The notes below the pieces were generated by a model. That model saw nothing but the letters and a program-made list of their open reading frames with translations, ran no database searches and was not told the DNA's origin. Shown piece by piece: positions 1 through 39,731 of a stretch of 39,731 bases of DNA. The DNA is from Planctomycetota bacterium (GTDB taxonomy: Bacteria > Planctomycetota > Planctomycetia > Planctomycetales > Planctomycetaceae). The stretch covers positions 1-39,731 of the forward strand of contig QWPB01000146.1 of assembly GCA_003671275.1 (NCBI GenBank), in the 5' to 3' direction. Numbering within the stretch: position 1 is the first letter of the stretch; the number at the start of each line of letters is the position of its first letter. Made by a program: the position numbers and the translations under genes.

Positions 1-26
1 AGGGCCGCAATGTGTGTTCCCTCAGC

Positions 27-210
27 CCCAAACTCCAGTTTGGGTCTGCATATTCCCGAAGCTCCGCTTCGCCGCGTGCTGGCCGCCCCCCCTCTTGCAA
101 ACCGGACTCGCGATTGACGATTGAAACCCATCCTGACATGCGGGGAACAAGCCCTGCGTAGCTCGGCGAAGCAGAGCTTCGAGGATATGCGTGACCAAGC
201 CGGAGCTTGG
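27..210. repeat. cluster of short AGCTT-type hairpins
   Basis: Four small inverted repeats lie in the first 210 bases. CCCAAACT/AGTTTGGG is at 27-44, GAAGC/GCTTC at 58-70, GAAGC/GCTTC again at 168-180, and CCAAGC/GCTTGG at 195-210. All have a 2-4 base loop and related sequence (AAGC or AAAC arms around a CCGGA-like centre). A fifth relative is at 1032-1048. No T-run follows, so they do not look like terminators. I read them as a family of small intergenic palindromes. No gene is visible in 1-289; the reading frame that crosses the repeats is not convincing. Confidence 0.55.
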
Positions 211-289
211 TTACAAGAGTTCCAATCTGATTCACCCTGCTGTAAGATCACCCATCGTTTTCGGTTGCCCCGTTCCTTGGAGTCGTCTC

Positions 290-976
290 GTGTCACCCCA
301 GCCGCGATCGACATTTTGGATTGTGACGACGCATGTCCTGACATCGGGGTTAGCCATCCCGACAGTGGTGGGACTCGGCATCATGGGGATCGCCCATCTA
401 GCAAAGATTCATCCCCCGTTTTCACCGCTGACCGAGTTGATAGTGAGCTTGGCAAGCATGTTGCTCGGCACCGGCGGGGGAGTGCTGTATTCCCTCCATT
501 TCATCCGGCGAAACGCCGTCCACGAGCACTGGCCAAGCTGCATCACTCCCTCCCTGATCACCTATGGGGTGTTGGCGGCACTGGGACTGGCGCTCAGCAT
601 TTGGCAATCCAATCCACGAACTCCGGAGGCCATTGGAATTCGTGTACTCGCGACCTTGGTCGGCATGGCGGTGTTCGCAGGGCTGACCGCGTCTGGCCTG
701 AATCAAATGTCCCGCGATGCGGTCACGGCCGTGGGCACTGCGGAGACTGCGCCGCCCGAAGCTGACCCCCGCGCACGGAAAATTCACCCTCGACTTCTGG
801 GAAGCGGCGTTGGCTTTGTGATCGGCTTTGCGGTGGGAGTCGCGATCGCGGTGTTCGGCCTGGGTAATGGAGGCGTCGCCAGAATCGAATGGGATCTCGC
901 GCTCTTCGCCGGAGGTTTCGTAGGCATCCTCGGGGCACTCCTGGGACTGGCCTCTGGTCCCATCAGAGGCATCTGA
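290..976 (+). CDS. small multi-pass membrane protein, unknown function
   Basis: A 228-residue protein with about six hydrophobic stretches: two near the N-terminus (IVTTHVLTSGLAIPTVVGLGI and LIVSLASMLLGTGGGVLYSL), two in the middle (ITYGVLAALGLALSIW, VLATLVGMAVFAGL) and two at the C-terminus (GVGFVIGFAVGVAIAVFGL, LALFAGGFVGILGALLGLA). A charged linker near residues 145-165 separates the halves. I do not recognise the family. The frame stays open upstream to about 191, but I chose the GTG at 290 because GGAG at 278-281 sits eight bases before it and because the upstream residues are read from a repeat hairpin. An integral inner-membrane protein is the only role the sequence supports. Confidence 0.6.
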   Translation: MSPQPRSTFWIVTTHVLTSGLAIPTVVGLGIMGIAHLAKIHPPFSPLTELIVSLASMLLGTGGGVLYSLHFIRRNAVHEHWPSCITPSLITYGVLAALGLALSIWQSNPRTPEAIGIRVLATLVGMAVFAGLTASGLNQMSRDAVTAVGTAETAPPEADPRARKIHPRLLGSGVGFVIGFAVGVAIAVFGLGNGGVARIEWDLALFAGGFVGILGALLGLASGPIRGI

Positions 977-1031
977 GCAAGGTCGGCCGGCTGTGCCTGA
1001 TCGGCGGGATGGCCTCAGCGTTCTATCAGTC

Positions 1032-1048
1032 CCAAACCGGAGCTTTGG
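1032..1048. repeat. hairpin related to the 27-210 repeats
   Basis: CCAAA at 1032-1036 pairs with TTTGG at 1044-1048 around a CCGGAGC centre. The sequence resembles the hairpin at 195-210. It lies 25 bases before a possible small gene at 1073. Confidence 0.4.
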
Positions 1049-1072
1049 AACGAGATTAAAGGAGTTGCACGG

Positions 1073-1174
1073 ATGACCGATATCGCGGGGTTGCGGCGGC
1101 TGCGAGAGGAGCGGTTCTTTGGCGACTGGGATGAGTTTCTGGAGGCCGAGCGTGCGCTGAGTGGCACAGGTTGA
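1073..1174 (+). CDS. possible 33-residue protein
   Basis: A short frame beginning MTDIAGLRRLREERFFGDWD and ending ALSGTG. It starts with ATG and has GGAG at 1061-1064, eight bases before. The composition is charged and predicted helical (many Arg and Glu plus the aromatic run FFGDWDEF), unlike the random translations around it, so it may be a real small protein or the remnant of a longer one. No family is recognised. It lies downstream of the membrane protein gene in the same direction, separated by a repeat hairpin. Confidence 0.3.
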   Translation: MTDIAGLRRLREERFFGDWDEFLEAERALSGTG

Positions 1175-1773
1175 CTCGCTCTGGAGCCTACCGGTGTGCC
1201 TTGGCACAAGAAGTTACCCGGAGAACGTTCGTTCGTGCAACAACCTCTTTCGGCTCCGCTGCCCCGGTAGCCCCCAGCGGCCACCGGGCCACCCCCGCCA
1301 GACATCGCCTGGAATGTCTGGGCTACCCCGCCTGAGCTCTAAATGAGGGCGGCTAGAAGGTGCCACTGCTGGCTGGCCCAGCAGTGCCCGCAGGGTGCGG
1401 GAAGTCGGGAGAACGTGACATGGGAAACCCCGGACTCCCACCGGAAGTCTATCTCCGCAGAGTGGTCCCGGCTGAATCGATGGGGACACTGCGGGGGTAA
1501 CGGCAGCGGGAGTAGTTCTTCGCCGTGGGGCTCTCTCCCTCTGTCGGTGGAACCTGAAACCGTGCCTCACTGGACCCGTTCCTTTTCCAGAAGCACTTCC
1601 CCGATCGAGCGTCCGGCACAGCTTATGCAACTAATTGTCTCGGATCGCACGGATGGGGCCGACCGGCTGGAGCGTGGCCAGTGAAATCACTGGTTCCGGC
1701 GAACGAGGGCCTCGTGATCTTCATTTTCCGCCGCGGACTTGCGGGGCGGATTCGCTGGTGCTGTGTGTCGTTT
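1175..1773. other. 599-base stretch without a convincing gene
   Basis: The first part (1264-1401) is hairpin repeats, listed separately. From about 1402 to 1690 several frames are open on both strands, but their translations are dominated by Arg, Ser, Gly and Pro and match no family I know. The stretch could be a decayed gene or a structured noncoding segment. An imperfect ACGAGG/CCTCGT inverted repeat lies near 1694-1710. No terminator or clear promoter was seen. Confidence 0.35.
1264..1401. repeat. three successive intergenic hairpins
   Basis: Three inverted repeats stand side by side. The first has an outer stem GGTAGCCC (1266-1273) with GGGCTACC (1320-1327) and an inner stem CAGACAT (1299-1305) with ATGTCTG (1314-1320). 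The second is a 9-bp stem, CACTGCTGG (1364-1372) with CCAGCAGTG (1378-1386). The third is CCCGCA (1387-1392) with TGCGGG (1396-1401). They resemble the dispersed palindromes common between planctomycete genes. No T-tract follows. Confidence 0.6.
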
Positions 1774-1802
1774 TTACAAACTGCCGATCGGCAGCTTTGT
1801 AA
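1774..1802. promoter_or_regulatory. 29-base palindrome before the thioredoxin-protease gene
   Basis: The perfect 14-base palindrome CTGCCGATCGGCAG (1781-1794) is flanked by TTACAAA (1774-1780) and, after one extra C, TTTGTAA (1796-1802). It ends 30 bases before the ATG at 1833. It could be an operator or an RNA hairpin in the leader. Fifteen bases (AAACTGCCGATCGGC) recur inverted near 5919-5933, upstream of the dsbD-like gene. Confidence 0.4.
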
Positions 1803-1832
1803 GAATGACAACAGGCATGGAGGCTCGGGCCC

Positions 1833-3356
1833 ATGAATTTTGCTGCCACATTTTATCTGCTGTTCATGGCGGCCCTGGGGGCTGGTTCCCGAGGATATGT
1901 GCTGGAATTCAGCGGTGCTGGGTGTGTCCCCTGTCAACAGGTGGCCCCCATCATTTCCAAGCTCGAACGTGAAGGGCTGGCGATCCGAAGTGTGGATTTC
2001 AACCAGGAACGGGAACTCGCCCAGCAATACCATGTCGACCGGCTTCCGACGTTCATCCTGATTGTCGATGGACGCGAGATCGAACGAGTACAGGGAGCCC
2101 GAAGCGAAACCGAGATCCGCCAGATGCTGGCGAAGATTCCAGGGGCCCCCCGCCGCAGCAGCAGTCCACTGGAGATCCAGCTGGGGTCAGCCGCCCCCCT
2201 GCCCCGCCCGGAAGTCAAAGAGACCGCTGAACCTCGCCCCTCGAAACCCGGGATCAATCCCAAACCGGGTCTGGGTATGTGGCCGTTCCCTGGCGGCAAG
2301 AAATTGAACTTGCCCGCGATGGAAGCGCGCGGCAACAATGCCGAACCCTCGGCTCCCGTCGCCTCTACCGACCCGATGAAAAGCAGTGCCCGGATTCGCG
2401 TCATCACGGGTAATTCGCTGGTTCGCGGCTCCGGAACGGTGATCGAAAGCCTGCCCGGGAAATCCACGCTCATCACCTGCGGACATATTTTCCGTAACGC
2501 GCATGACTCCACAAAGGTCGAAGTCGACCTCTTTGAAGCGGGGGTTCCCAAAACATTCGTCGCGTCCATCGTGGGCTATGACCTGAATGCGGATGTGGGG
2601 CTGATCACGATTCCGACCGCTGATCTCTTTCCCGCCTGCCGCCTGGCCTCAGAAACAGACACCCTCCGCAAGAGCGACACCGTATCGAGCATCGGTTGCA
2701 GCGGAGGAGAAATCCCGACTCGGGAACAAGTGCGTGTAACCGCGATGAATGAGTTCGAAGGCCCGGAAACTTTCAGCTGCACCGGTGTGCCCGTTCAAGG
2801 ACGCTCGGGAGGAGGACTCTTCAATGAACAAGGGCAACTGGTCGGCGTTTGCTTTGCAGCCGACAAGAAGGGCCAGGGGGGCGTTTACTGTGGCCGCGCT
2901 CCCATAGTCGCCCTGCTTCAGAAGTACAGCTTCGACCACTTGATTCCGTTGGCTTCGGAATCTCTGGCAGAGCAGACGGAGGTCATTCCCGGCGAAGCGG
3001 CGGCCCCCTGGGCGGACAACAACAACCCGCTGGGAGTTTCACAGCCCGCTGTCGCGTCGCAACCGGAGAAGCCAGCTAGCCCCCCGGCGGAACATTCACC
3101 CCCCTCGGTAGATGAGTTTGCAGCGGGAGACGCCGAGGTCGTGATCCTGATCAAGACCCAGACGCCGGACGGCCCTCAGAACAAAATCATCCTGCTCCAA
3201 AAGCCCAGCCGGACATTCTTGAAATTCGTCGAGGGTGAAGTCTCCAGCCAGGATACACCTGTCTCCCGCCAGTCAGGGCAATCTTCCGCGGACCAGCTGC
3301 TGCCGACAGGGCTGGAGTCGTTCCGCAACACGCATCCCAATCCACAGAGACCGTAA
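1833..3356 (+). CDS. secreted thioredoxin-domain / trypsin-like serine protease fusion
   Basis: A 507-residue protein. It starts with a signal peptide (residues 1-20) and moves directly into a thioredoxin-like domain with a CVPC redox motif at 31-34 and the cis-proline region RLPTF. After a proline-rich linker comes a chymotrypsin-fold (S1C/trypsin-like) domain. The likely triad is His218 in TCGHIF, Asp254 in NADVGLI and Ser325 in GRSGGGLF. The last 130 residues are low-complexity and end without a PDZ domain, so it is not a standard DegP/HtrA. The ATG at 1833 has GGAGG nine bases upstream. A periplasmic redox-linked protease is inferred; the substrate is unknown. I know similar two-domain proteins in planctomycetes but no named member. 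Confidence 0.85.
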   Translation: MNFAATFYLLFMAALGAGSRGYVLEFSGAGCVPCQQVAPIISKLEREGLAIRSVDFNQERELAQQYHVDRLPTFILIVDGREIERVQGARSETEIRQMLAKIPGAPRRSSSPLEIQLGSAAPLPRPEVKETAEPRPSKPGINPKPGLGMWPFPGGKKLNLPAMEARGNNAEPSAPVASTDPMKSSARIRVITGNSLVRGSGTVIESLPGKSTLITCGHIFRNAHDSTKVEVDLFEAGVPKTFVASIVGYDLNADVGLITIPTADLFPACRLASETDTLRKSDTVSSIGCSGGEIPTREQVRVTAMNEFEGPETFSCTGVPVQGRSGGGLFNEQGQLVGVCFAADKKGQGGVYCGRAPIVALLQKYSFDHLIPLASESLAEQTEVIPGEAAAPWADNNNPLGVSQPAVASQPEKPASPPAEHSPPSVDEFAAGDAEVVILIKTQTPDGPQNKIILLQKPSRTFLKFVEGEVSSQDTPVSRQSGQSSADQLLPTGLESFRNTHPNPQRP

Positions 3357-4046
3357 CGAGCAACGAGCGGCTCTCTGAACTGGGTATGTGGGGAGCGGCG
3401 CCCCACTCGAGTGCATCGTCCATGCGAAACCATCGGGATCAGCCGGCACGCGATAGCGTCCGGTTTCTTGGCGGAAACCATGGGCTGACGCCCCATGGCT
3501 GATGGGATTCCACCAGTAACCTTTCGCTTGGATGCAGCCTTGGCCAGCGCTGGTCGATCCATCCATTCAGATGGGAAACCCTGGAGTACCGTCGGTAGCG
3601 AGCCGTAATGATCGGCAAAATTGAGCAAAAATCGCGTTCCAAAAAGAAAGAATGGGGGGGAAATACCGGCAAGATGCTCCCGGAAAGGGCTGAATGCCGC
3701 CGTTTTCTCCGGTTTGCCTCATGAGTTCGCAGAATCTTTGCAGACACGAAAACTTTCTTGTTGACAGTGCGTTCCGATACCCGAAAAATCAGTGCTGCTC
3801 GGACAAGCCCCACCCCAACTCCCCAAGACGCGATACCACATGCTGAATTCCCATCGAATTCCATCCATCGTGTTTCATGGGTTAGTTGATGTTCTGACGC
3901 GAGGCCGAACCTCTTGCGTTGGAATAGCGTCCTGGAATGGGACGGGCTGTGCTGGGTAGCCCGGTGCCGTGTGCGCCCGGGAGATCGTCCTGCCAAGGCT
4001 GGCTGAAGAGCGGACAGAGTGTTCACATAGAGAGAGAGGGGAACTG
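3357..4046. other. 690-base intergenic region
   Basis: No gene is supported here. It contains the repeat block at 3439-3498. It also has a weak promoter-like pair, TTGACA at 3761-3766 and AAAAAT at 3784-3789 with a 17-base spacer, about 258 bases before the next gene. Otherwise the translations on both strands are unconvincing. Confidence 0.4.
3439..3498. repeat. planctomycete-type intergenic repeats
   Basis: Two repeat units lie together. The segment 3439-3466 (TCAGCCGGC, then GCGATAGCGTCCGG) resembles an intergenic repeat I remember from other planctomycete genomes. It is followed by a hairpin, CCATGGGC (3478-3485), loop TGAC, then GCCCCATGG (3490-3498). No T-run follows, so this is not a classical terminator. 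Confidence 0.5.
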
Positions 4047-4355
4047 ATGGATTTCCACTTTGAGGTCGACCCGGATCTTGATCTGGCTATCGGCACTGAG
4101 CTGAGTTTGGACGAAGCCGAAGGCGAATTCGAACTCGAAGACTTCGCCGCGCTGGGGATCGACCCTTGCTCGCCGACTCCGGCCAAACCGGGCTCGGAAG
4201 AGAAGGTGCGTGTACTGGCAGCCCGCTACGCTGCTGGTGTTCCCCTGTGGCATGATTCCGACTGCTACGACCATGGACCGGTCGATCCTTCATTCATGGA
4301 CGAAGAAGAGTCTGATGAACTGGATCTGGACGTGGTCGCCGACGACGACTTCTAG
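4047..4355 (+). CDS. small acidic protein, unknown function
   Basis: A 102-residue strongly acidic protein: the first 30 residues and the last 20 are rich in Asp and Glu (ending DELDLDVVADDDF). A middle segment reads KVRVLAARYAAGVPLWHDSD, which looks like a conserved short motif and contains the only His/Cys cluster. No signal peptide or membrane segment. The ATG at 4047 follows a purine-rich AGAGAGAGGGG tract; the frame is open further upstream, but those residues look noncoding. A terminator lies downstream. It may be a lineage-specific regulator or binding protein; function unknown. Confidence 0.65.
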   Translation: MDFHFEVDPDLDLAIGTELSLDEAEGEFELEDFAALGIDPCSPTPAKPGSEEKVRVLAARYAAGVPLWHDSDCYDHGPVDPSFMDEEESDELDLDVVADDDF

Positions 4356-4453
4356 GCCGCCGGGAGCAGGAAGCTCCTGATCCTCGCCTGCACGTCTTTG
4401 CTCGCGATCTCTTCGCTCGCGACCATGCGTCTGAGTCAGTACCAGAGTCATCC

Positions 4454-4493
4454 ACCGGGGCGCCCAACCAGGAAGGTTAGGCCCCGGTTTTTT
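4454..4493 (+). terminator. rho-independent terminator
   Basis: ACCGGGGC (4454-4461) pairs with GCCCCGGT (4481-4488). The loop itself contains AACC/GGTT, and the stem runs into six T from 4487. It is oriented to end plus-strand transcription, most simply that of the acidic-protein gene ending at 4355. Confidence 0.8.
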
Positions 4494-4598
4494 CTTGCGC
4501 CTGGCCGATACGGCGACTGATTTCATTCGCAGCTATTAGAGCCATATCAATCTGCGTGAGGCGAAGTTCCTCTCACGCCAATACCCCGAGGCCCCTCC

Positions 4599-5759
4599 TC
4601 ACCGCAGGCAGAATCGGTAGTAGACCTCGGTGGCGAGTTCCAGCTCATCGATCGCCAGCCACTCGTCCTTGGTGTGGGCCTGTAAGATCGAACCGGGACC
4701 GAAGACCACGGACGGGACGCCAAACGAGGCAATCGTGGACGCATGCGTGCCGTAGGGGACGCCGATCTTCTGGTGGGGCCCCGCCACCTCGGCGACGACG
4801 GACAGCAGTTCATCCGCCAGCGGGCCGTTGTCCTCATCGCCCAGAGCCCGGCTGACAATGTAGGCCGGTTCCATTTCGATCTCGAAGTCCAGGCGTGGTC
4901 GCAACCAGTCCCCCAACTGGTCGATCACGGCCACCGGGTCTTCCCCAGGCAGGACGCGACGATCGATCTCGATCGTGCAACAGTCGGGCACAACGTTTAC
5001 ACTTTGCCCCCCCGTAATCCGTCCCACGCTGAGTGTGGCCGGACCGACCAGCCGATGGGGCGGATTGATCCCCCGCACGATCTCGGCGAACTGTTCCAGT
5101 TCAGCGAGGACTCGCCCCATGCGGTAAATGGCGTTCACCCCATTACGGGGTTCGGAACTGTGACAGGCCCGCCCGCGCGTGATGATCCGCCAGCGTGTGG
5201 CTCCGCGATGAGCGACAACGGCATCCAGATTGGTCGGTTCCGCAATGAGGGCGACATCCGGCGTACGGCGAAACGGGTTGGCATGACCTCGGGTCCAGGC
5301 AGCACACAGGGCCTCGATCCCGACCTGAGTATGCTCCTCGTCACAGGCACACGTCATCACGACGTTCGCCGCTCCTGCGGGCGACTCTTTTACAAGGCGG
5401 GCAAACGCCGTCAGCATGGCGGCCAGACCGCCCTTGATATCGCACGAACCGCGTCCGTAAATCTTACCTTCCGCAATGGTCGGGGAGTACGGCGGGATCG
5501 TCATCCCATCCACCGGAACCGTATCCAGGTGGGCATCCAGCATCACCGTGCGCTGGGCACCGGGACTCTCGAAGTACCCGACAACGTTCGGACGTCCCGG
5601 AGCAATCTCGGTGCGTTCACACCGCACGCCGAGATCGCGAAAGAACCCTTCGACAAAGTCGGCCAGTCGGCCTTCCAGGTACTCCGGCCCGGAAACATCC
5701 CGGCCCATCGGATTCTGACTGGGAATCGAGATCAACTGTTGCAGAAGGGGAAGCAGCAT
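4599..5759 (-). CDS. M20 family amidohydrolase (ArgE/DapE-like)
   Basis: A 386-residue cytosolic metallo-amidohydrolase of the acetylornithine deacetylase / succinyl-diaminopimelate desuccinylase family, which hydrolyses N-acyl amino acids. The two-zinc site is intact: His77 and Asp79 in DAHLDTVP, Asp107 in GRGSCDIKGG, Glu141/Glu142 in CACDEEH, Glu174 in IAEPTNL, and a C-terminal His in QAHTKDEW. The dimerisation domain (about 180-290) contains the GGQSVNVVPD motif. The length is normal for the family. The start at 5759 is an ATG with no obvious Shine-Dalgarno site. It faces the acidic-protein gene and diverges from the dsbD-like gene. Motifs alone cannot separate ArgE, DapE or a peptidase, so no symbol is given. 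Confidence 0.88.
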   Translation of the reverse strand: MLLPLLQQLISIPSQNPMGRDVSGPEYLEGRLADFVEGFFRDLGVRCERTEIAPGRPNVVGYFESPGAQRTVMLDAHLDTVPVDGMTIPPYSPTIAEGKIYGRGSCDIKGGLAAMLTAFARLVKESPAGAANVVMTCACDEEHTQVGIEALCAAWTRGHANPFRRTPDVALIAEPTNLDAVVAHRGATRWRIITRGRACHSSEPRNGVNAIYRMGRVLAELEQFAEIVRGINPPHRLVGPATLSVGRITGGQSVNVVPDCCTIEIDRRVLPGEDPVAVIDQLGDWLRPRLDFEIEMEPAYIVSRALGDEDNGPLADELLSVVAEVAGPHQKIGVPYGTHASTIASFGVPSVVFGPGSILQAHTKDEWLAIDELELATEVYYRFCLR

Positions 5760-6092
5760 GGTGGGAGATGGGGTTAGAGATGAGTGGTCATTGAGGGGAG
5801 TGGTGAGAGTTTTCTCCCCGGCCGACTCTCGGCGACGCTGGCGGGGACGGAGGCGAATCCCCGATGACGCAAGACTTGGTTATGTCGATTCGCCCACAGA
5901 AAGCAAGTCCGAGGCTGCGCCGATCGGCAGTTTTCGCCTGTCCCCCGGATCACCTATACGGCATTTCCCTCTCGTCACCAATGAAACTCGGGAGTACACT
6001 AATGATTGCCGATCTAGCTAGTGGAGAGCTGGATTCGGCGGAATCGACCTGTCTGGGCGATTCGTACAAAACCGGCGCAAGGTGGGCGTCAC
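5760..6092. other. divergent intergenic region with a GCCGATCGGC palindrome
   Basis: This gap separates the M20 gene (minus) from the dsbD-like gene (plus) and should hold both promoters. No strong -35/-10 pair was found. The perfect 10-base palindrome GCCGATCGGC is at 5919-5928. Read on the minus strand it shares 15 bases with the palindrome at 1778-1792. The plus-strand frame entering dsbD is already open here from a GTG at 6021, which I consider untranslated leader. Confidence 0.4.
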
Positions 6093-8066
6093 ATGACGTG
6101 GTTGAAATGGGGACAGACGAGTTCAGTCGCAACCCGAGGGTTGGGTTGGCTGCTGGCGATTCTGATGTTGCTCGGAAGCGGGGGAATCGCCCGCGCCCAG
6201 TTCGAGGAACTCGGATCGCCCGGAGAAGAGACTCCGCCAGCGCCTGCTGACTTCAGCATTAACAGCCTGCTCGAAGAAAAGGGACCATCGACGCCGTTTC
6301 CCCGGAAACGCGGCGAGCCGGAAGTCACTGCCTTTTTCTCTCCGCTGGGCGATGCGGCGGGTTCCGTTGTGCTGGCGATCACCGTCAAGCTCAAGCCCGG
6401 GGCCTACACCTACGATCTGGAACCGGTCGAAGGATTTCGCAAGAACACCAAAATCGTCATCGATCAACTGACGGGAGCGACCGCCACTGATCCCGCGTTC
6501 GCAACCGATCATCCCCCCAAAGTCGGTCCCGACATCAATCAGGACAACGCCATTCGCCGCAAGTTCCCGGACGAGGTGACCTTCCTCCAGCGGTACACCG
6601 TGGCAGCGGGTGAGACTCCATCGGCCAGCGGTCTGATCGACATGCTGATCTGCGACGGAGATTCGTGCGTCCCCCAAAAGATCGACTGGATGGCAACATG
6701 GGATTCCACAGCATATGCCGGACGACTGCCCGCCGCCTGGGACGGCAGCAGTGGCGGGTTCGAGGTAGAAGTTGAACAGACCGAGGTGGCCTCGTCACTG
6801 GGCTACAACCTGCTGCTGGCGTTCATCGGCGGAATCATCATGAACGTGATGCCGTGCGTGCTGCCGGTCATCGCGATCAAGGTGCTCTCATTCGTTCAAC
6901 AGGCCGGTGAAAGCCGTTCGCGGATCTTCGCCCTGAATCTGGTGTACTCACTCGGTGTGATCGCCGTGTTCGTGGGGCTGGCCACACTGGCCGCCTTCTT
7001 AAAGATCGGGATGGGGGAACTGTTCCAGAGTGACCGATTCAACGTGGTGATGGCGGGCGTCGTCTTCGTGATGGGGCTGAGTCTGCTAGGGGTGTTCGAG
7101 TTTCAGATGCCGGGGGCCTTGGGCTCCGCAGGAGGCACTCACCGAGAAGGTCTGCCCGGAGCGTTCTTTACGGGCATGCTGGCCACGCTACTGGCGACCC
7201 CGTGTATTGGCCCGTTTGTGGGACCGGTACTGGCCTGGACCATTAAGCAGGACACGTCCGTCATTTACATGGTCTGGACCATGATGGGGCTGGGAATGGC
7301 GTCTCCGTACCTGCTGCTGGGGATGTTCCCGGGACTGATCGACTGGGTTCCACGACCGGGGATGTGGATGCTGCGGTTCAAGCAGTTCTGCGGATTCGTA
7401 TTGATGGCCACGGTGATCTTCGTTCTCAATAGCGTTTCGCCGACGATGCTGATTCCCACGCTGGTCATGTTGCTGGGGCTATCGCTGGGCCTATGGATGA
7501 TTGGCTCACTGTACGATCACTCCACTCCCTCCAATACCAAATGGAAAATCCGCATCGCCGCGTTGATCGTCTCCCTGCCACTGATCGGTTATGGAGCTGT
7601 GCAACACTTTGGACTGAACCAGATTGCCACCTCACTCCAAAAACTGTTTGGAGCCGAAGAACTACCGTGGGAAGAACAGGAGTTCACAGAAGCTCGGATG
7701 GTCGCCCTGAAAAAGGCGGGAACCCCCATGCTGGTCGACTTCACCGCCGACTGGTGTACCACCTGCAAGGGAAATGAACTGTGGGCCCTCAACACTAAGA
7801 AGACCGCCGCCTTTATCAAAGAACACAACATCGTTTGCCTGAAAGCCGACTTCACCAAAGAAAGCCCCGAAATCAAGGATCTGCTCGCCCGGTTTGGGGC
7901 CAGCGGTGTGCCCTTGACGGTGATCTTTCCCCCGGGAGCCAACAGCAAAGGAATCAAGCTGGACGGCGTCTTCAGCCAGTCCACCTTGCTGAACAAACTC
8001 GAGGGGGCATTTTCATCGACTCCGGAATCGAAAACCGCTGGAGTCGACAGCACGAGTGCCGAGTAG
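6093..8066 (+). CDS. dsbD: thiol:disulfide interchange protein, DsbD family
   Basis: A 657-residue membrane protein that should carry electrons from cytoplasmic thioredoxin across the inner membrane to periplasmic disulfide partners. It has the three DsbD parts: a signal peptide (about 1-35) and a periplasmic alpha-like domain with Cys187 and Cys192 (CDGDSC); a core of about eight membrane helices with the paired redox cysteines Cys255 (NVMPCVLPV) and Cys371 (ATPCIGPFVGP); and a C-terminal thioredoxin domain with Cys555-T-T-Cys558. I start at ATG 6093 because it gives a good signal peptide and has AAGGTGGG upstream; a GTG at 6021 would add 24 poorly plausible residues. The domain order is typical of the family. 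Partners may include secreted proteins such as the thioredoxin-protease. Confidence 0.9.
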   Translation: MTWLKWGQTSSVATRGLGWLLAILMLLGSGGIARAQFEELGSPGEETPPAPADFSINSLLEEKGPSTPFPRKRGEPEVTAFFSPLGDAAGSVVLAITVKLKPGAYTYDLEPVEGFRKNTKIVIDQLTGATATDPAFATDHPPKVGPDINQDNAIRRKFPDEVTFLQRYTVAAGETPSASGLIDMLICDGDSCVPQKIDWMATWDSTAYAGRLPAAWDGSSGGFEVEVEQTEVASSLGYNLLLAFIGGIIMNVMPCVLPVIAIKVLSFVQQAGESRSRIFALNLVYSLGVIAVFVGLATLAAFLKIGMGELFQSDRFNVVMAGVVFVMGLSLLGVFEFQMPGALGSAGGTHREGLPGAFFTGMLATLLATPCIGPFVGPVLAWTIKQDTSVIYMVWTMMGLGMASPYLLLGMFPGLIDWVPRPGMWMLRFKQFCGFVLMATVIFVLNSVSPTMLIPTLVMLLGLSLGLWMIGSLYDHSTPSNTKWKIRIAALIVSLPLIGYGAVQHFGLNQIATSLQKLFGAEELPWEEQEFTEARMVALKKAGTPMLVDFTADWCTTCKGNELWALNTKKTAAFIKEHNIVCLKADFTKESPEIKDLLARFGASGVPLTVIFPPGANSKGIKLDGVFSQSTLLNKLEGAFSSTPESKTAGVDSTSAE

Positions 8067-8143
8067 CGACTGAACCGCCAGCGACTCGCTGAATCGCCCC
8101 ATCGCAGCTACTCTCCACCTGTTCCACGAGTGAGGGGCAGGTG

Positions 8144-9313
8144 ATGCGACAATTCAGATGGGTAGTTCTCGCGGTCCTCGGGTGGGGTGCTTTGTCGCCA
8201 TTCGGCCAGTGTGAGCCTGTCGCACTGCCGCGACTGGACCCCCAGACGGTCGGGCTCCATCCAGCCCGCCTGGCAATCATCGACCAGATCGTACAGGAAG
8301 GCGTTCGCGATCAGCGAATGCCCGGCGCGGTGGTCCTGGTCGGCTTTCGTGGTGGTATCGTCTACCGAAAGGCTTTCGGTAATCTCCAGTTGGAGCCGAC
8401 CCCGGAGCCGATGACCATCGATACCGTGTTTGATCTGGCATCACTCACAAAGCCGATTGCGACCGCCACCAGCGTGATGCAGCTCTGTGAACAGGGCCGA
8501 ATCACTCTGGATGCCCCGGTGTCCCGGTACCTGCCCGCGTTCGCTTCGCACGGCAAGGAGACCATCACTGTTCAACATCTCCTGACACACCAGGGCGGGC
8601 TGATCGCGGACAACTCCATCCAGGATTATGCCGCCGGGGAGACGCAGGCCATCGAACGCATCATGGATCTGACCCCACTCGCGGCCCCTGGCGAGCGGTT
8701 TATTTACTCTGATGTCGGCTTCATTGTCCTGGGAGAGCTGGTGGCCTCGGTGTCGGGACAGCCGCTGGACCAATATACACGTGAAGCGATCTTCACCCCA
8801 CTGGGCATGCGGGAGACCATGTATCGTCCAACCGCCCTGCCCTGCGATCGATTCGCCCCCACCGAACAGCGAGACGGCCAGTGGCTGCGCGGCACAGTTC
8901 ATGATCCCCGGGCGCATGCTCTGAGTGGCGTTGCCGGACATGCCGGACTGTTCTCAACCGCAGACGATCTGGCCCGCTATGCCCAAGCACTCCTCAACGG
9001 CGGCGAATGGGGAGGCCAACGGATTCTCAAGTCCCAAACGGTCGAGAGGATGACCGCTCCGCAAACCACCCCCGGAGGCATCCGGGGGCTCGGCTGGGAC
9101 ATGCGGACGGGTTACTCGTCAAACCGGGGCGATCTGTTTTCCGCAAGAGCCTGCGGCCATGGAGGGTTCACCGGAACCGGACTGTGGTTCGATCCGGAAC
9201 TGCAGATGTTTGTGATCTTCCTCAGCAACCGCGTCCATCCCCACGGCGAAGGCAACGTGAACCCACTCATCGGTCGCATCGGAACCATCGCCGCAGCTGC
9301 GATTCGCGAGTAA
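8144..9313 (+). CDS. secreted serine beta-lactamase-fold hydrolase (class C / DD-peptidase-like)
   Basis: A 389-residue protein with a signal peptide (about 1-24) and the beta-lactamase/transpeptidase-like fold. The active-site motifs are Ser100-L-T-Lys103 (SLTK), Tyr188-S-D190 (YSD, replacing YxN) and His339-G-G341 (HGG, replacing KTG). This set is typical of family S12/esterase-type members rather than true beta-lactamases, so an esterase, D-amino-acid amidase or peptidoglycan-related hydrolase is more likely than drug resistance. ATG 8144 is preferred over the adjacent GTG 8141; GAGGGG lies six bases before it. It follows the dsbD-like gene by 77 bases in the same direction and may be co-transcribed. 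Confidence 0.85.
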   Translation: MRQFRWVVLAVLGWGALSPFGQCEPVALPRLDPQTVGLHPARLAIIDQIVQEGVRDQRMPGAVVLVGFRGGIVYRKAFGNLQLEPTPEPMTIDTVFDLASLTKPIATATSVMQLCEQGRITLDAPVSRYLPAFASHGKETITVQHLLTHQGGLIADNSIQDYAAGETQAIERIMDLTPLAAPGERFIYSDVGFIVLGELVASVSGQPLDQYTREAIFTPLGMRETMYRPTALPCDRFAPTEQRDGQWLRGTVHDPRAHALSGVAGHAGLFSTADDLARYAQALLNGGEWGGQRILKSQTVERMTAPQTTPGGIRGLGWDMRTGYSSNRGDLFSARACGHGGFTGTGLWFDPELQMFVIFLSNRVHPHGEGNVNPLIGRIGTIAAAAIRE

Positions 9314-9317
9314 CGTA

Positions 9318-9339
9318 GCGAAATTCGTAAGAATTCCGC
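9318..9339. repeat. hairpin just after the hydrolase gene
   Basis: GCG-A-AATTC (9318-9326), loop GTAA, then GAATT-C-CGC (9331-9339) form a stem with one A-C mismatch. It begins five bases after the stop codon. There is no T-tract, so it resembles a planctomycete intergenic palindrome more than an intrinsic terminator. Confidence 0.4.
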
Positions 9340-9368
9340 CGTGTCCTCCCGCTTCTCTGTGTGGCATA

Positions 9369-9402
9369 TTGACACACATCTCGGGTGCCTGATAATGTAC
9401 AT
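9369..9402 (+). promoter_or_regulatory. sigma70-type promoter with overlapping palindrome
   Basis: TTGACA (9369-9374), a 16-base spacer and GATAAT (9391-9396) form the strongest promoter-like sequence in the window. The perfect palindrome ATGTACAT (9395-9402) overlaps the end of the -10 box. It sits about 41 bases before the antitoxin ATG at 9443. This layout suits autoregulation by the DUF1778 protein, as is usual for this TA family; that regulation is inferred. Confidence 0.55.
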
Positions 9403-9442
9403 CATGTCGCCATACGATCATCCTCAGTGGGGAGAGACCATC

Positions 9443-9724
9443 ATGACCACAACCACCCGCAACGACGCCCGCATCAACGTCAGAATCTCCAGTGACCTCA
9501 AGCATACGATTGAGGAAGCCGCCGCTGCGCTGGGGCAATCGGTGAGTGAATTCACGATCTCGACCGTGGTCCGCGAGGCTCGGCAGGTTCTCAAGGAGTC
9601 GAAGGTCACTTGTCTCTCGAATCGCGACCGCGACTTGTTCCTGAAAATGCTCGACGACGTGGATCGCAAGCCGAACGCCGCACTCAAGGCCGCTGCAAAC
9701 CGTTATCGGAAACAGCATGGTTAG
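9443..9724 (+). CDS. DUF1778 (TacA-like) antitoxin
   Basis: A 93-residue protein with an N-terminal ribbon-helix-helix DNA-binding part: NDARINVRISSDLKHTIEEA, then AAALGQSVSEFTISTVVREA. Its C-terminal arm would wrap and inhibit the partner acetyltransferase. The ATG at 9443 has a GGGGAGAG ribosome site; the open frame upstream belongs to the promoter region. Its last eight bases overlap the GNAT toxin gene, the usual antitoxin-first arrangement of DUF1778-GNAT (TacAT/AtaRT-type) modules. It is expected to repress its own promoter together with the toxin. Confidence 0.88.
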   Translation: MTTTTRNDARINVRISSDLKHTIEEAAAALGQSVSEFTISTVVREARQVLKESKVTCLSNRDRDLFLKMLDDVDRKPNAALKAAANRYRKQHG

Positions 9725-10247
9725 TGCCGTTCCATCGCCTTGGTCGATCGAACCGTTTAACCGCCAGACGCAAGATCGGGCAGGTTTCGATTGTGGTGTT
9801 CCGGAACTTAATGACTGGATCGCCACGAAAGCCAGTCAGTTTGAGAAGAAGGACTTGGCTCGCATCTACGTTCTGGTAGAGACCGGACAGACGACGGTCA
9901 AAGGGTACTACGCACTCTCGACTCACACTGTGTCGTACACGGTCTTGCTGCCGGATCAGACGAAAGGATTACCTCGGATTGACCTGCCGGTTGTGCTGAT
10001 TGGCAAACTCGCTGTGGATCGTTCCGTTCAGGGACAACGTTTGGGCGAACTCCTGCTGCTGGATGCCCTGCGTCGGGCGGAATACCTGGCCTCAAAGATC
10101 GGAATTCGAGCGGTCGAGGTAGACGCCATCGATGATTCTGCGAGGCGGTTCTATGAACGGTACGGGTTTCTCGCCTTGACGGACGATCCCCGGCATCTTT
10201 TCCTGCCGATGAGCGATATCCGCCAACTGAAGTTGCCACCGCTGTAG
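9717..10247 (+). CDS. GNAT-family acetyltransferase toxin (TacT-like)
   Basis: A 176-residue GNAT protein. It carries the features of TA-type GNATs: an N-terminal FDCGVPELNDWI segment, the acetyl-CoA pyrophosphate loop QGQRLG (about 105-110), and the C-terminal FYERYGF motif with Tyr145 as the likely catalytic residue. Known relatives acetylate the amino group of charged tRNAs and block translation; the tRNA target here cannot be read from sequence. It starts inside the antitoxin gene (eight-base overlap), so translation is probably coupled. Its length is normal and no motif is missing, so the pair looks intact. Confidence 0.88.
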   Translation: MVSAVPSPWSIEPFNRQTQDRAGFDCGVPELNDWIATKASQFEKKDLARIYVLVETGQTTVKGYYALSTHTVSYTVLLPDQTKGLPRIDLPVVLIGKLAVDRSVQGQRLGELLLLDALRRAEYLASKIGIRAVEVDAIDDSARRFYERYGFLALTDDPRHLFLPMSDIRQLKLPPL

Positions 10248-10249
10248 CC

Positions 10250-10351
10250 CTATTCGCAAGGGGCCGCGTCAGGAGCGACGCGAATGGTCTCGGAGTTCAC
10301 GATGACGATGCCATCGACAAAGCTTCCTGCCTCCGTCACCAAGATGAATCC
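10250..10351 (-). pseudogene. possible C-terminal gene fragment
   Basis: On the minus strand a 33-codon stretch between two stops reads GFILVTEAGSFVDGIVIVNS and ends APDAAPCE. It looks more protein-like than its surroundings and would be the tail of a beta-rich protein. There is no start codon of its own and no upstream extension, since a TGA precedes it directly. It may be the remnant of a gene broken when the toxin-antitoxin patch arrived, or chance. The family is not recognised. Confidence 0.2.
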
Positions 10352-10485
10352 TCAATTGACTGCTCAAAGTCGCCAGAGAATTTCACTCGCTCTCTCCGAA
10401 CCGCTGAGATAACATGCGTCACACATTCTTCCGATGATTCCAGAGAAAGTGATTCACACTGTCGGCATGTGCATTGGAGGGCGAC

Positions 10486-10683
10486 TTGACAACAACTCAA
10501 AAGCAAAAGTTCTGCAACAACTGTGAACAGAATACATTGCATGCCAAGGATTCATTCAGCACTGGCTGGGGTTGCTTGCTGACGATACTGACAGGTGGGC
10601 TGTTTTTGCTACTTTGGGCACCGATAATCTTTCTGGACCTGGCGAAGTCCTATCGATGTCAAGTTTGTGGTCAGAAGAACTAG
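10486..10683 (+). CDS. small zinc-ribbon membrane protein
   Basis: A 65-residue protein with two CxxC pairs (CNNC near residue 10 and CQVC near the end) either side of one long hydrophobic stretch, GCLLTILTGGLFLLLWAPII. The pairs could form a split zinc ribbon at the membrane face, broadly like LITAF-type domains, although homology is not claimed. I chose the TTG at 10486 because GGAGG lies five bases upstream; a TTG at 10474 would place the Shine-Dalgarno site inside the gene. The stop codon TAG lies at the TA target site of the MITE, whose first base supplies the G. Function unknown. Confidence 0.6.
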   Translation: MTTTQKQKFCNNCEQNTLHAKDSFSTGWGCLLTILTGGLFLLLWAPIIFLDLAKSYRCQVCGQKN

Positions 10684-10799
10684 TGTAGTGTCTCTCATTT
10701 CCTTGGAATCACAGACATCGCACTTCCGAAGGATTCCGCTGTAAAGCGAGGCTTTTCCCCTGTCGCAATAAGCCCCCATCTGTTGGGGACACTACACTA
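10681..10799. mobile_element. 115-bp MITE with TA target duplication
   Basis: GTGTAGTGTC at 10683-10692 is exactly inverted as GACACTACAC at 10788-10797, and both ends are flanked by TA (10681-10682 and 10798-10799). Counting the TA and one more base, the perfect inverted repeat is 13 bp. The interior encodes nothing and has a second inverted pair (GGAATC near 10705 and GGATTCC near 10731). Short terminal repeats plus TA duplication are typical of MITEs mobilised by IS630/Tc1-mariner transposases; no transposase is present in the window. Confidence 0.75.
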
Positions 10800-11051
10800 G
10801 AGTTGCGTCATCACCGGGTATCCAGTCGCTTCTTTGGGTGTCAACTTTGCGGAGCAATATGAGGATTCAGTGGGACCGGTACTGCAGTTGGTAGAATGCA
10901 GAAGAACCGGCGGCTGACGCCTTGCCGCTCACGGTTTCTTTCCCTGCCTTTTTCGAATTTCGGATTTCCTGCTTCGATTTTCCCATAATGTCCCCGGCCT
11001 CTGCCGCGTCATAACTCCAGAACAGCTTACCAGCCCCCGTCAGGACCACGG
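10800..11051. other. intergenic region before the ECF sigma factor gene
   Basis: It contains a compound hairpin at 10905-10936 (AACCG-GCGGC paired with GCCGC and CGGTT), similar to planctomycete intergenic palindromes, then a TTTCGAATTTCGGATTTCC tract. A 60-codon minus-strand frame covers the region, but its translation is essentially repeat sequence and is not called as a gene. Confidence 0.4.
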
Positions 11052-11579
11052 ATGGCTCAACCCGGCCACTCGCCGCTCAACTGGGTAGAAGAGGCTCTCG
11101 ACCAGTTCGAGCAGCCGCTGCTGCGCTATGCGCTGCGGTTTGTGGGGCGGCCTGAACTGGCCCAAGAAGTGGTCCAGGAGACGTTCGTCAAGCTGTGCCA
11201 GTTGGACCGGTCAACGCTGACGGTCGGTCTGGGGCCGTGGTTGTATGCCGTCTGTCGGAACCAGGCGATCGATGTCCGTCGTAAGGAGTCCCGCATGTCG
11301 ACCGTGATCGACCCCACCACGTACGAGCCGTCCGGGAATGGGCACTCGCCCGAGCATGCCGCAGCCGCCAAAGACTCGGGCGACTGGGTCATGCAGCAGC
11401 TCGACCGCCTGCCGGAGCAGCAGCAGGAGTGCCTGCGGCTGAAGTTCCAGCACGGGATGAAATACAGCGAGATCGCCTCGATCCTCGGCACGACCGCCAA
11501 CCATGTCGGCGTGCAGGTCCATCTGGGGCTCAAGACATTACGTGAGAAGCTCGCCCGGCACGCCGAGAGCGAACGTTGA
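11052..11579 (+). CDS. ECF-type RNA polymerase sigma factor
   Basis: A 175-residue sigma factor with only the two ECF regions. Region 2 covers about residues 20-80 (LLRYALRFVGRPELAQEVVQ, then ETFVKL, and WLYAVCRNQAIDVRRKESR). Region 4 covers about 118-170 (LPEQQQECLRLKFQHGMKYS, then EIASILGTTANHVGVQVHLG), the helix-turn-helix that reads the -35 element. It directs core polymerase to a small regulon. The gene is followed in the same direction, after a repeat-rich 193-base gap, by a protein whose N-terminus looks like an anti-sigma anchor, so the two probably form a regulatory pair. Signal and targets are not visible. Confidence 0.9.
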   Translation: MAQPGHSPLNWVEEALDQFEQPLLRYALRFVGRPELAQEVVQETFVKLCQLDRSTLTVGLGPWLYAVCRNQAIDVRRKESRMSTVIDPTTYEPSGNGHSPEHAAAAKDSGDWVMQQLDRLPEQQQECLRLKFQHGMKYSEIASILGTTANHVGVQVHLGLKTLREKLARHAESER

Positions 11580-11742
11580 GTGTCGCCTTTCGCTCCGCGA
11601 AAGAGCGCTCTTTCGCAGAGCGAAAGGCGACACTTCCGTAGCGAACGGGGGACGTCAGTCCCCCGTTCCACAAGGGATTCACGACCGCTCACCAACTGCT
11701 GTCACTCCATTTCACTCAACCACGGAGGACTCACGTCCTCCG
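11580..11742. repeat. 54-base near-perfect palindrome plus two hairpins
   Basis: Directly after the sigma-factor stop, 11580-11633 is a palindrome of two 27-base arms with a single mismatched pair; the centre is AAAGAGC/GCTCTTT. It is followed by GAACGGGGGAC/GTCCCCCGTTC (11643-11668, loop GTCA) and CGGAGGAC/GTCCTCCG (11723-11742, loop TCAC). All three look like members of dispersed intergenic palindrome families. As RNA they would form very stable stems between the sigma gene and its partner and could lower downstream expression. Confidence 0.75.
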
Positions 11743-11772
11743 CTCGCTGGCCCCACTCAATACGAGGTTCCC

Positions 11773-14700
11773 ATGTCCCACACTCCCGATGAAGCCCAAC
11801 TGACGGCTTATCTCCTCGGCGAACTCACGCCCGAAGAAGCGGCCCAGGTCGAGGCTCAGCTGGCCGTGTCCGCTGCCCTCCGCGAGGAACTCGCCGAGCT
11901 GCGGCAGACGGTCAGTTCGCTCAAAGCAGCCCTCGCGGCTCAGACTCCCACCGCTGTGCCACCGATCGATCGCGATCGGCTGCACATGCTGTTGCAGTCG
12001 GCAGTGGTCGCCCCGGAAGTAGAACGGGCACATTTGCCCGTCCGTCTGGCTGCTCCCCTCACAGACAAGAATGTCTGTGCCCCTGGTCAACATGCCATCG
12101 CTCCGGGCCGCAGTCGTGGCTGGCTCGTCGCCGCAACGGTGCTGGTTGTGGGCGGTCTCATCGGGCTGAGCCAGTGGGAGACCAGGCATGGTACGACGCG
12201 CGATGGTTTGGCTCGCTCGGGGTTGAGACGTGCCGAACAGGAGGGCCTTCTCGCACGGAATCACGGAGCGGTCGCGACCAACGGTCTTGGCGGAATACCG
12301 CTGTCAGATGTCGAACACCTGAAACTACAAGTGGAGACGTCACTTTCACTGACAAAGGCGCGCGGAGCAACCACTCAACCTGTGGATACCTTGGCAGCAA
12401 TCGCGCAATCCACACCAGCGGGTACGACGACTTACACAACCCAGGCCCCCAGAGCGAGTGTTAGATTGCGAAGCCATACAGTACGCAATGTTTCACCAGC
12501 AACGGTCAATGCGCCGGAAAGGGTCGTGGACTACTCCGAATCGGTAGACGGATTGGCCGCAACCGATTTCGGCACCACGGCTCTCGGGTTGGAACGCAGG
12601 TTTGTCACTGCGAGTGACGCCAAAGGATTGATGCCGGGGCAGAGTGTCGACAGGTACTTCTTCCAGTCTCCCCCGACCAGGGGCCTACAAGGTCTTGAAA
12701 AACAGCAGTCCTCATTCGGACGCCAAGCTGTGGCGAGACGGGAATTCGGACTCGATCTCTACGGTGATGTGCCAGAGTCGGCGAGAGGTGAGGGGTTCAA
12801 GGACAACTACGCTCGCTTCGGGTTCGAGACAGCTCGCGTGGATGGGCGGGGTGGTGTTCCGCTCGGATTCCGATTCAAAACACCACAGTCATCAGCACGA
12901 GGGCTCCAACGAGATGAAGGACTCACCGAACTGACTTCTGAGTCGCTGATTTTGACTGATGATGCCGGGCTGGTATTCGACGAAAAACTGTCCCGACTCG
13001 GCGACCGTATGTCGCTGTTCGATGTGGACGGAGAGGCTCAGCTCAATCGGGACAAAGACGATCTACTCATGCTCATGGTGACTCCCCGGATTATTGTCCA
13101 GGAGGAAGCGGAGTCCTTGGCGGAACTTGAATCGATGCCTGAGGCCAAGCAAGTGGCCCAGCTGCCCGCGCTGACCGTGGCCAACTACGAAAACGGTTTT
13201 GCCCAACTCGGGGCGGCTGTCAAAGGCTGGGGGGAATTCACTCAGCACTGGGGTGTCCAGCGTGACGAATCTCTGGCTCGCGGTACAGAAGCTGGCCAGT
13301 CAGCCCGCCCCGCAGTGAAAGAACTCGAAGACCTCAGTCAGGTCGTCGCGGATCAGACCCGCGTGTTGCAGGAACTCCGCGAGAAAACCCCGGCCAACGC
13401 CGAGAAGCCACTCGCCGAAGTGGATGCCGCAGCTGCCAAGGAGGCTCAGCTCGCCCTCGTCCGCGTCAGCCGCGAGCTGAACCGTCAGCAGCAGGTCTGG
13501 TACTACCGTGAAGGGTACGTCCGCCAACTCGAAGCCACGATCGCCGCTGCCGAGCAGTATGCCCACATCCCTGAGAACGACTTCGTCACGCCCGAGGCTC
13601 AGCCGCTGTCGACCTTCGGGATTGATGTCGACACAGCCTCGTACTCAAACGTCCGCCGGTTCGTCGAGTCGGGACAGCTGCCGCCGCCCGATGCGGTGCG
13701 GATCGAAGAGCTGGTGAACTCGTTCCAGTACGACGGCCCCAAAGTCGAGGGCGAACATCCGCTGGCCGTGGCCGCCGAGGTCAGTGCCTGTCCCTGGCAG
13801 CCGCAGCATCAGCTGTTGCGGGTGGCCCTCAAGGGGAAGTCGATCGACCTGCAGCAGCGTCCGCCGGCCCGGCTGGTGTTCCTGGTCGATACCAGTGGAT
13901 CGATGAGCGATGAGAACAAGCTGCCGCTGGTGAAGCAGTCGTTGCGAATCCTGGTCGAGCAGATGCGGGAGCAGGACCGGCTGTCGATTGTGACCTACAG
14001 CGATAACGCCGGGCTGCTGCTCGACAGCACGGGGGGCGACAAGCGAGAAGCAATCCTGGCCGCCATCGAGGGTCTGAACGCCGACGGCTCGACCAACGGC
14101 GAAGCGGGTCTGAAGCTGGCCTATGAAGTCGCGGTCAAGCAGTTCGGCGAAGGGGCCACGAACCGCGTGATGCTCTGCACCGACGGCGACTTCAACGTCG
14201 GGGAAAGTGCCGATAGCGAACTCGTGAAGCTGATCGAGAAAGAGCGTCAGACCGGCGTGTTCCTGAACATCTTCGGGTTCGGCTCGGGGAACCTGAAGGA
14301 TGCCAAGCTGGAGGCGATCGCCGACAAGGGGAACGGGCAGTACATCTATATCGACGGGATCAAAGAGGCCCGCAAGACGCTCCTCAACGAGTTGACCGGC
14401 ACGCTCTACACGATCGCCAAGGACGTGAAGCTGCAGATCGAGTTCAACCCGAACCTGGTCGGTTCGTACCGGCTGGTGGGGTACGAGAACCGGGCGATGG
14501 CCGCCAAGGACTTCAGCAACGACAAGGTCGACTCGGGCGACATGGGAGCGGGCCACTCGGTGGTGGCGCTGTATGAGATCGTGCCGCCGGGAGCACCACA
14601 GCCCGCGGCTCCGCAGCCACAAGTTGAGCCTCTGAAGTACAAACGAGCCGGAAGCGTGAGCGCCCGGAGTGAGGCGGAAGTTGCTGCTGCACCTGCGAGA

Positions 14701-15441
14701 ACCCTCACCCCCAGCCTCTCTCCCGAGGGGAGAGGGGAGCCAGAGGGGGCAGCGGAAGTCGCTCAGCCCGCAGCTGAGGCCCCCGTTCCTGTCGTCGAGA
14801 AGCCTGCCGACCCGCTGGCGACCGAACTCTGCACGATCCGGGTCCGCTACAAGCAGCCGACATCGAATGAGAGTACGAAGATCGAGACTGCGGTGCATCA
14901 TCCGATGCTCCTGTTAGGGGGCAACGCTCCGACTTCCCGCGACCACGTCTGGGCGACAGCTGTCGCTCAGTTCGGCCTGCTGACGCGGCACTCGACGTTC
15001 GTCGGGACCGGCAACTACTCGCAGGTTCTCGAACTGGCTCAGTCCGCGATCGGCGATGATCCAACCGGCCAGCGGCGCGAGTTTGTGACCCTCGTGCGGC
15101 AGACGCAGAGCCTGTCGTTCGAACGCGAACGCCAACTGGCTGAGATCTCCCGCCGAGCCGAACAACACCGCCGCGTGGTTAACGAGATCAAGACCATCGA
15201 GCAGGCTCCCGATCTGATGACCAAGGCCAGCTGCTCCGGCAAGTACAAGACGCTGCTCCGCCGGATCGAGGTGCCCGATGACCAGCCGACCTATGGCGAG
15301 TTCAAGGACTTCGGTCGCTGGAACGGAGCCGAGTACAAAGTCCACAAGAACCTTCCTAGCGGCTACTGGGTCTACGCCGCCCCACACTGGTACATCTGGG
15401 GCGAGTCGACGGAACAGGCAGCTGTGGATGCGGCGAAGTAA
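11773..15441 (+). CDS. membrane-anchored anti-sigma-like / von Willebrand factor A protein (YfbK type)
   Basis: A 1222-residue protein. Residues 1-60 (DEAQLTAYLLGELTPEEAAQ, then a Glu/Ala helix) resemble the start of planctomycete anti-sigma proteins but lack the zinc-binding HxxxCxxC. One membrane helix follows at about 116-136, then a long low-complexity region, a coiled-coil part near 510-590, the YfbK-type N-terminal motif (STFGIDVDTASYSNVRRFVE) and a VWA domain with MIDAS Asp706-T-Ser708-G-Ser710 and DGSTNGEAGL. A DUF3520-like C-terminal domain completes it. Residues about 428-447 (LLMLMVTPRIIVQEEAE) look like a secretin tail. Two palindromic repeats are translated in frame (separate entries). 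The start at 11773 is the first ATG after the repeats. It probably tethers or senses for the upstream sigma factor. Confidence 0.88.
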   Translation: MSHTPDEAQLTAYLLGELTPEEAAQVEAQLAVSAALREELAELRQTVSSLKAALAAQTPTAVPPIDRDRLHMLLQSAVVAPEVERAHLPVRLAAPLTDKNVCAPGQHAIAPGRSRGWLVAATVLVVGGLIGLSQWETRHGTTRDGLARSGLRRAEQEGLLARNHGAVATNGLGGIPLSDVEHLKLQVETSLSLTKARGATTQPVDTLAAIAQSTPAGTTTYTTQAPRASVRLRSHTVRNVSPATVNAPERVVDYSESVDGLAATDFGTTALGLERRFVTASDAKGLMPGQSVDRYFFQSPPTRGLQGLEKQQSSFGRQAVARREFGLDLYGDVPESARGEGFKDNYARFGFETARVDGRGGVPLGFRFKTPQSSARGLQRDEGLTELTSESLILTDDAGLVFDEKLSRLGDRMSLFDVDGEAQLNRDKDDLLMLMVTPRIIVQEEAESLAELESMPEAKQVAQLPALTVANYENGFAQLGAAVKGWGEFTQHWGVQRDESLARGTEAGQSARPAVKELEDLSQVVADQTRVLQELREKTPANAEKPLAEVDAAAAKEAQLALVRVSRELNRQQQVWYYREGYVRQLEATIAAAEQYAHIPENDFVTPEAQPLSTFGIDVDTASYSNVRRFVESGQLPPPDAVRIEELVNSFQYDGPKVEGEHPLAVAAEVSACPWQPQHQLLRVALKGKSIDLQQRPPARLVFLVDTSGSMSDENKLPLVKQSLRILVEQMREQDRLSIVTYSDNAGLLLDSTGGDKREAILAAIEGLNADGSTNGEAGLKLAYEVAVKQFGEGATNRVMLCTDGDFNVGESADSELVKLIEKERQTGVFLNIFGFGSGNLKDAKLEAIADKGNGQYIYIDGIKEARKTLLNELTGTLYTIAKDVKLQIEFNPNLVGSYRLVGYENRAMAAKDFSNDKVDSGDMGAGHSVVALYEIVPPGAPQPAAPQPQVEPLKYKRAGSVSARSEAEVAAAPARTLTPSLSPEGRGEPEGAAEVAQPAAEAPVPVVEKPADPLATELCTIRVRYKQPTSNESTKIETAVHHPMLLLGGNAPTSRDHVWATAVAQFGLLTRHSTFVGTGNYSQVLELAQSAIGDDPTGQRREFVTLVRQTQSLSFERERQLAEISRRAEQHRRVVNEIKTIEQAPDLMTKASCSGKYKTLLRRIEVPDDQPTYGEFKDFGRWNGAEYKVHKNLPSGYWVYAAPHWYIWGESTEQAAVDAAK
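12024..12079. repeat. two palindromic repeats inside the VWA gene
   Basis: ACGGGCA/TGCCCGT (12024-12041, loop CATT) and CACAGACA/TGTCTGTG (12060-12079, loop AGAA) lie about 20 bases apart in the coding sequence, just before the membrane helix. Both have the look of intergenic planctomycete hairpins and are translated as part of a disordered linker (RAHLPVR and LTDKNVC). Confidence 0.55.
14697..14740. repeat. CTCTCCC-type intergenic repeat translated in frame
   Basis: A CCCTCACCCCCAGC segment followed by the hairpin CTCTC-T-CCC / GGG-GAGAG (14716-14734) matches a REP-like repeat usually found between genes. Here it lies in the VWA coding frame and is read as RTLTPSLSPEGRGEPEG, within an Ala/Pro-rich linker near residues 976-992. 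A relative sits between convergent genes at 26288-26318. Confidence 0.6.
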
Positions 15442-15493
15442 CACCCAGCGAGCGGCAGACGTGAGTCGACTCACGCCTGTCGCTCGCCGGTGT
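15441..15493. repeat. 53-base hairpin after the VWA gene
   Basis: A near-palindrome centred on GTGAGTCGACTCAC (15461-15474). Outer arms GCGAGCGGCAG and CTGTCGCTCGC, then ACACC/GGTGT, extend it to 15441-15493 with few mismatches. It begins at the last base of the stop codon. There is no T-run, so it is a repeat hairpin that may act as a 3' RNA stabiliser rather than a classical terminator. Confidence 0.65.
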
Positions 15494-15526
15494 GTCAGTC
15501 ATCGAGATGAGGGGAGTGTTCACAGC

Positions 15527-15631
15527 GTGCCTGAACGTGTCCACCACATCCCGAACCTGATCTATTCCGTGGGGACGCAAGTCGTGTCTCTGCGGGAGAT
15601 CGTCATTGAACGGCAGAAGGTGGAAGGATGA
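15527..15631 (+). pseudogene. truncated small gene (N-terminal fragment) before the four-helix cassette
   Basis: A 34-codon frame, VPERVHHIPNLIYSVGTQVV then SLREI, starts at a GTG with GGGGAG ten bases upstream. From memory this matches the N-terminus of a small protein (about 80 residues) that in planctomycetes and relatives precedes COG3541-type nucleotidyltransferase genes. Here the match ends after about 28 residues. The remaining codons (RQKVEG) are read from the left inverted repeat of the cassette, and the frame stops in an ATGA overlap with the four-helix gene. I infer disruption by insertion; the family assignment is recall, not a search. Confidence 0.45.
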
Positions 15632-16040
15632 AGGGTGAATCAGGGAAGGCAACACCACTGGACTTGAGTGTGAGAACTAAGCAATTCGCGTTGCGGATCA
15701 TTCGGCTCTATTCCTCTTTGCCGACGACCACTGAAGCTCAAGTGCTAGGCAAGCAGCTTCTCCGATCGGGAACGTCTGTGGGGGCTCACTATCGAGAAGC
15801 AACCCGCAGCCGTTCGACTGCGGAGTTTGTCAGCAAGCTGGGCGGCGGACTTCAGGAGCTTGAAGAGTCTGGCTACTGGCTTGAACTCCTGATCGAATCG
15901 GGGATTGTCAAAGGTAAACTGCTGTCCAATTTGCTCGGAGAAGTGAACGAGCTGACAGCCATCCTCGTATCCTGTGTCAAGAACGCCCGCAAGCCAGGCC
16001 ACTGAAATGTCTCTGACTCAGCCTTCAGCCTTCCTCCTTC
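15616..16040. mobile_element. putative mobile cassette: four-helix-bundle gene between 28-bp inverted repeats
   Basis: The left arm (15616-15643) and the inverted right arm (16013-16040) match at 24 of 28 positions; both are purine-rich on the left strand, built from GAAGG units. Between them lies one complete gene (15628-16005). The left arm overlaps the end of a truncated gene and the right arm supplies codons 3-12 of the following nucleotidyltransferase. There is no transposase. This suits a small passenger cassette spread by an unknown route. Confidence 0.5.
15628..16005 (+). CDS. four-helix bundle protein (23S rRNA IVS / S23 family)
   Basis: A 125-residue all-helical protein of the family first seen encoded in intervening sequences of bacterial 23S rRNA genes. 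Characteristic segments are VRTKQFALRIIRLYSSLP, QVLGKQLLRSGTSVGAHYRE, the RSRSTAEFVSKL stretch and LQELEESGYWLELLIESG. Family members form small pentameric bundles; their cellular role is not established. The ATG at 15628 overlaps the stop of the preceding fragment, and its first residues (MKGESGKATPLD) come partly from the repeat, so TTG 15664 or GTG 15670 near VRTKQF are alternative starts. It ends two bases before the next ATG. Confidence 0.88.
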   Translation: MKGESGKATPLDLSVRTKQFALRIIRLYSSLPTTTEAQVLGKQLLRSGTSVGAHYREATRSRSTAEFVSKLGGGLQELEESGYWLELLIESGIVKGKLLSNLLGEVNELTAILVSCVKNARKPGH

Positions 16041-16837
16041 ATCCTTTGTTCAAACGAGTGATCTTTCGCTGCATCATCGGCTCTCGGGCCTATGGTCTCG
16101 ACGACGACCAGTCCGATACCGACTACCGGGGGATCTTTCTCCCGACAGCGGAACAGCACTGGTCATTGAACGGCGTGCCGGAACACATCGAGTGTTACGA
16201 GACGCAGGAGCACTACTGGGAGTTACAGCGGTTTGGCGAAGAGACGGTCGAGAAGTCCGGCATGCATGACGGGCTGGAGATCGATCTGGTCACGCACGAT
16301 GCCAAGAAGTTCTTTGGACTGATGCTCAAGAAGAATGGCTATGTGCTGGAGCAGCTGCTCTCTCCGCTGATCGTCCAGACCTCACCGGAACATGAGGAGC
16401 TGAAGGCCATCGCCCCCATGTGTATCACCCGGCACCATGCCCATCACTACCTCGGATTTGCCGAAACGCAGTGGAACCTGTTCCTGAAGACCGACCCACC
16501 GCACGTCAAACCGCTGCTGTATGTCTATCGGGTACTGCTGACCGGGATTCATCTGATGCGGACGGGGCAGATCGAAGCCAATCTGGTCCGGCTCAACGAA
16601 GACGCCCAGCTGCCCTACATCCCCGACCTGATCGCCCGCAAAACCGGCGGCCCGGAGAAGGGGAGACTGGAAGCCGCGGACCTGATAGCGCATGCGGCCA
16701 ATTTCATCTGCCTCAAGACGGAATTGAAATCCGCCTTTGAACAGAGTCGTCTCCCAGACGGACCCGCACCGACAGCGGCAGCGGCATTGAATGATCTGTT
16801 GTGCAGGGTGCGACTAACTAAAGGGGCACATCCGTAA
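16007..16837 (+). CDS. predicted nucleotidyltransferase (COG3541 / DNA polymerase beta superfamily)
   Basis: A 276-residue cytosolic protein with the nucleotidyltransferase signature GSRAYGLDDDQSDTDYRG (GS motif followed by DxD metal ligands), then HWSLNGVPEHIECYETQEHY and a helical C-terminal half, as in YcgL-type predicted nucleotidyltransferases. The natural substrate is unknown; relatives occur in accessory and phage-response regions. Residues 3-12 (LTQPSAFLLH) are encoded by the right inverted repeat of the cassette, so the original N-terminus has probably been replaced. The catalytic core starting at FKRVIFRCIIGSRAYG appears complete. It starts at ATG 16007, directly after the four-helix gene. 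Confidence 0.82.
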   Translation: MSLTQPSAFLLHPLFKRVIFRCIIGSRAYGLDDDQSDTDYRGIFLPTAEQHWSLNGVPEHIECYETQEHYWELQRFGEETVEKSGMHDGLEIDLVTHDAKKFFGLMLKKNGYVLEQLLSPLIVQTSPEHEELKAIAPMCITRHHAHHYLGFAETQWNLFLKTDPPHVKPLLYVYRVLLTGIHLMRTGQIEANLVRLNEDAQLPYIPDLIARKTGGPEKGRLEAADLIAHAANFICLKTELKSAFEQSRLPDGPAPTAAAALNDLLCRVRLTKGAHP

Positions 16838-16843
16838 ATACTT

Positions 16844-16858
16844 CATCCCTCAGGGATG
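16844..16858. repeat. CATCCCT hairpin
   Basis: CATCCCT (16844-16850), C, AGGGATG (16852-16858). A short perfect inverted repeat that begins seven bases after the nucleotidyltransferase stop; resembles dispersed planctomycete intergenic repeats. Confidence 0.45.
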
Positions 16859-16906
16859 AGAGATGACATCGGTGCGTCAATTCACACTCGACGAAGGAAC
16901 TCCTCC

Positions 16907-17431
16907 ATGAAACGAATCACCGCTGGCCTGTTCATCGCGACCATCGCTGTTGTCCTCTGCACGAATGTCTACGCCTTGTACTCCGTCGCTAACGAAGGCC
17001 TCTGGCCCCAGAACTGGCCCAAGGAACTGGAGCCACTGCGAAAACAGGCGAGGACGCTGGTGGGACCTGAACTCGAAGCTCGACATTATGCCATCCCGTT
17101 CACCAAGCGGGAGGAGTTCGAAGCGGCCTGGCCGCACTTGCTCGAGGCCAAGACGAAGAGGGCTCCGATCCTGCTCGTGCGAGGGAAAAACTTCTTCCTG
17201 AATCAACGAGAAGCGGGCGTCGTGATTCACTCGCCCCCCGAAGGGCAGCACAAGAACCCAGCCACGCCCGAAGCACCGATCGCAGGAGTGACCAACCCGC
17301 GGGAGAAGTGGATGAACACGACCTACATCGAACTGGTCGTTGATGGCCAGATCGTCGACTTGAATCGGATCGAACTGCCCGCCGATACGCCGATCATCGA
17401 TGAGCGGTTTCCGAGGGCGTCGGGCGAGTAG
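16907..17431 (+). CDS. secreted protein, unknown family, paralogue A
   Basis: A 174-residue protein with a clear signal peptide (MKRITAGLFIATIAVVLC, cleavage near residue 24). The mature part holds the motifs NEGLWPQNWPKELEPLRKQ, YAIPFTKREEFEAAWPHLL and a C-terminal DLNRIELPADTPIIDERFP. The next gene encodes the same motifs in the same order at about 55% identity by eye, so the two are tandem duplicates. No cysteines suggest a lipoprotein or zinc site in the mature chain. Function unknown; a periplasmic or surface role is inferred. It is the first of three genes read in one direction with 30-base and overlapping joins, so an operon is likely. Confidence 0.75.
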   Translation: MKRITAGLFIATIAVVLCTNVYALYSVANEGLWPQNWPKELEPLRKQARTLVGPELEARHYAIPFTKREEFEAAWPHLLEAKTKRAPILLVRGKNFFLNQREAGVVIHSPPEGQHKNPATPEAPIAGVTNPREKWMNTTYIELVVDGQIVDLNRIELPADTPIIDERFPRASGE

Positions 17432-17461
17432 TTTTTCGAGTCCCTTGCGGGAGAAGTCATT

Positions 17462-17971
17462 GTGCAACGAATCCTGGCCTTGCTGCTTTTGACCATTCTC
17501 TGCCTGGCATGCCATGTGTGTGCAGACTATCTAGTGTCCAACGAGGGACAATGGCCAGCGAATTGGTCGAAGGAACTGGAACCGCTGCGAAAGCAATCGC
17601 GGACGCTGGAAGGACCGCTTCACCCCCTGCTGCATCATGCGATCCCCTTCACTAATCGAGAAGAGTTCGAAGCGGTTTGGCCGCACATTGTGTCGGTCAA
17701 GACGAAGGGGGCTCCCATCGTCCTGCGTCGTGGCCCCAGTTTCTGGTTCGACGATAAGAAGTCCGCCGGTGTCTGCATCCATACGCCTCCCGAAGGCCAG
17801 GCTCCGAACACCGACCTCAAATCGGTGCGGGGCAATTGGGAGCAGACGATCTACATCGAATTGATCGTGGATGGACAGATCGTCGACCTGAACCGCATCC
17901 CATTCCCCGCCGACACGCCGATCATTGACGAGCGGTTCCCAACGACAACTGTCTCAAAGGATTCGAAATGA
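17462..17971 (+). CDS. secreted protein, unknown family, paralogue B
   Basis: A 169-residue tandem copy of the preceding protein, starting at GTG 17462 behind GGGAGAAG. It has a signal peptide (MQRILALLLLTILCLACHVC) with several cysteines, so a lipoprotein is possible though the lipobox is not canonical. Matching blocks are NEGQWPANWSKELEPLRKQ, AIPFTNREEFEAVWPH, IHTPPEGQ and FPADTPIIDERFP. Divergence is greatest in the middle, where the first copy has an insert around TPEAPIAGVTNP. Its last four bases overlap the next gene (ATGA), indicating translational coupling. Function unknown. Confidence 0.75.
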   Translation: MQRILALLLLTILCLACHVCADYLVSNEGQWPANWSKELEPLRKQSRTLEGPLHPLLHHAIPFTNREEFEAVWPHIVSVKTKGAPIVLRRGPSFWFDDKKSAGVCIHTPPEGQAPNTDLKSVRGNWEQTIYIELIVDGQIVDLNRIPFPADTPIIDERFPTTTVSKDSK

Positions 17972-18696
17972 GAAACTCGCTTTCCCTGATCGCGCTGCTT
18001 GTGGCGATCCCCTCCACACTGTGGGCCGCTGGCGGGACAGACATCATCGCCACGAAGGGACAGCCGGCTTACATATCGGAGTCGTGGCCGAAAGGGACGG
18101 CAGAGCTGGTCAACGACCCGTCTCGCACGACCGGCTGGAACTCGTGGTTCAGCGAATGGCCGAGCGATGTCCATCAATACGCGATGGAGATCCAGTCCAC
18201 CGACGATCTCAACCGACTGATTGAGAAGCTGTCCAACGTCAAATCAGAAATCCGTGAGATTCATCTTTCGCCTCATAAGGAGCCGCAGGGACTCGGATGG
18301 GTTACCCAACTCCCGGCAGGGAACCAGATCCCTGTGATTTTCTCGATCGGCAACCAGGACCAGATCGATGCGTGGTACAAACGTGTCCGCAAGCCGTTTG
18401 GTATGCTGGAGTTCACCGCTGCGCCCGTCGCGGTTCCGCCGACTCTCACAATTTTCGCACAGAACCCCCGAATCGAGTTGGAGAAACTCGTCATCCCCCA
18501 TGCGATCACCGTTACAAGCGGTGAGATCCCCATGGTCTTTCACCGCAGCAACACGAAACAAGAATCACAGAAATCCGTCAAAACGCCGCCGACACAGCCC
18601 CTCCTGCAACCGCTGTCACCCGAGGAACAGGCGGCGACGGATCGGATCGCAACCTTTCTGAAACAACGTGCCGCGACGGGAACACCTCCCAAGTAA
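17968..18696 (+). CDS. secreted protein, unknown function, third gene of the set
   Basis: A 242-residue protein with a signal peptide (MRNSLSLIALLVAIPSTLWA). The mature part begins with a segment rich in Trp and Pro (ISESWPKGTAELVNDPSRTT, then GWNSWFSEWPSD), followed by an alpha/beta-like region (EIQSTDDLNRLIEKL, IREIHLSPHKEP, IPVIFSIGNQDQIDAWYKRV) and a proline-rich tail. It shares general composition but no clear homology with the two upstream paralogues. The ATGA overlap and shared export signal argue that all three act in the same compartment. It runs up to 13 bases from the convergent esterase gene with no terminator visible. Confidence 0.72.
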   Translation: MRNSLSLIALLVAIPSTLWAAGGTDIIATKGQPAYISESWPKGTAELVNDPSRTTGWNSWFSEWPSDVHQYAMEIQSTDDLNRLIEKLSNVKSEIREIHLSPHKEPQGLGWVTQLPAGNQIPVIFSIGNQDQIDAWYKRVRKPFGMLEFTAAPVAVPPTLTIFAQNPRIELEKLVIPHAITVTSGEIPMVFHRSNTKQESQKSVKTPPTQPLLQPLSPEEQAATDRIATFLKQRAATGTPPK

Positions 18697-18709
18697 CCAT
18701 CTCGGTCCG

Positions 18710-19882
18710 TCAAGGCAGGCGAATGGCGAACGCGAAGATCCGCGTTGGATTCCGAACTGAAAAATCATTGTCGACAGACACCAGCAATAGCTTGCGACCG
18801 TCCTGGCGATCCGGTCCCCAGGCGAGCCCCTCGAACTTTTTAGGTGGGTCTTTCTGGATCACTTCATATTCCAGCAGGTCGATCAGTTTCCGACTCTCGA
18901 CAGGCACCATACCCGACTTTTTCTGGATTGGTTCTTTCGGAAGGCTGTCGATGGTCGAGGTCTCCGTGGCCTCACGAAAATCGACCCACTTCACCTGCTT
19001 GCAAGCGGCCTCCACGCCGGACTTTCCATCACGTTCCAGAATCAGGCCCCGCTCCTGATCGATCATCAGCAGCGAACAGATCACCGAATTCGCGGATTCC
19101 CGTTCATACGCGAACTCCCGCGTTTTTCCGGTACCACGATCGATCCGCAGTATCCGGCAATAGAGCCCCTCGTCCCCTCCGTCCTGCAGCAGCGGTGCTT
19201 GAATGACAGCAAACAGTGCCGATCCATCTGGGACCAAGCCAAGAGCTTCAAACCCGCTATTGGTCTGCCGCCCGCGCGTATTCACCTGCTCCTGCTCAGC
19301 TGTGCCGTGAATCGCGACCTGGTAATAATCGGGTATGGAATACTCCCGCACTCTTCTCCCATCGAGTCCATACAGATCGACTCGCGGTCCATATTCATCG
19401 CTAATCGCCAGCAACGCTGGCTGCCCCGGGATGCGTACCACTCGCAGGTCTTCCGGATCGAGCCTCGTCGGCCTCGCTGGTGACGAATCTACGGATTCAC
19501 GCCCAACCAGCGGGCACCCATCGGAGTCACTCAGAAGCGTCGTCTGATCGATGGAGATCGGAATCAGGCCATCGCGTGCTCCATCCACATCAATCGTAGC
19601 CCGATGATACCGCGTCTGAAATGCAACCGCTCCATCCCCGAATCCCCGATCGGGAAGCAGCAGGTATTGGTTCCCCTGCCAGTGTTCAATTGCGCTGATC
19701 CCTCCGAATTGATTGGCGGGGTGATCCGCAATCAGCTCCTGTGTCAGACCAGAACGATCCCGGGAATCTCCGAGCAAACGGGCTTCGCCTAAATATTCCG
19801 CGACCGGTTCAGCAGCACGGAGCGGCCCCCCTCCAGCCAGGACCGCTACCACCAGCCATTGCTTCCACCATGAACTGTTCAT
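18710..19882 (-). CDS. secreted esterase-like protein of the phytase-like domain family
   Basis: A 390-residue secreted protein with a signal peptide (MNSSWWKQWLVVAVLAGGGP, then LRAAEP). It shows the esterase-like, phytase-like beta-propeller features of Pfam PF13449: FGGISAIEHWQGNQYLLLPD, RLDPEDLRVV, NSGFEALGLVPDGSALFAVI and a C-terminal FEGLAWGPD/LLLVSVDNDF repeat. These proteins are thought to bind metal and hydrolyse phosphate or carboxyl esters outside the cytoplasm; the substrate here is unknown. I start at ATG 19882, which has AAAGGG eight bases upstream and gives a clean signal peptide; ATG 19888 and GTG 19906 are alternatives. It is convergent with the three-gene secreted set. Confidence 0.78.
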   Translation of the reverse strand: MNSSWWKQWLVVAVLAGGGPLRAAEPVAEYLGEARLLGDSRDRSGLTQELIADHPANQFGGISAIEHWQGNQYLLLPDRGFGDGAVAFQTRYHRATIDVDGARDGLIPISIDQTTLLSDSDGCPLVGRESVDSSPARPTRLDPEDLRVVRIPGQPALLAISDEYGPRVDLYGLDGRRVREYSIPDYYQVAIHGTAEQEQVNTRGRQTNSGFEALGLVPDGSALFAVIQAPLLQDGGDEGLYCRILRIDRGTGKTREFAYERESANSVICSLLMIDQERGLILERDGKSGVEAACKQVKWVDFREATETSTIDSLPKEPIQKKSGMVPVESRKLIDLLEYEVIQKDPPKKFEGLAWGPDRQDGRKLLLVSVDNDFSVRNPTRIFAFAIRLP

Positions 19883-20045
19883 CCACATCACCCTTTCACC
19901 CGGCACAATACAGGCTTTCTATTTGGAAAATGTGAAGCAGATCGCTCCGGATGAAAATCGTAAACCGCAGCTTCCGCACAATCCATTCAGACGGAATTCG
20001 GCCAATCTGGCCCATGGACAATCCCGGCGATAGCCAATCTCTCCT

Positions 20046-20114
20046 GTGCTGGTATTTCCAGCACTCTCGCAGCCGCCGAAGCTCCTCCCCCTCGGAGCTC
20101 CGGCGGTTTTTTTT
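20046..20114 (+). terminator. orphan plus-strand terminator with upstream hairpin (possible sRNA 3' end)
   Basis: Two hairpins in series: GTGCTGG/CCAGCAC (20046-20064, loop TATTT), then CCGCCGAAGCTCC / GGAGCTCCGGCGG (20073-20106) followed by eight T (20107-20114). The T-run shows plus-strand use, yet both neighbouring genes lie on the minus strand. Either a small RNA ends here, or it stops transcripts reading through from the plus-strand operon that ends at 18696 and running antisense across the esterase gene. No promoter was recognised. Confidence 0.7.
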
Positions 20115-20158
20115 CGAGTCCGTCCAACAGCCACTCATCAAGCCTCTCGCGGAACCGC

Positions 20159-20740
20159 TCAGTCCAACTGAAACAAGGCCACGCTGCGGCGTGCCCCTGC
20201 ACTCGATAACCCCATGGCTTCATATTGCCATCCCTCGCGGGCCATCAGCGGCTGATCTCGATGAAAGCGATAGGTGACTCGCAACTGGGGCCAAAGCGGT
20301 GAACGAATCTCCGACTGCGATTGCCCGAGAATGATCCCTGCAGAGCCATCGAAATAACGGGAATCCACGTCCAACGGAGTCTGCGTCATCGTGCGTGGAC
20401 CGCGAAACAGTGGGTGATCCACAAAGGGATCCACATTCCCGATTAACGGACCGACTTGAGTTCGCAATGTGACATCACGGCGGACCCACTCGGGGGGACG
20501 CTCGACGGAATCTGTCCGGGGCCAAATCGACTGCCAGGCTGCCTCGCGAGCGGCCAGATGCGCCCGCTGTTTCCAAACTCCCGCGAAGGCCACAAACATC
20601 AGCAGGGCCGCCATCATGGCCAGCAACGGAAGCACCAGCACCAATTCCAGCGGTGCCAATCCCGCCCGTGATGCGGGTCGGTCCGCATATTGAAATACAG
20701 ATCGACGAAATACGGATCGATGCGAGGGAGTACCACGCAT
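20159..20740 (-). CDS. TadE-like membrane-anchored protein
   Basis: A 193-residue protein with a TadE-type N-terminus: a short basic leader, then RAGLAPLELVLVLPLLAMMA and a hydrophobic run to about residue 52 (the family's GxxxxE-hydrophobic signature, Glu32 of PLELV). The remaining 140 residues are predicted extracytoplasmic and contain no further membrane segment. TadE-like pseudopilins assist Flp/tight-adherence pilus assembly, but no other tad genes are present, as is common for scattered planctomycete TadE proteins. Start at ATG 20740. It diverges from the MoxR gene across 77 bases, which must hold both promoters. Confidence 0.7.
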   Translation of the reverse strand: MRGTPSHRSVFRRSVFQYADRPASRAGLAPLELVLVLPLLAMMAALLMFVAFAGVWKQRAHLAAREAAWQSIWPRTDSVERPPEWVRRDVTLRTQVGPLIGNVDPFVDHPLFRGPRTMTQTPLDVDSRYFDGSAGIILGQSQSEIRSPLWPQLRVTYRFHRDQPLMAREGWQYEAMGLSSAGARRSVALFQLD

Positions 20741-20817
20741 TCTGATCGTCTCCGAGATGCAGAGGGCGTTGGGGCTTTGAGTCTGTGCCTGAGAGTGATA
20801 GTCTCTCCGGGTCTGCG

Positions 20818-21891
20818 ATGCGGCACAAGATCGCCGTATCGAATTGCTTCGCGGTCTCTTTCGTTGCGGATGTGGCTGTGGCTGAAAAACGCGATTTCGA
20901 TGACTTCCTCGAAAAGTTCCGGCGGCACCGGGAGTTGATGGTGGAGGAACTCCACAAGGTAGTCGTGGGGCAAGACCACGTCATCGAACAGATTCTCGCG
21001 GCGATCTTTACCGGGGGGCATTGCCTGCTGGTGGGTGTGCCGGGACTCGCCAAAACACTGGTGGTCAGTACGATCGCCAAGTTGCTGGATGTGCAGTTCA
21101 AACGAATTCAGTTCACCCCCGATCTGATGCCTTCGGACATCACGGGAACGAATGTCCTGGAAGAACACGAAGGGGGCCGCCGAGAATTTCGGTTTGTACC
21201 GGGGCCCGTCTTCACCAACATTCTGCTGGCGGACGAAATCAACCGAACCCCGCCCAAAACGCAAGCCGCCCTGCTGCAGGCCATGCAGGAACGCGAAGTC
21301 ACCGTCTCGGGCAACACCACTCCCCTCCCCGAGCCATTTTTCGTTATCGCCACCCAGAACCCCATCGAACAGGAAGGCACCTACCCCCTGCCCGAAGCCC
21401 AACTCGACCGCTTCATGTTCAACGTCAAGGTCGACTACCCCAAGCTGGAGGAAGAAGAGCGAATCTTGTCAGTGACGACGACCGGCGAACGGGCTGAAGT
21501 GAAAAAAGTGCTCTCGGCCAAGTCAATCCTCTACCTGCAGAAGCAAATCAACCAGATCGAAGTCGGTCCACTCACGATCAACTATGTCGCCCGACTGGTC
21601 CGGGCCACCCGCCCCAGCGATGGTTCGGCCCCGGCTTTTATCAAGGAGATGGTCGACTGGGGCGCGGGGCCCCGGGCGGGCCAATACCTGATTCACGGAG
21701 CCCGGGCCGTGGCCGCGATGGATGGGCGTCCCGCCGTCTCCTTCGAGGATGTGCGACGCGTCGCGATTCCCGTGCTGCGACACCGACTGGCTCCGAACTT
21801 CCAGGCCCAGGCCGAAGGAGCCAGCAGCGACGATATCGTGACCCGCCTGATCAAGGAAATCCCCGAGCCCAAGGTCGCCAAATACGAGTAA
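20818..21891 (+). CDS. MoxR-family AAA+ ATPase
   Basis: A 357-residue cytosolic AAA+ ATPase. Walker A is GVPGLAKT (about 73-80) and Walker B is ILLADEINR (about 136-144); the sensor-1 strand IATQNPIEQEGTYPLPEAQL and the C-terminal lid (IKEMVDWGAGPRAGQYLIHG) are all present. MoxR proteins act as chaperone-like ATPases, often with DUF58/VWA partners; none is adjacent here. The family alignment begins near VAEKRDFDDFLEKF, so GTG 20878 is a serious alternative start; I give ATG 20818 as the first ATG. Its TAA shares a base with the murD ATG (TAATG), implying coupled translation. Confidence 0.88.
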   Translation: MRHKIAVSNCFAVSFVADVAVAEKRDFDDFLEKFRRHRELMVEELHKVVVGQDHVIEQILAAIFTGGHCLLVGVPGLAKTLVVSTIAKLLDVQFKRIQFTPDLMPSDITGTNVLEEHEGGRREFRFVPGPVFTNILLADEINRTPPKTQAALLQAMQEREVTVSGNTTPLPEPFFVIATQNPIEQEGTYPLPEAQLDRFMFNVKVDYPKLEEEERILSVTTTGERAEVKKVLSAKSILYLQKQINQIEVGPLTINYVARLVRATRPSDGSAPAFIKEMVDWGAGPRAGQYLIHGARAVAAMDGRPAVSFEDVRRVAIPVLRHRLAPNFQAQAEGASSDDIVTRLIKEIPEPKVAKYE

Positions 21892-23381
21892 TGGGCCGGA
21901 CTGCCGGTGCGCGGACGATGCCTCTCCCCCTGCCGATCACCGAGTACCGCGACCTTCCCGTGACTGTCATGGGGTTGGGCCGGTTTGGCGGTGGACTGGG
22001 AGCGGTGAAATTCCTGATCGATCGCGGAGCACGAGTCACGGTCACAGACCTGCGACCTCAATCCCAACTCGCAGAGTCATTGCGTGAGTTTGACGCCCGC
22101 CAGCTTGTCCGTCTGCAATGTGGTGGTCATGTCGAGGCCGACTTCGCGGAAGCCCGACTGGTCGTGGTGAATCCGGCCGTCAAACCTGATTGTCCCTGGC
22201 TGCAGCACATTCGCGAGCGAGAGATCCCGCGCACCAGTGAGAACAATCTGTTCTGGCATCATAACCGGGGCCGGGTCATCGGAGTCACCGGCAGCAACGG
22301 GAAATCAACAACGACCGCTCTGATTGCTCATCTGCTGCGAAACGCCGGGCGAACCGTCCACCTCGGTGGAAATATTGGCGGCAGCCTCCTGTCCATCGTT
22401 GACACGATCCAGCCGACCGACTGGGTGGTCCTCGAATTAAGCAGCTTTCAACTGGCCGACCTCAACCGGATCGAAGCCAGCCCGGAAATCGCGGTCGTCA
22501 CGAACTTTGCCCCGAACCACCTCGACTGGCACTCGGACCTGGATGATTACCGTCGGGCGAAGCAGGCGATCCTGCGCTGGCAAGCCCCTTCCTCCACAGC
22601 CGTCCTCAACAGAGATGATCCCGATGTGTGTCGCTGGACGACGCTCGGCCGCGTCTGGATGTTCGGTCACGAAGCGAGTCGTGCTGATGCCGCCAGTTCG
22701 CAGATCGTAGTCACCGGCACCGATCTCCACATCGACGATGCGTCCGTCCCGACTTCGACGGAGACGATTTCCCTTTCAGGGCAATTCCCCTTACCCGGCG
22801 AACACAATGCCATGAACGTGGCGGCCGCGATCTGCGCTGTACGAGCGGCGGGGGTTAACACCGAACAGATCACTCCCGCGCTGAAAACATTCCAGGGATT
22901 GCCACATCGTCTGGAACATGTTGCCACGGTCGATGGACGAACGTTCTACAACGACTCTCTAGCCACCACTCCCGAGTCGGCCATCTGTGCTTTGAGGGCC
23001 TTTCCCGGACGAGTGCTTCTGCTGGCGGGGGGCTACGACAAACACGTCGACCTGACCACATTCGCCTCGGAAGCGGCCCGCCGATGCTTCGCCATTGCCT
23101 GGATGGGACAGACCGCAACACAGCTGCGAGCGATGGCTGCCGGAGTGACGGAATCTGCCCCCTCCCAGCGGATCACCTTCAGTCTTCGTGAGGCGTTTGA
23201 CTGGCTATGGGAATTGTCACAACCCGGTGACACGATTCTGCTATCTCCCGCGTGTGCCAGCTTTGACTGGTTCCTGAACTTCGCGGATCGAGGTGAGCAG
23301 TTCCGCGAATGTGTTCACGAGAAGTCACGAGCCATTGCCGAATCCCAGCCAGGTCCGTCTCACCCCACTTCACCGGAATGA
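21891..23381 (+). CDS. murD: UDP-N-acetylmuramoyl-L-alanine--D-glutamate ligase
   Basis: A 496-residue Mur ligase that adds D-glutamate to UDP-MurNAc-L-Ala in the cytoplasm. Domain 1 has the Rossmann start VTVMGLGRFGGGLGAVKFLI. The ATP P-loop is GVTGSNGKSTTTA (about 131-143), followed by LELSSFQLADL and NHLDWHSDLDDYRRAKQAIL with the carbamylated-lysine region. Domain 3 contains PHRLEHV, FYNDSLATTPESAI and LLSPACASFDWFLNFADRGE. It is slightly longer than E. coli MurD (438). The ATG at 21891 overlaps the MoxR stop by one base. Its presence supports peptidoglycan synthesis in this planctomycete. It is outside the usual dcw cluster. Confidence 0.95.
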   Translation: MGRTAGARTMPLPLPITEYRDLPVTVMGLGRFGGGLGAVKFLIDRGARVTVTDLRPQSQLAESLREFDARQLVRLQCGGHVEADFAEARLVVVNPAVKPDCPWLQHIREREIPRTSENNLFWHHNRGRVIGVTGSNGKSTTTALIAHLLRNAGRTVHLGGNIGGSLLSIVDTIQPTDWVVLELSSFQLADLNRIEASPEIAVVTNFAPNHLDWHSDLDDYRRAKQAILRWQAPSSTAVLNRDDPDVCRWTTLGRVWMFGHEASRADAASSQIVVTGTDLHIDDASVPTSTETISLSGQFPLPGEHNAMNVAAAICAVRAAGVNTEQITPALKTFQGLPHRLEHVATVDGRTFYNDSLATTPESAICALRAFPGRVLLLAGGYDKHVDLTTFASEAARRCFAIAWMGQTATQLRAMAAGVTESAPSQRITFSLREAFDWLWELSQPGDTILLSPACASFDWFLNFADRGEQFRECVHEKSRAIAESQPGPSHPTSPE

Positions 23382-23505
23382 CCCCCGTGTGCGAACTTTT
23401 CTGAAGCCAAGGCCACCTCCGCATCGTTCCCATCAGCGGACACCCTCGATGGAACCGATGATCTTCCGCACTTGAATCGCGGGCCCCTGACCACTCGGCT
23501 GACAA

Positions 23506-23584
23506 GCGAACGTTCGCGGTGTAACCTTCGTGTTGGTGAAATTCGATGCGTTATTCGAACGGGACCGTCCCGTTCGAATAACGC
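23506..23584. promoter_or_regulatory. two palindromes upstream of the DUF1549/DUF1553 gene
   Basis: GCGAACGTTCGC (23506-23517) is a perfect 12-base palindrome. The segment 23548-23584 is a perfect 37-base palindrome with 18-base arms (GCGTTATTCGAACGGGAC and its inverse) around a single C. It ends 38 bases before the ATG at 23623. There is no T-run. It could be an operator, a leader hairpin or a member of a repeat family. Both share a CGAAC element. Confidence 0.5.
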
Positions 23585-23622
23585 CCGGACAACTCACCCC
23601 TGATGTCTGGTGGAGTGGAACG

Positions 23623-26121
23623 ATGCGTCATGCTTGGCTTGGTCTGGTACGAGTCCACCTGTTCGCATCGATGATGTGTGGGTTGGCGATGGCTGACGAA
23701 ATTCGCCTGCTGCCCGGCGCGGTGCCCCTGACCGGTCGCGAAGCCCGTCAACAACTGGTTGTTCAGAAAGTCGATGGCGATGTTCTGACCTCACAGGTCA
23801 GCTCCGGCGTGACCTTCACCAGCGACCACCCTGAGATCGTTCAGGTCTCCGCAACGGGTGAATTGCGCCCAGTCGCCGATGGTGCCGCGATCATCACGGC
23901 TCAGGTCGGTGAGCAGAAGTGCAGCACGCAAGTCACCGTTGCCGGTTCGACACTGTCGCACGCATGGAGCTTCACAAATGACGTTCTGCCGGTGCTGTCT
24001 AAATCCGGCTGCAACACCGGGGGGTGTCATGGGGCATTGGCCGGTAAAGGCGGGTTTCGCTTATCGCTGAACGGCTACAATCCAGAGGCCGACCATTTCA
24101 ACACAGTCAAACAGGACCGCGGTCGTCGCGTCGAGCTGGCCGAACCGGGCCGCAGTCTATTCCTCATCAAACCGACGGGCGCGGTCGCCCACAAGGGGGG
24201 CCTGCGATTCGAAACCGACTCATTGGAATACCGCATCCTTTCCGAATGGATCGCCCAGGGAGCCTCCCCGCCCACCTCCACCGAGGCGCTGGTGGACCAC
24301 CTCGAAATCTTGCCCGGACGCAGTCGACTGGCGAAGGACGAGAAGATTCAGATGCTTGTCCGGGCCCACTTCAAGGGTGGTGAGACGCGCGATGTTACCC
24401 GCTGGGTCAAATGGACCAGCTCCAACGAAGCGGTGTGCCGTGTCGATCATAACGGATTGGTCTCTGTCATCGGCCCCGGGGAAGGGGCCATCACCGCCTG
24501 GTATTCGAGCCTGCTCACGATCGCTCGAATCACCTCGCCCTACCCGCATCCGGTGGACCCGGCACTGTTCGCAGCGCTGAAACCCAAAAACTTTATCGAC
24601 GAGGCCGTGAACCGTCAGCTGCAGTCACTCAAACTGCCGCCCTCCCCGGTGTGTGACGATGCGGAGTTCCTTCGCCGGGCCTTCATCGACACGATTGGAA
24701 CACTTCCAACGGCTGATGAAGTCCGGGCCTTCCTCGTCGACACCTCTGCGGACAAACGGGAAAAGCTGATCGACAAGCTGCTGGCCCGCCCCGAATTCGT
24801 CGACTATTGGACCTACCGCTGGTCCGATGTGCTGATGCTCAACGGGAATCTACTGCGGCCTCAGGCGGTGAAAGCCTATTACACGTGGCTGAAAGGGCAT
24901 GTGGCCGCCAACACGCCGTGGGACCAGATCGTACGCGAAATCCTGACCGCGACCGGCGGCAGCCTCGAAAACGGAGCCACCAATTTTTACGCAATCAACC
25001 AGACTCCCGAGGACATGACCGAGAATGCCTGTCAGGCCTTTCTGGGACTGTCGATCGGCTGTGCCAAATGCCACAACCACCCCTTGGAGAAATGGACCAA
25101 CGACCAATACTACGCCATGGCCAACATGTTCTCTCGCGTGAAGGCCAAAGGATGGGGAGGTGAGCCACGCAACGGTGACGGGAACCGCACTCTCTACGTC
25201 TCCACGATCGGCGACCTGGTCCAGCCACGCACTGGCAAACCCCAGCCGCCCACTCCGCTGGACGGAACTCCACTGCCCATTGACGCCCCTGATGATCGCC
25301 GCATCCAGCTGGCCACCTGGATGACATCTCCCGAGAATCCGTACTTCGCCCGGTCCATCACGAACCGCGTCTGGAAAGCGTATTTCGGCGTGGGGCTGAT
25401 CGAGTCCGTGGACGATCTCCGGGTCTCCAACCCGGCCAGCAATGAAGAGTTAATGACCGCCGCTGCGAAGTTTCTGGTCGAAAACAAGTTTGACCTGAAG
25501 GCTCTGATGAAGCAGATCCTGCTCTCCGAGGCCTACCAGCGATCGAGCGAACCACTCCCCGGTAATCAGGACGAGCAGCGGTTCTACAGCCGCTACTACC
25601 CCCGTCGGATGATGGCCGAGGTGCTGCTCGATGGCGTATCGCAAGTCACTGCCGTCCCCTCCGAATTCACGCGGATTGCCTTCCTGGGTTCCGACTTCCA
25701 GAACACGGACTTCTACCCCAAGGGAACACGGGCGATCCAGCTCTATGATTCATCCGTTGATTCCCAGTTTCTTCAGAAGTTTGGCCGCAACCAGCGGCGA
25801 ATCGTTTGCGAATGTGAACGGTCGGACGAACCGAGCATGGTCCAGGCTCTGCATCTGGCCAACGGCGACACCGTCAACAAAAAACTTAAGGCCACTGATG
25901 GCCGCGTGGCCCAGTTGGTCGAACTGCGAAAACAGGGGATGGCCGACTCCGCGATTATCGACGAAGTCTACCTCGCCGGTCTGTCCCGATATCCCACAGC
26001 CCAAGAACGTCAAAACCTGAGCCAGATCCTGACGGAGACACCTCCAGAGCAGATGCGGGAGGCGATCGAAGACCTCTTCTGGGCCGTCGTCAGCAGCCGT
26101 GAGTTCCTGTTTAATCACTGA
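23623..26121 (+). CDS. secreted DUF1549/DUF1553 protein with Ig-like and cytochrome-like domains
   Basis: An 832-residue exported protein characteristic of planctomycetes. Order: signal peptide (about 1-25); a bacterial Ig-like (Big2) domain (TFTSDHPEIVQVSATGELRP); a cytochrome-C-like segment with C130-x4-C135-H136 (SGCNTGGCHGALAGKGG); a second Ig-like domain (WTSSNEAVCRVDHNGLVSVI); DUF1549 (FIDEAVNRQLQSLKLPPSP to about 520) with a CAKCH motif at 480-484; and DUF1553 to the end. Members often sit beside DUF1501 sulfatase-like genes and have been linked to polysaccharide use, but no such partner is present. ATG 23623 has GGAG seven bases upstream; the longer frame from 23530 would run through the palindrome. 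Heme binding is possible, not shown. Confidence 0.9.
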   Translation: MRHAWLGLVRVHLFASMMCGLAMADEIRLLPGAVPLTGREARQQLVVQKVDGDVLTSQVSSGVTFTSDHPEIVQVSATGELRPVADGAAIITAQVGEQKCSTQVTVAGSTLSHAWSFTNDVLPVLSKSGCNTGGCHGALAGKGGFRLSLNGYNPEADHFNTVKQDRGRRVELAEPGRSLFLIKPTGAVAHKGGLRFETDSLEYRILSEWIAQGASPPTSTEALVDHLEILPGRSRLAKDEKIQMLVRAHFKGGETRDVTRWVKWTSSNEAVCRVDHNGLVSVIGPGEGAITAWYSSLLTIARITSPYPHPVDPALFAALKPKNFIDEAVNRQLQSLKLPPSPVCDDAEFLRRAFIDTIGTLPTADEVRAFLVDTSADKREKLIDKLLARPEFVDYWTYRWSDVLMLNGNLLRPQAVKAYYTWLKGHVAANTPWDQIVREILTATGGSLENGATNFYAINQTPEDMTENACQAFLGLSIGCAKCHNHPLEKWTNDQYYAMANMFSRVKAKGWGGEPRNGDGNRTLYVSTIGDLVQPRTGKPQPPTPLDGTPLPIDAPDDRRIQLATWMTSPENPYFARSITNRVWKAYFGVGLIESVDDLRVSNPASNEELMTAAAKFLVENKFDLKALMKQILLSEAYQRSSEPLPGNQDEQRFYSRYYPRRMMAEVLLDGVSQVTAVPSEFTRIAFLGSDFQNTDFYPKGTRAIQLYDSSVDSQFLQKFGRNQRRIVCECERSDEPSMVQALHLANGDTVNKKLKATDGRVAQLVELRKQGMADSAIIDEVYLAGLSRYPTAQERQNLSQILTETPPEQMREAIEDLFWAVVSSREFLFNH

Positions 26122-26287
26122 TGAATGGACCCTGAAATCGTCCCCCGTAACATCGGTTCGTAGAAAAACTCAGCCCTGCTGGTGTGTGGGTTGCCCCGGT
26201 GGCCGCTTCGCTCTGTCACTCGGGCGATTCGTTTTCGTGACCCGCGAATCGAGACGACACGGAATCAGTCCACACCTTGCGACTCCT

Positions 26288-26318
26288 CCTGGTCCCTTCT
26301 CTGCGAGAGGGGACCAGG
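26288..26318. repeat. CTGGTCCC hairpin between convergent genes
   Basis: CCTGGTCCCTTCTC (26288-26301) pairs with GAGAGGGGACCAGG (26305-26318) through 14 pairs including one wobble, with a three-base loop. It lacks T-runs but lies midway between two convergent genes and could help end both transcripts. It resembles the CTCTCCC-type repeat translated at 14697-14740. Confidence 0.55.
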
Positions 26319-26339
26319 GAAGCCGGGTGACTGATCGGC

Positions 26340-28805
26340 TTAGATTTTTTCAGGAATCCGCATCGCGTAGAACGACCGCCAGACAAAGACCAGCGCCACG
26401 CCCAGCATCAACACTCCGAAATATGGCGTGTAGTCATTGCCCTGGATCACTGGATCAGCGGCTTCCTGCTTGATCTTCACGGCGATTTCGACCGCCAGCA
26501 GTCCGAACAGCGTCGAGAACTTGATGATCGGATTCAGGGCCACCGAACTGGTGTCCTTGAACGGGTCGCCGACGGTGTCGCCGATTACGGTCGCGGCATG
26601 CAGCGGGGTGCCTTTCTCACGGAGGTCGACTTCGACCAGCTTCTTGGCGTTGTCCCAGGCTCCCCCCGCGTTGGCCATGTAAATCGCCTGGAACAGACCG
26701 AACACCGCAATCGAAATCAGATACGCGACGAAGAAGTTCGGGTCAAAGAACGCGAACGCCAGCGTGAAGGTCATCAATGCGATGAAGATGTTCCACATCC
26801 CGGCCTGAGCGTACTCGGTACAGATCCGGACGACCGTCTTCGAGTCCTCAATGTCGGCCTCCTTCTTGGTCAGGTCCATGTTCTTCTTGATGTATTCGAC
26901 CGCCCGGTAGGCCCCGGTCGTCACCGCCTGCATCGATGCGCCGCAGAACCAGTAGATCACGGAGCCGCCGCAGATCAGCCCGAGCAGCACCGGGGCATCG
27001 GTCAGGCTCAGCGCCAGCAATGACTTCCCGTTGATGATCGTCTTTTCCAGCAGCAGAATGATCGAGAAGATCATCGTCGTGGCCCCGACCACAGCGGTCC
27101 CGATCAGCACGGGTTTGGCGGTGGCCTTGAAGGTATTCCCCGCCGAGTCGTTGGCCTCCAGCAGGTGTTTGCCCTGCTCAAAGTCCGGCTTGAAACCGAA
27201 CTGGTGTTCAATTTCGGCACTGATGTTCGGAATGTGCTCCGTCTGAGCCAGTTCGAACACTGACTGGGCGTTGTCGGTCACCGGGCCGTAGCTGTCAACG
27301 GCGATGTTGACCGGGCCCATGCACAGGAACCCGAACGCTACCAGACCAAAGGCGAAGACGGAGGCGTGCGTCCCCATCATCGACTCCATTCCCAGACCAC
27401 TGATGAAGTAGGCGATCCCCATCAGTCCGGCGATCAGCATCCCCTTCCAGAAGGCACTGAAATTCCCGGCCACGATTCCCGACAAGATCGTGAGCGAGGC
27501 CCCGCCTTCTCGCGACGCGGTCACAATCTCGTTCACGTGTTTCGAATGGGAACTCGTGAAGACCTTCGTGAATTCCGGGATCAGCACGGCGGCCAGCGTG
27601 CCGCAACTGATGATCGAGGCCAGTTGCCACCAGACCGCGGGCTGCGGCGTTCCATCGACAGACAGGTCACCCAGCAACAACCAGCTCATCCCGTAGGACG
27701 TGGTGATGCACAGAATGGACGCGATCCAAATCAGGCGGGTCAGCGGTTCTTCGAAGTCGAATTCGCGCAGGCCCTTGTACTTGGTGATCGAGATCTGCTG
27801 ATTGATGAAGTACGACACCCCGGACATGAAATCCATCAGAAACCGCATCGCGAAGATCCAGGCGATCAGCTTCACCTGAATATCCAGGTACTGAGCCCCG
27901 GCGGTCTTGTCGGTCACCGCCAGCGTGATGAAGCTGATGAGCGCGACCCCGGTCACGCCATAGGTCTCAAATCCGTCGGCAGTCGGTCCGACCGAGTCTC
28001 CGGCGTTGTCTCCCGTGCAGTCGGCGATCACGCCGGGATTGCGGGGGTCATCTTCCTTCACATCGAACACGATCTTCATCAGGTCCGATCCGATGTCGGC
28101 GATCTTCGTAAAGATCCCGCCCGCGATCCGCAGGACCGACGCTCCCAGGGACTCACCGATCGCGAAGCCCAAGAAGCAGATGCCCGCCACCTCTTTGGGC
28201 ATGAACAACAGAATCACGACCATCATCACCAGTTCGAGCGAAATCAGAAACAGCCCGATCGACATCCCCGCCATCAGCGGGATATTGACCACCGGCCACG
28301 CCTCGCCCTTCAGCGATGCGAACGCGGTCCGGGCGTTGGCTAGCGTGTTAACCCGGATGCCGAAATAGGCCACCCAGTAAGAACCAGCCATCCCCACGAC
28401 CGAGAAGAACAGCACCTGCAGCACGGTCAAGAACGACTTATGCTCCAGCCCCATGAAGTAGTAGGTCATCGCCAGCGCGATCAACCCGAACAACATCAGC
28501 AAGAACTTTCCCTGCTGAATCAAATACGTCTTGCAGGTCGTGAAGATGATCTCCGCCACGTCGAGCATCGACTTGTGAGCGGGCTGCTTAGCGACTTCGT
28601 TCCGCAGATAAAGACTGATCCCCAGCGTGCCGCAGATCACCGCCGCTCCGTAGAGCAGCAGGTTGAACGCGGAAATCTCGCTGCCCGCGATTGTGAACTT
28701 CACCGGATGAAAATCCGGGATCGCGAGATCCGCCTCGCCCGCCAAGCCCAGCGCTGGAAACAGAGCCAGCACCCCCAACACAACAACCATGTGGATCAGA
28801 CGCAT
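26340..28805 (-). CDS. hppA: membrane-bound proton-translocating pyrophosphatase
   Basis: An 821-residue, roughly 16-helix pump that hydrolyses pyrophosphate and drives ions across the inner membrane. The active-site block is intact: IADIGSDLMKIVFDVKEDDP, RNPGVIADCTGDNAGDSVGP, TADGFETYG, and near the C-terminus IGDTVGDPFKDTSSVALNP. The motif GNTFKATAKP (about 557-566) has Lys where K+-dependent enzymes have Ala, so a K+-independent H+ pump is predicted. The protein is longer than most (about 670-770), with an extended N-terminus that includes a hydrophobic, signal-like first helix. ATG 28805. It is expressed alone on the minus strand, with a promoter-like sequence and a leader hairpin upstream. 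Confidence 0.95.
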   Translation of the reverse strand: MRLIHMVVVLGVLALFPALGLAGEADLAIPDFHPVKFTIAGSEISAFNLLLYGAAVICGTLGISLYLRNEVAKQPAHKSMLDVAEIIFTTCKTYLIQQGKFLLMLFGLIALAMTYYFMGLEHKSFLTVLQVLFFSVVGMAGSYWVAYFGIRVNTLANARTAFASLKGEAWPVVNIPLMAGMSIGLFLISLELVMMVVILLFMPKEVAGICFLGFAIGESLGASVLRIAGGIFTKIADIGSDLMKIVFDVKEDDPRNPGVIADCTGDNAGDSVGPTADGFETYGVTGVALISFITLAVTDKTAGAQYLDIQVKLIAWIFAMRFLMDFMSGVSYFINQQISITKYKGLREFDFEEPLTRLIWIASILCITTSYGMSWLLLGDLSVDGTPQPAVWWQLASIISCGTLAAVLIPEFTKVFTSSHSKHVNEIVTASREGGASLTILSGIVAGNFSAFWKGMLIAGLMGIAYFISGLGMESMMGTHASVFAFGLVAFGFLCMGPVNIAVDSYGPVTDNAQSVFELAQTEHIPNISAEIEHQFGFKPDFEQGKHLLEANDSAGNTFKATAKPVLIGTAVVGATTMIFSIILLLEKTIINGKSLLALSLTDAPVLLGLICGGSVIYWFCGASMQAVTTGAYRAVEYIKKNMDLTKKEADIEDSKTVVRICTEYAQAGMWNIFIALMTFTLAFAFFDPNFFVAYLISIAVFGLFQAIYMANAGGAWDNAKKLVEVDLREKGTPLHAATVIGDTVGDPFKDTSSVALNPIIKFSTLFGLLAVEIAVKIKQEAADPVIQGNDYTPYFGVLMLGVALVFVWRSFYAMRIPEKI

Positions 28806-28845
28806 GAATCATTCACCTTCGTCTTGAGTGGGGCAGAACGCCTGC

Positions 28846-28910
28846 TGAGACAAATCGTCTCAACACAGGAACTTCATGCCAAACCATAAACGGTATTCGA
28901 TTTGTTTCAA
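28846..28910 (-). promoter_or_regulatory. promoter and leader hairpin of the pyrophosphatase gene
   Basis: Read on the minus strand, TTGAAA (28910-28905), a 16-base spacer and TATGGT (28888-28883) resemble a sigma70 promoter. Downstream in the predicted leader, TGAGAC/GTCTCA (28846-28862, loop of five) forms a small hairpin about 41 bases before the ATG at 28805. Confidence 0.4.
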
Positions 28911-29093
28911 GACCAAAAGGAGGGGTGAACTTCGAGAGCGAACAAACAATGTCCAAACCGGTTGAAGTCGATATCGGCCATCTGCCCCAGCTGTGGCACC
29001 AAGGGCCCTCATGCATGCAGATTTGTCGAGCCTGCGTTCAAGTTCGAAGGCTCCCCGTTCATCGCAGGTGGAATTCCTCAAACCGCCGGTGGG

Positions 29094-29894
29094 TTATTCT
29101 GTCTTCGAAGCTGCAACGGAGCTTCTCACCGTCCGCAAAACTTCGGAGTGAATGGAGTGCCATAGATTGCAACGGACCTCAAGGGCCGCCAAAGCGGCCT
29201 CTTCCACAGCGTCCCACCGAACTGGATCATCCTCACACAATGACTGAATCAGCTGGTGGGCCATTGGACCATGCTCGCCACTGTCCAGATCGATATGCCG
29301 CTTCAGGTAATACTGAAATATCTCCAGCCCGGAGCCGTTACGGGCGTGCAGTTCGTCGACAATTCTCTGGAACAACTGCGGCAGCAGATCCTCACGACCA
29401 AATGTGAATGCCGAGGCGATCCGACACAGATCTCCACTCGCGATCACGTCGAACGTGTGGGCGACAAACGCCCGAATCGAAGGCGAGATGCCCTCGTTGC
29501 TTAATGCCGCAGTCAGCGACTGACCGGACTGCAAGGCCATTGTCAATTGGTCAATGCCATCGGTGGAAGCCCCGAATTGCCGCATCGCCCGCCGGTACAG
29601 TTCAAAGTGGCTGGCGTATCCGCCCTGCCCATCTTCATCGGTCTCCTCCCCCAGTACGATCTCATTGATGAGCCGCGCAGCCTCTGGATAACGCGAGGGA
29701 ATCCACGGCACATTGACGCAACACAGCTGACGCTGCAGGGCCTTGACGAGCGACATGAAGTCCCACACGGCGAAAACGTGGCACTCCATGAATACCCGCA
29801 ACGCGGCTGGCTCACGCATGTCGTGGTACAGCGGGTGCTCAATCAGGGAAGTCCGCAGCGGCTCAATGGCCGCTTGAATTCGGGTAATCGACAT
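29094..29894 (-). CDS. DUF3050 protein (heme-oxygenase-like fold)
   Basis: A 266-residue helical protein of the DUF3050 family, which has the heme-oxygenase-like fold. Recognisable segments are [40 protein letters not shown], the [20 protein letters not shown] loop and [20 protein letters not shown], whose His and Glu residues could bind iron. The reaction is not known; relatives in this fold include diiron oxygenases. ATG 29894 is chosen because the family alignment begins there; the frame is open for 50 more codons across the hisF promoter region, which are not protein-like. It diverges from hisF. Confidence 0.82.
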
Positions 29895-29959
29895 GAGAGG
29901 AATTCCAAAGGAAAGACGGCGAATTCTAACGGACAACTTCGCGGAGCCTAGCCATGGGC

Positions 29960-29988
29960 CTGCGACCCTCGCCCAGAAACGATATACT
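29960..29988 (+). promoter_or_regulatory. possible hisF promoter
   Basis: CTGCGA (29960-29965), a 17-base spacer and TATACT (29983-29988). The -10 is good and the -35 weak. It ends 36 bases before the hisF ATG and lies in the divergent gap shared with the DUF3050 gene. Confidence 0.3.
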
Positions 29989-30024
29989 CTTTCCGCCATA
30001 TCGAACCAAAGAGGCTCACATCCC

Positions 30025-30792
<768 letters not shown>

Positions 30793-30808
30793 CCCAGCCA
30801 AAGTCCAA

Positions 30809-30820
30809 GGGTTGCAACCC
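30809..30820. repeat. GGGTTGCAACCC palindrome
   Basis: A perfect 12-base palindrome, 16 bases after the hisF stop and just before the end of the convergent frameshifted HTH gene. It resembles a repeat unit scattered between planctomycete genes; there is no T-run. Confidence 0.4.
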
Positions 30821-30827
30821 GGGCTGT

Positions 30828-31371
30828 TTACCCGCAACGCTCCGACACTTCCTTGGCCAATGCCGGGTCGAATTCACGTTGGTGAGCCATCTCCAGTTCG
30901 GTGTTGATCGCTTCAACGACTCTCGCCTGCTCCCATGTTTCCACTCGCAACAGATCATTTTGGACAAGCCAGTAGGACACCGCACACCATTGCCAAAGTG
31001 GCTTTCCATGAGACAGATTACAAGCGGGAGCGGGAAAGCCGCCTGGACCTCTTTGGCCGGTGATGTATTGGTGAACCAGTTGTCTCGATCGTCCCATTCT
31101 CCTCCCGATCTCGGCCATGGTCACCAAGTTGCACTCGTCGACGCGAATGACATCAGCGTCGATGTTAGCCTTTCGGACATCTTGAATGGCCGAAAGTATC
31201 GCGTCCTTCAGTGAATCCGCGCGGCGAGAGAACTCCAGGTACAGCACTCCATACTGCAGACTCAGAGTCGCATCGTCACAGCCCGCCTCAAACAGCCCAT
31301 CCGCAACCTCCGAAGTGATGTCAAGTAGGTCCGCTCAAGATCAGAGCGAAATCGAATTCTTGTGGGTTCAT
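30828..31371 (-). pseudogene. frameshifted HTH DNA-binding protein (antitoxin-like)
   Basis: Starting at ATG 31371 the minus strand reads MNPQEFDFALILSG and then stops early. One frame over it continues LLDITSEVADGLFEAGCDDA, then TLSLQYGVLYLEFSRRADSL, and a C-terminal helix-turn-helix (VTMAEIGRRMGRSRQLVHQY) with RGPGGFPAPA. Removing one base of the GG pair at 31328-31329 joins the frames into about 180 residues matching, from memory, a family of small HTH proteins that begin with a short beta strand and FEAGCDDA. GTG 31247 could still start a shortened protein that keeps the HTH. The ATG overlaps the upstream gene's stop (ATGA). This may be true decay or a sequencing error. Confidence 0.6.
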
Positions 31372-31620
31372 TGGTCACACTCCTCGCCATACTCTTCGGC
31401 ACTTGTTCGATGGCAGCACGCATCCACGCGGCCGCGAATGTGGCGGGCATGGTTCTCGGGAACGCGAGGGGTGGAATACACGACAACCTTGCAGCCATCA
31501 CGATTGGCGAATGGGCACCACAGCTTGCCCCAGGCATGTGCGCTCCCTCCCGGATCCACATGCCTCCGCATAAGCGACAGCAGCCTCGATGTGCTTGTTC
31601 GGGTGACGAGATCTTGCCAT
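31368..31620 (-). pseudogene. frameshifted HicA-like partner protein
   Basis: From ATG 31620 the minus strand reads MARSRHPNKHIEAAVAYAEA and then loses homology. The frame shifted by one base continues GGSAHAWGKLWCPFANRDGC, KVVVYSTPRVPENHARHIRG and RVDACCHR to the stop at 31368. Together they match a small family I recall beginning RHPNKEIE and containing HAWG, CP and STPxxPENHA. The basic helices, a His-containing strand and linkage to an HTH gene resemble HicA-type toxins; this is inference. The break lies near 31545-31560, where some codons also seem missing. The stop overlaps the HTH start by four bases, a typical TA-operon join. Confidence 0.55.
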
Positions 31621-31627
31621 CGACAGA

Positions 31628-31655
31628 ATCCTAGACAACTGTTGACAACTGTCAA
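31628..31655 (-). promoter_or_regulatory. promoter with direct-repeat operator of the HicA-like/HTH pair
   Basis: On the minus strand TTGACA (31655-31650), a 16-base spacer and TAGGAT (31633-31628) precede the ATG at 31620 by seven bases, so the transcript may be leaderless. Two copies of GACAACTGT (31634-31642 and 31644-31652, plus-strand orientation, 10-base period) fill the spacer. TTGACA/TGTCAA is also an inverted pair at 31642-31655. Confidence 0.45.
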
Positions 31656-31954
31656 GCAACGATCGTCGGTTTCAACGAGATTGGGTGCGCCGATTGTAGA
31701 ATGTACCGGTTTTCATGGGGAATGACATGAGCCATGCGAACTCTCTGGTGAACGGACTGTTGGTGACTTCCATCGGTTGCGGTTCTGTGGCCTCGCTGTG
31801 ACACTTGGTGGCGTTCATATCTGATGTTCAGAACTCAACTAGCGGGACACATCGGGCAAGCCTGACGGCTCACGGAATCTCCTCCATTCGAATTTCGTGT
31901 TTCGGATTCCTAGTTCCGTCCCGTCGATCAACCATCAACCCTCCCCCTCTCCTC
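31656..31954. other. intergenic region before the second MoxR gene
   Basis: No confident gene. A 24-codon frame at 31727-31801 (MSHANSLVNGLLVTSIGCGS, then VASL) has GGGG six bases before its ATG and could be a gene remnant. A GAATTTCGTGTTTCGGATTCC tract near 31890-31910 resembles the one near 10950-10970. The start of the MoxR frame is open from about 31805 but those residues are not family-like. Confidence 0.3.
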
Positions 31955-32992
31955 ATGACTCAACCCTCCGACATCGAACAAGTCCACGCCGCCACCCGTG
32001 ACATCGCCGCTCAGCTGAGTCGCGTGATCGTCGGACAGCAGACCGTGGTCGAGGAGTTACTCACCTGCGTCCTGGCGGGGGGGCATTGCCTGCTCGTCGG
32101 CGTGCCCGGACTGGCGAAAACGCTCATGGTGCGGTCCCTGGCCGATTGCCTGGGACTCTCGTTCAACCGGGTGCAGTTCACACCGGATCTGATGCCCGCC
32201 GATGTGACCGGGACCGAAGTCATCCAAGAGGACCGTTCGACCGGCCAGCGCGAGTTGCGGTTTATCCCCGGCCCCGTATTCGCAAACGTTATCCTGGCCG
32301 ACGAAATCAACCGCACGCCCCCCAAAACTCAAGCAGCCCTCCTCGAAGCGATGCAGGAACACCAAGTCACCGTCGGCGGCGTCCGCCATCCGCTTCCCGA
32401 GCCGTTTTTTGTTCTGGCCACTCAGAATCCCATCGAACAGGAAGGCACCTATCCCCTCCCCGAGGCCCAGCTCGACCGCTTCATGTTTGAAGTCCGTATT
32501 GACTATCCGGACGAAGACGAAGAATTCCAGATTGTCCGGCAAACCACATCGACCCCGACAGCCAAAATCCTGCCCCTGTTGACGCATGCCAGACTACAGC
32601 AGATGCAGGCCACGGTCCGCGACATTCCTGTCGCGGATTCAGTCATTCGGTTCGCTCTGCTCCTGTCACGGCTCTCGCGAAGCAACAACCCGCAGGCGCC
32701 AGACTTCGTCAAGCAGTACATCACGTGGGGCGCCGGACCACGGGCCAGTCAGCATCTGATTCTGGCAGCCAAGGCCCGCGCGGCCCTGCACGGACGAATG
32801 CACGTGGATATCCACGATGTGATCACCGTGGCCAAGCCGGTCATGCGGCACCGGATCGTTACCAACTTCCACGCCGAAGCCGATCACCAGACGCCTGATA
32901 CCATTGTCGAAAAACTGATTGAGCACGCCCGCAGGCTGGCCAATCAACCCAGTGCCGCCGAGCGCGCCACGAAGGTTCTGGCCGACTCCTGA
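31955..32992 (+). CDS. MoxR-family AAA+ ATPase, second copy
   Basis: A 345-residue AAA+ ATPase, paralogous to the one at 20818. It has Walker A GVPGLAKT (about 49-56), Walker B VILADEINR, the FTPDLMPADVTGTEV loop, sensor ATQNPIEQEGTYPLPEAQLD and the lid segment ITWGAGPRASQHLILAAKAR. Starting at ATG 31955 gives the usual family N-terminus (QLSRVIVGQQTVVEELL). MoxR genes are normally followed by DUF58 and transglutaminase-like genes; here the next gene is a convergent sigma factor 30 bases away, so this copy stands alone. The role is presumably remodelling of metal- or VWA-containing targets, not determinable here. Confidence 0.9.
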   Translation: MTQPSDIEQVHAATRDIAAQLSRVIVGQQTVVEELLTCVLAGGHCLLVGVPGLAKTLMVRSLADCLGLSFNRVQFTPDLMPADVTGTEVIQEDRSTGQRELRFIPGPVFANVILADEINRTPPKTQAALLEAMQEHQVTVGGVRHPLPEPFFVLATQNPIEQEGTYPLPEAQLDRFMFEVRIDYPDEDEEFQIVRQTTSTPTAKILPLLTHARLQQMQATVRDIPVADSVIRFALLLSRLSRSNNPQAPDFVKQYITWGAGPRASQHLILAAKARAALHGRMHVDIHDVITVAKPVMRHRIVTNFHAEADHQTPDTIVEKLIEHARRLANQPSAAERATKVLADS

Positions 32993-33022
32993 CGAACCGT
33001 AGCCCAAGCCTCTCGCCGAGCG

Positions 33023-33646
33023 CTAACCGCTACTGTGATCTCGCAATACCTCTTTCAGCTTCCGCAAGGCCCGGGTGTGACGCATCCCAGCTGCCGCCGG
33101 AGTTAGGCCGAGAAAATCGGCAGCCTCCTGATTTCCCAGTTGCTGGGTATGTCGCAAGTGGATGATCTCTCGATCATCTTCATCCAGCTGATCCAGGGCT
33201 TGCAGAAACCGCCCTTCCATCTCGCGGCGGATCGTGGCTGCGGCGGGCGTGAGATCGTCATCCTGAATCTGAGCCGCCAGATCGAGCGAGGACTGATCGC
33301 CGAACCGAGGTGCTGTCATCGACTGTTCGCGGTCCACGTCCCGTCGCTGGGCGTGATGCCGCCGATGCAGGTCAATGATCCGGTCCTGGGCCAGCTGGCG
33401 CAACCACAAATGAAACGGAATATCCGGCTGGGAAAGGTATTGGGCCAGACGGGCATGGGCCTCCAGGAATACATCCTGAACCACATCACTGGCGTCCACC
33501 CGCCGCGCCATGCGGCGATCCATCCGCAGTTCAATCATTCGCCGCAACCCGGCGCGATGCCGATCCAGCAGCTGATTGACCGCCTCGGCCCTCCCCGTGG
33601 TGACCTGCTGCAGCAGTTCGTTGGTTTGAAACGGTTCGGGCCACAT
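33023..33646 (-). CDS. ECF-type RNA polymerase sigma factor
   Basis: A 207-residue sigma factor. Region 2 is RRVDASDVVQDVFLEAHARL with IPFHLWLRQLAQDRIIDLHR (about 50-95). Region 4 is LDEDDREIIHLRHTQQLGNQ, then EAADFLGLTPAAAGMRHTRA (about 155-200), the promoter-reading HTH. The 55-residue acidic linker and the DASDVVQ wording are typical of the large planctomycete ECF groups. No anti-sigma gene is adjacent; the next minus-strand neighbour upstream is a lipoprotein-like gene 126 bases away. Start at ATG 33646. Confidence 0.9.
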   Translation of the reverse strand: MWPEPFQTNELLQQVTTGRAEAVNQLLDRHRAGLRRMIELRMDRRMARRVDASDVVQDVFLEAHARLAQYLSQPDIPFHLWLRQLAQDRIIDLHRRHHAQRRDVDREQSMTAPRFGDQSSLDLAAQIQDDDLTPAAATIRREMEGRFLQALDQLDEDDREIIHLRHTQQLGNQEAADFLGLTPAAAGMRHTRALRKLKEVLRDHSSG

Positions 33647-33772
33647 CAGGGACGACTCCGGAGGCTGCGAACGACCGCGTCCGGATTCTACATCACCCGC
33701 CGCATTTCCCGTATCTCAATTGCAACAGGTGACGCCGGTTGAGACCACACCACGAATGGGTCGTATGCCGGC

Positions 33773-34393
33773 TCAGGGAACGGGACTGAGCGGGACTTCA
33801 TCGGTCGGTGCGACAAGATCCGAGGGTAACTCCTCCAAGCCCAGGGGAGCCGCATCCACCGGCTCGCCCATCGGGGTCGCAGCTTCGACATCCGTCGGGT
33901 TCAGTTGACGTGGAGCTGGGGCCAGAGCATCGACTCCGGCCGTTTGCTCAACACCTTCGCTCCCCCATCCTGTAGCAGGGGCGTCAAGCGAGGCTCCTGC
34001 CGCGTTCGACTCCTTCAGGGGAGCCCCTTCGATCGGTTGCTGAAGGTCCTTTGAATCGTTTTCGTCTGGATATTCCGGAACTTGTCTGGTTCCTGGGTTG
34101 TAGAGTGGTGCGGAGCCGCCCGAGGCCCCGTCTGTTCCACTACCATCGGGAATGGGAGTCAGCTGATTCGTTCCCGGGGCGAAGGTGGGCGTGGCTCCAT
34201 TCCCCGGTAAATACTCGGAGCCCGGCGGCAAGGTCTGGATTCCACCGGCAGGGTAGCCGTACGGTGTACCGTAAGCCGGACCGGGAACTCCGTAGTTCCT
34301 GTACCCGCCGTAATTCCAAGGTGAGTAGTAACACCCTGAACAAACAAACAGACATGCCGCCGCAGTCCACACTGACGATCGAAGGCGAGGCAT
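33773..34393 (-). CDS. proline/glycine-rich lipoprotein-like secreted protein
   Basis: A 206-residue exported protein. The N-terminus MPRLRSSVWTAAACLFVCSG is a signal peptide ending CSGC, a possible but non-canonical lipobox. The mature part is low-complexity: Tyr/Gly/Pro repeats (CYYSPWNYGGYRNYGVPGPA, YGTPYGYPAGG), then Asn/Gly/Thr/Pro and finally an acidic, Pro-rich tail. No enzyme motif. ATG 34393 has an AGGA site seven bases upstream; the open frame beyond it crosses the leader hairpin and is not used. A surface or periplasmic spacer-like protein is inferred. Confidence 0.7.
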   Translation of the reverse strand: MPRLRSSVWTAAACLFVCSGCYYSPWNYGGYRNYGVPGPAYGTPYGYPAGGIQTLPPGSEYLPGNGATPTFAPGTNQLTPIPDGSGTDGASGGSAPLYNPGTRQVPEYPDENDSKDLQQPIEGAPLKESNAAGASLDAPATGWGSEGVEQTAGVDALAPAPRQLNPTDVEAATPMGEPVDAAPLGLEELPSDLVAPTDEVPLSPVP

Positions 34394-34533
34394 CTGGAAT
34401 CCTTTCCACGAGGCGACAAGCGGCGGCGGGGGACTGTTCGCGTTCAGCAATTCACATCCGAGTACGGCAGAATCCGCCGCACCCCCAACCGGCTGGGGAT
34501 TCTTGGAAAGCTGGTCAATGGTGTCTAGGGCGG

Positions 34534-34594
34534 TTGCGGCAACTTTTGCCGCTCCCGAAGCGGAATTGTAGCCCTTACCAAAAAATCGGGTGAA
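34534..34594 (-). promoter_or_regulatory. promoter and leader hairpin of the lipoprotein-like gene
   Basis: On the minus strand TTCACC (34594-34589), an 18-base spacer and TACAAT (34570-34565) form a promoter-like pair. The predicted leader of about 165 bases contains a perfect 7-bp hairpin, GCGGCAA/TTGCCGC (34534-34552, three-base loop). The rest of 34394-34912 shows no gene; it should also contain the yajC promoter, which I could not identify. Confidence 0.35.
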
Positions 34595-34912
34595 ACCCTC
34601 CTCCCGGGCGGGCTTCCGGGCGTTTGGAGGGGATGCCCCAGAGTTCTCCGCGCGGCCCGGTGCCCCTCTTCGGCCAGCGATCCAACTCGTTACGAAGCCT
34701 TGGGTTGACCATCGATCGCTGCCCCCTCGCATTTACCGTTGTGGATTCCTTTACAGGAAACCACAGACAGCCGATGCGTTGGGGCGGCCACCTTGCTGGA
34801 TAGGACTGCCGTCCCTAAAATCTCCGCCTTTCGCGACTTGGCTCACCGGAGCGTCTCCCCGACGGTCCCGGTGTCGTGTCGCTTTTTCGTCCCAGCGAGA
34901 AGGTGCCAGCGG

Positions 34913-35287
34913 ATGGACCACTGGATTTCGACGTTCCTGTTGGCTGCAGAGGAGGTTCCGGCCGCGCCCGGTCAGCCCGCAGCGCAACCCGGCGCAGCCC
35001 CCTCCAGCCCATTCGGCGGGCTGACGATGATCCTGCTGCCGGTCATGGCGATCATCCTGTTCATGCAGATGGGGAATAACCCCCGTAAGCAGCAGGAGCG
35101 GCAGCTGGAAGCTCTCAAGAACCTGAAAAAGAATGACCCTGTCGTCACGATCGGGGGCATGCGGGGACAGTTCGTCTCTCTGTCTGAAGACGGCAGTGAA
35201 GTGACTGTTCAGCTGGCGGACAACATTCGCATTCGATTCGATGCGTCTGCCATCCGGATTCCCCAAACCCCTCCCGCCAAGGCCTGA
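34913..35287 (+). CDS. yajC: preprotein translocase subunit YajC
   Basis: A 124-residue single-pass inner-membrane protein that joins SecDF in the Sec translocase. A short N-terminal segment rich in Ala/Pro/Gln precedes the membrane helix GLTMILLPVMAIILFMQM (about 36-53). The family motif follows: NNPRKQQERQLEALKNLKKN (usual form RPQxKxxxE), DPVVTIGGMRGQFVSL and a C-terminal DNIRIRFDASAI. ATG 34913 has AAGG upstream. It lies 98 bases before the secDF gene in the same direction, the standard yajC-secD-secF order. Confidence 0.93.
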   Translation: MDHWISTFLLAAEEVPAAPGQPAAQPGAAPSSPFGGLTMILLPVMAIILFMQMGNNPRKQQERQLEALKNLKKNDPVVTIGGMRGQFVSLSEDGSEVTVQLADNIRIRFDASAIRIPQTPPAKA

Positions 35288-35385
35288 CAACAGCTTGGTG
35301 GCAGTGTTTGCCGACCGATTCTCATCGTTCAATACAGATTGCCCCGCGAGCTTAGAGCCTTCCACCGAAGGCGGAGTCGACTCCC

Positions 35386-38300
35386 ATGAATCTCTGGCTG
35401 TCTCCCATGCTGGCCCAGGTCGCTGCAAAGGCCACGGAAACCGTGGTGGAAGCGTCGACAGAAACCGCACCCACCTCCTCTTCCGGCCCGTGGCTGCTGC
35501 TGCTGGTCATGGCCGCGGTCCTCATCCTGCCCTTCATGGTCGGGAATTGGCTCGCCACAGCCCTGAAAGTTCGGGACATGGCGGGCCGGTTCGGCATGGT
35601 TCTACTGGCTCTGACGATCGCCATTGCGCCATTCGCCGCTCATCTGATTTCGGCTCCCGCCGACCAGAAGAGCCTGATCCACGCATTCAGCTACGGTATC
35701 GATCTGGCCGGGGGGTTTAACCTCGTCTATCAAATCGACAAAGAAGCCGCCAAAGCCGGCAACAAGAGCCTGGATGCCGCCACGATGCGTGAAAACGTCG
35801 GCGCTGTCACCAAGCGTGTGAACCCAGCCGGCACAGAGGAAGTCTCCGTTCGCCAGGTCGGCAGTGACCGCATCGAAGTGATCGTTCCCGGAGCGGATGC
35901 GGCGAAGATGCTTCGCATCAAGAACCAGATCACCAACCTCGGTCAGCTGGAGTTCAGCCTGCTCGCCAATCGTCGCGAGTTCTCTTCCATCATCTCGCTG
36001 GCCGAGAGCAAAGGCCCCACAGCCAACGAGATCATTCAGAATGGCGTGCTGGTCGCCAAGTGGCGGCCTCTCGCCAAAGACTCCACTGGCAAGTACAAGG
36101 AAGTCAGCACCGGCGGTGACGTGATCACCCGTGAAGTCACCCGCGGTGGCGAATCCCAGCTGGAATTCCTCGTAATCTGTGCCAAGCCCGGAGATGAAGT
36201 GACCGGCGAAGAGCTGGTCCGAGCCACCGAGCAAACCGATCAGAATGGGGGCCTTGCCGTTGGCTTCCAATTCAACAGTACCGGAAGCCGACGCTTCAGC
36301 AAGCTGACGGGGGCTCACCTGCCCCAACCGGGAAACGAATCCGTAAAAACCCAGCTGGCGATTTTGCTGAATGACAAGATTCATTCCGCCCCGACGATCA
36401 ATGACCGCATCAGTGGTTCGGGGCAGATCTCGGGCCAATTCACCCGGCCAGAAATTGAAGAACTGATCGCCGTGCTGAATGCCGGAGCCCTGAAGCTTCC
36501 GTTGATCAAGGAACCCGTGAACGAGTTCGCCATCTCGCCGCTCCTCGGCGTGGAGATTCGAAACACGGGCCTGCTCGCGACGGTCTTCTCGATGGTCGCA
36601 GTCTTTCTGATCACCGCCATCTACTACCGCAAGGCGGGCCTGATTGCCGACCTGTGCCTGGCGCTGAATCTGTTCCTGCTGTTGTCGTCACTGGCGCTCA
36701 TCGATGCCACCCTGACCCTGCCAGGGATCGCGGGGATCGTGCTGTCCGTGGCGATGGCCGTCGATGCCAACGTCCTGATTTTCGAACGCATCCGGGAAGA
36801 ACTCGCCAAGGGTTCGAGCATGCGGATGGCGATCAAGAATGGCTTCGACAAGGCCCTCGGGACCATTATCGACTCGAACTTGACCACGCTGATTTCCGCA
36901 GTAGTGCTGTACTACGTGGGAACCGACCAGGTCAAGGGTTTTGCCGTCACGTTGTTCCTCGGAATCGTGATCTCCATGTTCACGGCGGTGACCGTCGCCC
37001 GCCTGATATTCGAACTTCTCGAGCGTCTGGGGAAATTGAAATCCCTCACGATGTACAACATCGTCAAGCAGACTAATGTCGACTTTGTCGGCAAGACCCG
37101 GGCGTTTATTACCGCCTCGATCGTGGTCATCGGCCTGGGACTCGTCGCGACTGCGGTCCGTGGACGCGACAACCTGGACATCGACTTCCGCGGCGGGGCC
37201 ATGGTGACCTTGCGATTCGATGGCACACAGAAGACCGATATCGAAACCGTACGAGCCCCGCTCGTGAAGGCATTCAACGACGGTATTTCGATTGAACGCC
37301 TGCTGGTTAACGATGAACAGGGGCAGGAGATCGAGCTGTTCCGAATGCGAACGGTCACGGACCGTGAAGAAGCCCAGTCCTCGGTGTCCGGCGAAAGCGT
37401 GGAAGAGCAACTGCGATCCACGATGCGGGAAGCCTTCAGCGACACCCCGTTGAAGCTGTTGCAGCAAACCATTCAGATCAGCGAATCGACCGTCATTGCC
37501 ACGGTCGCGACGGAGAATCTGTCCGAAAGCCAGGTTCTTCGCGAGAAGAAGTTCGAAGGCGGACGACAGTTCACCGTCACGCTGGGACAGAGCCTGACTC
37601 CGGCGGCGCTGAGCGAAAGCGTGAAGTCGGGACTGCTGGCCGTTGGCTCCGGTCAGAAATACACCGACAGTGATGAACTGGTCGATGTGCGTCACACCGA
37701 TCCCTCGATTGCCGCAACCGTCAAGGGCACGAGCCACCTGGTACGGATTGCCAATGGCGTAGAACCAGCCGATGCCGAGAAGGTTGCCGAGCGGCTGGTC
37801 AGCAAGCTGAATGGACAACCGCTGTTCGAAGAATTGACAACATTCTCCGCATCAGTCGCCGGGGACACCCAGATCCGGGCCGTTCTGGCCATCTTGATCT
37901 CGATGGTGGCGATCACCGCGTATCTCTGGTTCCGGTTCAGCGGCATGACCTTCGGAATCGCAGCCAGCATCGCGCTGTTCCACGACATCGCTTTCACGCT
38001 CGGAATGGTAACCGTCGGTGCCTGGTTAAGTCGGAATGCGGTGGGGCAGGGACTGTACCTGATCGACTTTAAGATCAACCTGACCATGATCGCAGCCTTC
38101 CTGACGATCATCGGGTACTCACTGAACGACACCATCGTCGTGTTTGACCGCATCCGGGAAGTCCGCGGCAAGAACCCCAAGATCACCTGGGAAATGGTGA
38201 ACATCAGCCTCAATCAGACTTTGTCGCGAACATTGCTGACATCCGCCACGACGATCATCACCTCGATCATCCTCTACTTCTTCGGCGGCGAGGGGCTGCG

Positions 38301-38454
38301 GGGATTCGCATACTGTCTGACGATCGGCATTCTGATCGGAACCTACAGCTCGCTCTACATTGCCAGCCCGGCTCTGGTCTGGATCATGAGTCGGAAGCAG
38401 CCGGAGGCCCCGAAAGCCGCTCTGCCCGCTTCCCCGGTCCCCGCCAAGGTCTGA
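35386..38454 (+). CDS. secDF: fused protein translocase subunit SecDF
   Basis: A 1022-residue fusion of SecD and SecF, which uses the proton gradient to help pull exported proteins through SecYEG. The SecD half starts with an extra N-terminal helix pair, then YGIDLAGGFNLVYQ (about 104-117), a large periplasmic P1 domain, and helices with LPGIAGIVLSVAMAVDANVL (the conserved Asp) and IFERIREEL. The SecF half begins near residue 598 with NLDIDFRGGAMV and ends with TIIGYSLNDTIVVFDRIREV and the last membrane helices. Both conserved DANVLIFERI- and NDTIVVFDRI-type motifs are intact. The fused form occurs in several phyla. Start at ATG 35386. Confidence 0.96.
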   Translation: MNLWLSPMLAQVAAKATETVVEASTETAPTSSSGPWLLLLVMAAVLILPFMVGNWLATALKVRDMAGRFGMVLLALTIAIAPFAAHLISAPADQKSLIHAFSYGIDLAGGFNLVYQIDKEAAKAGNKSLDAATMRENVGAVTKRVNPAGTEEVSVRQVGSDRIEVIVPGADAAKMLRIKNQITNLGQLEFSLLANRREFSSIISLAESKGPTANEIIQNGVLVAKWRPLAKDSTGKYKEVSTGGDVITREVTRGGESQLEFLVICAKPGDEVTGEELVRATEQTDQNGGLAVGFQFNSTGSRRFSKLTGAHLPQPGNESVKTQLAILLNDKIHSAPTINDRISGSGQISGQFTRPEIEELIAVLNAGALKLPLIKEPVNEFAISPLLGVEIRNTGLLATVFSMVAVFLITAIYYRKAGLIADLCLALNLFLLLSSLALIDATLTLPGIAGIVLSVAMAVDANVLIFERIREELAKGSSMRMAIKNGFDKALGTIIDSNLTTLISAVVLYYVGTDQVKGFAVTLFLGIVISMFTAVTVARLIFELLERLGKLKSLTMYNIVKQTNVDFVGKTRAFITASIVVIGLGLVATAVRGRDNLDIDFRGGAMVTLRFDGTQKTDIETVRAPLVKAFNDGISIERLLVNDEQGQEIELFRMRTVTDREEAQSSVSGESVEEQLRSTMREAFSDTPLKLLQQTIQISESTVIATVATENLSESQVLREKKFEGGRQFTVTLGQSLTPAALSESVKSGLLAVGSGQKYTDSDELVDVRHTDPSIAATVKGTSHLVRIANGVEPADAEKVAERLVSKLNGQPLFEELTTFSASVAGDTQIRAVLAILISMVAITAYLWFRFSGMTFGIAASIALFHDIAFTLGMVTVGAWLSRNAVGQGLYLIDFKINLTMIAAFLTIIGYSLNDTIVVFDRIREVRGKNPKITWEMVNISLNQTLSRTLLTSATTIITSIILYFFGGEGLRGFAYCLTIGILIGTYSSLYIASPALVWIMSRKQPEAPKAALPASPVPAKV

Positions 38455-38481
38455 TACCTCGTGGACGGCCAGTGACACATG

Positions 38482-38515
38482 AAAAAAGCCCAAGGAAAAG
38501 TTCCTTGGGCTTTTT
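38482..38515. terminator. bidirectional rho-independent terminator
   Basis: GCCCAAGGAA (38488-38497), loop AAG, TTCCTTGGGC (38501-38510), preceded by six A (38482-38487) and followed by five T (38511-38515). The A-run gives a T-run on the other strand, so it can end both secDF (plus) and the citrate synthase gene (minus), which converge here. Confidence 0.92.
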
Positions 38516-38549
38516 CGTTTCCGGTGCCGCCGTAACCTCAGCTGATGTT

Positions 38550-39668
38550 TCAGCGATCCCACAATCGCACGAAGGTCCGCTCTTCCACACCCCGATACCG
38601 GGCTCGCGGGCGAATTACCTGATCGGTATCGGCCTGTTCCATGACGTGCGCAGCCCACCCTGCCACACGTGCCGCCGCAAAAATAGTCAGATAGAGATCG
38701 CGAGGCAGCCCCAGGTAACGCAGCAGTCTCGATAACGACCAGTCGAGATTGGCGGGCTGGCGACATTCTTCCCAAACGGCGCGCTCGATGGCATCGGCGA
38801 TCTCTTCCATCGCTTCACAGCCGCAGGCCGTGGCGAGTTCCGCACAATGGGTCTCCAAAATTGCTGCGCGGGGGTCGCAGTCCTTGTAAACCGGATGGCC
38901 AAACCCTGGCAGCGATCGGCCCTCCTTAACCATCTCTCGAACCACATCGAGCGCCTGATCTGGGGACGACACTTGTTCCAGCAGATCCAGCACTCGGTCA
39001 TCGCCCCCGCCGTGTCGCGATCCGGCCAGCACTCCCAGTGCGGCAGTGACGGCGGCGTACAGATCACCTCCCGTGGACCCCACCATTCGGGCGGCATACG
39101 TCGAGGGATTGAATTCGTGCTCCGCACAGACAATCAGGGCCGCATCCAGGGCCTTTTCAAACAGAACCGGCGGTTCCTGGCCCTTGATGAGGTAGTACAG
39201 GTTTCCCGCATAGCCCAAGTGCGTTACCAGTTCGGGAGCGGTGTGGCTGTGCCGATTGTGGAACCAGGCCGAGATCAGCAGCGGCACCCGGGCCAGCAGA
39301 CGAACCGCCTGTCCAACCCCACCCTGCAATGGACCATCGTTGGTGTGAGGATCAAAGTGTGCCAGCAGACTAACCCCGGTCCGCAGCGCCTCCAGCGGGG
39401 TCACATGCAGCGGCAACTGCTCCAGCACCGACAGCACCGGCTCGGGAAGTTCAGACTCCTCCACCAGAATGCTGCGAAAATCGGCCAGCTCTTCCTCCGT
39501 GGGCAGTTCTTCGTGCAACAGCAGGTAGCAGACTTCCAGGAAGTGAGCTTCCTCAGCGAGATCGTGAATGCAGTAACCGCGATAGATCAACCCGGAATCG
39601 AGCGACGAAATATTGGTCTCGCCCGCAATCACACCACGCAAACCGGGGTGATAAAGCTCTAGCGCCAT
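38550..39668 (-). CDS. citrate synthase family protein
   Basis: A 372-residue dimer-type citrate synthase, condensing acetyl-CoA and oxaloacetate (or a related acyl-CoA/keto-acid pair such as 2-methylcitrate). The N-terminal signature is YHPGLRGVIAGETNISSLDS, GLIYRGYCIHDLAE. The catalytic residues are present: His219 in AGSRHGGGDD, His258 in GFGHPVYKD and Asp309 in ANLDWS. The GFGHRVY motif usual for citrate synthases has Pro instead of Arg here. I start at ATG 39668, with AAGGA seven bases upstream; the frame remains open to a GTG at 39719, near the window end. Substrate choice cannot be settled from sequence, so no symbol is given. Confidence 0.9.
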   Translation of the reverse strand: MALELYHPGLRGVIAGETNISSLDSGLIYRGYCIHDLAEEAHFLEVCYLLLHEELPTEEELADFRSILVEESELPEPVLSVLEQLPLHVTPLEALRTGVSLLAHFDPHTNDGPLQGGVGQAVRLLARVPLLISAWFHNRHSHTAPELVTHLGYAGNLYYLIKGQEPPVLFEKALDAALIVCAEHEFNPSTYAARMVGSTGGDLYAAVTAALGVLAGSRHGGGDDRVLDLLEQVSSPDQALDVVREMVKEGRSLPGFGHPVYKDCDPRAAILETHCAELATACGCEAMEEIADAIERAVWEECRQPANLDWSLSRLLRYLGLPRDLYLTIFAAARVAGWAAHVMEQADTDQVIRPRARYRGVEERTFVRLWDR

Positions 39669-39731
39669 GGACACATCCTTGAAGAGGACCGGCTTCCTTG
39701 CCTTGGCACAGGCCGTCACGTCTTTCCTGCC

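Follow-up and report, generated by a model that had tools for sequence, protein, structure and literature searches.

The cassette that interrupts a nucleotidyltransferase gene in the window (the whole stretch of planctomycete DNA that was analysed, 39,731 nt) is probably a heptad-armed S23 element: a free-standing, mobile form of the 23S-rRNA intervening sequence, which has split a single host gene, here called gene A. Elements of this kind form a unit of about 430–470 bp made up of a G-rich heptamer or octamer array, an S23 (23S-rRNA IVP) ORF and the reverse-complement array, and this layout is general among the S23 loci compared below. At sites in cyanobacterial plasmids, the S23 element moves with both of its arms included. 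On the best reading of the data, the rRNA intervening sequence has been broadened into a mobile element that occupies protein genes and operons.

The cassette and the gene that it splits

The central ORF of the cassette (15628–16005, forward strand, 125 aa) begins with an ATG inside the left arm and matches PF05635 in a profile search (4.1e-18, 66 bits, curated cut-off 33.8). This is its only family match, and no Y1 transposase domain is found in it. The product is predicted as four helices with pLDDT 91.6 (AF2, monomer), and the Foldseek matches of this model are 2RLD and 2GSC, followed by 8UB7 and 4DWL. The initial annotation had recognised a complete four-helix-bundle (S23-like) gene here, and the profile match and the model agree with it.

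Inverted repeats had also been described around this gene, and direct reading confirms 24 matches in 28 positions when 15616–15643 and 16013–16040 are compared as reverse complements (counted by eye); a local alignment is longer, with 26 matches over 31 columns (also counted by eye). Both arms are heptamer arrays. The left arm (15616–15643, forward strand), identified by direct reading and pattern search, follows the pattern GAAGGNN, with the units GAAGGTG GAAGGAT GAAGGGT GAA and then TCAG. The right arm (16013–16046, forward strand, periodic over 16018–16046, inner end TCTGACTCA) carries the reverse complement, namely that of the units AAGGATG AAGGAGG AAGGCTG AAGGCTGA. The heptamer pattern has five matches in the window, all of them within the two arms, against 0.50 expected, and none of 100 shuffles reaches five; at the threshold of the array scan, the right arm is the sole period-7 array in the 39.7-kb window. 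When 15600–16060 is folded as RNA, 39 pairs join the arms (15600–15646 with 16010–16057). Elsewhere in the 5.0-Mb genome, a search for the heptamer finds nothing beyond one match with two mismatches, and no miniature hairpins of it. Two of the four S23 copies in this genome have a stop codon within the PF05635 match. A palindrome is present at 15445–15490; a search allowing up to three mismatches finds one copy of its 21-nt core in the genome.

The window copy sits in a protein gene, not in a 23S rRNA helix. The interrupted nucleotidyltransferase is RlaP (PF10127, 6e-51 in a profile search), and we searched for it in 59 genomes, the window's own and 58 relatives; 17 of the 59 have matches, its own included. 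Residues 1–62 and ~63–262 of the query match two different genes, A and B, which lie no more than ~2.2 kb apart in 13 of the 15 relatives having a match to residues 1–62; they are on different contigs in G033 and far apart in G047. The A loci of 13 of the 15 relatives were retrieved for a check of their ORFs. A small N-terminal domain, which we take to be KOW-like, and the nucleotidyltransferase form one continuous ORF in 12 of these 13 (L028-L038, L040); the small domain is absent from the thirteenth, L039. Since gene A is one ORF in 12 of 13 relatives, the insert has split one gene, replacing about 66 codons. The four-helix gene, which the insertion reading of the initial annotation required to be missing here in at least some relatives, is absent from this place in the 12.

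The 5′ fragment of gene A in the window (15527–15604, forward strand) has a GTG start and encodes 26 family-like residues ending in ...SLREIV, as aligned to the 12 relatives with the fused ORF. Gene A resumes with LFKRVIFRCIIGSRAYG (LFKRVI, 16046). These two motifs are separated by 60–66 residues, mostly 66, in the relatives; here 441 bp (15605–16045) stand in place of the ~66 codons and leave two separate ORFs. The left ORF (15527–15631) runs from the family-like residues through a junction patch into repeat-encoded codons. Its truncated, repeat-encoded end is as first described; the family-like stretch is corrected from about 28 to 26 residues, with the patch lying between the two. This left junction patch consists of 11 nt (15605–15615, forward strand) that are neither heptamer nor host-like, and its first 10 nt, together with the preceding GTC (15602–15604), are a 13-nt exact copy of 16162–16174. 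An exact match of this length is reached at none of 400 random places in the window and in one of 400 shuffles. Such patches, copied from nearby sequence, are a typical trace of break repair.

The resumed part of gene A (16046–16234, forward strand, query residues 1–62, to about YWELQRF) is closest to copy A of the relatives, and a copy-B part (16235–16837, forward strand, query residues from ~60–65 on) is fused to it in frame. To judge from these matches, the 3′ part of the window nucleotidyltransferase is an A–B hybrid, the product of a separate deletion between the paralogues. The heptamer nature of the arms, the fused gene A, the A–B hybrid and the 11-nt patch all go beyond the initial annotation. 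As to its proposal of a mobile cassette, filled and empty sites of other members, described below, argue for it; for the window copy itself, a search of same-genus relatives for an empty site at the DNA level yields no more than a 24-nt match, in two incomplete genomes.

Heptamer arms around S23 genes at large

The comparison set comprises 184 IVP genes that come from planctomycetes, from plasmids and from at least 12 phyla (counted from record titles, with one archaeal record, Methanophagales, among them), together with 45 from viral contigs. Outside the window's own genome, the planctomycete loci are the upper part of the matches listed rather than a random sample, and the non-planctomycete set comprises the best 80 of 580 genome-contig loci and six plasmid loci, which yield 87 IVP genes. 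The genome-contig and viral-contig searches are biased towards canonical members by their typical S23 query, and orthologous loci in the IVP counts are not independent of one another.

Flanks of planctomycete IVP genes (100 nt on each side, 96 of 97 distinct genes) have a mean self-match of 0.37 at lag 7, 0.35 at lag 14, 0.32 at lag 21 and 0.29 at lag 28; other lags give 0.25–0.29, and the lag-7 value of 548 control segments is 0.255. The 87 IVPs of other phyla and plasmids reach 0.38 and 0.39 at lag 7, where their control stands at 0.262, and 0.31 and 0.32 at lag 8. An S23 relative is carried by 49 viral-contig loci found with the typical S23 query, and the 45 testable ones have a period-7 self-match of 0.40 and 0.38 (lags 4–15); a tblastn search of phage records with one IVP returned no matches. 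Distant control segments are flat except for the codon period of 3, and the flanks of control ORFs are slightly raised at lag 7 (0.296, neighbours 0.276–0.290).

The two flanks of an IVP gene are also inverted copies of each other. The inverted-arm score, in which the upstream flank is compared with the reverse complement of the downstream flank of its own locus, is 34 against 17 across loci in planctomycetes (n=93), 38 against 17 in other phyla and plasmids (n=87) and 40 against 17 in viral contigs (n=45); genes with less than 150 nt of flank were left out, which reduces the planctomycete IVPs from 97 to 93 and the viral-contig IVPs from 47 to 45. With a cut of 27, chosen after seeing the data, 132 of the 173 IVPs with full flanks (out of 184) score at or above it, compared with 11 of 162 control ORFs taken from these loci, and 41 of the 173 fall below. 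The initial annotation had suggested searching for its repeat at other S23 loci; the exact repeat does not recur elsewhere in the genome, and what these 132 loci have is inverted arms of their own, of the heptamer or octamer type. Complementary ends that form a stem around an S23 ORF are found at the window copy and are common among the other IVP loci.

At the same cut (137 of 184 loci), the best unit is 7 nt in 189 arms, 8 nt in 34 and 9 or 10 nt in 6, with none in 45. Heptamers are locus-specific (75 different ones in 80 loci), and IVP copies with clear arms within one genome carry different heptamers, as compared after 4 short loci of 33 were left out. Left and right arm lengths are uncorrelated (r=0.08), and unit order is weakly shared between the arms (in-register copying, mean z 0.28, t=2.16, n=68). 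Unit length, 8 versus 7, follows the protein (8 of 16 nearest neighbours; shuffle mean 2.1, maximum 9 in 200). That the protein sets the heptamer itself was considered and rejected, copies 70–80% identical often having unrelated heptamers; insertion into pre-existing host hairpins was likewise rejected, since complementarity of the outer flanks past the arrays is only weakly raised, at 10.03 versus 9.56 (sd of the mean 0.20, 88 loci). Rfam finds no RNA family in 20 loci where an rRNA location of other IVPs was sought. Three S23 copies between cas genes have flanks of the heptad or octad type (L132 with score 55, L134 with score 29, L290 by eye), so S23 copies in cas loci may be insertions.

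The arrays also occur without an S23 gene. Three-unit arrays of GGCAGTA have 39 forward and 42 reverse matches in the Mesorhizobium genome that contains locus L162 (G084), and the pattern read backwards has 0 matches there. We examined 20 of the ~22 clusters listed for this genome: one flanks an S23 gene, 18 are short S23-less hairpins and one is a single array. The hairpins are laid out as an array, a loop of 7–54 nt and the inverted array. No similarity was found among the 300-nt flanks of the clusters, and the loops look unrelated by eye. Four S23 copies are present in this genome, all with different units, and it is the one genome in which many IVP-less hairpins are seen. The Phormidium unit GGGAGTC has 107 and 51 matches; in 20 Phormidium regions there are one S23 copy between inverted arrays, two short hairpins and 18 cases of only unpaired arrays, the inverted partner being sought within 150 nt.

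Hairpins and S23 loci share a strand polarity. The G-rich unit comes first in 18 of 18 Mesorhizobium hairpins, and the left arm has more G than C in 131 and less in 4 of 137 IVP loci, compared with 24 versus 18 for chance inverted pairs (control score cut 24). At either junction, following the G-rich strand in the 5′ to 3′ direction leads from the host into the element, and telomeric repeats on chromosome ends have this same orientation of the G-rich strand. An inverted pair looks identical whichever strand is read, and the polarity is therefore independent of the direction of the S23 gene. A Shine–Dalgarno role of the G-rich arm was considered and dropped, because the polarity is strand-symmetric and is present in S23-less hairpins as well.

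Movement, persistence and the alternatives

Filled and empty versions of the same site can be compared in conjugative cyanobacterial plasmids. Site 1, which lies between two genes, is filled in Trichormus variabilis ATCC 29413 (0441 is identical here) and Scytonema NIES-4073; it is empty in Aulosira, Nostoc linckia, N. carneum, Microchaete and two Tolypothrix plasmids, with a match of 97.3–97.7%, and three of these six empty plasmids were aligned with both filled copies. The insert is 428 bp, both arrays included, and the two filled copies have arrays of different length. Two further states of this site, as judged by eye, are a remnant in Nostoc C052 and, in Brasilonema, a small hairpin with similar heptamers but no S23 gene. 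Three further sites are found in Calothrix NIES-22 plasmids 1 and 2, in Nostoc ATCC 53789 pNsp_a with Nostoc C052 pC052_D, and in pNsp_c; a fifth is in Aulosira plasmid 2.

Junctions of these sites, read by eye, differ. GTAAT stands on both sides at site 1, a possible 5-bp target duplication (by eye), and TTCTA on both sides at site 3, where the element at site 5, which itself ends in TTCTAG, makes a duplication doubtful. Targets of ~10–12 bp at site 2 and ~8 bp at site 5 are replaced with no duplication seen (by eye); since the flanks are only 91–94% alike, these losses are estimates. A permutation over 119 loci gives no excess of target duplications.

The element can also stay in place. Among 51 IVP locus pairs with homologous flanks on both sides (one pair being two pieces of one locus), there are cases in which the arms change sequence while the element stays at one site. 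L142 and L171 have proteins 79% alike and both arms with another heptamer or octamer; the Flavobacterium group of L144 (protein 74% mean) likewise has arms with another heptamer or octamer, and at L099/L103 the S23 gene is kept at an orthologous locus and both arms differ. Different S23 subfamilies in one and the same context (L043/L123, 27%; L083/L105, 25%) suggest repeated insertion. The median pN/pS is 0.27 over 96 pairs and 0.06–0.24 in the closest pairs, where pS is high; this purifying selection indicates that the S23 protein is maintained.

Such persistence is what would be expected if the S23 gene were a stable host regulatory gene, its arms an RNA stem (for RNase III processing, stability or translation control) and its mobility rare and incidental. 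We consider this distinctly unlikely, although it is the alternative that survives best: S23 is kept at orthologous loci under purifying selection while the arms differ, 83 IVP copies among the 94 between same-strand neighbours are co-directional (11 opposite), and passages of PMC4990558 describe excision of the Coxiella IVS by RNase III. Against a resident regulatory gene stand the filled and empty sites, whose flanks are 97% identical, the distribution of PF05635 in the window's family (46 of 61 genomes, 1 to 10 copies each) and the different subfamilies in one context; pure selection for a stem also leaves the 7-nt unit without explanation. For the heptad-armed mobile element, an RNA-stem role may exist besides mobility, by analogy with RNase III processing in rRNA, and would explain why the arms stay complementary.

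Classical transposition in trans, with the cassette as a non-autonomous transposon, the arms as its TIRs and a 5-bp target duplication, is very unlikely. The inserts are clean, and GTAAT at site 1 and TTCTA at site 3 fit such a transposon; against this, site 3 is doubtful for the reason given above, sites 2 and 5 have no visible duplication and the 119 loci no excess of them, and the end sequences, with 75 heptamers in 80 loci, are not conserved. The reading of the arms as ordinary simple-sequence repeats that arose by polymerase slippage, with an indirect link to S23, can be put aside with more confidence still: passages of PMC4679880 and PMC4692102 describe heptamers as over-represented among bacterial simple repeats, and array length variation between the filled site-1 copies fits slippage, but period 7 is absent from distant control segments, and slippage gives neither inverted pairs with matched heptamers nor a polarity of 131:4. 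Least credible of all is the insertion between two normally adjacent genes favoured in the initial annotation, which has the two separate ORFs flanking the cassette in its favour and is contradicted by the one fused ORF in 12 of 13 relatives.

A tentative mechanism and the known systems

A mechanism for the heptad-armed element has to deal with the lack of general duplication, the small target losses, the copied patch, the use of one heptamer in both arms, the uncorrelated arm lengths, the weakly shared unit order and the unrelated loops. Heptamer addition followed by joining would cover most of these. The element would enter at a double-strand break, both 3′ host ends would be extended with the same heptamer, as in telomeres, and the extended ends would then be connected by a loop containing either the S23 gene or filler. 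The element itself encodes no catalytic protein; the S23 protein, with its Avd fold, might scaffold the array RNA or DNA for a putative polymerase acting in trans. As the S23 fold is that of Avd, RNA-templated addition is thinkable by analogy, and the different heptamers among the IVP copies of one genome mean that a single genome-wide template does not explain them. Taken as a whole, this sequence of break entry, heptamer addition and loop joining is put forward tentatively, at somewhat less than an even chance. A possible GTAAT duplication, as at site 1, is not predicted by a break-repair model.

A broader and rather unlikely proposal places S23 elements, as the members with a coding gene, in a new class of bacterial mobile DNA, defined by an end syntax of 7-nt (sometimes 8-nt) units, inverted arrays and fixed strand polarity rather than by conserved terminal sequences, and made by telomerase-like heptamer addition with an S23 pentamer. 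The arrays would be added to both 3′ ends of a break by an RNA- or array-templated polymerase and the capped ends loop-joined; the STRR of cyanobacteria, which are heptamer repeats, and the TAACTGA and GGGAATC repeats would be S23-less products. If the end-addition reading were true, it would mean telomere-like synthesis in bacteria. The Mesorhizobium genome, with one heptamer common to an S23 copy and 18 hairpins that lack the protein, provides a test bed for the way in which the repeats arise. Linking S23 genes with bacterial heptamer repeats puts both in a common frame, that of a mobile element whose syntax can be recognised and which occurs in bacteria and one archaeal record.

Among mobile DNAs, insertion sequences and MITEs have conserved terminal inverted repeats that a transposase recognises; here the arms are inverted, and the heptamer differs at almost every locus. 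REP/RAYT systems combine many dispersed protein-less hairpins with rare copies that have a coding partner. The S23 element resembles them in this pattern of hairpins and coding copies; unlike them, it has no Y1 domain, and its loops are unrelated by eye. Free-standing S23 genes (PF05635; 2RLD, 2GSC) have family and fold in common with the window ORF, and the predicted S23 model shares its fold with Avd (4DWL; 8UB7 chain E), the partner of the reverse transcriptase in diversity-generating retroelements; the homology of Avd and S23 is noted in a passage of PMC10053308. Portions of PMC3936711 and PMC10910872 list S23 genes in cas loci as CRISPR-associated, and for these genes we offer insertion as an explanation. 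The S23 protein Xcc0516 forms a homopentameric ring, according to a section of PMC4990558.

Heptamer repeats of bacteria have been described in the P6b of the Nostoc tRNA-Leu intron (in part of PMC3488679), as TAACTGA in Beggiatoaceae (in part of PMC4679880) and in Nostoc and Xanthomonas, two genomes of the latter having 70 and 75 inverted GGGAATC pairs (in part of PMC4692102). They form arrays, partly in inverted pairs, as here; the sections of these papers that concern them describe no link to S23, and the terms 'S23' and 'four helix' are absent from PMC4679880 and PMC4692102. Insertions that carry IVPs occur in the 16S and 23S rRNA genes of CPR bacteria, scattered over several sites, as extracts of PMC11270868 report. 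They have the same protein family within inserted DNA; unlike the window copy they lie in rRNA genes, and 'inverted repeat' and 'heptamer' do not appear in the main text of that paper.

The closest known relative is the IVS of Coxiella burnetii. As given in passages of Warrier 2016 (PMC4990558), it is 428 nt long with a 28-bp terminal stem and an S23 ORF, and GACAGAT heptameric direct repeats, variable in number between strains, precede the S23 start. It is like the element in size (428 nt against ~430–470), S23 ORF, terminal complementary stem and heptamers; it differs in lying within rRNA, and those passages mention heptamers only upstream of the ORF and not for other S23 genes. Among the papers listed by our literature search, which covered mainly open-access journal papers, none joins S23 genes in general to inverted heptamer arrays in its title or abstract. 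Much of the syntax is already known at one rRNA site, that of the Coxiella IVS, and the class-level claim is the novel part.

The nucleotidyltransferase and its surroundings

Downstream of the S23 cassette, the nucleotidyltransferase of the window (16046-16837) is a hybrid formed by deletion between two paralogues, A and B, genes of relatives, the first of which joins a small N-terminal domain to an RlaP nucleotidyltransferase; the A/B join is in frame and lies at ~16235. On the other side of the cassette, the large upstream ORF is followed by a palindrome with 24-nt arms (15445-15490). With up to 3 mismatches allowed, the window's genome contains a single copy of the palindrome's 21-nt core, but a 24-25 nt piece of the palindrome turns up exactly one further time in that genome and once in each of two genomes of the same genus.

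Two adjoining small ORFs in the window (16856-17431 and 17462-17971) are paralogues of each other, with a DNA self-match of 68% over ~400 bp.

Other heptamer repeats

On the Brasilonema plasmid pBOCT2 (~1650-1760 of the fetched stretch), a heptamer hairpin without an S23 gene has as its target site plasmid site 1, a cyanobacterial plasmid site that is filled with an S23 element in some plasmids and empty in others. The GC-rich loop of this hairpin recurs, inverted, farther along the same stretch. The control pattern, CTGAGGG x3 (GGGAGTC x3 read backwards), gave 78 + 81 matches in a Thiohalocapsa genome (G086, L181), where it is another abundant heptamer repeat and a chance find.

S23 genes in cas loci

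Three of the fetched loci (L132, L134 and L290) place an S23 gene among cas genes: in the cas6/cas4 interval in Anabaena sp. 90 and Pseudanabaena galeata, and in the cas10/cmr2-cmr3 interval in Picosynechococcus. The flanks of these genes are of heptad or octad type, and the genes seem to be inserted DNA, not components of the CRISPR systems.
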